A stretch of DNA of 42,995 nt from NCBI GenBank assembly GCA_937944245.1, contig CALDYY010000003.1, forward strand, positions 1-42,995, read 5' to 3'. A model generated the notes under the pieces. The model saw only the letters and a program-made list of their open reading frames with translations, made no database searches and was not told the origin of the DNA. This DNA comes from an uncultured Saprospiraceae bacterium. Lineage in GTDB: Bacteria; Bacteroidota; Bacteroidia; Chitinophagales; Saprospiraceae. Both the position numbers and the translations under genes were made by a program. The first letter of the stretch is position 1; each line of letters starts with the position of its first letter. This document shows positions 1 through 42,995 of the stretch, piece after piece.

Positions 1-1235
1 CGTTCTTGATTGTATTGTTGCAACTGCAAACCAGTTGTCAATGTCCATTTTCTTTCGTAGCGATAGGTAATGGTAGTGTATAATTCCTGATAAAGCCGAG
101 TGTCATTAAGGTCATCAATGGTAGAGGCGTTAACGTGAAATCGCCAAGTCCGAGAAGGGGAATAATTAAGGTCAATCAAAAAAGCACGCTCTCCTATTTC
201 CTGCGGAGCAGCAACGTAACGCCCCGTCAAGCGGTAGGTATTGAATCGGCTTACTGGTGGCAGAAAGTTAATTAATCCCTCATTCAAACGGGTAAAAGGA
301 GTGGTGCGAAAGTTAAAGTTGTAGGTTCTTTTTCCTTCCAAAGTAATGCCTAAACCATTTCCAGCATAACTCAGTGTAGAATAAAAAACGCTGCCAGGTT
401 CTTTAATAAGTTTTCCGTTGGAGGTTTTGCCGTTCCAATTCAATTTAGAGGCTAAGGGATCAAAAATAGTTTCAGGTGTCTTATACGCCATTTCTACATA
501 CCAACTCAAATCCTTCCAAGTCAAGGTGTTATAAAACGAAAAAGCGTAAGTATTGTAATTAGCACCGATACTATCTTGAGGGGTGTAAGTAGAAATCGCC
601 GCTACAATTTGATTCACGGTAGCGTCATCAAAAGTTCTGTTCACAATACCAATACCTGATGCAATAGACCAAACTCCAGCAGTATCCGAAAGAAAATTTT
701 CTACGTTCGCTCCTTTAATAACGGAATCATAGGTACTAAATAGCTGCTTTTGCTTGCCTGTAAAGCCTTTTACTCGAAGATTCGGCGTTAAATCATAAAT
801 CAAGCGCAGCCCATACAAAGCATTATCAATCAACAAAGGGCGTTCTTGGTAAGCTCTAAAAATGATACCACTACCGATTTGGTCATAAAAATAACCTCCA
901 GTGATGTCCAGTTTATCTACTTGCTTGTGAATAAACCATTGTCCAATACCTTGATCAGTATAAGAACTTTGTGGATTGAGCAAATTAGAATTGTTAAACA
1001 AATCAAATCGAATGCCCACATCAAAGCCAAAGTTAGAGTAATTTAAACTCAACCACGCATCAGCACTGTACAACTGACGGTCGTATTGTGGCGTGTTGAA
1101 TGCTCCAATTAAGCTATCTTCCTGAAAGAAATTGCTTTGCGCTTGTAGGTTGCCAGAAAAAGTGCCACCATCTTGCGCTTTGAGGTATTGCATATTTACA
1201 AGTAATAATAGCAGCAGGAGTCGAATGTTGCTCAT
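1..1235 (-). CDS. DUF6029-like outer-membrane protein (3' end missing)
   Basis: An uninterrupted frame of 411 codons starts at the ATG at 1235 and runs off the left edge, so the C-terminus is missing. Residues 1-21 form a signal peptide (poly-Leu core, cleavage near YLKAQ-DG). The rest alternates aromatic and polar residues like a beta-barrel. The early stretch, with an LYSADAWLSLNY-type strand followed by DITGGYFYDQIGSGIIFRAYQER, matches what I recall of the Bacteroidota family DUF6029, whose members carry a similar YFYEQFGSGL.LR..ER motif. It is expected in the outer membrane; no function is known. It lies 198 bases downstream of dnaN on the same strand. No clear promoter was seen in that gap. 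Family assignment is from memory and moderately sure; the outer-membrane location is inference. Confidence 0.75.
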   Translation of the reverse strand, partial: MSNIRLLLLLLLVNMQYLKAQDGGTFSGNLQAQSNFFQEDSLIGAFNTPQYDRQLYSADAWLSLNYSNFGFDVGIRFDLFNNSNLLNPQSSYTDQGIGQWFIHKQVDKLDITGGYFYDQIGSGIIFRAYQERPLLIDNALYGLRLIYDLTPNLRVKGFTGKQKQLFSTYDSVIKGANVENFLSDTAGVWSIASGIGIVNRTFDDATVNQIVAAISTYTPQDSIGANYNTYAFSFYNTLTWKDLSWYVEMAYKTPETIFDPLASKLNWNGKTSNGKLIKEPGSVFYSTLSYAGNGLGITLEGKRTYNFNFRTTPFTRLNEGLINFLPPVSRFNTYRLTGRYVAAPQEIGERAFLIDLNYSPSRTWRFHVNASTIDDLNDTRLYQELYTTITYRYERKWTLTTGLQLQQYNQE

Positions 1236-1362
1236 AGGATGTTGTAAGGCATTTTTTACTGTTTTACGCAATTCATATGGAAAGGTTTGTTCAACTGTGT
1301 ATCTTTTAAATAGGTAAGATTATTTTCTTAGCACGAGCAGTGCCTGTCATATAGGAGAACAT

Positions 1363-1437
1363 ATGAATATTAAATTTACCGAAATTGCCTTATCTAACTT
1401 AGAATACTGCTATCAACTCATTCACTCCAACAACTAA
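1363..1437 (+). other. Tiny 24-codon frame with a good ribosome-binding site
   Basis: ATG at 1363 is preceded by AGGAG at a normal spacing, rare in this window, and opens a 24-codon frame (MNIKFTEIALSNLEYCYQLI, then four residues) that ends antisense over the dnaN stop codon. The start resembles the N-terminus of RelE/ParE/YoeB toxins (M-x-I-x-FTE-x-AL), so it could be a relic of a toxin gene. It may equally be chance; nothing resembling an antitoxin precedes it. Confidence 0.15.
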
Positions 1438-2549
1438 TTACTCAACATCACTGGCATGACTAGCATTAGGATTTGTTCGCCTTCTATTTCTTCGTTAGGC
1501 AGCAAAATACCTGCACGTGTAGGAGAGGATAGCTCTAGTTTTACTTCATCAGATTCTAAGACATTGAGCATTTCAATTAAGAATTTTGCATTGAACCCAA
1601 TAATAAGTGGTTCCCCTTCGTATTGGCAAACGAGTTGTTCTACGGCTTCATTAGAAAAATCTAAATCTTGCGCCGAGATAGTCAACTTTCCATCTGTAAT
1701 GTTCAACACAACCTGATTAGTTGTTTTGTTAGCATAGATAGCAATTCGCTTCAACGAACTCAATAAATCTTGACGACTGACTGTCAAGGTATTAGGATTA
1801 TCTGCTGGGATAACAGCATTGTAATCAGGGTAGCGTGCATCCACCAATCGCCCAACTAACTTTGTTTCTCCAAAAGAAAAGAAAGCATTGGATTTGTTGA
1901 ATGCCAACTGTACTTCTCCCCCATCTGACAAAGCAGACTTTAGTAAATTGAGTGCTTTTTTAGGAATGATAAAAGAAGTGGAAATATCACTAGCAATATT
2001 TTGAAAAGTGTATTTCACCAATTTATGTGCATCGGTAGCCACGCAAGTCAAACTACCAAAATTCACTTGAAAATAAACACCAGTCATCGCCAAACGCAAT
2101 TCATCATTGCTGGTGGCAAAAATCGTTTTAGCAATAATTTGCATTAAAGTTGGCGCAGCTACCGTTACCGTATCCACCGTTTCTGGTTCTGGAATCTTTG
2201 GAAAATCTTGACTACTTTCACCTGCCAGACGGTATTTTCCATAAGCAGAGGTAATTTCTACACTATTGTTTTCCTCATTCACGTTAAACGTAATAGGTTG
2301 CTGTGGCAAGGCTTTTAATGTGTCTAGCAGTATTTTTGCAGGGATAGCCACTGCTCCATCTTTATCCGCCATCACTTCCATTTCTGTTGTGATAGATGTT
2401 TCTAAATCAGTAGCTGCTATTTTCAGTTGATTATTGCTAATCGAAAATAAAAAATCTTCTAGTATAGGCAAAACAGGATTGGAGCCAATGACACCACCTG
2501 CCATTTGTAATTTTTTAAGTAATTCGGAAGAAGAAACGCTGAATTTCAT
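1434..2549 (-). CDS. dnaN: DNA polymerase III sliding clamp (beta subunit)
   Basis: A 371-residue protein, the normal length for the beta clamp. It begins MKFSVSSSELLKKLQMAGGVI and shows the expected three-domain pattern: the N-terminal domain with LPILEDFLFSI, a central domain with RLAMTGVYFQV and VATDAHKLV, and a C-terminal domain ending ILMLVMPVML. It forms the ring that tethers the replicative polymerase to DNA. A TAnnTTTG -7 box sits about 33 bases upstream of the ATG. dnaA and recF are not neighbours here; the gene follows a small membrane protein and a phosphodiesterase on the same strand, 93 bases away, so it probably has its own promoter. Confidence 0.97.
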   Translation of the reverse strand: MKFSVSSSELLKKLQMAGGVIGSNPVLPILEDFLFSISNNQLKIAATDLETSITTEMEVMADKDGAVAIPAKILLDTLKALPQQPITFNVNEENNSVEITSAYGKYRLAGESSQDFPKIPEPETVDTVTVAAPTLMQIIAKTIFATSNDELRLAMTGVYFQVNFGSLTCVATDAHKLVKYTFQNIASDISTSFIIPKKALNLLKSALSDGGEVQLAFNKSNAFFSFGETKLVGRLVDARYPDYNAVIPADNPNTLTVSRQDLLSSLKRIAIYANKTTNQVVLNITDGKLTISAQDLDFSNEAVEQLVCQYEGEPLIIGFNAKFLIEMLNVLESDEVKLELSSPTRAGILLPNEEIEGEQILMLVMPVMLSN

Positions 2550-2581
2550 AGAATTTGGCTATTTGTTTATTGCTTAATTAA

Positions 2582-2589
2582 CAAAGTTA
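2582..2589 (-). promoter_or_regulatory. Candidate dnaN -7 promoter box
   Basis: Read on the minus strand this is TAACTTTG, a full match to the Bacteroidota -7 consensus TAnnTTTG, about 33 bases upstream of the dnaN ATG. No TTG -33 element was found at the usual 19-21 base spacing, so support is partial. Confidence 0.45.
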
Positions 2590-2642
2590 AAAGATATAAG
2601 CATAGTTTTTAACATCTTTTATTCACAAAGTGTGGAAAATCA

Positions 2643-2954
2643 TCAAGGATACCTAAGTTGGTTAGGATTTAAGGTATTATAAGTAATCTGAATGTTTTCA
2701 CCAATTTTAAACTTGGGCAGTACGCGCGAAGTAAATGCTTCAATTACTTTTGTTTTACTAGAAGTTTCAAATTCCACTGTTACCTTGTATAAATACATTT
2801 TCCCTCCTTTTTGGGGATTCTTGAATTTATCAATTCCAATAACTGTTGCTTGAGCCACTTCAGCCGTTTTATTAAAACGACGTTGCTTATTCACAATCAT
2901 ATCTACCATCAACAGAATACCTAAAATACTTACTACTAAAATAATGTACCTCAT
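2643..2954 (-). CDS. Small DUF3592-like membrane-anchored protein
   Basis: 103 residues from the ATG at 2954; a longer reading from TTG at 2960 adds only two residues. Residues 1-20 are one hydrophobic helix (MRYIILVVSILGILLMVDMI), followed by a soluble beta-rich domain with the pattern AxATVIGI...VTVEFET...F.IGENIQITYNTLNP. That arrangement resembles DUF3592, a small domain of unknown function. It lies 31 bases downstream of the glycerophosphodiesterase and 93 upstream of dnaN, so it is probably co-transcribed with the phosphodiesterase. The envelope location is inferred from the single helix; a function cannot be given. Confidence 0.7.
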   Translation of the reverse strand: MRYIILVVSILGILLMVDMIVNKQRRFNKTAEVAQATVIGIDKFKNPQKGGKMYLYKVTVEFETSSKTKVIEAFTSRVLPKFKIGENIQITYNTLNPNQLRYP

Positions 2955-2985
2955 CTTCAAGTAAAATTATCCTTATGACAACAAA

Positions 2986-3921
2986 TTATTTTATTCTTTG
3001 GGTTTTTAATTTGAGGTATTTATTGTTTGAGTATCCCATAGTGCTGTTATCCAGTGCTTTAGCCACTTCCGTAGGATAATCCGTCGCAATAACATCTAAT
3101 CCTTTTTCAGTACAGTTTTTATATACTACTGCTCCTCTAGCTTTTGCGCTATTATCCAAATTACCCATTGTACCAATAATGGCTAATGCCCCTTCCTGAT
3201 GAATGAGTTCATAAAGCCTGTTGTCGTCTTTTAGTATTGTTCCTGTGAAAGCAATTAAATTTTTAGATGAAATCCCAGAGGCTTTAAATCGTTGAAATTC
3301 TTCCTCATTTCTAATATTCATTGAAATTAAAAGATTGGGATTCAGTGCATAAACTTTCTTTGCGTCTTCTATACTGTAAGTGATAATCATAATGTAATCC
3401 TCCATTTTTTGTGCCTCCACTGCTTGAACAACCATTTCAAAAGGAACGCCTCGCTTCACATCAAGTTGAAGCACTGCCTTTTTCTTTGCCCAAGCTAAAG
3501 CATCTGTTAATAAAGGTACTTTAAAAGAAGTCGTATCTCCAAAATCGTCAATTAAGCGCAAAGTCTGAATATACTGCCAAGTCGTATCGCGCACTTTACC
3601 AGTTCCAGTAGTCGTTCTGTTTAAAGTATTGTCGTGCATCAAAATTAATATACTATCTTTTGTCATTTCAATATCGCATTCTATTAAAGCAGGAACTTGA
3701 GCAAGTGTATATTCAAAAGTTTCAACTGCATTTTCAGGATAACCGTGTATAAATCGCCCTCCTCGATGGGCACTAATCAAAGTTTTGCCTTTATTTGCTT
3801 CATAGCTTAAAGCCGATAACAAAGAGCCTTTCCTTACTTTTGTAAGGTGAAGTTGATTACTTTGCCCTATCACTGAAACAAAAAACAGGCACAACACAAT
3901 TACGGAAAAGAATGTACGCAT
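2986..3921 (-). CDS. Secreted glycerophosphodiester phosphodiesterase family protein
   Basis: 311 residues with a signal peptide (cleavage near VSVIGQ-SN, residue 20). The GDPD catalytic set is visible: His52-Arg53 in SAHRGG, Glu81 and Asp83 in ECDIEMT, and His96 in MHDNTLNRTT. Later parts show the TIM-barrel pattern with LQLDVKRG and a final DVIATDYPTE. The family hydrolyses glycerophosphodiesters to glycerol-3-phosphate and an alcohol; here the site of action should be the periplasm. The small membrane protein follows 31 bases downstream. The gene is divergent from the glycosyltransferase at 4061, with a 139-base gap between them. Confidence 0.88.
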   Translation of the reverse strand: MRTFFSVIVLCLFFVSVIGQSNQLHLTKVRKGSLLSALSYEANKGKTLISAHRGGRFIHGYPENAVETFEYTLAQVPALIECDIEMTKDSILILMHDNTLNRTTTGTGKVRDTTWQYIQTLRLIDDFGDTTSFKVPLLTDALAWAKKKAVLQLDVKRGVPFEMVVQAVEAQKMEDYIMIITYSIEDAKKVYALNPNLLISMNIRNEEEFQRFKASGISSKNLIAFTGTILKDDNRLYELIHQEGALAIIGTMGNLDNSAKARGAVVYKNCTEKGLDVIATDYPTEVAKALDNSTMGYSNNKYLKLKTQRIK

Positions 3922-4060
3922 AAGTAGAGAGATGATATGTAATTAGTCAATTTAGTGCAAAAATAATAAAAATACCACTGTCATAGTAACTTCATCAAAT
4001 TAATTGAGCTATCCAGTAAAGTAAAATCTTAATATTACATTTTTATTCATAAAACAGAAA

Positions 4061-5431
4061 ATGGAAAGAACATGGCATTTTTTATTAGCCGCTACAATAA
4101 GTTCGAGCATAATTTTACTAAGTTATACAGGGGCGCAATCCGCTTTTTGGCAAATGTTCCCGCTATATACTGCTGCTTTCTCGACCTATGTTTTAGTGCT
4201 AAAAAAAGTTGATACTCAACAGAGATTACACTTTTGGCTAACGATAGGCGTATTACTTCGCTTTTGCCAATTATTTTACTTTCCAAACCTATCGGATGAT
4301 GTCTATCGCTTTATTTGGGATGGTCGCCTGTGGCTCAATGGTATCAATCCACTTGAGCAGTTACCTAGCTATTACATTGAACAGAATGTTGATATTCAAG
4401 GAATTAATCTTGAATTATATCAACAACTCAACTCCCCTAATTACTACACGATTTACCCGCCCATAGCACAATTAAATTTTGTTACTGCCTGTTGGCTATT
4501 TCCAAATAGCATTATGGCGTCAGTATTTATAATGAAACTTTTTCTATTTATTTTTGAATATGGTAATATTTTCATTATATTGAAGTTACTAAAAACGTGG
4601 AATTTACCATCAAAAAACGCCTTAATCTATGCTCTAAATCCACTTATTATCCTAGAAATAACAGGGAATCTCCACTTTGAAGGAGCAATGATTTTCTTTT
4701 TGTTATTGGCTATATTGGCTTTGACAGAAGAAAAATGGATAGTATCTGCCATTTTTATGGCACTGTCTATTTGTTCAAAACTGCTACCCATTATGTTTTT
4801 ACCATTATTAATAAAACGCTTGGGATGGAGAAAAAGCATTTTATATTTTAGTGTGGTGGCTGTTGTTGTCATTAGTCTTTTCATACCTTTATTTAACAAA
4901 ATAGCGCTTCAAAATTTCACGACTAGCCTCGACCTTTACTTCAGAAAATTTGAATTCAATGCTAGCATCTATTATATTTTTCGCTTTGTAGGTTTTACAT
5001 TAAAAGGTTATAATATGATTAGTTCTATCGGACCTATACTCGCAATATGCACACTATCTAGCATTTTATTATTTAGCTATTTCGAGAAGAAACCTAATAT
5101 TAATTCTTTACCTATTGCTATGCTTTTTGCTATTAGCATATATTTACTTTTTGCTACTACCGTGCATCCATGGTACTTAGCCATGCCATTGGTACTTTGT
5201 ACATTTACTTCGTTTCGGTTTCCTGTTGTTTGGTCTGGACTAATTTTTTTGACTTACATTAATTATAGCTATCCCACTTATAAAGAAAATTTATGGATAG
5301 TCGGTATAGAATATATAATTGTAATATTATTTCTACTGTATGATTTATTTCTTTTTATGAAATCGGAACGCTTGCCACAAAATCACCCCAAAGGGAATCC
5401 ACCAAACCAAGTCATTGAAAATAATAGTTAA
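4061..5431 (+). CDS. GT-C fold polyprenol-type glycosyltransferase (GT87/DUF2029-like)
   Basis: 456 residues, almost entirely hydrophobic, with about ten or more membrane helices. After the second helix comes NLSDDVYRFIWDGRLWLNGI followed by NP, the loop with acidic residues typical of GT-C enzymes using polyprenyl-phosphate sugars, then YYTIYPPIAQLNF and, near the end, TTVHPWYLAMP. These motifs fit the GT87/DUF2029 mannosyltransferase-like group; donor and acceptor cannot be told. The last 87 bases overlap, antisense, the end of the small membrane protein gene on the minus strand. The start ATG at 4061 directly precedes a membrane helix, and no clear promoter was seen. Confidence 0.8.
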   Translation: MERTWHFLLAATISSSIILLSYTGAQSAFWQMFPLYTAAFSTYVLVLKKVDTQQRLHFWLTIGVLLRFCQLFYFPNLSDDVYRFIWDGRLWLNGINPLEQLPSYYIEQNVDIQGINLELYQQLNSPNYYTIYPPIAQLNFVTACWLFPNSIMASVFIMKLFLFIFEYGNIFIILKLLKTWNLPSKNALIYALNPLIILEITGNLHFEGAMIFFLLLAILALTEEKWIVSAIFMALSICSKLLPIMFLPLLIKRLGWRKSILYFSVVAVVVISLFIPLFNKIALQNFTTSLDLYFRKFEFNASIYYIFRFVGFTLKGYNMISSIGPILAICTLSSILLFSYFEKKPNINSLPIAMLFAISIYLLFATTVHPWYLAMPLVLCTFTSFRFPVVWSGLIFLTYINYSYPTYKENLWIVGIEYIIVILFLLYDLFLFMKSERLPQNHPKGNPPNQVIENNS

Positions 5432-5755
5432 TCCAAAAGATAATGGGAATGCACCCTGAATCAAATAATAAGCAAACCCAATAGGACCAAATATTTTACC
5501 TAAAAACCCAACAAGTACAATGGGCCAATGAATAAACGGCGCGTAAGCTGCTGCTATGTATCCAACGCCATATACGCCCACAATCATACCTACACACTGC
5601 CAAATCATAGGATAATTGGGTAATTCCATCCCCACTAAATTAAAAAATAGATTAGGAAATAATATAACACTTGTTCCCCAAAGAATATTATATATTCCTG
5701 CAATCCATAAAATATAAAACATCCATTTGGGCGAATTATCAATTAACCCTTTCAT
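5345..5755 (-). CDS. Small four-helix membrane protein of unknown function
   Basis: Four hydrophobic helices with the conserved-looking stretch MIWQCVGMIVGVYGVGYIAA, then HWPIVLVGFLGKIFGPIGFAY and FNDLVWWIPFG. I recall this as a widespread small protein in Bacteroidota and cyanobacteria, often mislabelled alkyl hydroperoxide reductase; it has no peroxiredoxin cysteine. Three in-frame ATGs are possible, at 5791, 5770 and 5755. I chose 5755 because it leaves a short N-terminus before helix 1 and overlaps folA least (17 bases); the longest form would overlap it by 53. It follows folA directly and is probably translated with it. The 3' end overlaps the glycosyltransferase antisense. Confidence 0.7.
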   Translation of the reverse strand: MKGLIDNSPKWMFYILWIAGIYNILWGTSVILFPNLFFNLVGMELPNYPMIWQCVGMIVGVYGVGYIAAAYAPFIHWPIVLVGFLGKIFGPIGFAYYLIQGAFPLSFGLTIIFNDLVWWIPFGVILWQAFRFHKKK

Positions 5756-6236
5756 AGATTTTGATGGCATAATTGTGTTCGTTTCTGTCATCTTTTATAA
5801 AATGTTGTTCCGTAATCAAATTCCAGTCTTGCATCTGGATTTCGGGAAAGAAAGCCTCTCCATTTTCTATAATAGTATCTATTTCAGTGAGATATAATTT
5901 ATCCCAAAGGTGCATAGATTGTTCATACACCACACCACCACCACAAATGAATACTTCTTTTTCTCCGTTTTGGGCAGCTATTTCTAGTGCTTCGGTTATA
6001 GAATGTGACACTATAATACCTGTGGCTTTATAGAACAAGTCCTTGGTTAATACAATATTAATGCGCTTGGGCAAGGGACGACCAGTGCCTTCAAAAGTAT
6101 TTCGCCCCATAACAATATGGTGATTTAACGTAGTTTTTTTAAAAAAGGCTAAATCGCCTGGCACATGCCAAGGAAGTGTATTGTTCACACCAATTACTCT
6201 ATTTTTCGACATGGCTGCAATGGCAGAAACTATCAT
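5739..6236 (-). CDS. folA: Dihydrofolate reductase
   Basis: 165 residues, the usual size. It starts MIVSAIAAMSKNRVIGVNNT and contains LPWHVPGDLAFFKK, with Trp23 and the catalytic acid Asp28, then VMGRNTFEG and VFICGGGVVYE, the NADPH-binding region. It reduces dihydrofolate to tetrahydrofolate in the cytoplasm. thyA is often next to folA but is not seen here; instead a small membrane protein follows with overlapping ends. It is divergent from the histidine kinase gene, with 149 bases between. Confidence 0.95.
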   Translation of the reverse strand: MIVSAIAAMSKNRVIGVNNTLPWHVPGDLAFFKKTTLNHHIVMGRNTFEGTGRPLPKRINIVLTKDLFYKATGIIVSHSITEALEIAAQNGEKEVFICGGGVVYEQSMHLWDKLYLTEIDTIIENGEAFFPEIQMQDWNLITEQHFIKDDRNEHNYAIKIYERVN

Positions 6237-6385
6237 TTTATTGTATTTAATTTCGTTTCAGAACTTAAAAACTGACTATAAAGTTTTAGCAGAAAAAAGG
6301 CAACTGAGCGACAAGTTCTACTTCAATTTGTTAAATGCTTGTTAATCATTTTCTTAGCATCAATTTATTATATTTCTTTGTGTAA

Positions 6386-7651
6386 ATGAAAAATAGCACT
6401 ATTGTTAGAGTGGTCTTATTAGGAGCAATTGCTATTGTTAGTATCATTGCACTTCAAACCTATTGGGTAAAAAAAACATGGGACATTAAAGAACAAGAAT
6501 TTCACGAAAAAGTAAATATTGCCTTACTCAATGTAGTAGCCGAATTTAGAAAGGTAAATACATTACCTACCTATAATTTGATAGAAAGAGCAGCCAGTAA
6601 TTATTACATTGTCAACATCAATCAGTCCATTCATGCCAATGAATTAGAGTTTTATCTGAAAAAGAATTTAGAAGCACTGGGGTTAAAAGAGAGCTTTCAA
6701 TATGCTATTTATGACTGTGAAAGCGATAAAATGGTAGGTTGTGCCTTAATAGATTACGACGCAGAAAACGGCACAGCAACTACTTCGGAGCAAATTGAAT
6801 TACCTACTCACGATAAATACTTGTACTATTTTAGTATTCGTTTTCCTGAACGAGATAATCATATTTTAGCCAGTATTATTCCTTTGATGATTCCTGTAGG
6901 CATTTTATTTATTACACTTATTTTCTTTACCTATTCTATTATTGTTATTCTAAGACAGCGTCAACTTTCTGAAATGCAACGCGATTTTATCAATAACATG
7001 ACCCATGAATTTAAAACCCCAATTTCTACCATTAAAATTTCTGCAGATGTGTTTTTAAGAGAATCAATAATTCAGGAAAATAAGCGATTACTAAGATATG
7101 CCAACATTATTAAAGAGCAAAATGAACGGCTTAATCATCAAGTAGAAAAGGTACTAAAACTAGCGAAAATAGAAAAAGCTCGTTTTGAACTAAAAAAAGA
7201 ATACCTCAACCTACATGATATTATAAGTATTTGTCTCGAAGGCATGGAAGTTAATATAGATGAACTTGGAGGACTAATTTATAAAGATTTTAAAGCTGAA
7301 AATAGTTATATTTTTGCTGATAAGCTACATTTAACTAACCTAATATTAAATTTGCTAGATAACGCCATTAAGTATTGTAAAGAATATCCCGAAATTAAAG
7401 TTCAGACTATCTCCCACAAGAAATATCTTCAATTAATCGTTCAAGACAATGGTATTGGCATTGCGAAAGAACACCAAAGTAAGATTACACAAAAGTTTTA
7501 TCGAGTTCCCACAGGCAACGTACATAATGTAAAAGGATTTGGTTTAGGATTATTTTACGTAAAAAATGTATGTAAAGCACATAGCTGGAAATGGCACATT
7601 GAAAGCGAACTCAATAAAGGAACAATAATCACCATTACGATGAAAATATAA
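6386..7651 (+). CDS. Membrane sensor histidine kinase (RprX-like)
   Basis: 421 residues. Helix 1 spans about 7-28 and helix 2 about 164-189, enclosing a roughly 135-residue periplasmic sensor. There is no clear HAMP domain. The HisKA domain has NNMTHEFKTPISTIK with phospho-acceptor His207. The ATPase domain has the N box (NLLDNAIKY, Asn322/Asn326), G1 (QDNGIGI, Asp354) and G2 (GFGLGLF). Three bases after its stop lies a response regulator, so the two are one operon. Layout and partner resemble the Bacteroides RprX/RprY pair; the signal sensed is unknown. Confidence 0.92.
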   Translation: MKNSTIVRVVLLGAIAIVSIIALQTYWVKKTWDIKEQEFHEKVNIALLNVVAEFRKVNTLPTYNLIERAASNYYIVNINQSIHANELEFYLKKNLEALGLKESFQYAIYDCESDKMVGCALIDYDAENGTATTSEQIELPTHDKYLYYFSIRFPERDNHILASIIPLMIPVGILFITLIFFTYSIIVILRQRQLSEMQRDFINNMTHEFKTPISTIKISADVFLRESIIQENKRLLRYANIIKEQNERLNHQVEKVLKLAKIEKARFELKKEYLNLHDIISICLEGMEVNIDELGGLIYKDFKAENSYIFADKLHLTNLILNLLDNAIKYCKEYPEIKVQTISHKKYLQLIVQDNGIGIAKEHQSKITQKFYRVPTGNVHNVKGFGLGLFYVKNVCKAHSWKWHIESELNKGTIITITMKI

Positions 7652-7654
7652 AAT

Positions 7655-8359
7655 ATGGCAACAATAATAAAAGCAAACCTTTTGTATGTAGAAGATGATG
7701 AAAATTTAAGTTTTGTAACAAAAGATAATTTAGAGTTGGAAGGCTATCAAGTAAGCCACTGTATGAATGGAAAGGAAGCATTGCAAATGATTCAAAATCA
7801 ATCATTTGATTTATTTATTTTAGATGTTATGCTGCCCGATTTGGATGGATTTACCATCGCTAAAGAAATTAGAAAACAGAATTTAGAAGTACCCATTTTG
7901 TTTTTGACAGCTAAATCATTAAAAGAAGACCGTATTAACGGTTTAAAAATAGGCGGCGATGATTATATCACTAAACCATTTAGCATTGAAGAATTAATGT
8001 TAAAAATAAACATTTTTTTGCGCCGAAATAAAATTAACCAAACTTTTGAGAGTGATTATACTATCTCATTTGGGCGTTATATACTTGATTATCAAAACTT
8101 AGAATTAATATTTCCAGAAAAAACAAAAAAAAGGCTAACTCAACGCGAAGTTGACTTACTAAAATTCTTTCTAGCTCATCGAAATCAAGTGATTAAACGG
8201 TCTGATATTTTAGAGAGTATATGGGGGGAAGACGATTATTTTCTTGGCAGAAGTTTGGATGTTTTTATTTCCAGACTTAGAAAGTACTTAAGCCACGATG
8301 AACAACTCAAAATTGAAAATATACACGGTGTTGGTTTTCAATTTAAAATCCTAAGCTAA
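7655..8359 (+). CDS. OmpR/PhoB-family response regulator (RprY-like)
   Basis: 234 residues. The receiver domain (about 8-125) has the acidic pair Asp14/Asp15, phospho-acceptor Asp57 in FILDVMLPDLDG, Thr85 and Lys107 in ITKPF. A winged-helix DNA-binding domain follows (about 135-232), with LTQREVDLLKFFLAH, the SDILESIWGEDD stretch, and SLDVFISRLRKYL as the recognition region. It lies three bases after the kinase gene and is its evident partner. A strong symmetrical hairpin begins on its stop codon and separates it from the convergent batD-like gene. Confidence 0.94.
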   Translation: MATIIKANLLYVEDDENLSFVTKDNLELEGYQVSHCMNGKEALQMIQNQSFDLFILDVMLPDLDGFTIAKEIRKQNLEVPILFLTAKSLKEDRINGLKIGGDDYITKPFSIEELMLKINIFLRRNKINQTFESDYTISFGRYILDYQNLELIFPEKTKKRLTQREVDLLKFFLAHRNQVIKRSDILESIWGEDDYFLGRSLDVFISRLRKYLSHDEQLKIENIHGVGFQFKILS

Positions 8360-8399
8360 AGTAATAGCCCATGTTTGTTTAATTCATAGGCTATTACTT
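8359..8399. terminator. Bidirectional hairpin terminator
   Basis: Arms AAGTAATAGCC (8359-8369) and GGCTATTACTT (8389-8399) are perfect 11-base complements, and after one mismatch three more bases pair (ATG/CAT). The loop is about 11 bases. A T-rich run follows on the plus strand. It sits between two convergent genes and probably ends both transcripts. Confidence 0.75.
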
Positions 8400-8411
8400 G
8401 AAATCATTTTA

Positions 8412-9065
8412 TTATATTTTTTGAATCACCCTATCTCGCTCCTTCTTTTCTTTGGAAGAATCAGAAGGCATCTCAGGAAAAGTAAAATTGAAATTAAAAT
8501 TCTCGAAGAACTTTTTTCTCCATACTTCAAAATCTTGTTCAAATTTATTTAATGACTCGTCCCAATTCTGAAATCCTTCCCAGACTTCCTCATTCAAAGG
8601 GATTTCAAAGTTATGCTCAAAAGATGGAAAATTAAATTCCATTTTAAAATCTTGACGCTTTCCTATGCGCTGCTCTATAATGCCATCGGGGTTTGGATGA
8701 ACTATCACAGCTACTGGCGAAGTGCTGAACAATATACCATCTATTTCAATACTAGCAGGCTCAATATAAAAAAGCCCAATATCATTTGGCTGTACATAAT
8801 AACTGTAAACTGTGCTTTGCTTTGTTTTACCATTGGTCATTTGTACCATCGTTCTAACATTCGGTCCGCTAATTACAGTAAACTGTTTAAAAGCTGGCGG
8901 CATAAAATTAGTACCTTTTGCTCCTTCTAAAGTAAAGAGCACCTCAATTCCATTGCCTAACAAAACAGAATCTTTACTAACACTAGCCTTAAATCTAACT
9001 TCACTTTGTCCAAACATACTGATAGCAAAAAATGTAAAGGCAAATAATAAAAAGGTTCGTTTCAT
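8412..9065 (-). CDS. Short BatD-like secreted protein
   Basis: 217 residues with a signal peptide (cleavage near SMFGQ-SE, residue 20). Residues 20-125 fit the first domain of BatD: FKASVSKDSVLLGNGIEVLF, then KQFTVISGP, STVYSYYVQPNDIG and IEPASIEIDG. Full BatD proteins are about 550-600 residues with further Ig-like domains and a C-terminal helix; here these are replaced by about 80 residues rich in Phe, Trp, Asn and Glu, ending in a charged tail with no helix. No downstream remainder is present, so this is a short form and not a frameshifted gene. It follows batC by 31 bases, which supports the assignment. BatA and BatB are absent from the window. Confidence 0.75.
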   Translation of the reverse strand: MKRTFLLFAFTFFAISMFGQSEVRFKASVSKDSVLLGNGIEVLFTLEGAKGTNFMPPAFKQFTVISGPNVRTMVQMTNGKTKQSTVYSYYVQPNDIGLFYIEPASIEIDGILFSTSPVAVIVHPNPDGIIEQRIGKRQDFKMEFNFPSFEHNFEIPLNEEVWEGFQNWDESLNKFEQDFEVWRKKFFENFNFNFTFPEMPSDSSKEKKERDRVIQKI

Positions 9066-9096
9066 CGCAAATTTGATTTATGTTAACAAAAAATAA

Positions 9097-9828
9097 TTAC
9101 CAATCCTTCGATGATTTTGGAGGTTTACTGCTGCCTTTCCTCAATTTTTCTTGTACCTGCTTTTCTTCTTGTTCCATTATTTTTAGCAACTGTTCTGCCT
9201 CTTCGCGCGTAAGTTGCTGTTCTTGATTATTTTTGTTAGGTGTCTGCTCATTCTGATTTTGCTGCTGCTGCGATTCCCCTTCTTTTTGGTCTTGTTGTTG
9301 CTGATTTTGCTGTTCGTTTTCTTGCTGTTCCTCCTCCGAATCTTGTTGTTGCTGTTGTTGAGATGAATTTTGCTTTTGCTCTTCTTGCTTTTGCATCCGT
9401 AATGCTTGTGCAAGATTATACTTTGCCAAGTCATCATTTGGATTTATTCTAAGGGCATTTTTATAAGCATCAATACTTTTTGTGTAATCTTTTTTCTGGA
9501 AATGAGCATTTCCTAGATTATAAAAAGTCCTAGCTTTCAAATCGTCTGACTTTGTAGTAGATAATGTTTTTTCGTATGCTCGAATAGCATCATCATAGCG
9601 TTTTTGCTGATAAATAGCATTTCCTAAATTATATTTTGCGTTTTCAGAAGATGAATTTTCCTTTTCTAATGCTTTCCTATAATATTCTTCCGAAGTTACA
9701 TAATTCTCTCTTTTATATTTTTCATCCCCTTTTCTTAATAGAGAGTGTGCCGTCTGTGCCATTCCAGATTGAAAAGCAATAATCAAAAAAACTATTATCA
9801 ATAAGTTAAACTTTATCAACTGTATCAT
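9097..9828 (-). CDS. BatC-like TPR protein
   Basis: 243 residues: signal peptide (about 1-24, ending GMAQ), then two to three TPR units (about 30-140, e.g. NLGNAIYQQKRYDDAIRAYE and NLGNAHFQKKDYTKSIDAYK), then a Gln/Glu/Asn-rich low-complexity stretch (about 148-205), and a conserved-looking tail LTREEAEQLLKIMEQEEKQV ending in KDW. TPR, Q-rich linker and KDW end are the features of BatC from the Bacteroidota aerotolerance operon (moxR-batABCDE). It probably helps assemble a periplasmic complex. It sits between a lipocalin-like gene (12 bases) and a short BatD-like gene (31 bases). Confidence 0.82.
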   Translation of the reverse strand: MIQLIKFNLLIIVFLIIAFQSGMAQTAHSLLRKGDEKYKRENYVTSEEYYRKALEKENSSSENAKYNLGNAIYQQKRYDDAIRAYEKTLSTTKSDDLKARTFYNLGNAHFQKKDYTKSIDAYKNALRINPNDDLAKYNLAQALRMQKQEEQKQNSSQQQQQQDSEEEQQENEQQNQQQQDQKEGESQQQQNQNEQTPNKNNQEQQLTREEAEQLLKIMEQEEKQVQEKLRKGSSKPPKSSKDW

Positions 9829-9840
9829 TTTTAGATTAAT

Positions 9841-10518
9841 TTATTTTTCAATTTGCTTCTCGTAACGTCCATAAAACCAATATTTTGGTGTTAATGCTGG
9901 ATTATCATTTTCATAATAACCATAACCTATAATCTCATAAACGTCTTCTGCTACTGTTTCTCTGAAATACTCTATCTTTTGCGGATTTTGATTATTTCTT
10001 TGCCAAATAATCGTTTGTTCATCTTCTAAACTTCCTTCGTGAATTACTGTTTCATTAGGCTTTTTAACTACGCACCACATTTTCCCATTTTGTATTTTAT
10101 TTACACCTTTACTTTCCACTGTTTGTACGTTCCCTACTGCATCTTTATAAGTATCTTTTATAACAACTCTCTGAAAATAAGGGCTTTCCGAAGTGTAAAA
10201 CTGTTCTACTTCAATAGTGTTACTAAGTTTTAAAGTCGGTTTTCGTAAATGCTCAACGCTAATATTTAATAGAGCTTTTTCACCTCGCTCACCGGGTGTC
10301 ATGTCCTCGTAAATTTTAAAAAAACCTTTCCAATGACCATCTAATAGATGATATACATTGGCATAGATTGCATCAACTTCAACCACTGGCGGCGCAGTTG
10401 AAATATTATCAACAGCGATTGGTGCATTGCAAGTAACCATTAAAACCAGCCAAACTATAGATTGCCAGTATCGTAAGGAATAACCTGCATCCATTTCTTG
10501 CATAAAAGATAGCTTCAT
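9841..10518 (-). CDS. Lipocalin-like hypothetical envelope protein
   Basis: 225 residues that I do not recognise with certainty. After a hydrophobic segment (about 17-38) comes a beta-rich domain starting LLDGHWKGFFKIYED, an opening shared by lipocalin/calycin folds, and ending ALTPKYWFYGRYEKQ. The hydrophobic segment could be a signal peptide or a poor lipobox (VTC), with start choice uncertain because ATGs at residues 6 and 9 would shorten the charged N-terminus. It lies 12 bases before batC and 31 after the cupin gene, all on the minus strand, so the four genes look like one transcript. Confidence 0.6.
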   Translation of the reverse strand: MKLSFMQEMDAGYSLRYWQSIVWLVLMVTCNAPIAVDNISTAPPVVEVDAIYANVYHLLDGHWKGFFKIYEDMTPGERGEKALLNISVEHLRKPTLKLSNTIEVEQFYTSESPYFQRVVIKDTYKDAVGNVQTVESKGVNKIQNGKMWCVVKKPNETVIHEGSLEDEQTIIWQRNNQNPQKIEYFRETVAEDVYEIIGYGYYENDNPALTPKYWFYGRYEKQIEK

Positions 10519-10549
10519 TGATAAAAAAGTTGTATGGAGTAAAAAAAAA

Positions 10550-10918
10550 TTACATCAAAGCTCTGTGTGCTAGTTCAATAGCAAATGCTGGAACACAGAT
10601 AGCAATATATTCGCATTCTTCATCGAATGGATTAGCGTATTGAACAGGTATATTTCTTTCTATTTTAATGGATTGCCCTGCCTCTAAAATTACTACTTCA
10701 CCATCAACGGTAAATTGCTTTTTACCTCGAATAACATAGGTATATTCTTCAAATTCAGGTGTTTGTATAGGCTCGCTCCAATGTGGAGGTGCAATCATAT
10801 GAGCAATACTGATGCCTGCTTCTTTGGTTGCAATTCTACCAAAATGTTCTTCAATCAACTTACCATCATCAGTAGTAACAATAAATGGTGTTTTCTGAAT
10901 GATATATTTTTTATTCAT
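10550..10918 (-). CDS. Small cupin-domain protein
   Basis: 122 residues forming one cupin barrel. The first conserved segment is HWSEPIQTPEFEEYTYVIRGKK (shown as two runs: HWSEPIQTPEFE and EYTYVIRGKK), and the second is LEAGQSIKIERNIPVQYANP. The two-His first motif of metal-binding cupins is incomplete: only one His with Glu residues is seen, and the second motif has Gln where His is usual. Metal binding is therefore possible but doubtful. It is the first gene of the run leading to batC and the short batD, downstream of a strong terminator, so transcription probably starts here. Confidence 0.8.
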   Translation of the reverse strand: MNKKYIIQKTPFIVTTDDGKLIEEHFGRIATKEAGISIAHMIAPPHWSEPIQTPEFEEYTYVIRGKKQFTVDGEVVILEAGQSIKIERNIPVQYANPFDEECEYIAICVPAFAIELAHRALM

Positions 10919-10931
10919 ATCAACCTGTTTA

Positions 10932-10983
10932 CAAAAAAATAGCTACTTAAAATTAAATAACTAATTATTTTTCAAGTAGCTAT
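10932..10983 (-). terminator. Intrinsic terminator after the saccharopine-dehydrogenase-like gene
   Basis: Arms ATAGCTACTT (10939-10948) and AAGTAGCTAT (10974-10983) are perfect 10-base complements. Read on the minus strand the stem is followed at once by a run of seven T. It ends transcription from 10994-12064 before the cupin gene. Confidence 0.85.
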
Positions 10984-10993
10984 CGTTATATTT

Positions 10994-12064
10994 TTATTTC
11001 ATATTTTGAGCATATAATTGTCCACTAGGTGTTTTTAATAAACCCTCCAATGGAATATCTTCTTGTTTTATAAATCCTTGCTGAGGAAGTTCGCCCGCCT
11101 GCACCATTTCTACTACTGCCGCAATAGAAGCCGCAGTAGTCCAAGAAATTGCTCTCCACTTGTTTCCCTCTATTTCTATGGGATGAAAAGCATTATAAAA
11201 TTCTTCTCTAAATAGTTTATCTTTTTGCCAGCCCTCTACTACTGCATACACATATACAACATCCTCAGCAACAGGTGGTTTAGCTTGAGATAAAATATTC
11301 TCTAGCAACTTTTTATCTTCCTTTAAAATCAATTCATACATTAAAAAGCGCATTAAACGACCATGACCAGGATAGCGAATAGTTTTATAATTCAGCGTAT
11401 CTAGTTTACCTTCATAGGTTTCACACATCGTACCTAAACCACCTGAAGTAGTAAACGCTTCTAATTCTTGTCCTTCTATGTTAATGTATTCAATTCCATC
11501 CAAAGAGGGAACGAATTTTCTGACCCCGTTGTGGATTACTTCTGCATCGTTTAGATATTCATTAATAACGCCTGCTGGCGACCATGTGAAAGAATAAGCC
11601 AACAAACCATTTGGATAACGAGGCAATGCTCCTACCCTCAATTCTATATCGCGCAATTTAGTAAACCGTTTTGCCAAATCCGCTCCAACAATACCAATAA
11701 AACCAGGTGCTAATCCACATTGAGGCGCCATCACACCTTTGGCTGTAGCAGCCAAATTCCGAATAAAATTTGTTGTTTCCACATCTTCTGTTAAATCAAA
11801 ATAGTGCATTCCGGCTTTATGTGCAGCTAGAGCAATATTTTTATTTAAAAAATAAGGTAATGCCGAAATTACCGCATCATGTTGAGGCAGAAAATTATTT
11901 AAAAATGTTGCCGACGTAACATCCGCTTGTAAGGTTTTAAAGGGAAGTTCAAAATCGTAATGTGGTGTTTGCTGATCTACTCCAGTTACTTCAAACTGTT
12001 TACTAAGCAGCACACCCACCAAAGTGCCTACTTTGCCTAAACCTAATACTAATACTTTTTTCAT
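10994..12064 (-). CDS. Saccharopine dehydrogenase family protein
   Basis: 356 residues. The N-terminal Rossmann fold has VLVLGLGKVGTLVG with the dinucleotide-binding Gly8, Gly10 and Gly13, then QADVTS and DAVISALPYFLN. The middle has APQCGLAPGFIGIVGADL, a stretch characteristic of the saccharopine dehydrogenase/homospermidine synthase-like family, and the C-terminal part ends in AASIAAVVEMV and GLLKTPSGQLYAQ. The family makes or splits secondary-amine adducts such as saccharopine or carboxyspermidines using NAD(P)H; the substrate here is not determined. It stands alone with its own terminator downstream and is divergent from an NmrA-type gene, 136 bases away. Confidence 0.85.
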   Translation of the reverse strand: MKKVLVLGLGKVGTLVGVLLSKQFEVTGVDQQTPHYDFELPFKTLQADVTSATFLNNFLPQHDAVISALPYFLNKNIALAAHKAGMHYFDLTEDVETTNFIRNLAATAKGVMAPQCGLAPGFIGIVGADLAKRFTKLRDIELRVGALPRYPNGLLAYSFTWSPAGVINEYLNDAEVIHNGVRKFVPSLDGIEYINIEGQELEAFTTSGGLGTMCETYEGKLDTLNYKTIRYPGHGRLMRFLMYELILKEDKKLLENILSQAKPPVAEDVVYVYAVVEGWQKDKLFREEFYNAFHPIEIEGNKWRAISWTTAASIAAVVEMVQAGELPQQGFIKQEDIPLEGLLKTPSGQLYAQNMK

Positions 12065-12200
12065 AAGAGGGATGAAATTTTATTTTGCGCTAAGTTGAGG
12101 AATTTCTTGTATTCATTTGTTATTCCATAGAAGATTTTAATAGCAAGGGTAAAAAAGACAGTAAGAAGCAAAATATATAATTTATAAGTAGTAAACCATT

Positions 12201-13082
12201 ATGAAAAATATCTTAATTACAGGATCAACAGGTAATGTAGGACTTGAAGTCATTCACTTCTTAAGTCAAAAAAGTAACCATATCAACATTATTGCAGGTA
12301 TTAGACAAGAAAAAGAAATAAAAAACTTATTGGTAAATTATCCTACAATCAGTTGTAAAATATTTGATTTTAAAAATATAGCTACTTTCGATGGCGCTTT
12401 ACAAAATATTCAAACGCTGTTTTTATTGCGTCCACCACAAATTGCTGAAGTTGAGAAATATTTTCGTCCGTTGCTAGTAGCTGCTAAAAATAAAGGTGTT
12501 AAAGAAATTGTTTTCTTATCTGTTCAAGGCGTGGAGCGAAGTAGTATCATTCCTCATTATAAAATTGAGAAATTAATTGAGGAACTTGGTTTTGATTATA
12601 TTTTCCTACGACCTAGCTATTTTATGCAAAATCTTACCACAACGTTACTAAAAGATATTCAACAAAAAAATAAAATAATTCTCCCCGCCGGAAACGCTTT
12701 ATTCAATTGGGTAGATGTAAGCAATATTGGTGAAGTTGCTGCTGAATTGCTGATTAATTTTACTAAGCACAAAAATCAAGCTATTGAGCTAACCGGTTAT
12801 GAAAACGAACATTTTCAAACCGTAGCGACTATGATGAGCAAGGTATTAGGCAGAACAATCACTTATGAAAGTCCTAATCTAATTCGATTTTACTATTTAA
12901 AACGCAAAGAAGGTTTAGACGCAGGATTCATTTTAGTGCTCATTATGCTCCATTTTTTACCTAGATTTCAGAAAGCACCTAAAATCTCCACCTTTTACGA
13001 AACACTTACAGGTAAAAAACCAACTTCCTTGTTATCATTTTTGCAACGCGAAAAAGATAAATTTAATATTATGAGAACATAG
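12201..13082 (+). CDS. NmrA-like NAD(P)-binding protein
   Basis: 293 residues. It begins MKNILITGSTGNVGLEVIHF, with the TGxxGxxG motif of atypical short-chain dehydrogenases. It continues with IAGIRQEKE, FDFKN and LFLLRPPQI, and FLRPSYFMQNL, all seen in NmrA/HSCARG-type proteins, which bind NAD(P) and often act as redox sensors or quinone/ether reductases. No catalytic Tyr-x-x-x-Lys pair is evident. The stop codon touches that of the RNase H gene: the two convergent genes have no bases between them. Confidence 0.85.
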   Translation: MKNILITGSTGNVGLEVIHFLSQKSNHINIIAGIRQEKEIKNLLVNYPTISCKIFDFKNIATFDGALQNIQTLFLLRPPQIAEVEKYFRPLLVAAKNKGVKEIVFLSVQGVERSSIIPHYKIEKLIEELGFDYIFLRPSYFMQNLTTTLLKDIQQKNKIILPAGNALFNWVDVSNIGEVAAELLINFTKHKNQAIELTGYENEHFQTVATMMSKVLGRTITYESPNLIRFYYLKRKEGLDAGFILVLIMLHFLPRFQKAPKISTFYETLTGKKPTSLLSFLQREKDKFNIMRT

Positions 13083-13706
13083 CTATTTTCTACCAAAATC
13101 TGCTGGAATTTCTCCCCATTTTTCTGTTTCCCACTTTAAAATCGGAACTCTAAAGGAGTTGGTTTCTAACCACTTTTCAGCACGAGCTATTACTTGAAAA
13201 AGCACTTCAGTTTTTCGATTTCGTTCTAATTTTGTGTTACATTTTTTCTTTTTTATCCAACCAATCGCAATTTTAGAATCAGAATAGATAGGGATTTGAC
13301 GTTGCTGTTTTTCTAACATAGCCAAGGCATGCACCAAAGCCAGAAATTCACCAATATTATTTGTACCAAGTTCAAATTTTTGATAAAAAAGTTGTTCTTT
13401 AGTTTTGGTATGTACTCCTTGATATTCCATTACACCAGGATTACCACTACTTGCACCATCCACTGCAATACTTTCCCAAATAATATTTTGCTGACTATCT
13501 AATGGTTCTTTTTCCTTTTTGTTTGCTTTTTTGATAGCGTCGCTGTAATCGCCATGAAATGCTTTTTCTGCCTCTTCTAGACTCGAAAAAGATTTATACT
13601 TTGCATCGGAATAGCCTTTTATTTGTAACTGACATTCTGTCCAGCTCTTGTATATTCCAGGCTGATTACCTTGCCAAACAACGTAATATTTATTTTTAGT
13701 TGTCAA
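13083..13706 (-). CDS. Ribonuclease HI with viroplasmin-type N-terminal domain
   Basis: 207 residues from a TTG start at 13706; no ATG is available upstream or near, and the reading KYYVVWQGNQPGIYKSWTEC matches the normal start of the Caulimovirus VI (viroplasmin-like) RNA-binding domain at residues 6-50. The RNase H domain (about 78-207) has all four acidic residues: Asp83 (VDGASSGNPG), Glu120 (NNIGEFLAL), Asp143 (YSDSKIAI) and Asp203 (PADFGRK). It degrades the RNA strand of RNA-DNA hybrids. It begins one base after the stop of the DUF6909-type gene, which suggests coupled translation. Confidence 0.9.
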   Translation of the reverse strand: MTTKNKYYVVWQGNQPGIYKSWTECQLQIKGYSDAKYKSFSSLEEAEKAFHGDYSDAIKKANKKEKEPLDSQQNIIWESIAVDGASSGNPGVMEYQGVHTKTKEQLFYQKFELGTNNIGEFLALVHALAMLEKQQRQIPIYSDSKIAIGWIKKKKCNTKLERNRKTEVLFQVIARAEKWLETNSFRVPILKWETEKWGEIPADFGRK

Positions 13707-13707
13707 T

Positions 13708-15417
13708 TTATAATGCTGGATTTAATATCTTACTCAATATTTTTGAAGTTACCAAATAAGTCGGTAATACGCCTTCCAAACCCAAGCCACCAGAAGCCAA
13801 AGTCGCACCTGTAACTAATGGATTATCAGAGGCATAATAAGCATACCGAGTAACGACATCTCTACGGATACTATTACGAATTTTAGAAGCTGCTTGTATC
13901 GCTTTTTGATAATGTGCGCCCTCCATTTCTAAGCCTACTGCCCTCCAAGAAGAATCCAAAAAATAGCGCAATATTTCTTTATTTTGAAGCGAAGTGCCTA
14001 AAACAGTAACCATTGGTCCTTCAAATATTTTTAAGCCATATCCTTCAAAATCTGCTTTTGTGAAATCATTTTCTACTGGATAATTATCGGCTGTACCTTC
14101 AAACACATGAGCCGTAGCCACCATAATGTCGCCTTTATCTCCCTCTAGTATCCCCGCTTTACCCATAATGGAAATAGAACACACGTCTAGCACATGATTT
14201 TCCTCTCCTTGCTTTAAATCATAGGGTTTTAATAGTTCGTCCATAGCCTCAAAGGCTTGTTCGCCAAAAGCATAATCCATAACAATTAAAATAGGATAAG
14301 CCTTTTTTATTTTTTCAACATTATAATTAATTTCCGAAGGTAATTCGTTGAATTGTAGGTGCGTAGTGTCAAATATTTGCACCCCAATGTTCGTTCCACT
14401 TTTATCTTCAAAATAGTACATTCCATTTGCCAAAGCATATTCTTCTACCTCCTTGCGCAAAGACTTAGCAGAAGATTTACTCAATGCTTCCACTAATTCT
14501 AAAAAAGGAGTATCAGCATATTGTTCTTTCAAAGCAGTAGAGGCGTAAAAACAGTTCATTACACTATGCAAATTTGCACTTATAATGTGAATAGGACGAC
14601 CTAACCATTTTTTTTCTGCCAAAAAATCTTTGATGTTATCTGCCCATAACTCTCCATAAATGTGATGTCCAACACGTTCGCGTAAAGCAGAAGAAAAAGA
14701 AATCTCACGGTCTTCGTTATTTGCAAATTCTTGGATAGAGCGCCTGCCTAACCAACATATAATGTGAAAAAGACTGTTGACGTTCGGCATAGCCAATTGA
14801 AATTTTTCATAGGCTTCCATCGTTTCATTATAAGTTCTACCTAAAATGGTACTCAAATAAGTAAAGGCTACTTCCTTGTTAAATTCCTCTCCTTGTGCTT
14901 CTTTTTCTACAATTTCCTCTAACATCAACCAATCTCGCCTTCTATTGCCTTTACTATCTAAACTATTATTTCGTATTTTTTCTGCTTCACAATACATAAA
15001 AGTAAGGTGGGTCAAAACATCGTAAATATCACTATGACCGCGTGTCATTTCGATAAAGATTTGATTTTTATCAATTCGATAGCAATTTCTACGGCGTTTG
15101 GGCGGCACAATCGCCTGAAAACTAGCATTCTCAAAACCTTCTCTTGAAATCAAACGGATGTATTGGCACTCTTCAATTCCTTTGGGTAAGCGCTGAAAAA
15201 TATACAGTAAGCCATCTAATTCTACCTTTTCCGTGTCATTTAATAGACCATAGATTTCAGGCTCCAAAGTACGTAGAGCATCAATAATGGCTTTGCCTGA
15301 ATCTCCTAATGGTTTGTAGCTACCGCGAATGAATAAATGTCGCATCGCAATATACAATCGCTGGATAGCTTCTCTCGACCTTTGCGCCGCAGTTCGTCGA
15401 ATCTGATTAACTTTCAT
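13708..15417 (-). CDS. DUF6909-like protein with cryptic nucleoside-phosphorylase-like C-terminus
   Basis: 569 residues from the ATG at 15417; the frame is open to 15492, but the extra 25 residues are Lys/Cys-rich and overlap hisIE, so the later ATG is preferred. The N-terminal half starts MKVNQIRRTAAQRSREAIQR and is mostly helical; I recall it as DUF6909. The C-terminal third shows GKAGIL.GDKGDIMVAT, GLEMEGAHYQKAI and YYASDNPL, in the order and spacing of the nucleoside phosphorylase/AMP nucleosidase fold (G-x-x-G...GD, D/E-M-E, S-D). No signal peptide, so cytoplasmic. It lies between hisIE (34 bases) and RNase H (1 base). Enzymatic activity is inference only. Confidence 0.8.
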   Translation of the reverse strand: MKVNQIRRTAAQRSREAIQRLYIAMRHLFIRGSYKPLGDSGKAIIDALRTLEPEIYGLLNDTEKVELDGLLYIFQRLPKGIEECQYIRLISREGFENASFQAIVPPKRRRNCYRIDKNQIFIEMTRGHSDIYDVLTHLTFMYCEAEKIRNNSLDSKGNRRRDWLMLEEIVEKEAQGEEFNKEVAFTYLSTILGRTYNETMEAYEKFQLAMPNVNSLFHIICWLGRRSIQEFANNEDREISFSSALRERVGHHIYGELWADNIKDFLAEKKWLGRPIHIISANLHSVMNCFYASTALKEQYADTPFLELVEALSKSSAKSLRKEVEEYALANGMYYFEDKSGTNIGVQIFDTTHLQFNELPSEINYNVEKIKKAYPILIVMDYAFGEQAFEAMDELLKPYDLKQGEENHVLDVCSISIMGKAGILEGDKGDIMVATAHVFEGTADNYPVENDFTKADFEGYGLKIFEGPMVTVLGTSLQNKEILRYFLDSSWRAVGLEMEGAHYQKAIQAASKIRNSIRRDVVTRYAYYASDNPLVTGATLASGGLGLEGVLPTYLVTSKILSKILNPAL

Positions 15418-15451
15418 TCTGATTTTATTTTTATGTAGTACACTGCTTTTA

Positions 15452-16060
15452 TTATTTTTCTTTGTGCCTTTCTTGCAGCACTGCAACAACATCTTTTAAG
15501 GATTTTCCTTTGGCAGTCAGCAAAACAAGGTAGTGATACATTAAGTCAGCCGCTTCGTTTAAAAACAAAACGTCATTGTTGTCTTTAGCTTCAATCACTA
15601 ATTCGACAGCCTCCTCCCCTACTTTCTGGGCAATTTTGTTCATACCTCGCTCAAATAGTTTAGAGGTGTAGGCACCTTCTTTGGGATTAGCCTTTCGATG
15701 TTGTATGACACGTTCTAAATGCCAAAGAAAATTGGATGCTTCGTTCGTTTCATCAAAACAGGTATCGCTACCCGTATGACAAACTTCTCCCACTGGATTC
15801 ACTTTTACCAACAAAGTGTCGTTATCGCAATCACTCTTCATGCTTACCAAATGCAGAAAATTACCAGAAGTTTCTCCTTTCGTCCAAAGCCGATTCTTTG
15901 TTCGGCTAAAAAAAGTAACTTTTCTTTCCTCTAATGTTTTGGATATAGCTTCTTTATTCATAAATCCAAGCATTAGCACCTTATCCGTTTGCGCATCCTG
16001 AACGATAGCAGGAATTAATCCATCGGATTTTTCAAAATTCAATTGCTCTATATCTATCAT
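15452..16060 (-). CDS. hisIE: Bifunctional phosphoribosyl-AMP cyclohydrolase / phosphoribosyl-ATP pyrophosphatase
   Basis: 202 residues from the ATG at 16060. The HisI part (about 1-112) has FFSRTKNRLWTKGETSGN, the Asp cluster SDCDND and the zinc cysteines Cys94 and Cys101 in CHTGSDTC. The HisE part (about 115-202) has KVGEEAVELVIEA and NEAADLMYHYLVLL with its Glu/Asp ligands. The enzyme carries out steps 2 and 3 of histidine synthesis, acting on phosphoribosyl-ATP in the cytoplasm. No other his gene is in the window, so it is separated from the pathway's remaining genes or is the far end of an operon; the upstream side (16061-16211) shows none. Confidence 0.95.
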   Translation of the reverse strand: MIDIEQLNFEKSDGLIPAIVQDAQTDKVLMLGFMNKEAISKTLEERKVTFFSRTKNRLWTKGETSGNFLHLVSMKSDCDNDTLLVKVNPVGEVCHTGSDTCFDETNEASNFLWHLERVIQHRKANPKEGAYTSKLFERGMNKIAQKVGEEAVELVIEAKDNNDVLFLNEAADLMYHYLVLLTAKGKSLKDVVAVLQERHKEK

Positions 16061-16211
16061 ATTCAATTACTAAAACATTTTATAAATAAAAATGTATCAT
16101 CAATAACTATTCACTAAATCAACACTTATTTCTTTTATCTGCACAAGATAAAAAGGTATTTTCTATCTCTATATGTTGAAGAAACTTTACCTTTACGACA
16201 AAAAATTGCAT

Positions 16212-18452
16212 ATGAAAAAGATATTAATTTTTGCAACACTAACTCTAACCTTTACTTGCCTATTCTATGCCTCAGCCACAAGCCAAGAGCAACTTATTAT
16301 CAACAAGAAACGCCTTTTTTCTGATAAAATTTCTATTCAATTACTTTCACTCGTAGAGGACTATAACGCTGGCAAAGATATTACGGCTTGGCAAAAAAAA
16401 TTTCCTCATGCCATTTTTTCAGATGGCAAAGTATTAATTGAAGCTATATCTAATCACGAAGATGCAAGTATTTTGCTAAAGGAAATAGAAGGTGCTAATA
16501 TTAGTATTAAAGAAGTAAGCCACTTTGAGCGCATTCTAAATGGAACCATTGATATTCATAACATTACAAAATTATACGGATTAAGCCATCTACATTACGT
16601 TCATCTTTGCCCTATGCCCTCTAAGAAAAAAGGCACAGTTACTTCACAAGGCGACAAGGCTTTGCGCGCTGATGTTGCCCGCACTACCTTTGCTGTGGAT
16701 GGAACAGGTATTAAAGTTGGGGTATTATCCGACAGCTACAACGCATTAAAGGGGGCTGCCAATGATATTGTTTCAGGTGATTTGCCCGCTGCTGGCGTTC
16801 AAGTGCTAGAGGATCTGACGGGTTCGGGATGGTCGGATGAAGGCAGAGCTATGCTGCAACTTATTCACGATTTAGCACCAAGCGCAGATTTAGCTTTTCG
16901 CACAGCATTCAAAGGCACTGCTCATTTTGCCAATGGCATTACTGCTTTGCGTCAGGCAGGATGCCAAGTCATTGTAGATGACATTGGTTATTTGGCTCAA
17001 CCTTTTTTTATGGATGGCATCATTGCTCGCTCTGTTGACAATAATGTAAATAATGGCGTTACTTATTTTTCTGCCGCAGGTAATTCAGGCGTACTTTCTT
17101 ATGAAGGAACGAATGAATTTAGTAGTGATATTTTCATAATTGATGGTGAAGAATACCAACTTTATGATTTTGATGCAGGCACAGGTACTGATTTTTTTCA
17201 GCGCGTAACTGTACCCGTAGGTGGTTTTGTACAACTATCCTTTCAATGGGATGAGCCTTTTTTTTCTGCCACAGGCGTTGGTTCAAAGTCTGATGTAGAT
17301 ATTTTTTTATTCACTAGCGACCAAGTAAATACCATCAATGGTAAAAAAACAGCGATGGGAAGTATTATCGCTACTGCTTTTGACGACAATATTCGCTCTG
17401 GCGATGCAGTAGAAATACTAAGCGACGAAAATACACATACCTCCTCCACACTATACCTAGCCTTTGGGCTTTATGCCGGAACAGCCCCGACAAGAGTAAA
17501 ATATATTGTTTTTGATGGGATTACGAGCATTAATGAACACAACACCAATAGTTCAACCTCCTTTGGGCATCCTAATGCAGAAAAGGCAATTGGCATAGGC
17601 GCTGCTTTTTTTGGCTCTACACCTGAATTTGGTTTAAATCCACCACGTTTAGAAAATTTTTCCTCCAGAGGAGGGACTCCTATTTTGTTTAATTCAAACG
17701 GTGTTCGCATTACGCCAATAATACGGCAAAAGCCAGAAATAACAGCAGTGGATGGCACAAATACTACGTTTTTTGGAAGCGATATTGCTAGTGACACAGA
17801 CAACTTCCCCAACTTTTTTGGTACTTCGGCAGCAGCACCTCACGCAGCAGCGGTAGCAGCCTTGATGCTGCAAAGACACCCCACAGCTACACCAACCCAA
17901 ATAAAAACAGCATTGCAGGGCAGTGCCATTGACATTTTAAAACGACAGAACAATACAAACACTGGCGTTGGATTTGACTTCGATAGTGGATTTGGCTTAA
18001 TTCAAGCAAATGGGGCTATTCAAGCCCTTGACCAATTCTTTACCCTAAAATTAGACCTCAAAGTAATGCTTCAAGGAGCATTTTCAACTTCACAAATGAA
18101 CACTAATTTGACAGCCAACAACTTAGTACCATTGCAAGAACCCTATAAAGCATTGGGCTTCAAAAAAATAAATAACACTACCTTAGAAACAACAACAACA
18201 GCAGTGCTCAGTCAAACAGGGCAAAATGCCATCGTAGATTGGGTATTTGTGGAATTGAGGGATAAAAGTAACCCTCAAACAGTTATTGCTACACGCTCGG
18301 CATTACTAAAAGCGAATGGAACAGTAGTGGATACAGACGGAAATTCCGCTGTCTCCTTTTTCCCCTTTTCGCCAGATAGTTATTATGTTGCTGTTCGTCA
18401 TCGCAACCACTTAGGCGTAATGACAAACAGCCCAATTCCACTAACGAATTAA
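16212..18452 (+). CDS. Secreted subtilase-fold peptidase of the S8/S53-like type
   Basis: 746 residues from the ATG at 16212, which opens a typical signal peptide (MKKILIFATLTLTFTCLFYA, cleavage near ATSQ); an ATG at 16173 would add 13 charged residues. The peptidase domain (about 150-610) has Asp174 (GVLSDSYN), Asn291 (AAGNSG) and Ser539 (GTSAAAPHAAAVAAL). The usual HGT histidine motif is not seen; its place is taken by DEGRAMLQLIHDLAP with Glu210, as in the S53-like subgroup of subtilases. The last 120 residues form a module ending YYVAVRHRNHLGVMTNSPI, which I associate with Saprospiria secreted proteins. No T9SS sorting domain follows. Its stop codon abuts the stop of the convergent VOC gene. 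Confidence 0.85.
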   Translation: MKKILIFATLTLTFTCLFYASATSQEQLIINKKRLFSDKISIQLLSLVEDYNAGKDITAWQKKFPHAIFSDGKVLIEAISNHEDASILLKEIEGANISIKEVSHFERILNGTIDIHNITKLYGLSHLHYVHLCPMPSKKKGTVTSQGDKALRADVARTTFAVDGTGIKVGVLSDSYNALKGAANDIVSGDLPAAGVQVLEDLTGSGWSDEGRAMLQLIHDLAPSADLAFRTAFKGTAHFANGITALRQAGCQVIVDDIGYLAQPFFMDGIIARSVDNNVNNGVTYFSAAGNSGVLSYEGTNEFSSDIFIIDGEEYQLYDFDAGTGTDFFQRVTVPVGGFVQLSFQWDEPFFSATGVGSKSDVDIFLFTSDQVNTINGKKTAMGSIIATAFDDNIRSGDAVEILSDENTHTSSTLYLAFGLYAGTAPTRVKYIVFDGITSINEHNTNSSTSFGHPNAEKAIGIGAAFFGSTPEFGLNPPRLENFSSRGGTPILFNSNGVRITPIIRQKPEITAVDGTNTTFFGSDIASDTDNFPNFFGTSAAAPHAAAVAALMLQRHPTATPTQIKTALQGSAIDILKRQNNTNTGVGFDFDSGFGLIQANGAIQALDQFFTLKLDLKVMLQGAFSTSQMNTNLTANNLVPLQEPYKALGFKKINNTTLETTTTAVLSQTGQNAIVDWVFVELRDKSNPQTVIATRSALLKANGTVVDTDGNSAVSFFPFSPDSYYVAVRHRNHLGVMTNSPIPLTN

Positions 18453-18866
18453 TTAAACCGCAAAAATTTGAGCAAAGTCCTTAAATGATTTAAACTCAAT
18501 GGCATTACCACTAGGGTCAAGGAAAAACATAGTAGCTTGTTCGCCAACTTCGCCTTGAAATCGAATGTAAGGTTCAATAATAAATTTAATACCATGCGTC
18601 TTTAATTTTTCAGCGAGTGCCTCCCATTCTTCCCAACTCAAAATTGCACCAAAATGACTGACAGGGACATTTTTACCATCTACCGCATTAGTAGGTTGGT
18701 GTTCGGCATCAGTGTCTATTAAATGCGCTGTAATTTGATTACCCCAGAAATCAAAATCTATCCAACGCTCCGAAGTTCTACCAACGCCACAACCCAATAG
18801 TCCCTCGTAAAAATCACGTGTTTTTGTTAAATCCGTAACGGGAAAAGCTAAGTGAAAAGGTTGCAT
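18453..18866 (-). CDS. VOC-family (glyoxalase-like) protein
   Basis: 137 residues made of two beta-alpha-beta-beta-beta units. [20 protein letters not shown] opens the first, QITAHLI gives a possible metal-ligand His, and [15 protein letters not shown] closes the second with a Glu. These are consistent with the metal site of vicinal-oxygen-chelate enzymes, which include glyoxalases, dioxygenases and resistance proteins. The substrate is not known. It is a single gene, convergent with the peptidase (no bases between stops) and divergent from the SET gene, 77 bases away. Confidence 0.85.
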
Positions 18867-18943
18867 AATTGCTAAATATTATTGATAATTGACGAAGTTA
18901 GTTAATATTAGCATTATATCATCATCAAATATTGTTTTTTCTC

Positions 18944-19330
18944 ATGCAGCGCATTCCTTCCATTTATGTTGGAAAAAGCAACTTACATCATCGAGGCGTA
19001 TTCGCCAGTCGAGATATTGAAGAAGGTACTACTATTGAGATTTGCCCTGTTATCATCATTCCTGAAAAAGATGTTCCTATTATTGATAAGACTATTTTAC
19101 ACGACTACTATTTTACTTGGGGAGATGAGCAAACAGAAGGCGTAATTGTGCTAGGCTATGGGAGTATTTATAATCATGCTGTTGATGCAAATGCTGATTT
19201 TATTATGGATTATGAAGAAATGACGATGGACTTTGTTGCGAATCGCTACATTAAATCTGGTGAAGAAATTACCATTAATTATAATGGAGAGCAAGGCAAC
19301 GATGCACCTGTTTGGTTTGAGGTGAAGTAG
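18944..19330 (+). CDS. Small SET-domain protein
   Basis: 128 residues from the ATG at 18944; an in-frame TTG four codons earlier is less likely. It is a bare SET domain: GKSNLHHRGVFASRDIEEGT, then VLGYGSIYNHAVDANADF and IKSGEEITINYN. These match the core G-x-G, the NHS/NHA pseudoknot and the EE-x-x-x-x-Y motifs of SET methyltransferases, which use S-adenosylmethionine to methylate lysine. It lacks pre-SET and zinc post-SET regions. Such small bacterial SET proteins are common but their targets are unknown. Convergent with rpsP, 34 bases apart. Confidence 0.88.
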   Translation: MQRIPSIYVGKSNLHHRGVFASRDIEEGTTIEICPVIIIPEKDVPIIDKTILHDYYFTWGDEQTEGVIVLGYGSIYNHAVDANADFIMDYEEMTMDFVANRYIKSGEEITINYNGEQGNDAPVWFEVK

Positions 19331-19364
19331 AAGCTTTGATGCTCCTACTTCGGCTTTCAACAAC

Positions 19365-19994
19365 CTATTCTGTTTTGTCTTCTTCTGGTGTTGTAACTGC
19401 TTCAACCATAACAACTTCTTCCACTACTTGCGATGTTTCGATTGCTTCTTGAGCAGCCTCAACTGCACTAGCCATACCAAATACCTCTGCCGCAGTTGCC
19501 GTTTCTTCTAATGTCTTATCTGTACCCAACAATTCTTTAGAAGTTACTTCTCCTTCTTTCGATACAAAGCTAACCTTTGCAGCTTTATCAAGACCAGCCA
19601 TTCTAGCATGGAAGGCTTCTTTTTCTTTCCTAGTCTGCTCAAAGCGAGCTGCTACTCTAGCTTCTTTTTTCTCCAACCAAGCATTGAATTTCTCATCTGC
19701 CTGCTCTTGTGTCAGTGAGCCTTTAGCCACCCCTTGCTGAAGATGCTTTAAATACAGCACTCCTTTGAATCGGAGGATAGCCCTTACAGTTTCCGTAGGC
19801 TGTGCACCATTTAATAACCAATCATAGGCTCTTTTACGATCTAATTCAATAGTAGCTGGCTTAGTCATTGGATTGTAAGTTCCAATTTTTTCAATGAATC
19901 GTCCATCTCTAGGTGCTCTAGCATCTGCTACTACGATGTGATAGAAAGGGCTTTTCTTTCTGCCTTTTCTCTGTAATCTTAATTTAACTGGCAT
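19365..19994 (-). CDS. rpsP: Ribosomal protein bS16 with long C-terminal extension
   Basis: 209 residues. The first 80 are the bS16 core: [20 protein letters not shown], then [13 protein letters not shown] and [15 protein letters not shown]. The rest is a Bacteroidota-type extension: a charged helical stretch (about 95-145) and an acidic Ala/Glu/Val-rich end. It helps assemble the 30S subunit. Usual neighbours rimM and trmD are absent, and the downstream gene is convergent, so the gene is monocistronic here. A full-match promoter lies upstream and a two-part hairpin lies in its leader. Confidence 0.96.
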
Positions 19995-20020
19995 TTAAAA
20001 TGTTTTTTTATGAACCAAAA

Positions 20021-20048
20021 CCCACTTACCTTGTCAACAAGCTGTGGG
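20021..20048 (-). promoter_or_regulatory. Two-part hairpin in the rpsP leader
   Basis: Outer arms CCCAC (20021-20025) and GTGGG (20044-20048) enclose inner arms CTTGT (20030-20034) and ACAAG (20037-20041) around a two-base loop. The hairpin lies between the rpsP promoter and its ATG, so it is transcribed in the leader. Ribosomal-protein leaders often carry autoregulatory structures; that role here is inference. Confidence 0.45.
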
Positions 20049-20063
20049 ATTTCCAGTGGAGGG

Positions 20064-20094
20064 CAAAAGTATAGCGAAAAATGTTCATTTGCAA
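20064..20094 (-). promoter_or_regulatory. rpsP promoter (-33/-7)
   Basis: On the minus strand: TTG (20094-20092), 20-base spacer, then TACTTTTG (20071-20064). Both elements and the spacing match the Bacteroidota housekeeping promoter. The predicted start leaves a leader of about 60 bases before the rpsP ATG. Confidence 0.75.
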
Positions 20095-20101
20095 GATTTT
20101 T

Positions 20102-20133
20102 TTGATTTCACGAGAAAAAAGTTAATACTTTCG
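20102..20133 (+). promoter_or_regulatory. Candidate promoter of the T9SS hydrolase gene
   Basis: TTG at 20102-20104, 21-base spacer, then TACTTTCG at 20126-20133, one mismatch from TAnnTTTG. It lies 27 bases before the ATG at 20160. It is back to back with the rpsP promoter, only about 8 bases apart, so the two could interfere. Confidence 0.55.
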
Positions 20134-20159
20134 ATAAAACAATAAAAAACAACTGCACC

Positions 20160-21605
20160 ATGAAATTTAATAATTATTACTTCTTGGCATTAATTGTAAT
20201 CCTTACGACTACAAAACCTACTCATGCGCAAGACCTTATTGAAGCCAAGTTACTGCGAACTTATGTTCCTCTGCAACTAATACTTCAATTTGGTTTACCC
20301 GCCACCAATTCAATAGAACTCTACAAAGTTTTATACACCACACCCAACGCCATTGGTGTGAAAGACACCGCTTCGGGTTTATTAGTTGTCCCCTTGCTCA
20401 ACGAGGCATTACCTATTGTAGCTTACCATCATGGCACTACTAGCCCGAGAGAAAACGTGGCTTCAAGGGAGCAATTTCATATTGCCGAATTATATTTGGG
20501 CGGTAATGGCTTTATCACTACTTCCGCTGATTTTTTAGGTATGGGCGACGCTAAAGGATTTCATACCTATCTCCATGCAGCTACGCAAGCCTCTGCCAGC
20601 ATTGATTTGCTGCGAGCCGCACGCACTTTCTGCAAAAATAAAGGCATTCAGCAAAGCGAACACCTATTCGTTACAGGGTACTCACAAGGTGGTCATGCCG
20701 CTATGGCGACGTTCAAAACGTTAGAAACTTCTTTTGCCGTCGAATTTCCAGTAACGGCTGCTGCGCCACTATCTGGTCCTTACAACTTAACTGGAAGTTT
20801 TCGAGCAGATATCACCGCCAATAGGGAATATCTTTTTCCCGCCTACTTTGCCTATCTAGTAAAAGGTTATCAAGTGGTTTATGGTAATATTTATACCGAA
20901 TTGACAGATATTTTTCGCCCGCAATATGCAGCGTTGATTGCCAAATTTGATAATCAACCCGATTACCCACTCGATGCTTTGAATGAAGATTTGCTCAAGG
21001 CGCTTCGAGAAGAAAGTGAAGTGGCAACACCGCGTTTCTTATTTCAGAACAATATCATAACTGCCTTTACAGCGAATGATAGAAGCAATCCACTCATTAA
21101 TGCCTTAAATGAAAACAACGTATTTGACTGGATTCCTAATGCCCCTATGCGGATGTACTATTGCGAGGCAGACGAGCAAGTACCTTTTCAAAATGCAACT
21201 TTCACCGATTCTTTGATGAATGCCAGAGGCGCAAAAGACGTACAGGCAATCAGTGTGGGCGAAAACCTCAATCATGGAGCATGTTCTGTACCAGCTTTTC
21301 TAAGTGCCGAGACTTTTTTTAGAACTTTTTTGGAAACAACTTCTACTAAAACCCCTTGGGCAGCAAGAGATATAGATATAATTATCTACCCTAACCCAAC
21401 GAGCGATGTATTAAATATTCAAATAGACAACTCTTCAGAAGAAATAACACTTACCCTATTCGATGAATTGGGCAGAATCGTTCAAATGACAAAAAATGAA
21501 ACTTCCATTCATATTGCCCATATGAAAAATGGCTATTATTTACTAAAAATACAGACAAAAGAGCAAGTGATTGTAAAAAGAGTTATTAAACAAGCGGAGC
21601 AGTAA
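20160..21605 (+). CDS. Secreted alpha/beta hydrolase with T9SS sorting domain
   Basis: 481 residues. Signal peptide 1-23 (ending THAQ). The hydrolase domain has an HHGT oxyanion region (about 90-93), nucleophile Ser175 in GYSQGGHA, acid Asp338 in YYCEADEQVPF and His372 in NHGAC, a complete triad like secretory lipases and prolyl-oligopeptidase-type esterases. The last 70 residues, from IYPNPTSDVLNIQI to VKRVIKQ, are a type A T9SS C-terminal sorting domain, so the enzyme should be exported across the outer membrane and anchored or released. Substrate not known; ester or lipid cleavage is likely. A double hairpin follows the gene. Confidence 0.88.
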   Translation: MKFNNYYFLALIVILTTTKPTHAQDLIEAKLLRTYVPLQLILQFGLPATNSIELYKVLYTTPNAIGVKDTASGLLVVPLLNEALPIVAYHHGTTSPRENVASREQFHIAELYLGGNGFITTSADFLGMGDAKGFHTYLHAATQASASIDLLRAARTFCKNKGIQQSEHLFVTGYSQGGHAAMATFKTLETSFAVEFPVTAAAPLSGPYNLTGSFRADITANREYLFPAYFAYLVKGYQVVYGNIYTELTDIFRPQYAALIAKFDNQPDYPLDALNEDLLKALREESEVATPRFLFQNNIITAFTANDRSNPLINALNENNVFDWIPNAPMRMYYCEADEQVPFQNATFTDSLMNARGAKDVQAISVGENLNHGACSVPAFLSAETFFRTFLETTSTKTPWAARDIDIIIYPNPTSDVLNIQIDNSSEEITLTLFDELGRIVQMTKNETSIHIAHMKNGYYLLKIQTKEQVIVKRVIKQAEQ

Positions 21606-21620
21606 AGTGAGCTAAAGTTT

Positions 21621-21677
21621 TTGGAAAAGATAAATTTCCAACAAAACAAGACAGGCAGATGATTACTCATCTGCCTG
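21621..21677. terminator. Two stacked hairpins between convergent genes
   Basis: First hairpin: TTGGAAA (21621-21627) and TTTCCAA (21635-21641). Second: CAGGCAGATGA (21652-21662) and TCATCTGCCTG (21667-21677), a perfect 11-base stem with a 4-base loop. The second is symmetric and suits termination from both sides, between the hydrolase gene and the susD-associated lipoprotein gene. Confidence 0.75.
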
Positions 21678-21719
21678 CCAAATCTTAACTAAAAAATTAT
21701 CTTAGTTACCTAACTCAAA

Positions 21720-22295
21720 TTACTTAAACTCAACACGATAGAAGAATGGAGAACGGTAGTATTGACCACCAGAAACATCACCACTCAAATTAGAATTTGT
21801 AAATACTCGACCACTTTTGGTAGTCAATGATAAACGAAACTCTAGGAAATCACCTGCATTGATATCGGTTGTGCTAAGATTAATTGCCTGCAATGCTTGT
21901 GTCACTGGCACTTCAATGGTAGCCGCTGGATACTGACTTCCCGATTTGGGATGTACATTTGGCAAAATAATAGAATGCTTTTGAAAAGCGGAAGCTGGAA
22001 CGGTAGCTACTTTTGCTTCTGGCGTAAGCGCAGCACCTCTTCTTCTTTTTACAAAAACTTCTACTTCTTGTACTGTTGCACCATTTTCTGCATCCACTGC
22101 CTCTACCGTTGTTTTGAATCTAGCACTTCCAATTTCTGCTAAATTAAAGGCAGTTGGGTTTTCCAATGTACGCAAATACGTTCCTGTCTCAAAGCTATTG
22201 TAAGGAATTGCTGGGTCAACAAAATCCGTACAAGCATTGAGAGAAAGCGCAAAAAGGAATCCAAATAATATTTTAAATTTGTTCATTTTCGACAT
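21720..22295 (-). CDS. SusE/F-position surface lipoprotein
   Basis: 191 residues with a lipoprotein signal peptide; the lipobox LSLNAC puts the acylated Cys at residue 22 (an ATG at residue 4 is also possible). The mature part looks like one or two beta-sandwich domains: AEIGSARFKTTVEAVDAENG, then SRVFTNSNLSG-like ends. I do not recognise the family. It is the third gene of a susC-susD-lipoprotein operon, 9 bases after susD, the position usually held by SusE/SusF-type substrate-binding lipoproteins. Binding at the cell surface is inferred from context only. Confidence 0.72.
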   Translation of the reverse strand: MSKMNKFKILFGFLFALSLNACTDFVDPAIPYNSFETGTYLRTLENPTAFNLAEIGSARFKTTVEAVDAENGATVQEVEVFVKRRRGAALTPEAKVATVPASAFQKHSIILPNVHPKSGSQYPAATIEVPVTQALQAINLSTTDINAGDFLEFRLSLTTKSGRVFTNSNLSGDVSGGQYYRSPFFYRVEFK

Positions 22296-22304
22296 TTTTT
22301 GATA

Positions 22305-23945
22305 TTAGTTAATAAAACCAACAGGGTTAGTATCCCAGAATGTACGCACATCATGGTTTGCCTTCTGTGGTGCATTACGGTTCAAATTCACGTGGTCTAA
22401 AGGATAGAAAAATGTTCTAGGGAATCTTCCAAATCCTGGAATCTGACCTGGCTGCATATTATCTGGCTGACCTGTTCTACGGTACAAGTTGTATGCCTCA
22501 TTTCCACCTCCATATAGCGAAATCCAGTATTCACGAGCGATGATACGCAAACGAGCAGCATCGGATACAGCAGCATCGTACTCGTTGCTAATGTAAGTGA
22601 TGTAGCTATCGCGAGCTGCATTGTAGTCTGCATCAGATTGGAACGCTCTGATTTTAGCTGCCTCAGCAGTTCCTAATGACCAACTGCGTACATAGTTGAT
22701 GTGCTTAGTTACTGCAGAAATTAACAGTGCTTTTGCATCTCCGCTAGTGCCTAGAGTTAAAGCTGCCTCCGCCAACATAAAGTCCACATAAGCTGCCAAC
22801 ATAATTGGCTCAATACCCGCACCGCTATTACCGCGATTAGCAGCAGACATAGGTGCTGGTTGGTTATTATCGAAACTAGCCCCTACAGGATAGATACCAA
22901 ACAGCGTTCTACCTAAGTTATCAGGTGGAATACCTTGTGGGTCAAGGTGATCACGTCCCCAGTAACCTCTTGTACCAGTCATACACCATATCATATCAAC
23001 AGGATAGTGGGCTGGTAAAAACTCTGTTAAACAGCGTGCCTGTGCCTCATTCGTTGGATTTACCCCTACCTGACGATAGAAATAATACTTCGCACGAGGA
23101 TCGTCAAAGCCCTTAGCCTCTGTCAGATGCCACATAAAAAAAGTGGATTGATAAGCACCGCCCCCATTAGGATATTGATTATTATACTTTGGATTAACAC
23201 TTTGGGGGTCTGCTAGACTCACCCCATACTTCCAAACAAAGTCATCGCCATCCTTTAAGAAATTATTTTCTGCGACTAAAGCATTAATAGCAGCAGTAGC
23301 ACCAGCTCTATCCACTAACTTCAAATTCAAGTGGTAGCGCAGCAATAAGGTATTTACTAAGCGTGTCCACTTAGTGTAGGTACGAGCATAGAAGAAATCA
23401 TTCGGATTACCAATAGAGGAAACCACTGCAAAGTTGGCTTTTGCTGCGTTTAGTAAATCGAAAGCAGCACGATACACCTCAGCACCTCCGTCGCGTTTTG
23501 GATTGAAATTAGCAGGGTCAAGTGCCTCTGAATAAGGTACATCTCCAAATTGATCCACTAATACCATGAGTACATAAGCCTCAATGGTTTGCGCAATCGC
23601 TAGGTGGCGACGGAAATTACCTTTCTCTGCTAAATCTTTTAATGCTTTTACGTCATTTAAAATATTAGCATAAGCTCTAGCCCAAGTACCATTTTGATTG
23701 ACTGCTTGATGAGCAATTTCATAAGTATCAGATGCTTGGTGCTCAATTCTTGTTACGCGTGCTCCACGAAGTTGTGTAGAGCGGTAAAAATCTGCCAAGT
23801 CCACTTGAATGCGGTTCAATAAGAAATCCACATTGGAACTTTCAAACGTTACTTCATTTGGGTTGTCTAAGAATTTATCAAAATCACAAGAAGTGATAGT
23901 GAATATGCCCGAAATGAATAACATATAGATGAATATTTTTTTCAT
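22305..23945 (-). CDS. SusD/RagB-like nutrient-binding lipoprotein
   Basis: 546 residues. Lipobox TITSC gives the acylated Cys at residue 20. The mature start DFDKFLDNPNEVTFESSNVD and the later EAYVLMVLVDQFGDVPYSEAL, KANF and YVDFMLAEAALTLG fit the SusD-like_2 group, with its TPR-like helices. These proteins form the lid over a SusC channel and bind the substrate before TonB-driven import. It is placed 18 bases after susC and 9 before a lipoprotein gene, so the three are one operon. No glycoside hydrolase or other enzyme is next to them, so the substrate cannot be guessed. Confidence 0.93.
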   Translation of the reverse strand: MKKIFIYMLFISGIFTITSCDFDKFLDNPNEVTFESSNVDFLLNRIQVDLADFYRSTQLRGARVTRIEHQASDTYEIAHQAVNQNGTWARAYANILNDVKALKDLAEKGNFRRHLAIAQTIEAYVLMVLVDQFGDVPYSEALDPANFNPKRDGGAEVYRAAFDLLNAAKANFAVVSSIGNPNDFFYARTYTKWTRLVNTLLLRYHLNLKLVDRAGATAAINALVAENNFLKDGDDFVWKYGVSLADPQSVNPKYNNQYPNGGGAYQSTFFMWHLTEAKGFDDPRAKYYFYRQVGVNPTNEAQARCLTEFLPAHYPVDMIWCMTGTRGYWGRDHLDPQGIPPDNLGRTLFGIYPVGASFDNNQPAPMSAANRGNSGAGIEPIMLAAYVDFMLAEAALTLGTSGDAKALLISAVTKHINYVRSWSLGTAEAAKIRAFQSDADYNAARDSYITYISNEYDAAVSDAARLRIIAREYWISLYGGGNEAYNLYRRTGQPDNMQPGQIPGFGRFPRTFFYPLDHVNLNRNAPQKANHDVRTFWDTNPVGFIN

Positions 23946-23963
23946 TATTTGTTACTTTTTTAA

Positions 23964-26900
23964 TTAGAAAGTTAAATTAAGCGTTGCGCCAAATCGTCTT
24001 GCACTAGGACCTGTCAAATAGTCAAATCCTAATCCGTTACCTACTCCTGTACTCAACACATCCGTATCGAAGTTAACGAACTTAGGCATGTTTAAAGCAC
24101 GGAACCAAATGTTGGAAGCAGTAACGTTCAAAGAGATATTTTTAAACGGCGTTCCTTTAATCAAATTTTGTGGCAATTTATACCCTAAAGAAGCCTCGCG
24201 GATTCTGAAAGTGGAACCATCAAAAGTAATAGCTTCATCTGTGAAGAAGTAGTTATCGAAGAAATAGTTTGCAGCCGTAACCTGTACATCGTTCGGTACA
24301 AATACACCCTCTGATACTTCTTTTACTCCTGGAAGAATCAATGATAAAGCTCTATCCAACTGGTCGGTATCCTTAGTCAATCCACGAGCCAAAACTCCTT
24401 TTACCGTATTACTCACAATTACACCTTTATGGCGATACTCCAACAAGAAAGACAAATTGAAGCCCTTGAAGTTAAAAGAATTAATTAAAGAAGAAGTAAA
24501 GGCTGGATTAGGATCGCCTAACTCTACAATATCTGCTGTTTCTTTGTAGCGACCATTGGATAGCACAATCTTTTGTCCATCTGGTGCTCTTTCAATACCA
24601 GTCCCTTTGATAATACCATATGGTCTTCCTGGTATAGCAAAGTTACCTAAATTAGTAAATCCAGAGAACACCACCTCATCCAAACCATCTACTAATTCTT
24701 CAATAGTAGAGCGATATAAACCGTAGTTTGCTGTGATATCCCATTGTAAACCAGTTCTGGTGTTTCTAACTGGTGTAAATGTAGCACTTAACTCTAGCCC
24801 TCTTGTGCGTAAGCTACCCACATTGATGTTCGTGAAAGAGAAACCAGTTGCTCTATCTATTGGCGTTTCAGTAATTAAGTCCGTTGTGTTTTTGTTGTAG
24901 GCAGATAAATCTAATCTTAAACGATTGTTGAATAACACTGCTTCAATTCCCCCTTCTAACTCTCTTTGTAACTCTGGTCGTAAACTTGGATTACCTAAGT
25001 TTGTACTAATGGTTTGTGTAGAAGAGAAGTTACCATTAGCATCCGCCCAACCTCTTGGGTTTTGAAGCAAGATATTACGCGTGCTGTAAGGTGATGGGAA
25101 ACCTGCTGAAGAGCCATAACCAAAGCGTACTTTTAGATATTTCAAAGCATTAGACTCCAAGCCACTAAACGCAGTTGTTGGAATGAACGATATACTCGCT
25201 CCTGGGTATAAAATACGACGATTATCAGGCTCTACCGTAGAAGTCCAGTCGTTTCTTGCTAGTAGATTGACAAACAAGAAATCGCCATAGTCTAAAGTTG
25301 CACTAGCATAGATACCCGCACGTCGCTCTTGTACCAAGCGATTAAGCACAGGAGTATTACCGCTTGCAGCATTAAATGGCGCTCTAGAAGATGTATTAAC
25401 AAAATTGGAGTGATTAAACAAACCAAATGTTAATTGATTCGTAGATACTAAACCTACACGCTCGAAATCATCCGCACGATAGTTTCCTCCCACTAAAGCA
25501 GTTACATTTAATTTATCACTAATAGCCGTATTGAAGTTCAAATTCACATCGTGATTCCAAATGGTGTTTCTAATGTTCGTTGTTTGATAAAGACCACTAT
25601 TGACCAAAGCACTCACACCAGCACCACCACCTTTATTCAACAGAATTTCTTGCTCTTCGGAATAAGTATCTAAGCCTATACGATAAAGCACACCAAAGTT
25701 TTTGTTGATGTCGTAATTTAAAGTAGTAGAGTTAAAGAAACGATTTACCGTATTGGTGTTAGAATAGTATTTTGCTATCCAATTAGGATTAACAATATCG
25801 TTACCTCCGCGATAATACACCGAACTTCTATCAATAGGATTTTCAAAAGGCAGATTTGCTAAATCCACGTTACGCGGGGTGTAAAGTACGTTAGCAAAAA
25901 CTGAAGGAATTCCGTCATTTGCATTACTACCAAAACCAGCATTTAGCGGGGGCGATGCTACATCTGTGTTGATAAAAGAAAACGAAGAACGCGCTGTCAA
26001 TTTATCTGTAATGGCTGTATTCACACCTAACCCAAAGTTAAGCTTAGTTAGTGTATTGCCTGGTGTAAATCCTTCCTCATCTTGGTAGCCAAAACTTAGG
26101 TTATAACCAGAGTTGCCTGTACTACCATTAATTTGCAAAGAAGTATTATACACTTGACCTGTGCGGAAGAACGCCTTGCCCGGATCGTCGTAAGCTCTGT
26201 TTGGATAACGAACTACGTTGTCACGCAGTGCTTGCGTACTTGGTCCCCAAGGTTTTGTTGGGTCAACAGCGTACTGTGTAAAGGTGTTTCTGATGTTAGC
26301 TACGCTAGACATCCCGATTGGATGAGGCACTTCTGTTACTACTCGGAAATCTGCTCCCCAGTTACTGAAGAACCAAGATTCTGGTGTTAACTGGTGAAAA
26401 CCACCACCATAGTTGTTTTGATACACTGGAAGAGAAGCAATTCTGTTTTGGAAGTAAGATTGTGTCAGGCTAATTTCTGCTTGTTTCTTATTGCTTCCAC
26501 CACTCTTAGTCGTTACTAGGATTACCCCATTTCTACCTTGGTCACCATAAAGTACCGTAGCGGAAAGCCCTTTTAATACATTTATAGACTCAATGTTGTT
26601 TGGGTCAAGGTCAAGCATACGACTAGAAGCAGTAACCCCACCAGCAGCAAAACTTCCCTGTTGGTTGGTAGAAGAGTTGAAAGGCACACCATCCACAACA
26701 AATAGTGGCTGGTTAGAACCTGTAATGGTTGAATAACCACGAATAATAATGTTTGTACCTGTACCAGAAACACCACTGGTAGAAGTGATATTCACACCTG
26801 GTATTTTACCTTGAAGGATGCGGCTTACATCCGCCTCTGGGCGGTTAGAAATAAGCTCCTCTGTTACTGTGGTAACCCCGTAGCCTAACGCTCTTTTTTC

Positions 26901-27233
26901 GCGCTTAATACCTAAACTGGTTACGACAACTTCACCTAATTCAATCCCTTCAGAAAGGCTAATAGCATAAGTATTAGCACTTGTAAGTGGAATTTCTTTG
27001 GTTTCAAAACCAGTGTAACTGACCAATAAGGCTACGCCATCAGCGGGTACACCAACGGAAAAACTACCGTCCACATCGGTAACTGTACCAGATGTCGTGC
27101 CTTTAACAAATACACTCGCACCGATGAGGGCTTCCCCTTTAGCATCGGTAACAGTACCTGTCACTGTCCGTTGTGCGAGTGCTGCTCCAATAGCTAGCAC
27201 CATCACCACAAGAAGGAGTGAGAGTTTTTTCAT
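23964..27233 (-). CDS. SusC/RagA-family TonB-dependent outer-membrane transporter
   Basis: 1089 residues. Signal peptide 1-20 (ending ALAQ), a carboxypeptidase-regulatory-like domain (about 21-105, RTVTGTVTDAKGEALIGASV), a TonB-box region with GEVVVTSLGIKREKRALGYG, then a plug (about 115-245: ISNRPEADVSRILQGKIPGV, RGYSTITGSNQPLFVVDGVP, DPNNIESINVLKGLSATVLY) and a long barrel ending in the aromatic signal LNLTF. It imports a ligand captured by the SusD partner using TonB energy. It is the first gene of the operon; a -7 box lies about 46 bases upstream. Confidence 0.97.
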   Translation of the reverse strand: MKKLSLLLVVMVLAIGAALAQRTVTGTVTDAKGEALIGASVFVKGTTSGTVTDVDGSFSVGVPADGVALLVSYTGFETKEIPLTSANTYAISLSEGIELGEVVVTSLGIKREKRALGYGVTTVTEELISNRPEADVSRILQGKIPGVNITSTSGVSGTGTNIIIRGYSTITGSNQPLFVVDGVPFNSSTNQQGSFAAGGVTASSRMLDLDPNNIESINVLKGLSATVLYGDQGRNGVILVTTKSGGSNKKQAEISLTQSYFQNRIASLPVYQNNYGGGFHQLTPESWFFSNWGADFRVVTEVPHPIGMSSVANIRNTFTQYAVDPTKPWGPSTQALRDNVVRYPNRAYDDPGKAFFRTGQVYNTSLQINGSTGNSGYNLSFGYQDEEGFTPGNTLTKLNFGLGVNTAITDKLTARSSFSFINTDVASPPLNAGFGSNANDGIPSVFANVLYTPRNVDLANLPFENPIDRSSVYYRGGNDIVNPNWIAKYYSNTNTVNRFFNSTTLNYDINKNFGVLYRIGLDTYSEEQEILLNKGGGAGVSALVNSGLYQTTNIRNTIWNHDVNLNFNTAISDKLNVTALVGGNYRADDFERVGLVSTNQLTFGLFNHSNFVNTSSRAPFNAASGNTPVLNRLVQERRAGIYASATLDYGDFLFVNLLARNDWTSTVEPDNRRILYPGASISFIPTTAFSGLESNALKYLKVRFGYGSSAGFPSPYSTRNILLQNPRGWADANGNFSSTQTISTNLGNPSLRPELQRELEGGIEAVLFNNRLRLDLSAYNKNTTDLITETPIDRATGFSFTNINVGSLRTRGLELSATFTPVRNTRTGLQWDITANYGLYRSTIEELVDGLDEVVFSGFTNLGNFAIPGRPYGIIKGTGIERAPDGQKIVLSNGRYKETADIVELGDPNPAFTSSLINSFNFKGFNLSFLLEYRHKGVIVSNTVKGVLARGLTKDTDQLDRALSLILPGVKEVSEGVFVPNDVQVTAANYFFDNYFFTDEAITFDGSTFRIREASLGYKLPQNLIKGTPFKNISLNVTASNIWFRALNMPKFVNFDTDVLSTGVGNGLGFDYLTGPSARRFGATLNLTF

Positions 27234-27552
27234 ACTAATTCAGATTTTGTTAAACAATTAAAAAATGTTTTTACAATACAAATGTAGAACTTTTACTTAA
27301 ACTTTTAATAACACTTACTTAACAAGTGCGTAAAAAATTTACCATCTTTTAGTTTTTAAACGCATTTGCTTTCTTCTGTGCCATTTAGCCATAAATCGTT
27401 CTTCAATAAACATTTCAGCTAAACTTTATTTCGTTTAATTTTTTGCTTTCTAAACGTTTTTTTTTTCGTTTTGCTGCTTAGTTGTGTTCTTTTAGTAAAG
27501 AAAATGTTAATTTAATTGATTTCAGCATACTGGGATGCTTAATGCCAAGGAA

Positions 27553-27584
27553 CTAATTTTAATGTACTGTACAACTAAAATTAG
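27553..27584. promoter_or_regulatory. Nested palindrome, candidate operator
   Basis: Outer arms CTAATTTTA (27553-27561) and TAAAATTAG (27576-27584) are perfect complements. Inside them TGTAC (27563-27567) and GTACA (27569-27573) flank a single central T. The whole is 32 bases and lies about 34 bases upstream of the -7 box for the barrel gene, the place for an activator or repressor dimer. Which protein binds is unknown. Confidence 0.5.
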
Positions 27585-27617
27585 AGTAGTTAGGTCTTAA
27601 AATATGGTTAGTCGTTC

Positions 27618-27625
27618 TAACTTTG
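27618..27625 (+). promoter_or_regulatory. -7 box of the outer-membrane barrel gene
   Basis: TAACTTTG, a full TAnnTTTG match, ends only 12 bases before the ATG at 27638. No TTG is seen at the usual distance, which would fit an activator-dependent promoter using the palindrome upstream. If used, the message would have almost no leader. Confidence 0.5.
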
Positions 27626-27637
27626 CAGGAAAATAAA

Positions 27638-28513
27638 ATGCGTATGAAAAAATTGATGTTGATGTTAGCTTTATTGAGTACCGACGTAGCTTGGGGTCAA
27701 AGTGTAGTAGGGTTTGGATTTAGAGCAGGTTTGAGTTTTTCTACTATTGACGCACCCTCTGAATTGGATGCTAATAGTAATGAATTGGAAACTTACAAGT
27801 ACAGTACAGGTTTTGTAGTGGGTGCGCTCGCTAACTTTCGCTTGACTGATTTTTTCGGTTTGCGTACAGAGTTACTTTATGCCCAGAAAGGCACACAGTA
27901 CAACTATGAAGGTTCTTCTTTCTTTATTTTCGAGCCAACTGACCGCCGTGTGGTGGCAACTGGGCAACGCAAAATGCAACTAGAAGTGGTTAATTCTTAC
28001 TTGCAAATTCCATTGATGGCTTATGCACAATTCAAAAGTGTTGAATTTCAGGGAGGCGCTTATGTAAGTGGCTTATTAATTTCTACGGGTAATGGCAGAT
28101 TGGATTTTAAGGGTAATCGTCTTCAGGGTACGCCTTTTGAAGAAATTACTTTTTTGCTGGAGCACAATTATAGAAAGGACAAACCAGGTGAAGCCTTTGG
28201 GGAAACAAAGTTTACAAATGTTAATGTGGATGGTAGAAGGGTGAATGCTCCTGAACTGTTGGGGGCTTACTATGAATTTCCCGATGGTTCAGATAAGTTG
28301 TATCGCGGTTTAGATTATGGCTTGCTGGCTGGGTTTTCACTTTATCTTAATAAGGGATTATTTGTAAACCTTCGTGGTGAATTTGGCTTTGCGGATATTA
28401 CGAACAACAATAGAAATGTGTCTTTAAATCAAATTGAAGGAACTACGCTAAAAGTTTTGGAGGAAACACATCGAAATATTTCCTTCCAAACTTCGGTTGG
28501 GTTTAAGTTTTAG
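27638..28513 (+). CDS. PorT-like outer-membrane beta-barrel protein
   Basis: 291 residues from the ATG at 27638; the ATG two codons later (27644) is an equal alternative, and an upstream TTG is unlikely because it overlaps the -7 box. Signal peptide to about residue 20 (DVAWGQ). The mature part opens GFGFRAGLSFSTID, then ALANFRLTDFFGLRTELLYA and YLQIPLMAYAQFK, the strand pattern of small PorT/OmpX-like barrels, and ends NISFQTSVGFKF with a C-terminal Phe. The gene is divergent from susC across a shared control region; a link to its substrate is possible but unproven. Confidence 0.85.
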   Translation: MRMKKLMLMLALLSTDVAWGQSVVGFGFRAGLSFSTIDAPSELDANSNELETYKYSTGFVVGALANFRLTDFFGLRTELLYAQKGTQYNYEGSSFFIFEPTDRRVVATGQRKMQLEVVNSYLQIPLMAYAQFKSVEFQGGAYVSGLLISTGNGRLDFKGNRLQGTPFEEITFLLEHNYRKDKPGEAFGETKFTNVNVDGRRVNAPELLGAYYEFPDGSDKLYRGLDYGLLAGFSLYLNKGLFVNLRGEFGFADITNNNRNVSLNQIEGTTLKVLEETHRNISFQTSVGFKF

Positions 28514-28520
28514 TGAAAAA

Positions 28521-28566
28521 GCAATCTGTAAATAGGGAGTTAAAAATTGACTTTTTTACGGATTGC
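28521..28566. terminator. Bidirectional hairpin terminator
   Basis: GCAATCTGTAAA (28521-28532) pairs with TTTACGGATTGC (28555-28566), 12 positions with one T-G wobble. It fills the 59-base gap between convergent genes and has T-runs within the right side. Confidence 0.65.
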
Positions 28567-28572
28567 CAAGCA

Positions 28573-29214
28573 CTACGTTTCTAAAGCATATACTAAGATG
28601 TAATCCGTTATCTTTTCGTAATAAATGTCAAAGTGGGTGTGAAAATTATCTTTTTTTATCACTCCTTCGCATTTACCTAAGTTCAAGTTATAAACAAATG
28701 GCGATACCAGAATATGGTCTCGAAAATCAAGGGCTTTTTTGCCATGGGCTTTGTAAAGTGCTTCTTTTGCACCCCAATAAACATGTAGATGTTCCAATCT
28801 ATTGGTATCCTTTAGGCTTTCCATTTCTTGTGGACACATAAATTTATGAGCAATATACTCAATTTTTTCGACTAACTTTTGAATGTCAATACCCACTAAA
28901 AAAGGAGCGGCAATTACAGCAGCCATATCTTTGGAGTGGCTAATAGAGATATGATAAGGCGATTGTGCTAAGTAAGGTTTACCAAACTCGTCTTTTAAAC
29001 ATGCTCCTCGCATAGCTCTACCTGACATCTTGTGGAGTAGATAGCGCGTGGCAAGCCACTCTGTGCGTCGTCCTTCGCCTTTTATTTGTTCCACTTGTGC
29101 TAGTTCGGCAGGCGTTAATTGAAGTTGATGAAAAAAATACGAACTAGGTTCTTCAATGTGCCAAATACCAAGTTCCCCGCCTTGAGGTATATTTTTTTGT
29201 AAAAATAAGGACAC
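28573..29214 (-). CDS. 4'-phosphopantetheinyl transferase family protein
   Basis: 213 residues from a GTG start at 29214; no ATG is available nearby. The family signature is clear: GKPYLAQSPYHISISHSKDM, then VGIDIQ with Asp110, and YWGAKEALYKAHGKK with Glu151 and Lys154-Lys155 following, the magnesium- and CoA-binding core of Sfp/AcpS-type enzymes. It moves the phosphopantetheine arm from coenzyme A onto acyl- or peptidyl-carrier proteins in the cytoplasm. No carrier protein or synthase gene is nearby. It may serve fatty-acid carrier protein or a remote natural-product cluster. Confidence 0.9.
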   Translation of the reverse strand: MSLFLQKNIPQGGELGIWHIEEPSSYFFHQLQLTPAELAQVEQIKGEGRRTEWLATRYLLHKMSGRAMRGACLKDEFGKPYLAQSPYHISISHSKDMAAVIAAPFLVGIDIQKLVEKIEYIAHKFMCPQEMESLKDTNRLEHLHVYWGAKEALYKAHGKKALDFRDHILVSPFVYNLNLGKCEGVIKKDNFHTHFDIYYEKITDYILVYALET

Positions 29215-29339
29215 TTTATTGTATTTTTTATTTTTTTTCCAAACAACATAATCACTTTTCTAGTTGCATCGTAATATGTACCGTTTACTAAACCATACGG
29301 CTCAAATCTTTAATTTTATCTTAAAAATGAAGAATTAAC

Positions 29340-29370
29340 TTGCTAGCCTTATGTTAAAAACGTACTTTTG
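29340..29370 (+). promoter_or_regulatory. Promoter of the small T9SS cargo gene
   Basis: TTG (29340-29342), 20-base spacer, TACTTTTG (29363-29370). Both elements match the Bacteroidota consensus exactly. It predicts a leader of about 30 bases before the ATG at 29407. Confidence 0.75.
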
Positions 29371-29406
29371 AGGTAATATTCTTATTTGCCCATAAAATAT
29401 GTGAGT

Positions 29407-29760
29407 ATGAAGCAAGCGTTACTTATTATTTCTTTTTTGTTTTTCCTAATTACTGCACATGGGCAATCATCATCAGCTTGGGCTAGTGGCAATGTAATAG
29501 CTCAAGATGGTATGTCAACCAAAACCGATTTGAAAATTTATCCTAACCCAGCCACTGATTACATTGAGTTCAATAATGTGGATGCGAGCGTGGGAGAAGT
29601 GATTGTTTACAATGTGGTAGGAAAGCTGATGATGAAATTGTCCGCATTTGAAGGAAAGAACCGCTATGACATCACAGAATTGCCCAAAGGGATGTATCTA
29701 ATACAGATGCTCGACCCTAAGTCAAGTGTGATTACAACGAAGCGCATCAACAAAAGGTAG
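29407..29760 (+). CDS. Miniature secreted protein consisting mainly of a T9SS sorting domain
   Basis: 117 residues from the ATG at 29407; a TTG seven codons upstream is discounted because MKQALLIISFLFFLITAHGQ is a complete signal peptide. Only about 25 residues separate it from the sorting domain, which starts KIYPNPATDYIEFNNVD and ends VITTKRINKR. There is thus no separate cargo domain. Such proteins should pass the T9SS pore like larger cargo; their role is unknown. It has its own full-match promoter and a hairpin downstream, so it is a deliberate single-gene unit and not a broken end of something larger. Confidence 0.85.
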   Translation: MKQALLIISFLFFLITAHGQSSSAWASGNVIAQDGMSTKTDLKIYPNPATDYIEFNNVDASVGEVIVYNVVGKLMMKLSAFEGKNRYDITELPKGMYLIQMLDPKSSVITTKRINKR

Positions 29761-29764
29761 CAGG

Positions 29765-29803
29765 GAGATGGTCTAAAACTGTTTTATGTTTTCAGACCAT
29801 CTC
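29765..29803 (+). terminator. Hairpin after the small T9SS cargo gene
   Basis: GAGATGGTCT (29765-29774) and AGACCATCTC (29794-29803) form a perfect 10-base stem starting four bases after the stop. A-rich and T-rich bases inside extend it. Only a short T-run follows. Confidence 0.6.
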
Positions 29804-29815
29804 TATCCCTTTGTT

Positions 29816-29971
29816 AGAACTTGTTTAAAAATTCTCTTTAGGTGAAAATCAATAGTGTGTAGCTCTGACAATAGGAAGACAAACGAATTTAGCGGGCTAA
29901 ATGACTAAGCCTTGCTGAAGTCAGTTTCATAAAATATTGGTTTTCAGTAATTAAAAATTTAAACATGCTCT
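29816..29971. repeat. Possible small inverted-repeat element (MITE-like)
   Basis: AGAACTTGTTTAAA at 29816-29829 and, inverted, TTTAAACATGCTCT at 29958-29971 match at 12 of 14 positions and bound a 156-base non-coding segment that ends on the stop codon of trxB. Inside are a 16-base palindrome (ATTTAGC-GG-GCTAAAT, 29887-29902) and another short stem. It may be a non-autonomous element or insertion-sequence remnant; no target duplication was confirmed. Confidence 0.3.
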
Positions 29972-30942
29972 TAGTAGTTGGTACTAGTGCTTACTGCTTC
30001 TATTACTTCGTGCTCTGCCAAATAACGTTCTGCTTCTAAGGCTGCCATACAACCTGTTCCAGCAGCAGTAACTGCTTGTCTAAATACTTTGTCTTGTGCA
30101 TCTCCAGCGACAAAAACGCCCTCAATTCCTGTTTTAGTTGAATCGGGTTTCGTGATGATGTAACCTGATTCGTCCATATCTAACCAATCTTTGAATATGT
30201 CAGTATTGGGCTTATGACCAATAGCTACAAAAAAGCCTTTCACAGGAAGCACTGTTTCTACTCTAGTGATACTATTTAGTACCCTTACTCCTTCTACTTC
30301 ATCTTTTCCCAGCACCTCAAGCGTTTCTGTGTTCCAATGAATTTCGATATTTGGTGTGCGTTTAACGCGGTCTTGCATTATTTTTGAAGCACGCATTTCA
30401 TCTCTACGTACAATCATATGCACTTTTGGCGATAGCTTAGAAAGATACAACGCCTCTTCCGCTGCGGTGTCACCTGCGCCAACAATAGCAACATCTGTTC
30501 CTCTGAAAAAGAAACCATCACAAACAGCGCAAGCAGAAACACCTCTATTGGTTAATCGTCTTTCCGATTCTAAGCCAAGCCATTTTGCGCTAGCTCCTGT
30601 GGCGATAATAACAGTATCAGCATGAATAATGCTGCCGTCATCCGCCCAAGCTCTATGAACCGGACCTGTAAAGTCCACCTTTTCAATTAAGCTGTATCTT
30701 ACCTGCGTTCCAAAACGCTCTGCTTGTTTTCTAAAGTCTTCCATCATTTGGGGACCTAAGACACCATCTGGATAACCAGGATAGTTTTCGACATCAGTAG
30801 TGGTAATGAGTTGTCCCCCAATTTCTTTTCCTGTGTAAAGCACGGGAAAGAGATTTGCTCTTGAAGCATAAATAGCTGCCGTGTAACCTGCTGGTCCTGA
30901 GCCTATGATGAGGCATTTCACACGTTCTACTTTTTTTGACAT
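29971..30942 (-). CDS. trxB: Thioredoxin-disulfide reductase
   Basis: 323 residues. FAD-binding GSGPAGYTAAIYASR (from Gly14), the redox pair Cys138/Cys141 in SACAVCDGFFF, the NADPH site GAGDTAAEEALYL and a C-terminal FAD motif GVFVAGDAQD are all present and properly spaced. It passes electrons from NADPH to thioredoxin in the cytoplasm. The gene is single; the stop codon lies inside the right end of a possible repeat element. The start ATG at 30942 agrees with the family. Confidence 0.96.
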   Translation of the reverse strand: MSKKVERVKCLIIGSGPAGYTAAIYASRANLFPVLYTGKEIGGQLITTTDVENYPGYPDGVLGPQMMEDFRKQAERFGTQVRYSLIEKVDFTGPVHRAWADDGSIIHADTVIIATGASAKWLGLESERRLTNRGVSACAVCDGFFFRGTDVAIVGAGDTAAEEALYLSKLSPKVHMIVRRDEMRASKIMQDRVKRTPNIEIHWNTETLEVLGKDEVEGVRVLNSITRVETVLPVKGFFVAIGHKPNTDIFKDWLDMDESGYIITKPDSTKTGIEGVFVAGDAQDKVFRQAVTAAGTGCMAALEAERYLAEHEVIEAVSTSTNY

Positions 30943-31037
30943 GATTGATAGATTGTTATTATTTTTTTTTAAACACCTTAATAATCCAATAGTTTGCTCA
31001 GTTATTATTGTTTAAACACATGGTTAATAATTTGCTT

Positions 31038-31466
31038 TTAGGCTTGCGGCGGCACTCTTGTCAATTCTATTCTACCCGGCATACATACACTAAAAGTAGT
31101 ATTTCCTTCCCAAACACCACTAATAAAATTGTTTTTTATAATTAAATGCCCTTTTTTTATGCACCATTCTAAACTAGGTTCTATTTCATATTCTACTATT
31201 TTCGTTTCTTGAAATTTAAGGTACTCGCTATTATATATCTCCCCTTCAATTTCCATTTCAGCATACATGCTACCTAAACTTACATAAGAACGTCCTATCA
31301 CTTTCGTACCGCGTTGTACTAAATATAACTCAAACTGGAATTTTGTTACCACTCCATACTCTGTTTTTATAATAGTACCTCGCCAGTAACCATTAAAGTT
31401 GTGTTGACTATAAAGCGAGGTAATCCCCAGAAGGCAAACAAAAAGACAAGTAATGGTTGTTTTCAC
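31038..31466 (-). CDS. Small secreted protein of unknown function
   Basis: 142 residues from a GTG at 31466, chosen because it opens a textbook signal peptide (residues 1-21, VKTTITCLFVCLLGITSLYS, ending Q). The frame is open to an ATG at 31598, which would add 44 odd hydrophobic residues. The mature protein is beta-rich with NFNGYWRGTIIKTEYG at the start, LVQRGTKVIGRSYV in the middle, and a WCIKKGHL...CMPGRIELTR end with two cysteines, as in small lipocalin-like proteins. I do not know a named family. It is divergent from the anti-sigma gene and upstream of trxB on the same strand. Confidence 0.65.
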   Translation of the reverse strand: MKTTITCLFVCLLGITSLYSQHNFNGYWRGTIIKTEYGVVTKFQFELYLVQRGTKVIGRSYVSLGSMYAEMEIEGEIYNSEYLKFQETKIVEYEIEPSLEWCIKKGHLIIKNNFISGVWEGNTTFSVCMPGRIELTRVPPQA

Positions 31467-31610
31467 GAAAAAACTTAATAGTTTTTTTAACGACCCATAA
31501 AAAAGTCTATGTCGCTTATTATGGTAAAATAAAAAATATTGGATAAAATTATAAACCTGTACTAAAAGATTAGTCTTTATATACTGAACAGTGGACATAC
31601 GTTTAACTGT

Positions 31611-31650
31611 TTTATGGTATAAGATGAAAATTTATGGTATAAGATGAAAA
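31611..31650. repeat. Perfect 20-base tandem duplication
   Basis: TTTATGGTATAAGATGAAAA occurs at 31611-31630 and again, unbroken and identical, at 31631-31650. It is in the divergent region upstream of the anti-sigma gene. Confidence 0.95.
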
Positions 31651-31722
31651 AAAGTAGTAATGACAGATAACTCACTAAATCTTTTCTACTACTAACGATA
31701 ACAACTAACCCTCAAGTTTGTC

Positions 31723-31764
31723 TGAAATCATACTTAATCTTGACTAAAACTAAGTATGATTTCA
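31723..31764. promoter_or_regulatory. Perfect 14-base inverted repeat, candidate operator or leader hairpin
   Basis: TGAAATCATACTTA (31723-31736) and TAAGTATGATTTCA (31751-31764) are exact complements with a 14-base loop. It lies 90 bases before the anti-sigma ATG and could bind a dimeric regulator or form a stem in the leader. Confidence 0.65.
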
Positions 31765-31853
31765 TAAACTTTTCTTACGATGGTATGTTACGATGGCGTT
31801 CTGAAAAGGATGGCAAAAAATCATTTAGCTTACACAAGAGCATATGTCGAGAT

Positions 31854-32633
31854 ATGAGCGAGAAGGATAGAATAATAAAGTCGGGATTGATTGAGCAATA
31901 TGTGCTCGGCTTACTTGACGAAAACGAAATTGCAGAGGTGGAAGGATACTTAAAGAGGTATCCTGAATTAAGAAAGCATAAAGAGGCCATAGAAGAAACT
32001 ATGGAAGCGATTTTAGTGAATAATGGTATTCCTCTACCTGAAACCCCAAAAAGTGAATACGCCAATTCAACCCATAATGTACCAAAAAAAAGTGATGACA
32101 CTTTGCAAAGTCAAAAAAGTAGTAGCCGATGGGTATTGGGTTTATCTTCAGGGCTTGTATTGCTTAGTGCTGCTATTGCCTTCTTGTCCTATCAAGGAAG
32201 AAGAGATACGGAAAAGAAATTAGTATCCCTAGAAGCACAGTATGAAGCATTGGAAACTTCGTGCAGAAAATTGCAAGTTTACAATGAGCGCGAAGAACGC
32301 GAGCGTCATTTCCTTAAAAATAGTCAACGAGTAGTCTTGAAAGGTACTGTACTTGCTCCTGATGCAATAGTTCTAGTTTATTGGAACAATCATGAAAAAG
32401 CAGCTTATTTAGATGCTTTAAATTTACCAGTAGCACCAGACAACAAAGAATATCAATTATGGGCAGATGTGGATGGAGAAATGATTAATATTGGAACTTT
32501 TGATGAAACAAAAAAGGAAGTACAATTAGTGAATTACATACCTCACGCTGAGACCTTGAACATTACTTTAGAACCTAAAGGCAATAACAGAATACCAACA
32601 GTATCGCAATTATATGTAAACGGTAAAGTTTAG
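31854..32633 (+). CDS. RskA-like membrane anti-sigma factor
   Basis: 259 residues from the ATG at 31854, where the family's normal start SEKDRIIKSGLIEQYVLGLL appears. The N-terminal cytoplasmic sigma-binding part covers about 1-60 (DENEIAEVEGYLKRYPELR), one helix spans 92-113, a short coiled coil follows, and the periplasmic RskA C-terminal domain (about 150-259) shows YQLWADVDGEMINIGTF and ITLEPKG. RskA proteins hold an ECF sigma factor at the membrane until proteolysis frees it. The usual partner gene is not directly next to it: the nearest ECF sigma lies 1.5 kb away on the other strand beyond a barrel-like protein. The stop overlaps the convergent stop by three bases. Confidence 0.88.
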   Translation: MSEKDRIIKSGLIEQYVLGLLDENEIAEVEGYLKRYPELRKHKEAIEETMEAILVNNGIPLPETPKSEYANSTHNVPKKSDDTLQSQKSSSRWVLGLSSGLVLLSAAIAFLSYQGRRDTEKKLVSLEAQYEALETSCRKLQVYNEREERERHFLKNSQRVVLKGTVLAPDAIVLVYWNNHEKAAYLDALNLPVAPDNKEYQLWADVDGEMINIGTFDETKKEVQLVNYIPHAETLNITLEPKGNNRIPTVSQLYVNGKV

Positions 32634-34165
32634 AAAAACGCACCAATACCTAGCAAAGTACCCGCAAATATGGAATTTTTTGATTGTAAATTAGAAATGG
32701 CATAAGCTGTATTTAAACTTCCTTGAATAGATGGCTCTACAAAAAAGTAACATTGGTTTACTATGCCATATCTAACACCAGCACTCAATAAATAATTAAT
32801 TTCCAATTTAGAAGCTAAAATATTAGTGTTCACCATAAATTCTAAACCTATTTGTTCCAACTGTAATAGATTATTGATAGGTAAAGCCACAGCATAATTA
32901 GTTATTGATATTTTATTTTGTATAAGATTAGGTGCTAAACCTATTTTAGCATAAGTAGTCCATTTTCTACTTTGTGGACTCAGCATTATTCTTGCATAAA
33001 TTGGGAAACTCCAAGAAGACATTTTTTGATACAGCGATAGAGACATTGGAATATCAGTGCTTCCCAATAATATGCTATGTTTGGGTCTGAATAGTAGCAT
33101 AGTACCATATATGTCATAATATAATGAAGGGATAACTTGTTGAATAGAATTTATGTAGCCTTCTAATGTCTCTTCTTCGTTGGCAATGTCATAAGCTACT
33201 TTCATGCCGTAATCCGTTACAAAAGAGCTACTTAAATGGTGAATACCCAAACCTAGAGATAGTCTATTATTTATTTTTCGTTCTATATTTGTACCAAAGC
33301 TATTGGCTTGAATAGATTTAGTTACAGTAAGGTCAATATTCTCTACTGTCGTGCTAAATGTAGTAGTTCCTAAATTTACGAATTTTCCTACCACCATCTC
33401 GGATAACCAATTGTGCTGTTTAACTTTTTTAGGTACAGTAGCAAAAAGAGGGGCATCAGACAAAGCATAGGTATCATTAAACAAAAGTGTATAATCCTTC
33501 TTCAAAGGCACTAACGATGCAAAGTTGATATTGGAGTGCTCTTGTAATTTTTTATTATCAATAAATGAAGCAATTATATTGTCATTATTTTGCTCAGCTA
33601 TCGAACTTTCTACCTTGTTCGTTATTCCCTCTGTATTATTTTCCGACCCTATCTTTTGGTGATCATTATTTATGTGATGTACTTTATTTTGGCGAGTGAT
33701 TTTTGAGCCACCTTGCACTTTCTTGACCGACTGCTCAACGCTATTCAATGATTTCATTTTCATCGAATCAATTTTATCCATTAAAAGTGATGCTTGCAAG
33801 AACTTTGTATCGTCAATATTATTTGCTTTATAAATACTAGAATCACAAAAAATAATATCTACACCATTAACTTCATCTTGTCCTGAGTGGTTAATATTTA
33901 CATTAAATAATTCTCTTACTTGTAAAGTATTTTTTTTAAGAATATTAAATGCAATTAAATATATAATAAAACTGCTTATGATTAAAAAGCCAAAAAAAAA
34001 CAGAAAAGGCAAGAATTTTCTATCCTTTTTATTTTTTATCTGCTCAAGGATTCGGTTATCTAAGTCACTGGAAGGCGTATTCCATAATGCTGGCATTGAG
34101 GGCATTCCATTGAATTTTTCCCAAAAAATCTCCTCTAGTCTATCTTTATGCTCCTTTTGGTTCAT
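32630..34165 (-). CDS. Membrane-anchored protein with cytoplasmic N-terminus and barrel-like C-terminus, sigma-factor partner
   Basis: 511 residues. The N-terminal 50 are cytoplasmic and acidic/charged (LEEIFWEKFNGMPSMPALWN), one helix spans about 51-74, then a low-complexity Asn/Lys-rich periplasmic linker to about 230, then a beta-rich region of about 260 residues with SLGLGIHHLSSSF and ending GTLLGIGAFF, like an outer-membrane barrel signal. I recall similar proteins beside ECF sigma genes in Bacteroidota. Its ATG lies within the last 20 bases of the sigma gene, so translation is coupled. A role as anti-sigma or sensor is inference from context. Confidence 0.75.
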   Translation of the reverse strand: MNQKEHKDRLEEIFWEKFNGMPSMPALWNTPSSDLDNRILEQIKNKKDRKFLPFLFFFGFLIISSFIIYLIAFNILKKNTLQVRELFNVNINHSGQDEVNGVDIIFCDSSIYKANNIDDTKFLQASLLMDKIDSMKMKSLNSVEQSVKKVQGGSKITRQNKVHHINNDHQKIGSENNTEGITNKVESSIAEQNNDNIIASFIDNKKLQEHSNINFASLVPLKKDYTLLFNDTYALSDAPLFATVPKKVKQHNWLSEMVVGKFVNLGTTTFSTTVENIDLTVTKSIQANSFGTNIERKINNRLSLGLGIHHLSSSFVTDYGMKVAYDIANEEETLEGYINSIQQVIPSLYYDIYGTMLLFRPKHSILLGSTDIPMSLSLYQKMSSWSFPIYARIMLSPQSRKWTTYAKIGLAPNLIQNKISITNYAVALPINNLLQLEQIGLEFMVNTNILASKLEINYLLSAGVRYGIVNQCYFFVEPSIQGSLNTAYAISNLQSKNSIFAGTLLGIGAFF

Positions 34166-34721
34166 ACCCAGTTCGTAATTGTGTGTAAATGTTTTTTACT
34201 TGTTTTCGCAATATAGCTTTAGCCTTAAACAACTGAGATTTAGAAGTATTAACCGATATATTTAATGTTGTTGCGATTTCCTGATGCGTAAAACCCTCTA
34301 TTACATACATATTAAAAACAATTCGATAACCTGTTGGAAGTTGACTAATTAAAAAGGTTAATTCTTGGACACTTAACTCAGAAAATATTTCATCGTCACT
34401 CACCGTATGCAAATCATGGGCAACGTCTATGTCCATCATGTAGAACATCTTCGTATTTGAGCGTAAATGCTGCAATGCAGTATTGACAAAAATTTTGCTC
34501 ATCCATGACTTCAACTTTCCCTTGCTTTCATCGTACTGTTGTAAATCTCGAAAAACTTTTATAAATCCCTCTTGTAGAATATCTTCTGCGTCTTGCTGCG
34601 TAGGCATATACCTGATACATAGCACAAACATATCCTGCTTGAACTGATTGTACAAGAGTTGCTGATAGGAAGATTTTCCCTTTAAACAGCCTTTTACAAG
34701 TTGACTATCTAGCAAAATCAT
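34146..34721 (-). CDS. ECF-type RNA polymerase sigma factor
   Basis: 191 residues. Region 2: LYNQFKQDMFVLCIRYMPTQ, then DAEDILQEGFIKVFRDLQQY and GKLKSWMSKIFVNTALQHLR. Region 4: LISQLPTGYRIVFNMYVIEG, FTHQEIATTLNISVNTSKSQ and LFKAKAILRKQ. No region 3, as in extracytoplasmic-function sigma factors. It directs RNA polymerase to a small regulon in response to an envelope signal. It overlaps the next gene, a membrane-anchored barrel-like protein, by 20 bases. A perfect 12-base palindrome lies 22 bases before its ATG. Confidence 0.95.
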   Translation of the reverse strand: MILLDSQLVKGCLKGKSSYQQLLYNQFKQDMFVLCIRYMPTQQDAEDILQEGFIKVFRDLQQYDESKGKLKSWMSKIFVNTALQHLRSNTKMFYMMDIDVAHDLHTVSDDEIFSELSVQELTFLISQLPTGYRIVFNMYVIEGFTHQEIATTLNISVNTSKSQLFKAKAILRKQVKNIYTQLRTGYEPKGA

Positions 34722-34743
34722 CTGATTTTATAGGTTTGTATGT

Positions 34744-34755
34744 GCAGATATCTGC
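34744..34755. promoter_or_regulatory. Perfect 12-base palindrome upstream of the ECF sigma gene
   Basis: GCAGATATCTGC reads the same on both strands and lies 22 bases upstream of the sigma ATG. It may be a binding site for a dimeric regulator. No binder is known. Confidence 0.45.
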
Positions 34756-34811
34756 CAAAGAGTTGCCTATACTTAACAGTTTTTTTTGCTAGCTGTTCTA
34801 ACATTAACTTT

Positions 34812-36119
34812 TTAGCTCTTTCTCAACACATAAACTACCTCTGGAAATAACATAATGATAATCAAAAAAATAAGTTGAATAATAATAAATGGTACAATTC
34901 CTTTATATAAATGTTTCGTCGTAACACTAGGTGGAGCAACCCCTTTTAAATAAAAAAGTGAAAAACCAAACGGCGGTGATAAAAAAGAAGTTTGTAAATT
35001 AATGGCTAATAAAATACCAACCCAAACTAAATCCATATTATATCGCACAAAAATAGGGGCAACAATGGGAACGATAATGAAAATAATCTCTATAAAATCA
35101 ATGAAAAAACCAGCAATAAAAACGATAATCATTACTAATATCAAAAACGAAATAGGAGAGAGATTAGCATTTTCAATTAAGTCAATCAAGTAAGTATCCC
35201 CACCTAATCCTCTGAATACCAATGAAAAAGTAGTTGCTCCGAGTAGTATCCAAAAAACCATACTGGTAAGGTGGGTTGTTTCTCGCATCACCTGTTTCAG
35301 GATAGTCAAATTAAATTTCCCTTGTACAATAGTCAATAAAGTTGCACCTAATGCACCTACGGCAGCAGCTTCAGTAGGTGAAGCTATACCAGAAAAAATA
35401 GACCCAAGAACAGCAATAATTAAAAATAATGGTAATATAAAAACTTTGATTACCTTCCCAATAAAATTATGACTCCTAAACGCCTGAATCTCAGCGTAAG
35501 GAATACTTGGTGCATCATTAGGTCGGAGGTAAGCAAAAATTAAAATATAGAAAATATAACAAACCACTAAGAGCAAACCGGGCAAAAGCGCAGCTCGAAA
35601 TAAGTCACCTACAGAAACATTAAGCACGCTTCCAAGCAGCACTAAAACGACAGAGGGTGGAATAATCTGACCTAATGTTCCTGATGCAGCGATTGTGCCT
35701 GTTGCCAACTCAGGTTGATAGCCTCTTTTCAGCATAGTCGGTAAACTAATTAATCCCATAGTAATTACAGTAGCTCCCACAATACCTGTTGATGCAGCTA
35801 ACATTGCGCCTACTATTACAACGGAAATAGCCAAACCTCCTTTAAGTTGACCAAACAACATTGCCATAGTTTCAAGTAAACTTTCTGCAAGCCCCGATTT
35901 CTCTAGCATAATTCCCATAAAAACAAATAATGGTACGGACAACAACACATAATTATTGACTACTCCCATTATACGATTCGGCAAGGCGGAAAGTGCTGCA
36001 GGTTCTAAAAAGCAAATAGCATATAATATAGCTAATCCACCCAAAGTAAAAGCAACAGGATAACCATAAAGAATCAATAGAAAAATACTGATAAAAAGTA
36101 TAATTGCTAATATTTCCAT
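34812..36119 (-). CDS. TRAP transporter large permease (DctM type)
   Basis: 435 residues, hydrophobic with about 11-12 helices. Typical stretches: VPLFVFMGIMLEKSGLAESL, then VGAMLAASTGIVGATVITMG, LIPPSVVLVLLG-type QIIPPSVVL, and the second repeat with FIAGFFIDFIEIIFIIVPIV and TSFLSPPFGFSLFYLKG. These are DctM signatures; the protein carries the sodium-driven solute path. Its ATG overlaps the stop of the small permease gene by one base (TAATG). No solute-binding DctP gene is in the window, which leaves the substrate open. Confidence 0.95.
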   Translation of the reverse strand: MEILAIILFISIFLLILYGYPVAFTLGGLAILYAICFLEPAALSALPNRIMGVVNNYVLLSVPLFVFMGIMLEKSGLAESLLETMAMLFGQLKGGLAISVVIVGAMLAASTGIVGATVITMGLISLPTMLKRGYQPELATGTIAASGTLGQIIPPSVVLVLLGSVLNVSVGDLFRAALLPGLLLVVCYIFYILIFAYLRPNDAPSIPYAEIQAFRSHNFIGKVIKVFILPLFLIIAVLGSIFSGIASPTEAAAVGALGATLLTIVQGKFNLTILKQVMRETTHLTSMVFWILLGATTFSLVFRGLGGDTYLIDLIENANLSPISFLILVMIIVFIAGFFIDFIEIIFIIVPIVAPIFVRYNMDLVWVGILLAINLQTSFLSPPFGFSLFYLKGVAPPSVTTKHLYKGIVPFIIIQLIFLIIIMLFPEVVYVLRKS

Positions 36120-36628
36120 TATTTATGCTTGCTTAATGTAATAATATTACGAAAAATAATAGATATGCCTTGCATTAAAAGTAAGATAAATCCAAAAACT
36201 ATAATAAATTTAAGTAGGTAAAGCGCAGGCAAGCCACCTGGATCAGAAGAACTTTCACGAATTGTATAAGATAAATAAGCATACTTTGTGCTGTAAACAA
36301 TAGCAACAATACACCAAGGGATGAGCAGTAAAAGTGAACCTAGTAAATTTATCCAAGCCTTTTCTCGTTCAGAAAAATTAGTATAATATAAATCAACTCT
36401 TACATGGCGATTGTGTTTAAAAGCATAACCACCACCTAACAAAAATATAATAGCAAATATGTGCCATTCTAATTCAATAATCCATGCCGCAGTTGTTTTA
36501 AAAAAATAGCGAAACACAACATCAGTACAAATCAAAATAACTAGAATTGCGGTTAACCAAGCAGTAGCATTTCCTATTTTTTCATTAATCCAATCTATAA
36601 TATTGGCAAAGTATATGAGAATAGGCAT
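36119..36628 (-). CDS. TRAP transporter small permease (DctQ type)
   Basis: 169 residues with four helices. Family marks are LILICTDVVFRYFFKTTAAW and IIELEWHIFAIIFLLGGGYA, followed by KHNRHVRVDLYYTNFSEREK. It stabilises the large permease in the inner membrane. It overlaps the dctM start by one base, so the two are made together. It lies 52 bases downstream of the DUF2231-cytochrome gene and may belong to the same transcript. Confidence 0.94.
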   Translation of the reverse strand: MPILIYFANIIDWINEKIGNATAWLTAILVILICTDVVFRYFFKTTAAWIIELEWHIFAIIFLLGGGYAFKHNRHVRVDLYYTNFSEREKAWINLLGSLLLLIPWCIVAIVYSTKYAYLSYTIRESSSDPGGLPALYLLKFIIVFGFILLLMQGISIIFRNIITLSKHK

Positions 36629-36680
36629 ACAATAATTATGATTGCGTTATTAGTTGTAGAATACAAAGTCATCAAATTTA

Positions 36681-38855
36681 CTAATAAAAAAATACTTCAT
36701 CCATAAATACCCAACCTTTTCTCTCTTTTTTATACCTAGAGTGCCAAGTAGGAATCTGTTGAATAGGCATAGCCACTATTTTATAGTATCTAAATGATAT
36801 GGGGTTTACTTTAACCGATACAGAAACTACCTCATTGGGTTCATAAGATTTGGGTTGTTCTGGCATAGCAAAACCTACTTTCTTTAAGTCATCAGGGGTG
36901 TTCCCTGCCCAAATTTCAAATCGGCTAGGTGGAAAAATTTCTGCCTGAGTAACCTTTGCAAAACTTCCCACTACTTCATAAATTATGGGCGGCTGCAAAC
37001 CAAAATCAAAAAGTGCCTCTAAATTTTCACTTTGATACCCTAACCAATCTCTTCCTGAGTAATTATTAGGATTTCCTTTTCTACAATCTATTAATGTTTG
37101 CGCGCCATTCCCTCGATACCTCTTGTTACTGTTAGTCAATAAAGTTACAGAATCAGGCAAAAATCCTTTAGGGAAAAATAAAAAAGACGCTACATCACTA
37201 CTCAGCCAGCCCGTTTTATACGTTTTTGCTTTTACGAGTGTAATTTTATTGAGTTCAATAGGAGTCTTGTATGTCGTACTTAAACTATCTGGTGTTGTTC
37301 CATCTGTGGTATAATGAATAATTGCATTTTGTATTTTATTTTCCAATATTATTTTTTCATTTTTAGCTAATACCGTAGATTTATTTTTTAAAATTGGCGC
37401 GCTTAATTTTAATTGCTCTGATTCATCGGGAATAAAACCCAATTCAAAAGCCACTTGAGGCATTTGCTGCTTTAATTGAGCAATTTCTTTTTCTGTTATT
37501 GAGATATTCCATAAATATACTTTTTTCAATGCTACAAAATCTTTTAATACTTGAAGCGATGAAGGCGAAATGTGCGTGTTAGAAAGTGCTATTTCTTCAA
37601 GTTGCTTGCAAGACTTGAGCAAAGCGAGGTTTTTACCCGTTATATCAGTGCCATTCAAAAAGAGCTTTTCTATATTAGAAAATTGAGCAATAAATGGCAA
37701 ATCTTTATCTGTTATTGGTAGATTAGATAAATTTAAAGTGACCAGTTGCTCTTTCACACTTTCTAGTTCTCTCAAAAAACTAGGTTCATAAGCCTCCCGA
37801 ATAAAAATAGTAGCTTCCAATGCTGGCAAGTCTTTAGCAACAGATTTTACTGTTCTAAATGGTGTATTTAATTGTTCAATAACGGATAATGGAACAGCAG
37901 CAAATGGATATATTTTTTGAGTATTAGCTGCCGCATTTAATGATATATGATTTATCAAAATCGCCAAATGACTAGAAGGTAATATATCCGCTACTTTTTG
38001 TTGTGTATTTGCGCCTTGTGCTATCCATTCACTTATTATTTGTATTTCTTGTGCGGTCAACTGCGATTTCCCTTTGGGTGGCATATGTTCTTTATGCTGC
38101 AAAGGCAAATTTAACCGCTGCATAATTTGGCTGCTATCTGTGTTTCCCGCTTGCCAAATAGCACCATGTTTACCCCCTTTCATTAAATCCTCCAAAGAAG
38201 TCATTATTAATTCTCCTTTTGATTTATTTTTATTGTGGCAAGCATAGCATTTTTCTTTTAAAATAGGTTCAATAGCTACTTCAAAAACAGGCATTTCAGA
38301 GGTAATCACCTTTTCCTTGACTAATTCTTTTTTTATAAAAGGCTCTAGTAAATAATTCTCTCCATGCGTTATGCTTCCGCCTAAATGACCCGCCATCATC
38401 ACTAAGGCTAAATTAATCAAGAGTAAAGCGTTAAAAACATTTTGCCGATTGGGAAAAGCATTATGCCATAACAATAATCCATAAGCTAAAAAACTAACGC
38501 CTGAACCTGTCCACTTATGCCATTGAATAGTTGCTGCATTATAATCGCCTTCTTGAACCAAAAACAAGCCCATTAAAGCAGCTAATACCGCTGAAAAAGC
38601 AAAGCAATGAAGTGAAAAAGATTGAATTTTAAGATAAGTATTTACAGGAATTTCATTGCGAATAATCAAAAATAAAACTAATAGCACAATAAATCCAATC
38701 GGTAGATGCAACCACAGAGGGTGCATCCTGCCTACGACTTGTAAAGTTGTGGGTAGCTTTAAGTAAGACTCAAAAAACAATAATAATAACAACAATATTT
38801 GCAATACAAAAACACTGTGACTTAGTAAATTGATTATAATTTTATAACGATTCAT
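36681..38855 (-). CDS. Multidomain DUF2231 / planctomycete-type cytochrome c / LRR / sugar-binding-like protein
   Basis: 724 residues. About 1-165: four to five helices with MHPLWLHLPIGFIVLL, a DUF2231-type membrane unit. About 190-285: a planctomycete-type cytochrome c (PSCyt1-like) with CYACH at 203-207 and a distal Met region HMPPKGKSQLTAQEI. About 370-470: leucine-rich repeats (LFLNGTDITGKNLALLKSC). About 490-560: a chitobiase-like FN3_assoc unit (IHYTTDGTTPDSLSTTYKTP). About 575-724: a discoidin-like (F5/8) domain. It should be inner-membrane anchored with the rest in the periplasm, carrying electrons and binding glycans, the latter being inference. Third in a run after the DUF1501 and DUF1549 genes. 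Confidence 0.85.
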   Translation of the reverse strand: MNRYKIIINLLSHSVFVLQILLLLLLFFESYLKLPTTLQVVGRMHPLWLHLPIGFIVLLVLFLIIRNEIPVNTYLKIQSFSLHCFAFSAVLAALMGLFLVQEGDYNAATIQWHKWTGSGVSFLAYGLLLWHNAFPNRQNVFNALLLINLALVMMAGHLGGSITHGENYLLEPFIKKELVKEKVITSEMPVFEVAIEPILKEKCYACHNKNKSKGELIMTSLEDLMKGGKHGAIWQAGNTDSSQIMQRLNLPLQHKEHMPPKGKSQLTAQEIQIISEWIAQGANTQQKVADILPSSHLAILINHISLNAAANTQKIYPFAAVPLSVIEQLNTPFRTVKSVAKDLPALEATIFIREAYEPSFLRELESVKEQLVTLNLSNLPITDKDLPFIAQFSNIEKLFLNGTDITGKNLALLKSCKQLEEIALSNTHISPSSLQVLKDFVALKKVYLWNISITEKEIAQLKQQMPQVAFELGFIPDESEQLKLSAPILKNKSTVLAKNEKIILENKIQNAIIHYTTDGTTPDSLSTTYKTPIELNKITLVKAKTYKTGWLSSDVASFLFFPKGFLPDSVTLLTNSNKRYRGNGAQTLIDCRKGNPNNYSGRDWLGYQSENLEALFDFGLQPPIIYEVVGSFAKVTQAEIFPPSRFEIWAGNTPDDLKKVGFAMPEQPKSYEPNEVVSVSVKVNPISFRYYKIVAMPIQQIPTWHSRYKKERKGWVFMDEVFFY

Positions 38856-38889
38856 TCCATCTTTCTTTTTAAGTCCATTATAAAATTTA

Positions 38890-40344
38890 CTAAGCTATGA
38901 TGTCTTTTACTACATTGCCTGCTACATCTGTCAAACGATAGCGACGACCTAAGTGCTTGTAAGTCAGCTTTTCGTGGTCTAAACCCATAAGATTTAATAC
39001 AGTAGCATGGAAATCGTGAATATGTACTGGATTTTCAATAATGTTGTAGCCTAATTCATCTGTTTCACCATAAACAATACCAGGTTTTATACCTCCACCA
39101 GCCATCCAAATAGAATAGCAGCGTGGATGGTGGTCGCGTCCATAATTTTCAGGCGAAATATTGCCTTGACCGTAATTTGTTCTGCCAAATTCTCCCCCCC
39201 AGATAACCAAAGTTTCATCTAGTAAGCCTCGTTGTTTTAAATCCATAACCAAAGCAGCCGAAGCTCTATCCACATCTTCTGCTTGCAACGCCATTTCTTT
39301 TGTCAAGTTGCCATGCTGATCCCAACCTTGATGGTATAACTGTACAAATCGAACACCTGATTCAGATAACTTTCTAGCAAGTAGGCAATTAGCCGCATAT
39401 GTTCCTGGCACTAAACAGTCCGCACCATACATTTTTATAATGCTTTCTGATTCTTTGCTCGTATCCGTTAATTCAGGCACTGCCGTTTGCATTCGATATG
39501 CCATTTCGTATTGTTGTATTTTGGTATATATTTCTGGGTCGCCAAATTCCTGATAGCTATTTTCATTGAGTGCCGCCAAGTGGTCAAGCATTTTTCTACG
39601 ACCTTCACGAGTTATTCCATCTGGATTATTCAAGTAAAGCACAGGATCTTCACTAGCACTAAATTGCACGCCTTGATGGTTGCTGTCTAAAAATCCATTT
39701 GTCCATAATTTAGAATAAACGCCCTGCCCATTACCTCGACCTCTGGAAAGCAGTACACAAAAATTGGGTAAATTTTTATTTTCACTTCCTAAACCATAAC
39801 TCAACCATGCGCCCATACTAGGTCGGTTGCCCTGTTGTGCGCCTGTTTGCAAAAAAGTTAAAGCGGGGTCGTGGTTAATAGCTTCTGTGTGCATCGTTTT
39901 TATAATGCAAATATCATCTGCTATCTTAGCGATGTTAGGAAATATTTCGCTAATCCATGCGCCCGATTTACCATATTGTTTAAACTCAAAATTTGAACCT
40001 ACAAGTGGAAACTGGCTTTGTTTAGAAGTCATCCCTGTCAAGCGTTGCCCCTGCCGAATAGATTCTGGCAAGTCCTGACCATACATTTCTTTAAGTTTGG
40101 GTTTATAATCAAAACTTTCTAATTGAGAAGGCGCACCATTTTGAAAAAGATAAATAATGCGTTTTGCTTTTGGAGCAAAATGAGGTAGCCCGAGCGGTAA
40201 GTCAAAAGTATCGTCTGCTACGTTTCTAAATAAATCAGGCATCAGTAAAGAGCCTAAAGCCACTGTACCTAAACCTAAACTCAATTTTCCTAAAAAGTAT
40301 CTACGATTAATATGTAAACGCTGTTTTAAAAATTCATTGGTCAT
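38890..40344 (-). CDS. DUF1501 family protein with Tat-type signal
   Basis: 484 residues. The start HINRRYFLGKLSLGLGTVAL is a Tat-like signal (RR-x-F-L) followed by a hydrophobic stretch. The body has FLQNGAPSQLESFDYKP-type segments, TMHTEAINHDPALTFLQTGA, GVRFVQLYHQGWDQHG, and LDETLVIWGGEFGRTNYGQG, then NYGRDHHPRCYSIWMAGGGI. These are DUF1501 hallmarks, a family related to sulfatases/alkaline phosphatases and always found next to PSCyt1/DUF1549/DUF1553 genes, as here. Export folded through Tat to the periplasm is likely. No enzyme activity is established for the family. Confidence 0.92.
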   Translation of the reverse strand: MTNEFLKQRLHINRRYFLGKLSLGLGTVALGSLLMPDLFRNVADDTFDLPLGLPHFAPKAKRIIYLFQNGAPSQLESFDYKPKLKEMYGQDLPESIRQGQRLTGMTSKQSQFPLVGSNFEFKQYGKSGAWISEIFPNIAKIADDICIIKTMHTEAINHDPALTFLQTGAQQGNRPSMGAWLSYGLGSENKNLPNFCVLLSRGRGNGQGVYSKLWTNGFLDSNHQGVQFSASEDPVLYLNNPDGITREGRRKMLDHLAALNENSYQEFGDPEIYTKIQQYEMAYRMQTAVPELTDTSKESESIIKMYGADCLVPGTYAANCLLARKLSESGVRFVQLYHQGWDQHGNLTKEMALQAEDVDRASAALVMDLKQRGLLDETLVIWGGEFGRTNYGQGNISPENYGRDHHPRCYSIWMAGGGIKPGIVYGETDELGYNIIENPVHIHDFHATVLNLMGLDHEKLTYKHLGRRYRLTDVAGNVVKDIIA

Positions 40345-40416
40345 ATTCGTTCTATTTTCATAAAATGATTATAAAAATTGACTAACGCTATCTATAATAT
40401 TATTAATAAAAATAAA

Positions 40417-42741
40417 TCAGGTTTTCATAATAGCTTCTTCCATATTATAAATAGTATGAATAATTTGCATTAAAGCAGCTACTGATTCAAATTCTGCTAT
40501 TTTAGCATTAGGGTACTCCCCCACTGCCAATAATTTTTTGGCTGATTCTTTATTTTTTCTGAAATAATTTTCCTCTTCTGTAAAGTAGGCTAATAATAAC
40601 TTTTTTTCTTTTTCAGTGATGGGGCGACAAATAATTCTTGCAAAAGCCTCTGTTATTTTTTCTTCTATTGCATTAGGCATTAGCATTAATCGCTCTGCCA
40701 ACACTCTTGCTGCTTCCAATACATGAGGGTCGTTAAGCATCACAAGTGCTTGCAAGGGCGTGCTCGTATTCGACCGTCTCACTTCGCATTGATCTCGATT
40801 GGAGGCATCAAACATCAACATCACAGGCGGTGGCACAGTGCGCTTGATGAACACATACATTCCTCTACGATAAAGGTCGTTACCTTTGTCTTGAACATAC
40901 TCTGATAGCACACCACGCCCAGAGGTAGCACTTTCCCAAATGCCATCGGGCTGGTACGTTTTTACGCTCGGACCACCAATTTCAGGATTTAATAAGCCAC
41001 TACTTGCCAACACATGGTCTCTAATGAGTTCTGCTGAGAGCCGCAATCTCGGTGAATGCGATAGATATTTATTCTCAGGGTCTTTTGCTAGTTGCGCCTT
41101 GTTTACTTTAGCCGACTGCTGATAAGTAGCCGACATCACTATTTGCTTTATCAATCGCTTAATGTCCCAGCCATATTGTTGGAAATCAAGGGCTAACCAA
41201 TCTAATAATTCTGGATGACTAGGCAATTCCCCTTGCATTCCAAAGTCGCCTGTTGTTTTAACTAAACCTTTACCGAAAAATTCTTGCCATAATCTATTTA
41301 CAAAAACCCTTGCCGTTAGAGGATTCTGCTCATCCAAAAGCCACTTGGCGAGTCCTAGACGATTGGATTCAAATTGAGTAGTGTCAAAAGCTAAAATTGA
41401 TTTAGGTAAACCCCAAATGACAGTATCCGTAGGCGCATCATAGTTACCTCTATGCAACACTCGCGTAGGACGTAAACCAATGCTATCCTGCATTACCATT
41501 ACTTCAACCGTGTCCTTTACGTGCCTTTTGTTGATAAACTGCAAAGTCTGGGTTATTTCTTCCTTACTGATTTTTATTTTGGGTGGGTCTGCCAAAGATG
41601 CCAAACTAATGTCTCCTACCAGTCCTTTTTCTGGAACTTGATTAAAAAAAGCAAAGGTACTGTAATAATCCTGTTGCGAAATAGGATCGTATTTATGGTC
41701 ATGGCATTTAGCGCACTCAAAAGTCAATGCCAAGAAGGCTTTACCAAAAGTATTGGTTCGGTCAGTTACATATTCGATGCGATACTCTTCATCAATTATA
41801 CCACCTTCTTGCGTAATTTTATGATTTCTGTTAAAGCCCGTTGCCAAAATAGATTCTTTCGTTTTGTTGGGCAGTAAATCACCAGCTAATTGCCAAGTCA
41901 GGAATTTATCGTAAGGATAATTCTGGTTGAAAGCATGAATGACCCAATCGCGCCAGGGCCACATAGTTCTCAAACCATCGTCTTGATAACCATGAGAATC
42001 TGCATATCGAGCCACATCAAGCCAATGAATTGCCATTTTTTCTCCAAAATGTGGACTAGCTAATAGCTCGTCCACTATTTTTTCGTAAGCCTTTTCGCTA
42101 TTGTCCGCCAGAAATGCAGTTTGCTGCTCCAAAGTTGGCGGTAGCCCTAACAAATCAAAAGAAAGTCGTTTGAGCAAATAACTTTTCTCTGCCTCTGGGT
42201 TAGGCTTTAACTTTTGCGTTTCCAATTTTGCTAAAATGAAATAATCTATCTCATTTTTTACCCATTTTTTCAATTTTACCTTCGGTAATTCAACTGTTTG
42301 CAAAGGAGTGAACGCCCAATGTGGCTTGTATTTTGCACCTTGCTCTATCCATTTGCCAATAAGTGCAATCTCATCTGGTGTTAAACGCAAATTAGCATCA
42401 GGTGGTGGCATTAGTATCGTTTCATCCTTACTATTGATACGTTGCCAAACTTCAGATTTCAAGAGTTGATAAGGCACAATAGCATGGCGATTAGGATGCT
42501 CTTTCAAGGTGGCATAAGCACCTTCGGGCGTATCCAAGCGCAAATTAGCTTCCCTTTGCGCAGCATCTGGACCATGACAAACAAAACATTTATCAGATAA
42601 AATAGGGCGAATATGAAAGTTGTAATCCACTGCTTGCGCAGACTGGCTTACTCGATAAGTAGGTAAGAAATCTTTCCATAAAAACATACTTATCGCCAAT
42701 AGCAATATTATTGCTACTATCCACCGTGTAGTTCTATTCAT
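40417..42741 (-). CDS. PSCyt1-DUF1549-DUF1553 family protein (planctomycete type)
   Basis: 774 residues. One N-terminal helix (about 6-22) anchors it. A PSCyt1 haem site follows, CFVCH at 52-56, in the setting GPDAAQREANLRLDTPEGAY. DUF1549 (about 145-355) has KKWVKNEIDYFILAKLE and WLDVARYADSHGYQDDG, and includes a second haem-like CAKCH in FECAKCHDHKYDPIS. DUF1553 (about 450-700) has NPLTARVFVNRLWQEFFGKG and FDASNRDQCEVRRSNTSTPL. Such proteins are thought to be periplasmic multihaem proteins; their reaction is not known. It is the first gene of a run on the minus strand, followed by the DUF1501 and DUF2231 genes. Confidence 0.92.
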   Translation of the reverse strand: MNRTTRWIVAIILLLAISMFLWKDFLPTYRVSQSAQAVDYNFHIRPILSDKCFVCHGPDAAQREANLRLDTPEGAYATLKEHPNRHAIVPYQLLKSEVWQRINSKDETILMPPPDANLRLTPDEIALIGKWIEQGAKYKPHWAFTPLQTVELPKVKLKKWVKNEIDYFILAKLETQKLKPNPEAEKSYLLKRLSFDLLGLPPTLEQQTAFLADNSEKAYEKIVDELLASPHFGEKMAIHWLDVARYADSHGYQDDGLRTMWPWRDWVIHAFNQNYPYDKFLTWQLAGDLLPNKTKESILATGFNRNHKITQEGGIIDEEYRIEYVTDRTNTFGKAFLALTFECAKCHDHKYDPISQQDYYSTFAFFNQVPEKGLVGDISLASLADPPKIKISKEEITQTLQFINKRHVKDTVEVMVMQDSIGLRPTRVLHRGNYDAPTDTVIWGLPKSILAFDTTQFESNRLGLAKWLLDEQNPLTARVFVNRLWQEFFGKGLVKTTGDFGMQGELPSHPELLDWLALDFQQYGWDIKRLIKQIVMSATYQQSAKVNKAQLAKDPENKYLSHSPRLRLSAELIRDHVLASSGLLNPEIGGPSVKTYQPDGIWESATSGRGVLSEYVQDKGNDLYRRGMYVFIKRTVPPPVMLMFDASNRDQCEVRRSNTSTPLQALVMLNDPHVLEAARVLAERLMLMPNAIEEKITEAFARIICRPITEKEKKLLLAYFTEEENYFRKNKESAKKLLAVGEYPNAKIAEFESVAALMQIIHTIYNMEEAIMKT

Positions 42742-42995
42742 TTTCCGTTTTATTTCGATGACCGAATTTACTATTGTTGGGCAACCAATGTTAATTGAGA
42801 TGAAATATACGGCGAGTAAATGAATTTTCCAATTTTCTTTAAGCTATTCAGTTAAAAAAGAATACAAATTAATATTAGTGAACAAACGTAACAAAATCTC
42901 TACATTCGTTTAAAAAGAAATTCCTTAAGTTTTTTGGAATGCTTGCTAAGAATATGGTACTTCGCTACGGAATAAAAACAAAATTAAATGAAGTA
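42742..42995. other. Right-edge non-coding stretch
   Basis: 254 bases upstream of the DUF1549 gene up to the window edge. No gene or RNA was seen. On the minus strand TACGTTTG (42890-42883) matches the -7 consensus, but no TTG is at the expected distance, so it is a weak promoter candidate for the planctomycete-type run. Confidence 0.35.

Follow-up and report, generated by a model that had tools for sequence, protein, structure and literature searches.

We identified a DUF6909 protein in the analysed stretch of DNA (the window, 42,995 nucleotides from an uncultured Saprospiraceae bacterium) that is probably an N-glycosidase of the NP-I (nucleoside phosphorylase/nucleosidase) type standing in for AMP nucleosidase (AMN) in part of the Bacteroidota. 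This reading is based on the fold of its C-terminal domain, on the invariance of its putative active-site residues and on its mutual exclusion, genome by genome, with the short AMN found in Bacteroidota (TIGR01721 AMN-like, NF005500). We do not claim membership in the AMN family, as the AMN models do not match the protein.

The DUF6909 gene and its neighbourhood

The gene and its two neighbours in the window are placed as follows:

13708 to 15417, minus strand: DUF6909 gene, 569 amino acids (open frame; Pfam PF21850, E 9.2e-61; sole copy in the genome)
15452 to 16066, minus strand: hisIE (PRA-CH, PRA-PH), the upstream neighbour (Pfam)
13083 to 13706, minus strand: RNase H with an RNase H1 N-terminal domain, the downstream neighbour (Pfam)

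The minus-strand frame has no internal stop, and the plus strand across the same positions is full of stops. Its product scores 206.2 bits against PF21850 (gathering score 27), in agreement with the initial annotation, which had named a DUF6909-type protein here; the Pfam library describes the family as one of unknown function and says nothing more. An upstream in-frame ATG at 15492 would give a protein of 594 amino acids, the additional 25 residues (15418-15492) overlapping the end of hisIE. We adopted the 569-residue form because alignments to relatives begin at its residues 1-11. A scan of species genomes confirmed at least 589 relatives, the best 80 of which are all Bacteroidota by title, the nearest being mostly Saprospiraceae, and 14 named control genomes held no DUF6909 (0/14). 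The window's protein has no match in NCBIfam, and the literature searched contained no mention of DUF6909 or PF21850. We also considered and rejected a phage or defence gene, having found no match in phage records, no PADLOC family and one PHROG at E 0.15. Among viral predicted structures there were two matches at E ≤ 0.001, annotated as nucleoside or purine phosphorylases.

From the position of the gene between hisIE and RNase H, a role in adenine-nucleotide or nucleic-acid-linked salvage or signalling had been suggested. Both genes do flank DUF6909 on the same strand in the window, an arrangement that would suit a link to histidine biosynthesis or to RNase H. Neither, however, was found at any of the 124 other DUF6909 loci (tblastn, E ≤ 1e-4), while the control query DUF6909 was recovered at 124/124; 62 of these loci are at least 9 kb long, and the other 62, below 9 kb, test near neighbours only. 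We therefore rejected hisIE and RNase H as parts of a DUF6909 system, as far as tested, and regard such a link as exceedingly unlikely. With these counts the argument from neighbours falls away; the adenine-nucleotide role itself gains from a different source, since AMP nucleosidase is the best functional guess by way of the exclusion with TIGR01721 described below. Coarse clustering of 80 loci revealed no neighbourhood conserved across the family, recurrent neighbours being confined to particular lineages (one locus, L009, showed no anchor). In Algoriphagus, the peptide methionine sulfoxide reductase MsrA is often encoded just upstream of DUF6909 (e.g., L069 and L053), and a GH3-family protein takes that place in several Flavobacteriaceae loci (e.g., L071, L075 and L078).

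Fold and putative active-site residues

The protein is divided into two parts:

14653 to 15417, minus strand: N-terminal part, residues 1-255, mixed helix and strand and then helices (full-length model)
13711 to 14652, minus strand: NP-I domain, residues 256-569 (VIA and Foldseek on the model)

An AlphaFold2 model of the full-length protein, built from 49 sequences less than 72% identical out of 111 (the window and 110 loci), has a mean pLDDT of 91.2 and a pTM of 0.87. VIA-align superposed model residues 256-566 on the DeoD phosphorylase 1xe3_E with a Z of 19.6 and an rmsd of 2.7 Å over 213 of 234 residues. DeoD and uridine phosphorylase form its best rows; the 50 matches listed have Z of 18.3-19.6, and no AMN chain is among those 50. 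Foldseek returned 365 matches in the PDB at E ≤ 0.001, the best 50 of which are all NP-I enzymes, led by the Salmonella AMP nucleosidase 2guw (2.0e-7, 400 columns, rmsd 11.3) and followed by MTAN (3.3e-7), uridine phosphorylase (3.5e-7), and then PNP and futalosine hydrolase. On the predicted structure, we take it as firm that residues of about 256-569 adopt the NP-I fold. The predicted fold by itself leaves the NP-I subfamily undecided and does not single out AMP nucleosidase.

The initial annotation had proposed an NP-I-like domain in this protein and had set structure prediction with a fold search as the test beforehand, and that test yielded the NP-I fold. It had placed the domain in the last third, which is too short, as the domain covers over half of the protein. 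Its description of the domain as hidden holds: no PDB sequence match for the window's protein alone is better than E 0.18, and PF01048 (PNP_UDP_1) does not match it, the matches in other members being weak and below the cut-off. Such weak PNP_UDP_1 matches recur in 20 of 49 DUF6909 members (best E 0.0015), the next Pfam family, with DUF6909 itself excluded, reaching 4/49. This recurrence and the strong fold match take the motif parallel with AMN, noticed from the letters alone, beyond chance.

Given that DeoD and uridine phosphorylase are the best VIA rows, the protein might be a nucleoside phosphorylase of the PNP or uridine phosphorylase type. The window's own genome, though, already has a PNP exceeding the NCBIfam cut-off, and by eye S285 and I417 of DUF6909 seem to fall at the positions of the phosphate-binding residues R24 and R87 of DeoD; we therefore find a phosphorylase very improbable. 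That PNP and one futalosine hydrolase are the only PNP_UDP_1 matches in the genome at E ≤ 0.1, and there is no TIGR01721 match, so AMN activity would otherwise be missing. A point against the AMP nucleosidase reading is that the genome (G000; L209-L211), listed as 100% complete, has no Apt over the TIGR01090 cut-off (best 2.7e-9), which leaves adenine reuse without explanation.

Within and around the putative active site we mapped the following residues and motifs, with conservation counted over 125 aligned DUF6909 homologues, the window included:

14572 to 14574, minus strand: N282, proposed counterpart of the ribose-side N205 of AMN (125/125; paired by eye, ISANLHS with LFTNYTR)
14146 to 14163, minus strand: GKAGIL, residues 419-424, the glycine loop of NP-I enzymes, whose Lys is also seen in the short AMN GKCGG (G419-G422, 125/125)
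14128 to 14133, minus strand: GD, residues 429-430 (D430, 124/125)
14080 to 14100, minus strand: EGTADNY, residues 440-446, a motif common to the short AMN family (EGTSNDY; pattern count)
13981 to 13995, minus strand: TSLQN, residues 475-479, lying about where AMN has its R381-N382-W383 loop (correspondence by eye)
13921 to 13929, minus strand: EME, residues 497-499, proposed counterpart of AMN M404/E405 (125/125; hhalign)
13816 to 13830, minus strand: SDNPL, residues 530-534, with D531 as the proposed catalytic Asp (AMN D428, SDKPL; 125/125; hhalign)

All of G419, K420, A421, G422, E497, M498, E499, S530, D531, N532, P533 and L534 are found in 125/125 homologues, as are the T, S, L and N of TSLQN, the Q being present in 124/125. 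GKAGIL, GDIMVAT, GLEMEGAHYQ and YYASDNPL occur in the order originally read, and E. coli Amn does carry the GHCGGL, GDYVLA, DMES and SDKP to which they had been likened. The acidic residues are kept in the homologues (E497, E499 and D531 in 125/125, D430 in 124/125); neither their loss nor a different fold, the two outcomes held in advance to speak against an NP-I-like domain, was observed.

In a published account (PMC9584410), AMN contacts include N205 on the ribose side, M404, E405 and D428, and the loop contacts R381 and W383 hold AMP. The DUF6909 residues proposed to match the first set, N282, M498, E499 and D531, are invariant (125/125); hhalign pairs the EME of DUF6909 with the DME of AMN and SDNPL with SDKPL, and N282 is paired by eye. 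For R381 and W383, alignment by eye gives no evident Arg or Trp counterpart in DUF6909, which has TSLQN there instead. A nucleotide sensor that has the NP-I fold and no catalysis would be in keeping with the large additional N-terminal part and with the failure of every enzyme family model to match, but invariance of D531, E499 and N282 is not expected of a dead enzyme, and we consider a sensor very improbable.

The N-terminal part (residues 1-255) is well predicted within the whole-protein model, and its near-invariant basic residues include R26, R108, R110 and R126. PF10423, the AMN N-domain, has no match in the window's protein at E ≤ 10. Kinship to that domain, considered for a by-eye likeness near TRG/TRP, was rejected, as the hhalign score was reached by 22/100 shuffles and ungapped profile windows did no better than shuffles.

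Relation to the short AMP nucleosidase

At the level of sequence, kinship between DUF6909 and AMN is marginal. An hhalign comparison with the short AMN family scored 25.8, a value reached by 1/100 column shuffles; the corresponding figures were 3/100 for UP/PNP-like proteins (n = 8), 6/100 for MTAN/futalosine hydrolase (n = 4) and 8/100 for the proteobacterial AMN C-domain (n = 12), all of them small sets, and against E. coli Amn alone nothing was found. When a DUF6909 profile was run against 72 NP-I sequences, the top 22 rows were all short AMN-like, at a best HMMER E of 0.02, which fails the HMMER inclusion threshold. TIGR01717 and TIGR01721, the latter of the model type 'hypoth_equivalog', do not match the window's protein and are absent among the 15 families listed for 49 DUF6909 members. 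A signature made of GKxG[GI] and, no more than 40 residues further on, EG[TS]xxxY, chosen post hoc once an alignment had been viewed, occurs in 121/125 DUF6909 proteins, 35/39 short AMN-like proteins and 0/33 other NP-I proteins (9 E. coli-type AMN among the TIGR01721 hits, 12 proteobacterial AMN, 8 UP/PNP-like and 4 MTAN/futalosine hydrolase). EG[TS]xxxY alone is present in 122/125 and 35/39, respectively, and in none of these four control sets (0/9, 0/12, 0/8 and 0/4).

The strongest new evidence for the role of DUF6909 is that it and the short AMN exclude each other. The window's own family was sampled with 170 genomes, of which 70 have DUF6909 and 90 a strong TIGR01721 match (89 over the cut-off, plus G798, where the match is split into two pieces below it), with neither in 10 and both in 0, where independence would predict 37; exactly one of the two is thus present in 160/170. 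Several of the 70 DUF6909 genes are partial, in fragmented assemblies (e.g., G702, G742 and G745). A sample of the class (395 genomes) gave 32 with DUF6909, 255 with TIGR01721 over the cut-off, 108 with neither over the cut-offs and 0 with both (20.7 expected). In a sample spread over the phylum (296 genomes) the counts were 43 and 47 over the cut-off, with 0 for both, and all 43 DUF6909 genomes belong to the window's class. Because the three samples overlap and the exclusion statistics ignore phylogeny, the hypergeometric values of 2.5e-37 and 3.0e-16 overstate the case. Weak TIGR01721 matches below the cut-off do accompany DUF6909 in 7/70 genomes of the family (3.0e-4 to 2.1e-8; the open frames are 236-292 amino acids long), 2/32 of the class sample and 5/43 of the phylum sample. 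We read these as other NP-I paralogues; in G029, one such genome from the wider sample, the matched site fits a uridine phosphorylase model at 2.7e-26 versus 1.5e-4 for TIGR01721.

By genus, DUF6909 occurs in 48 and TIGR01721 in 62 of 112, most genera holding one type only. Both types are found only in genera g313 and g370, in different species, and at a higher rank four families (f1, f8, f51 and f95) each include some genomes with DUF6909 and others with TIGR01721. These within-genus and within-family cases argue for several independent switches between DUF6909 and the short AMN. Replacement of the AMN gene in place was tried as an explanation and rejected, as two same-genus pairs had no genes in common around it by protein BLAST (one of the four stretches is 5.6 kb). 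No PF10423 match over the cut-off was found in 99 Bacteroidota genomes. An E. coli-type AMN (HYTGT, GHCGG; 342-380 amino acids as extracted) is present in some Bacteroidota of other classes (L174-L178 and L190-L193), matching TIGR01721 at roughly 1e-41 to 1e-47; the PF10423 search missed AMN in genomes common to both searches. By title and abstract opening, none of the papers found on AMP nucleosidase in Bacteroidetes, Flavobacterium or Bacteroides concerns this enzyme, and for Porphyromonas no paper was found.

As an alternative to AMP, the substrate could be another nucleotide, such as GMP, IMP, a deoxynucleotide, NMN or a modified purine nucleotide, and the exclusion would then reflect one pool managed by different routes. 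A different base would suit the invariant T, S, L and N, with Q at 124/125, where AMN has R381-N382-W383, and several NP-I subfamilies are tied in fold score. Inside the window's family, however, DUF6909 takes over from the short AMN almost one for one, and both proteins have the GKxG...EG[TS]xxxY pattern; this speaks against such a nucleosidase, which we hold to be unlikely.

Proposed activity and comparison with known enzymes

For the favoured AMP nucleosidase reading, the closest comparison is with the short Bacteroidota AMN. It is like DUF6909 in the GKxG...EG[TS]xxxY pattern, in the active-site Glu and Asp and in NP-I membership, and the two alternate in a single phyletic niche. With about 260 amino acids, however, the short AMN lacks the 255-residue N-terminal part; it has RRxW where DUF6909 has SLQN, and its models do not match DUF6909. 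The nearest solved chain for the short AMN is PDB 1ybf. E. coli-type Amn (TIGR01717, with a PF10423 N-domain; PDB 1t8r, 2guw and 7uwq) resembles DUF6909 in its two-part build with an NP-I C-domain and in SDKPL, akin to SDNPL, and this type is the top Foldseek row. Unlike DUF6909, it has GHCGG in place of GKxG and lacks EG[TS]xxxY, and no support was found for a relation between the two N-terminal parts. DeoD-type PNP, uridine phosphorylase, MTAN and futalosine hydrolase have the same fold as the DUF6909 domain, but the signature is absent in the 12 sequences sampled from them and their profile scores are weaker than those of the short AMN.

The data show the fold, the invariant residues and the exclusion with the short AMN; we infer hydrolysis over phosphorolysis, AMP as the substrate and the role of the N-terminal part. 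In the domain of residues 256-569, N282 and E499 would lie on the ribose and base side of a bound purine 5'-nucleotide, and D531 would help the base leave. With AMP as the substrate, the products would be adenine and ribose 5-phosphate. By analogy with E. coli-type AMN, the N-terminal 255 residues may be regulatory or may close over the phosphate end. We also lean, if only slightly, towards DUF6909 as an AMP nucleosidase of a third class with a structure of its own, in which an NP-I domain with a new recognition loop, TSLQN instead of RxW, is joined to a new N-terminal domain of about 250 residues, and which has repeatedly traded places with the short AMN, even within a genus from one species to another.

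With its at least 589 relatives, DUF6909 is a widespread Bacteroidota family without a name. A functional guess with so clean a genetic prediction, either gene but never the two together in the genomes sampled, makes the family directly testable. If the AMP nucleosidase reading is true, it would supply a missing step of purine metabolism in many Bacteroidota; a different nucleotide substrate, should that be the case, would be at least equally informative.
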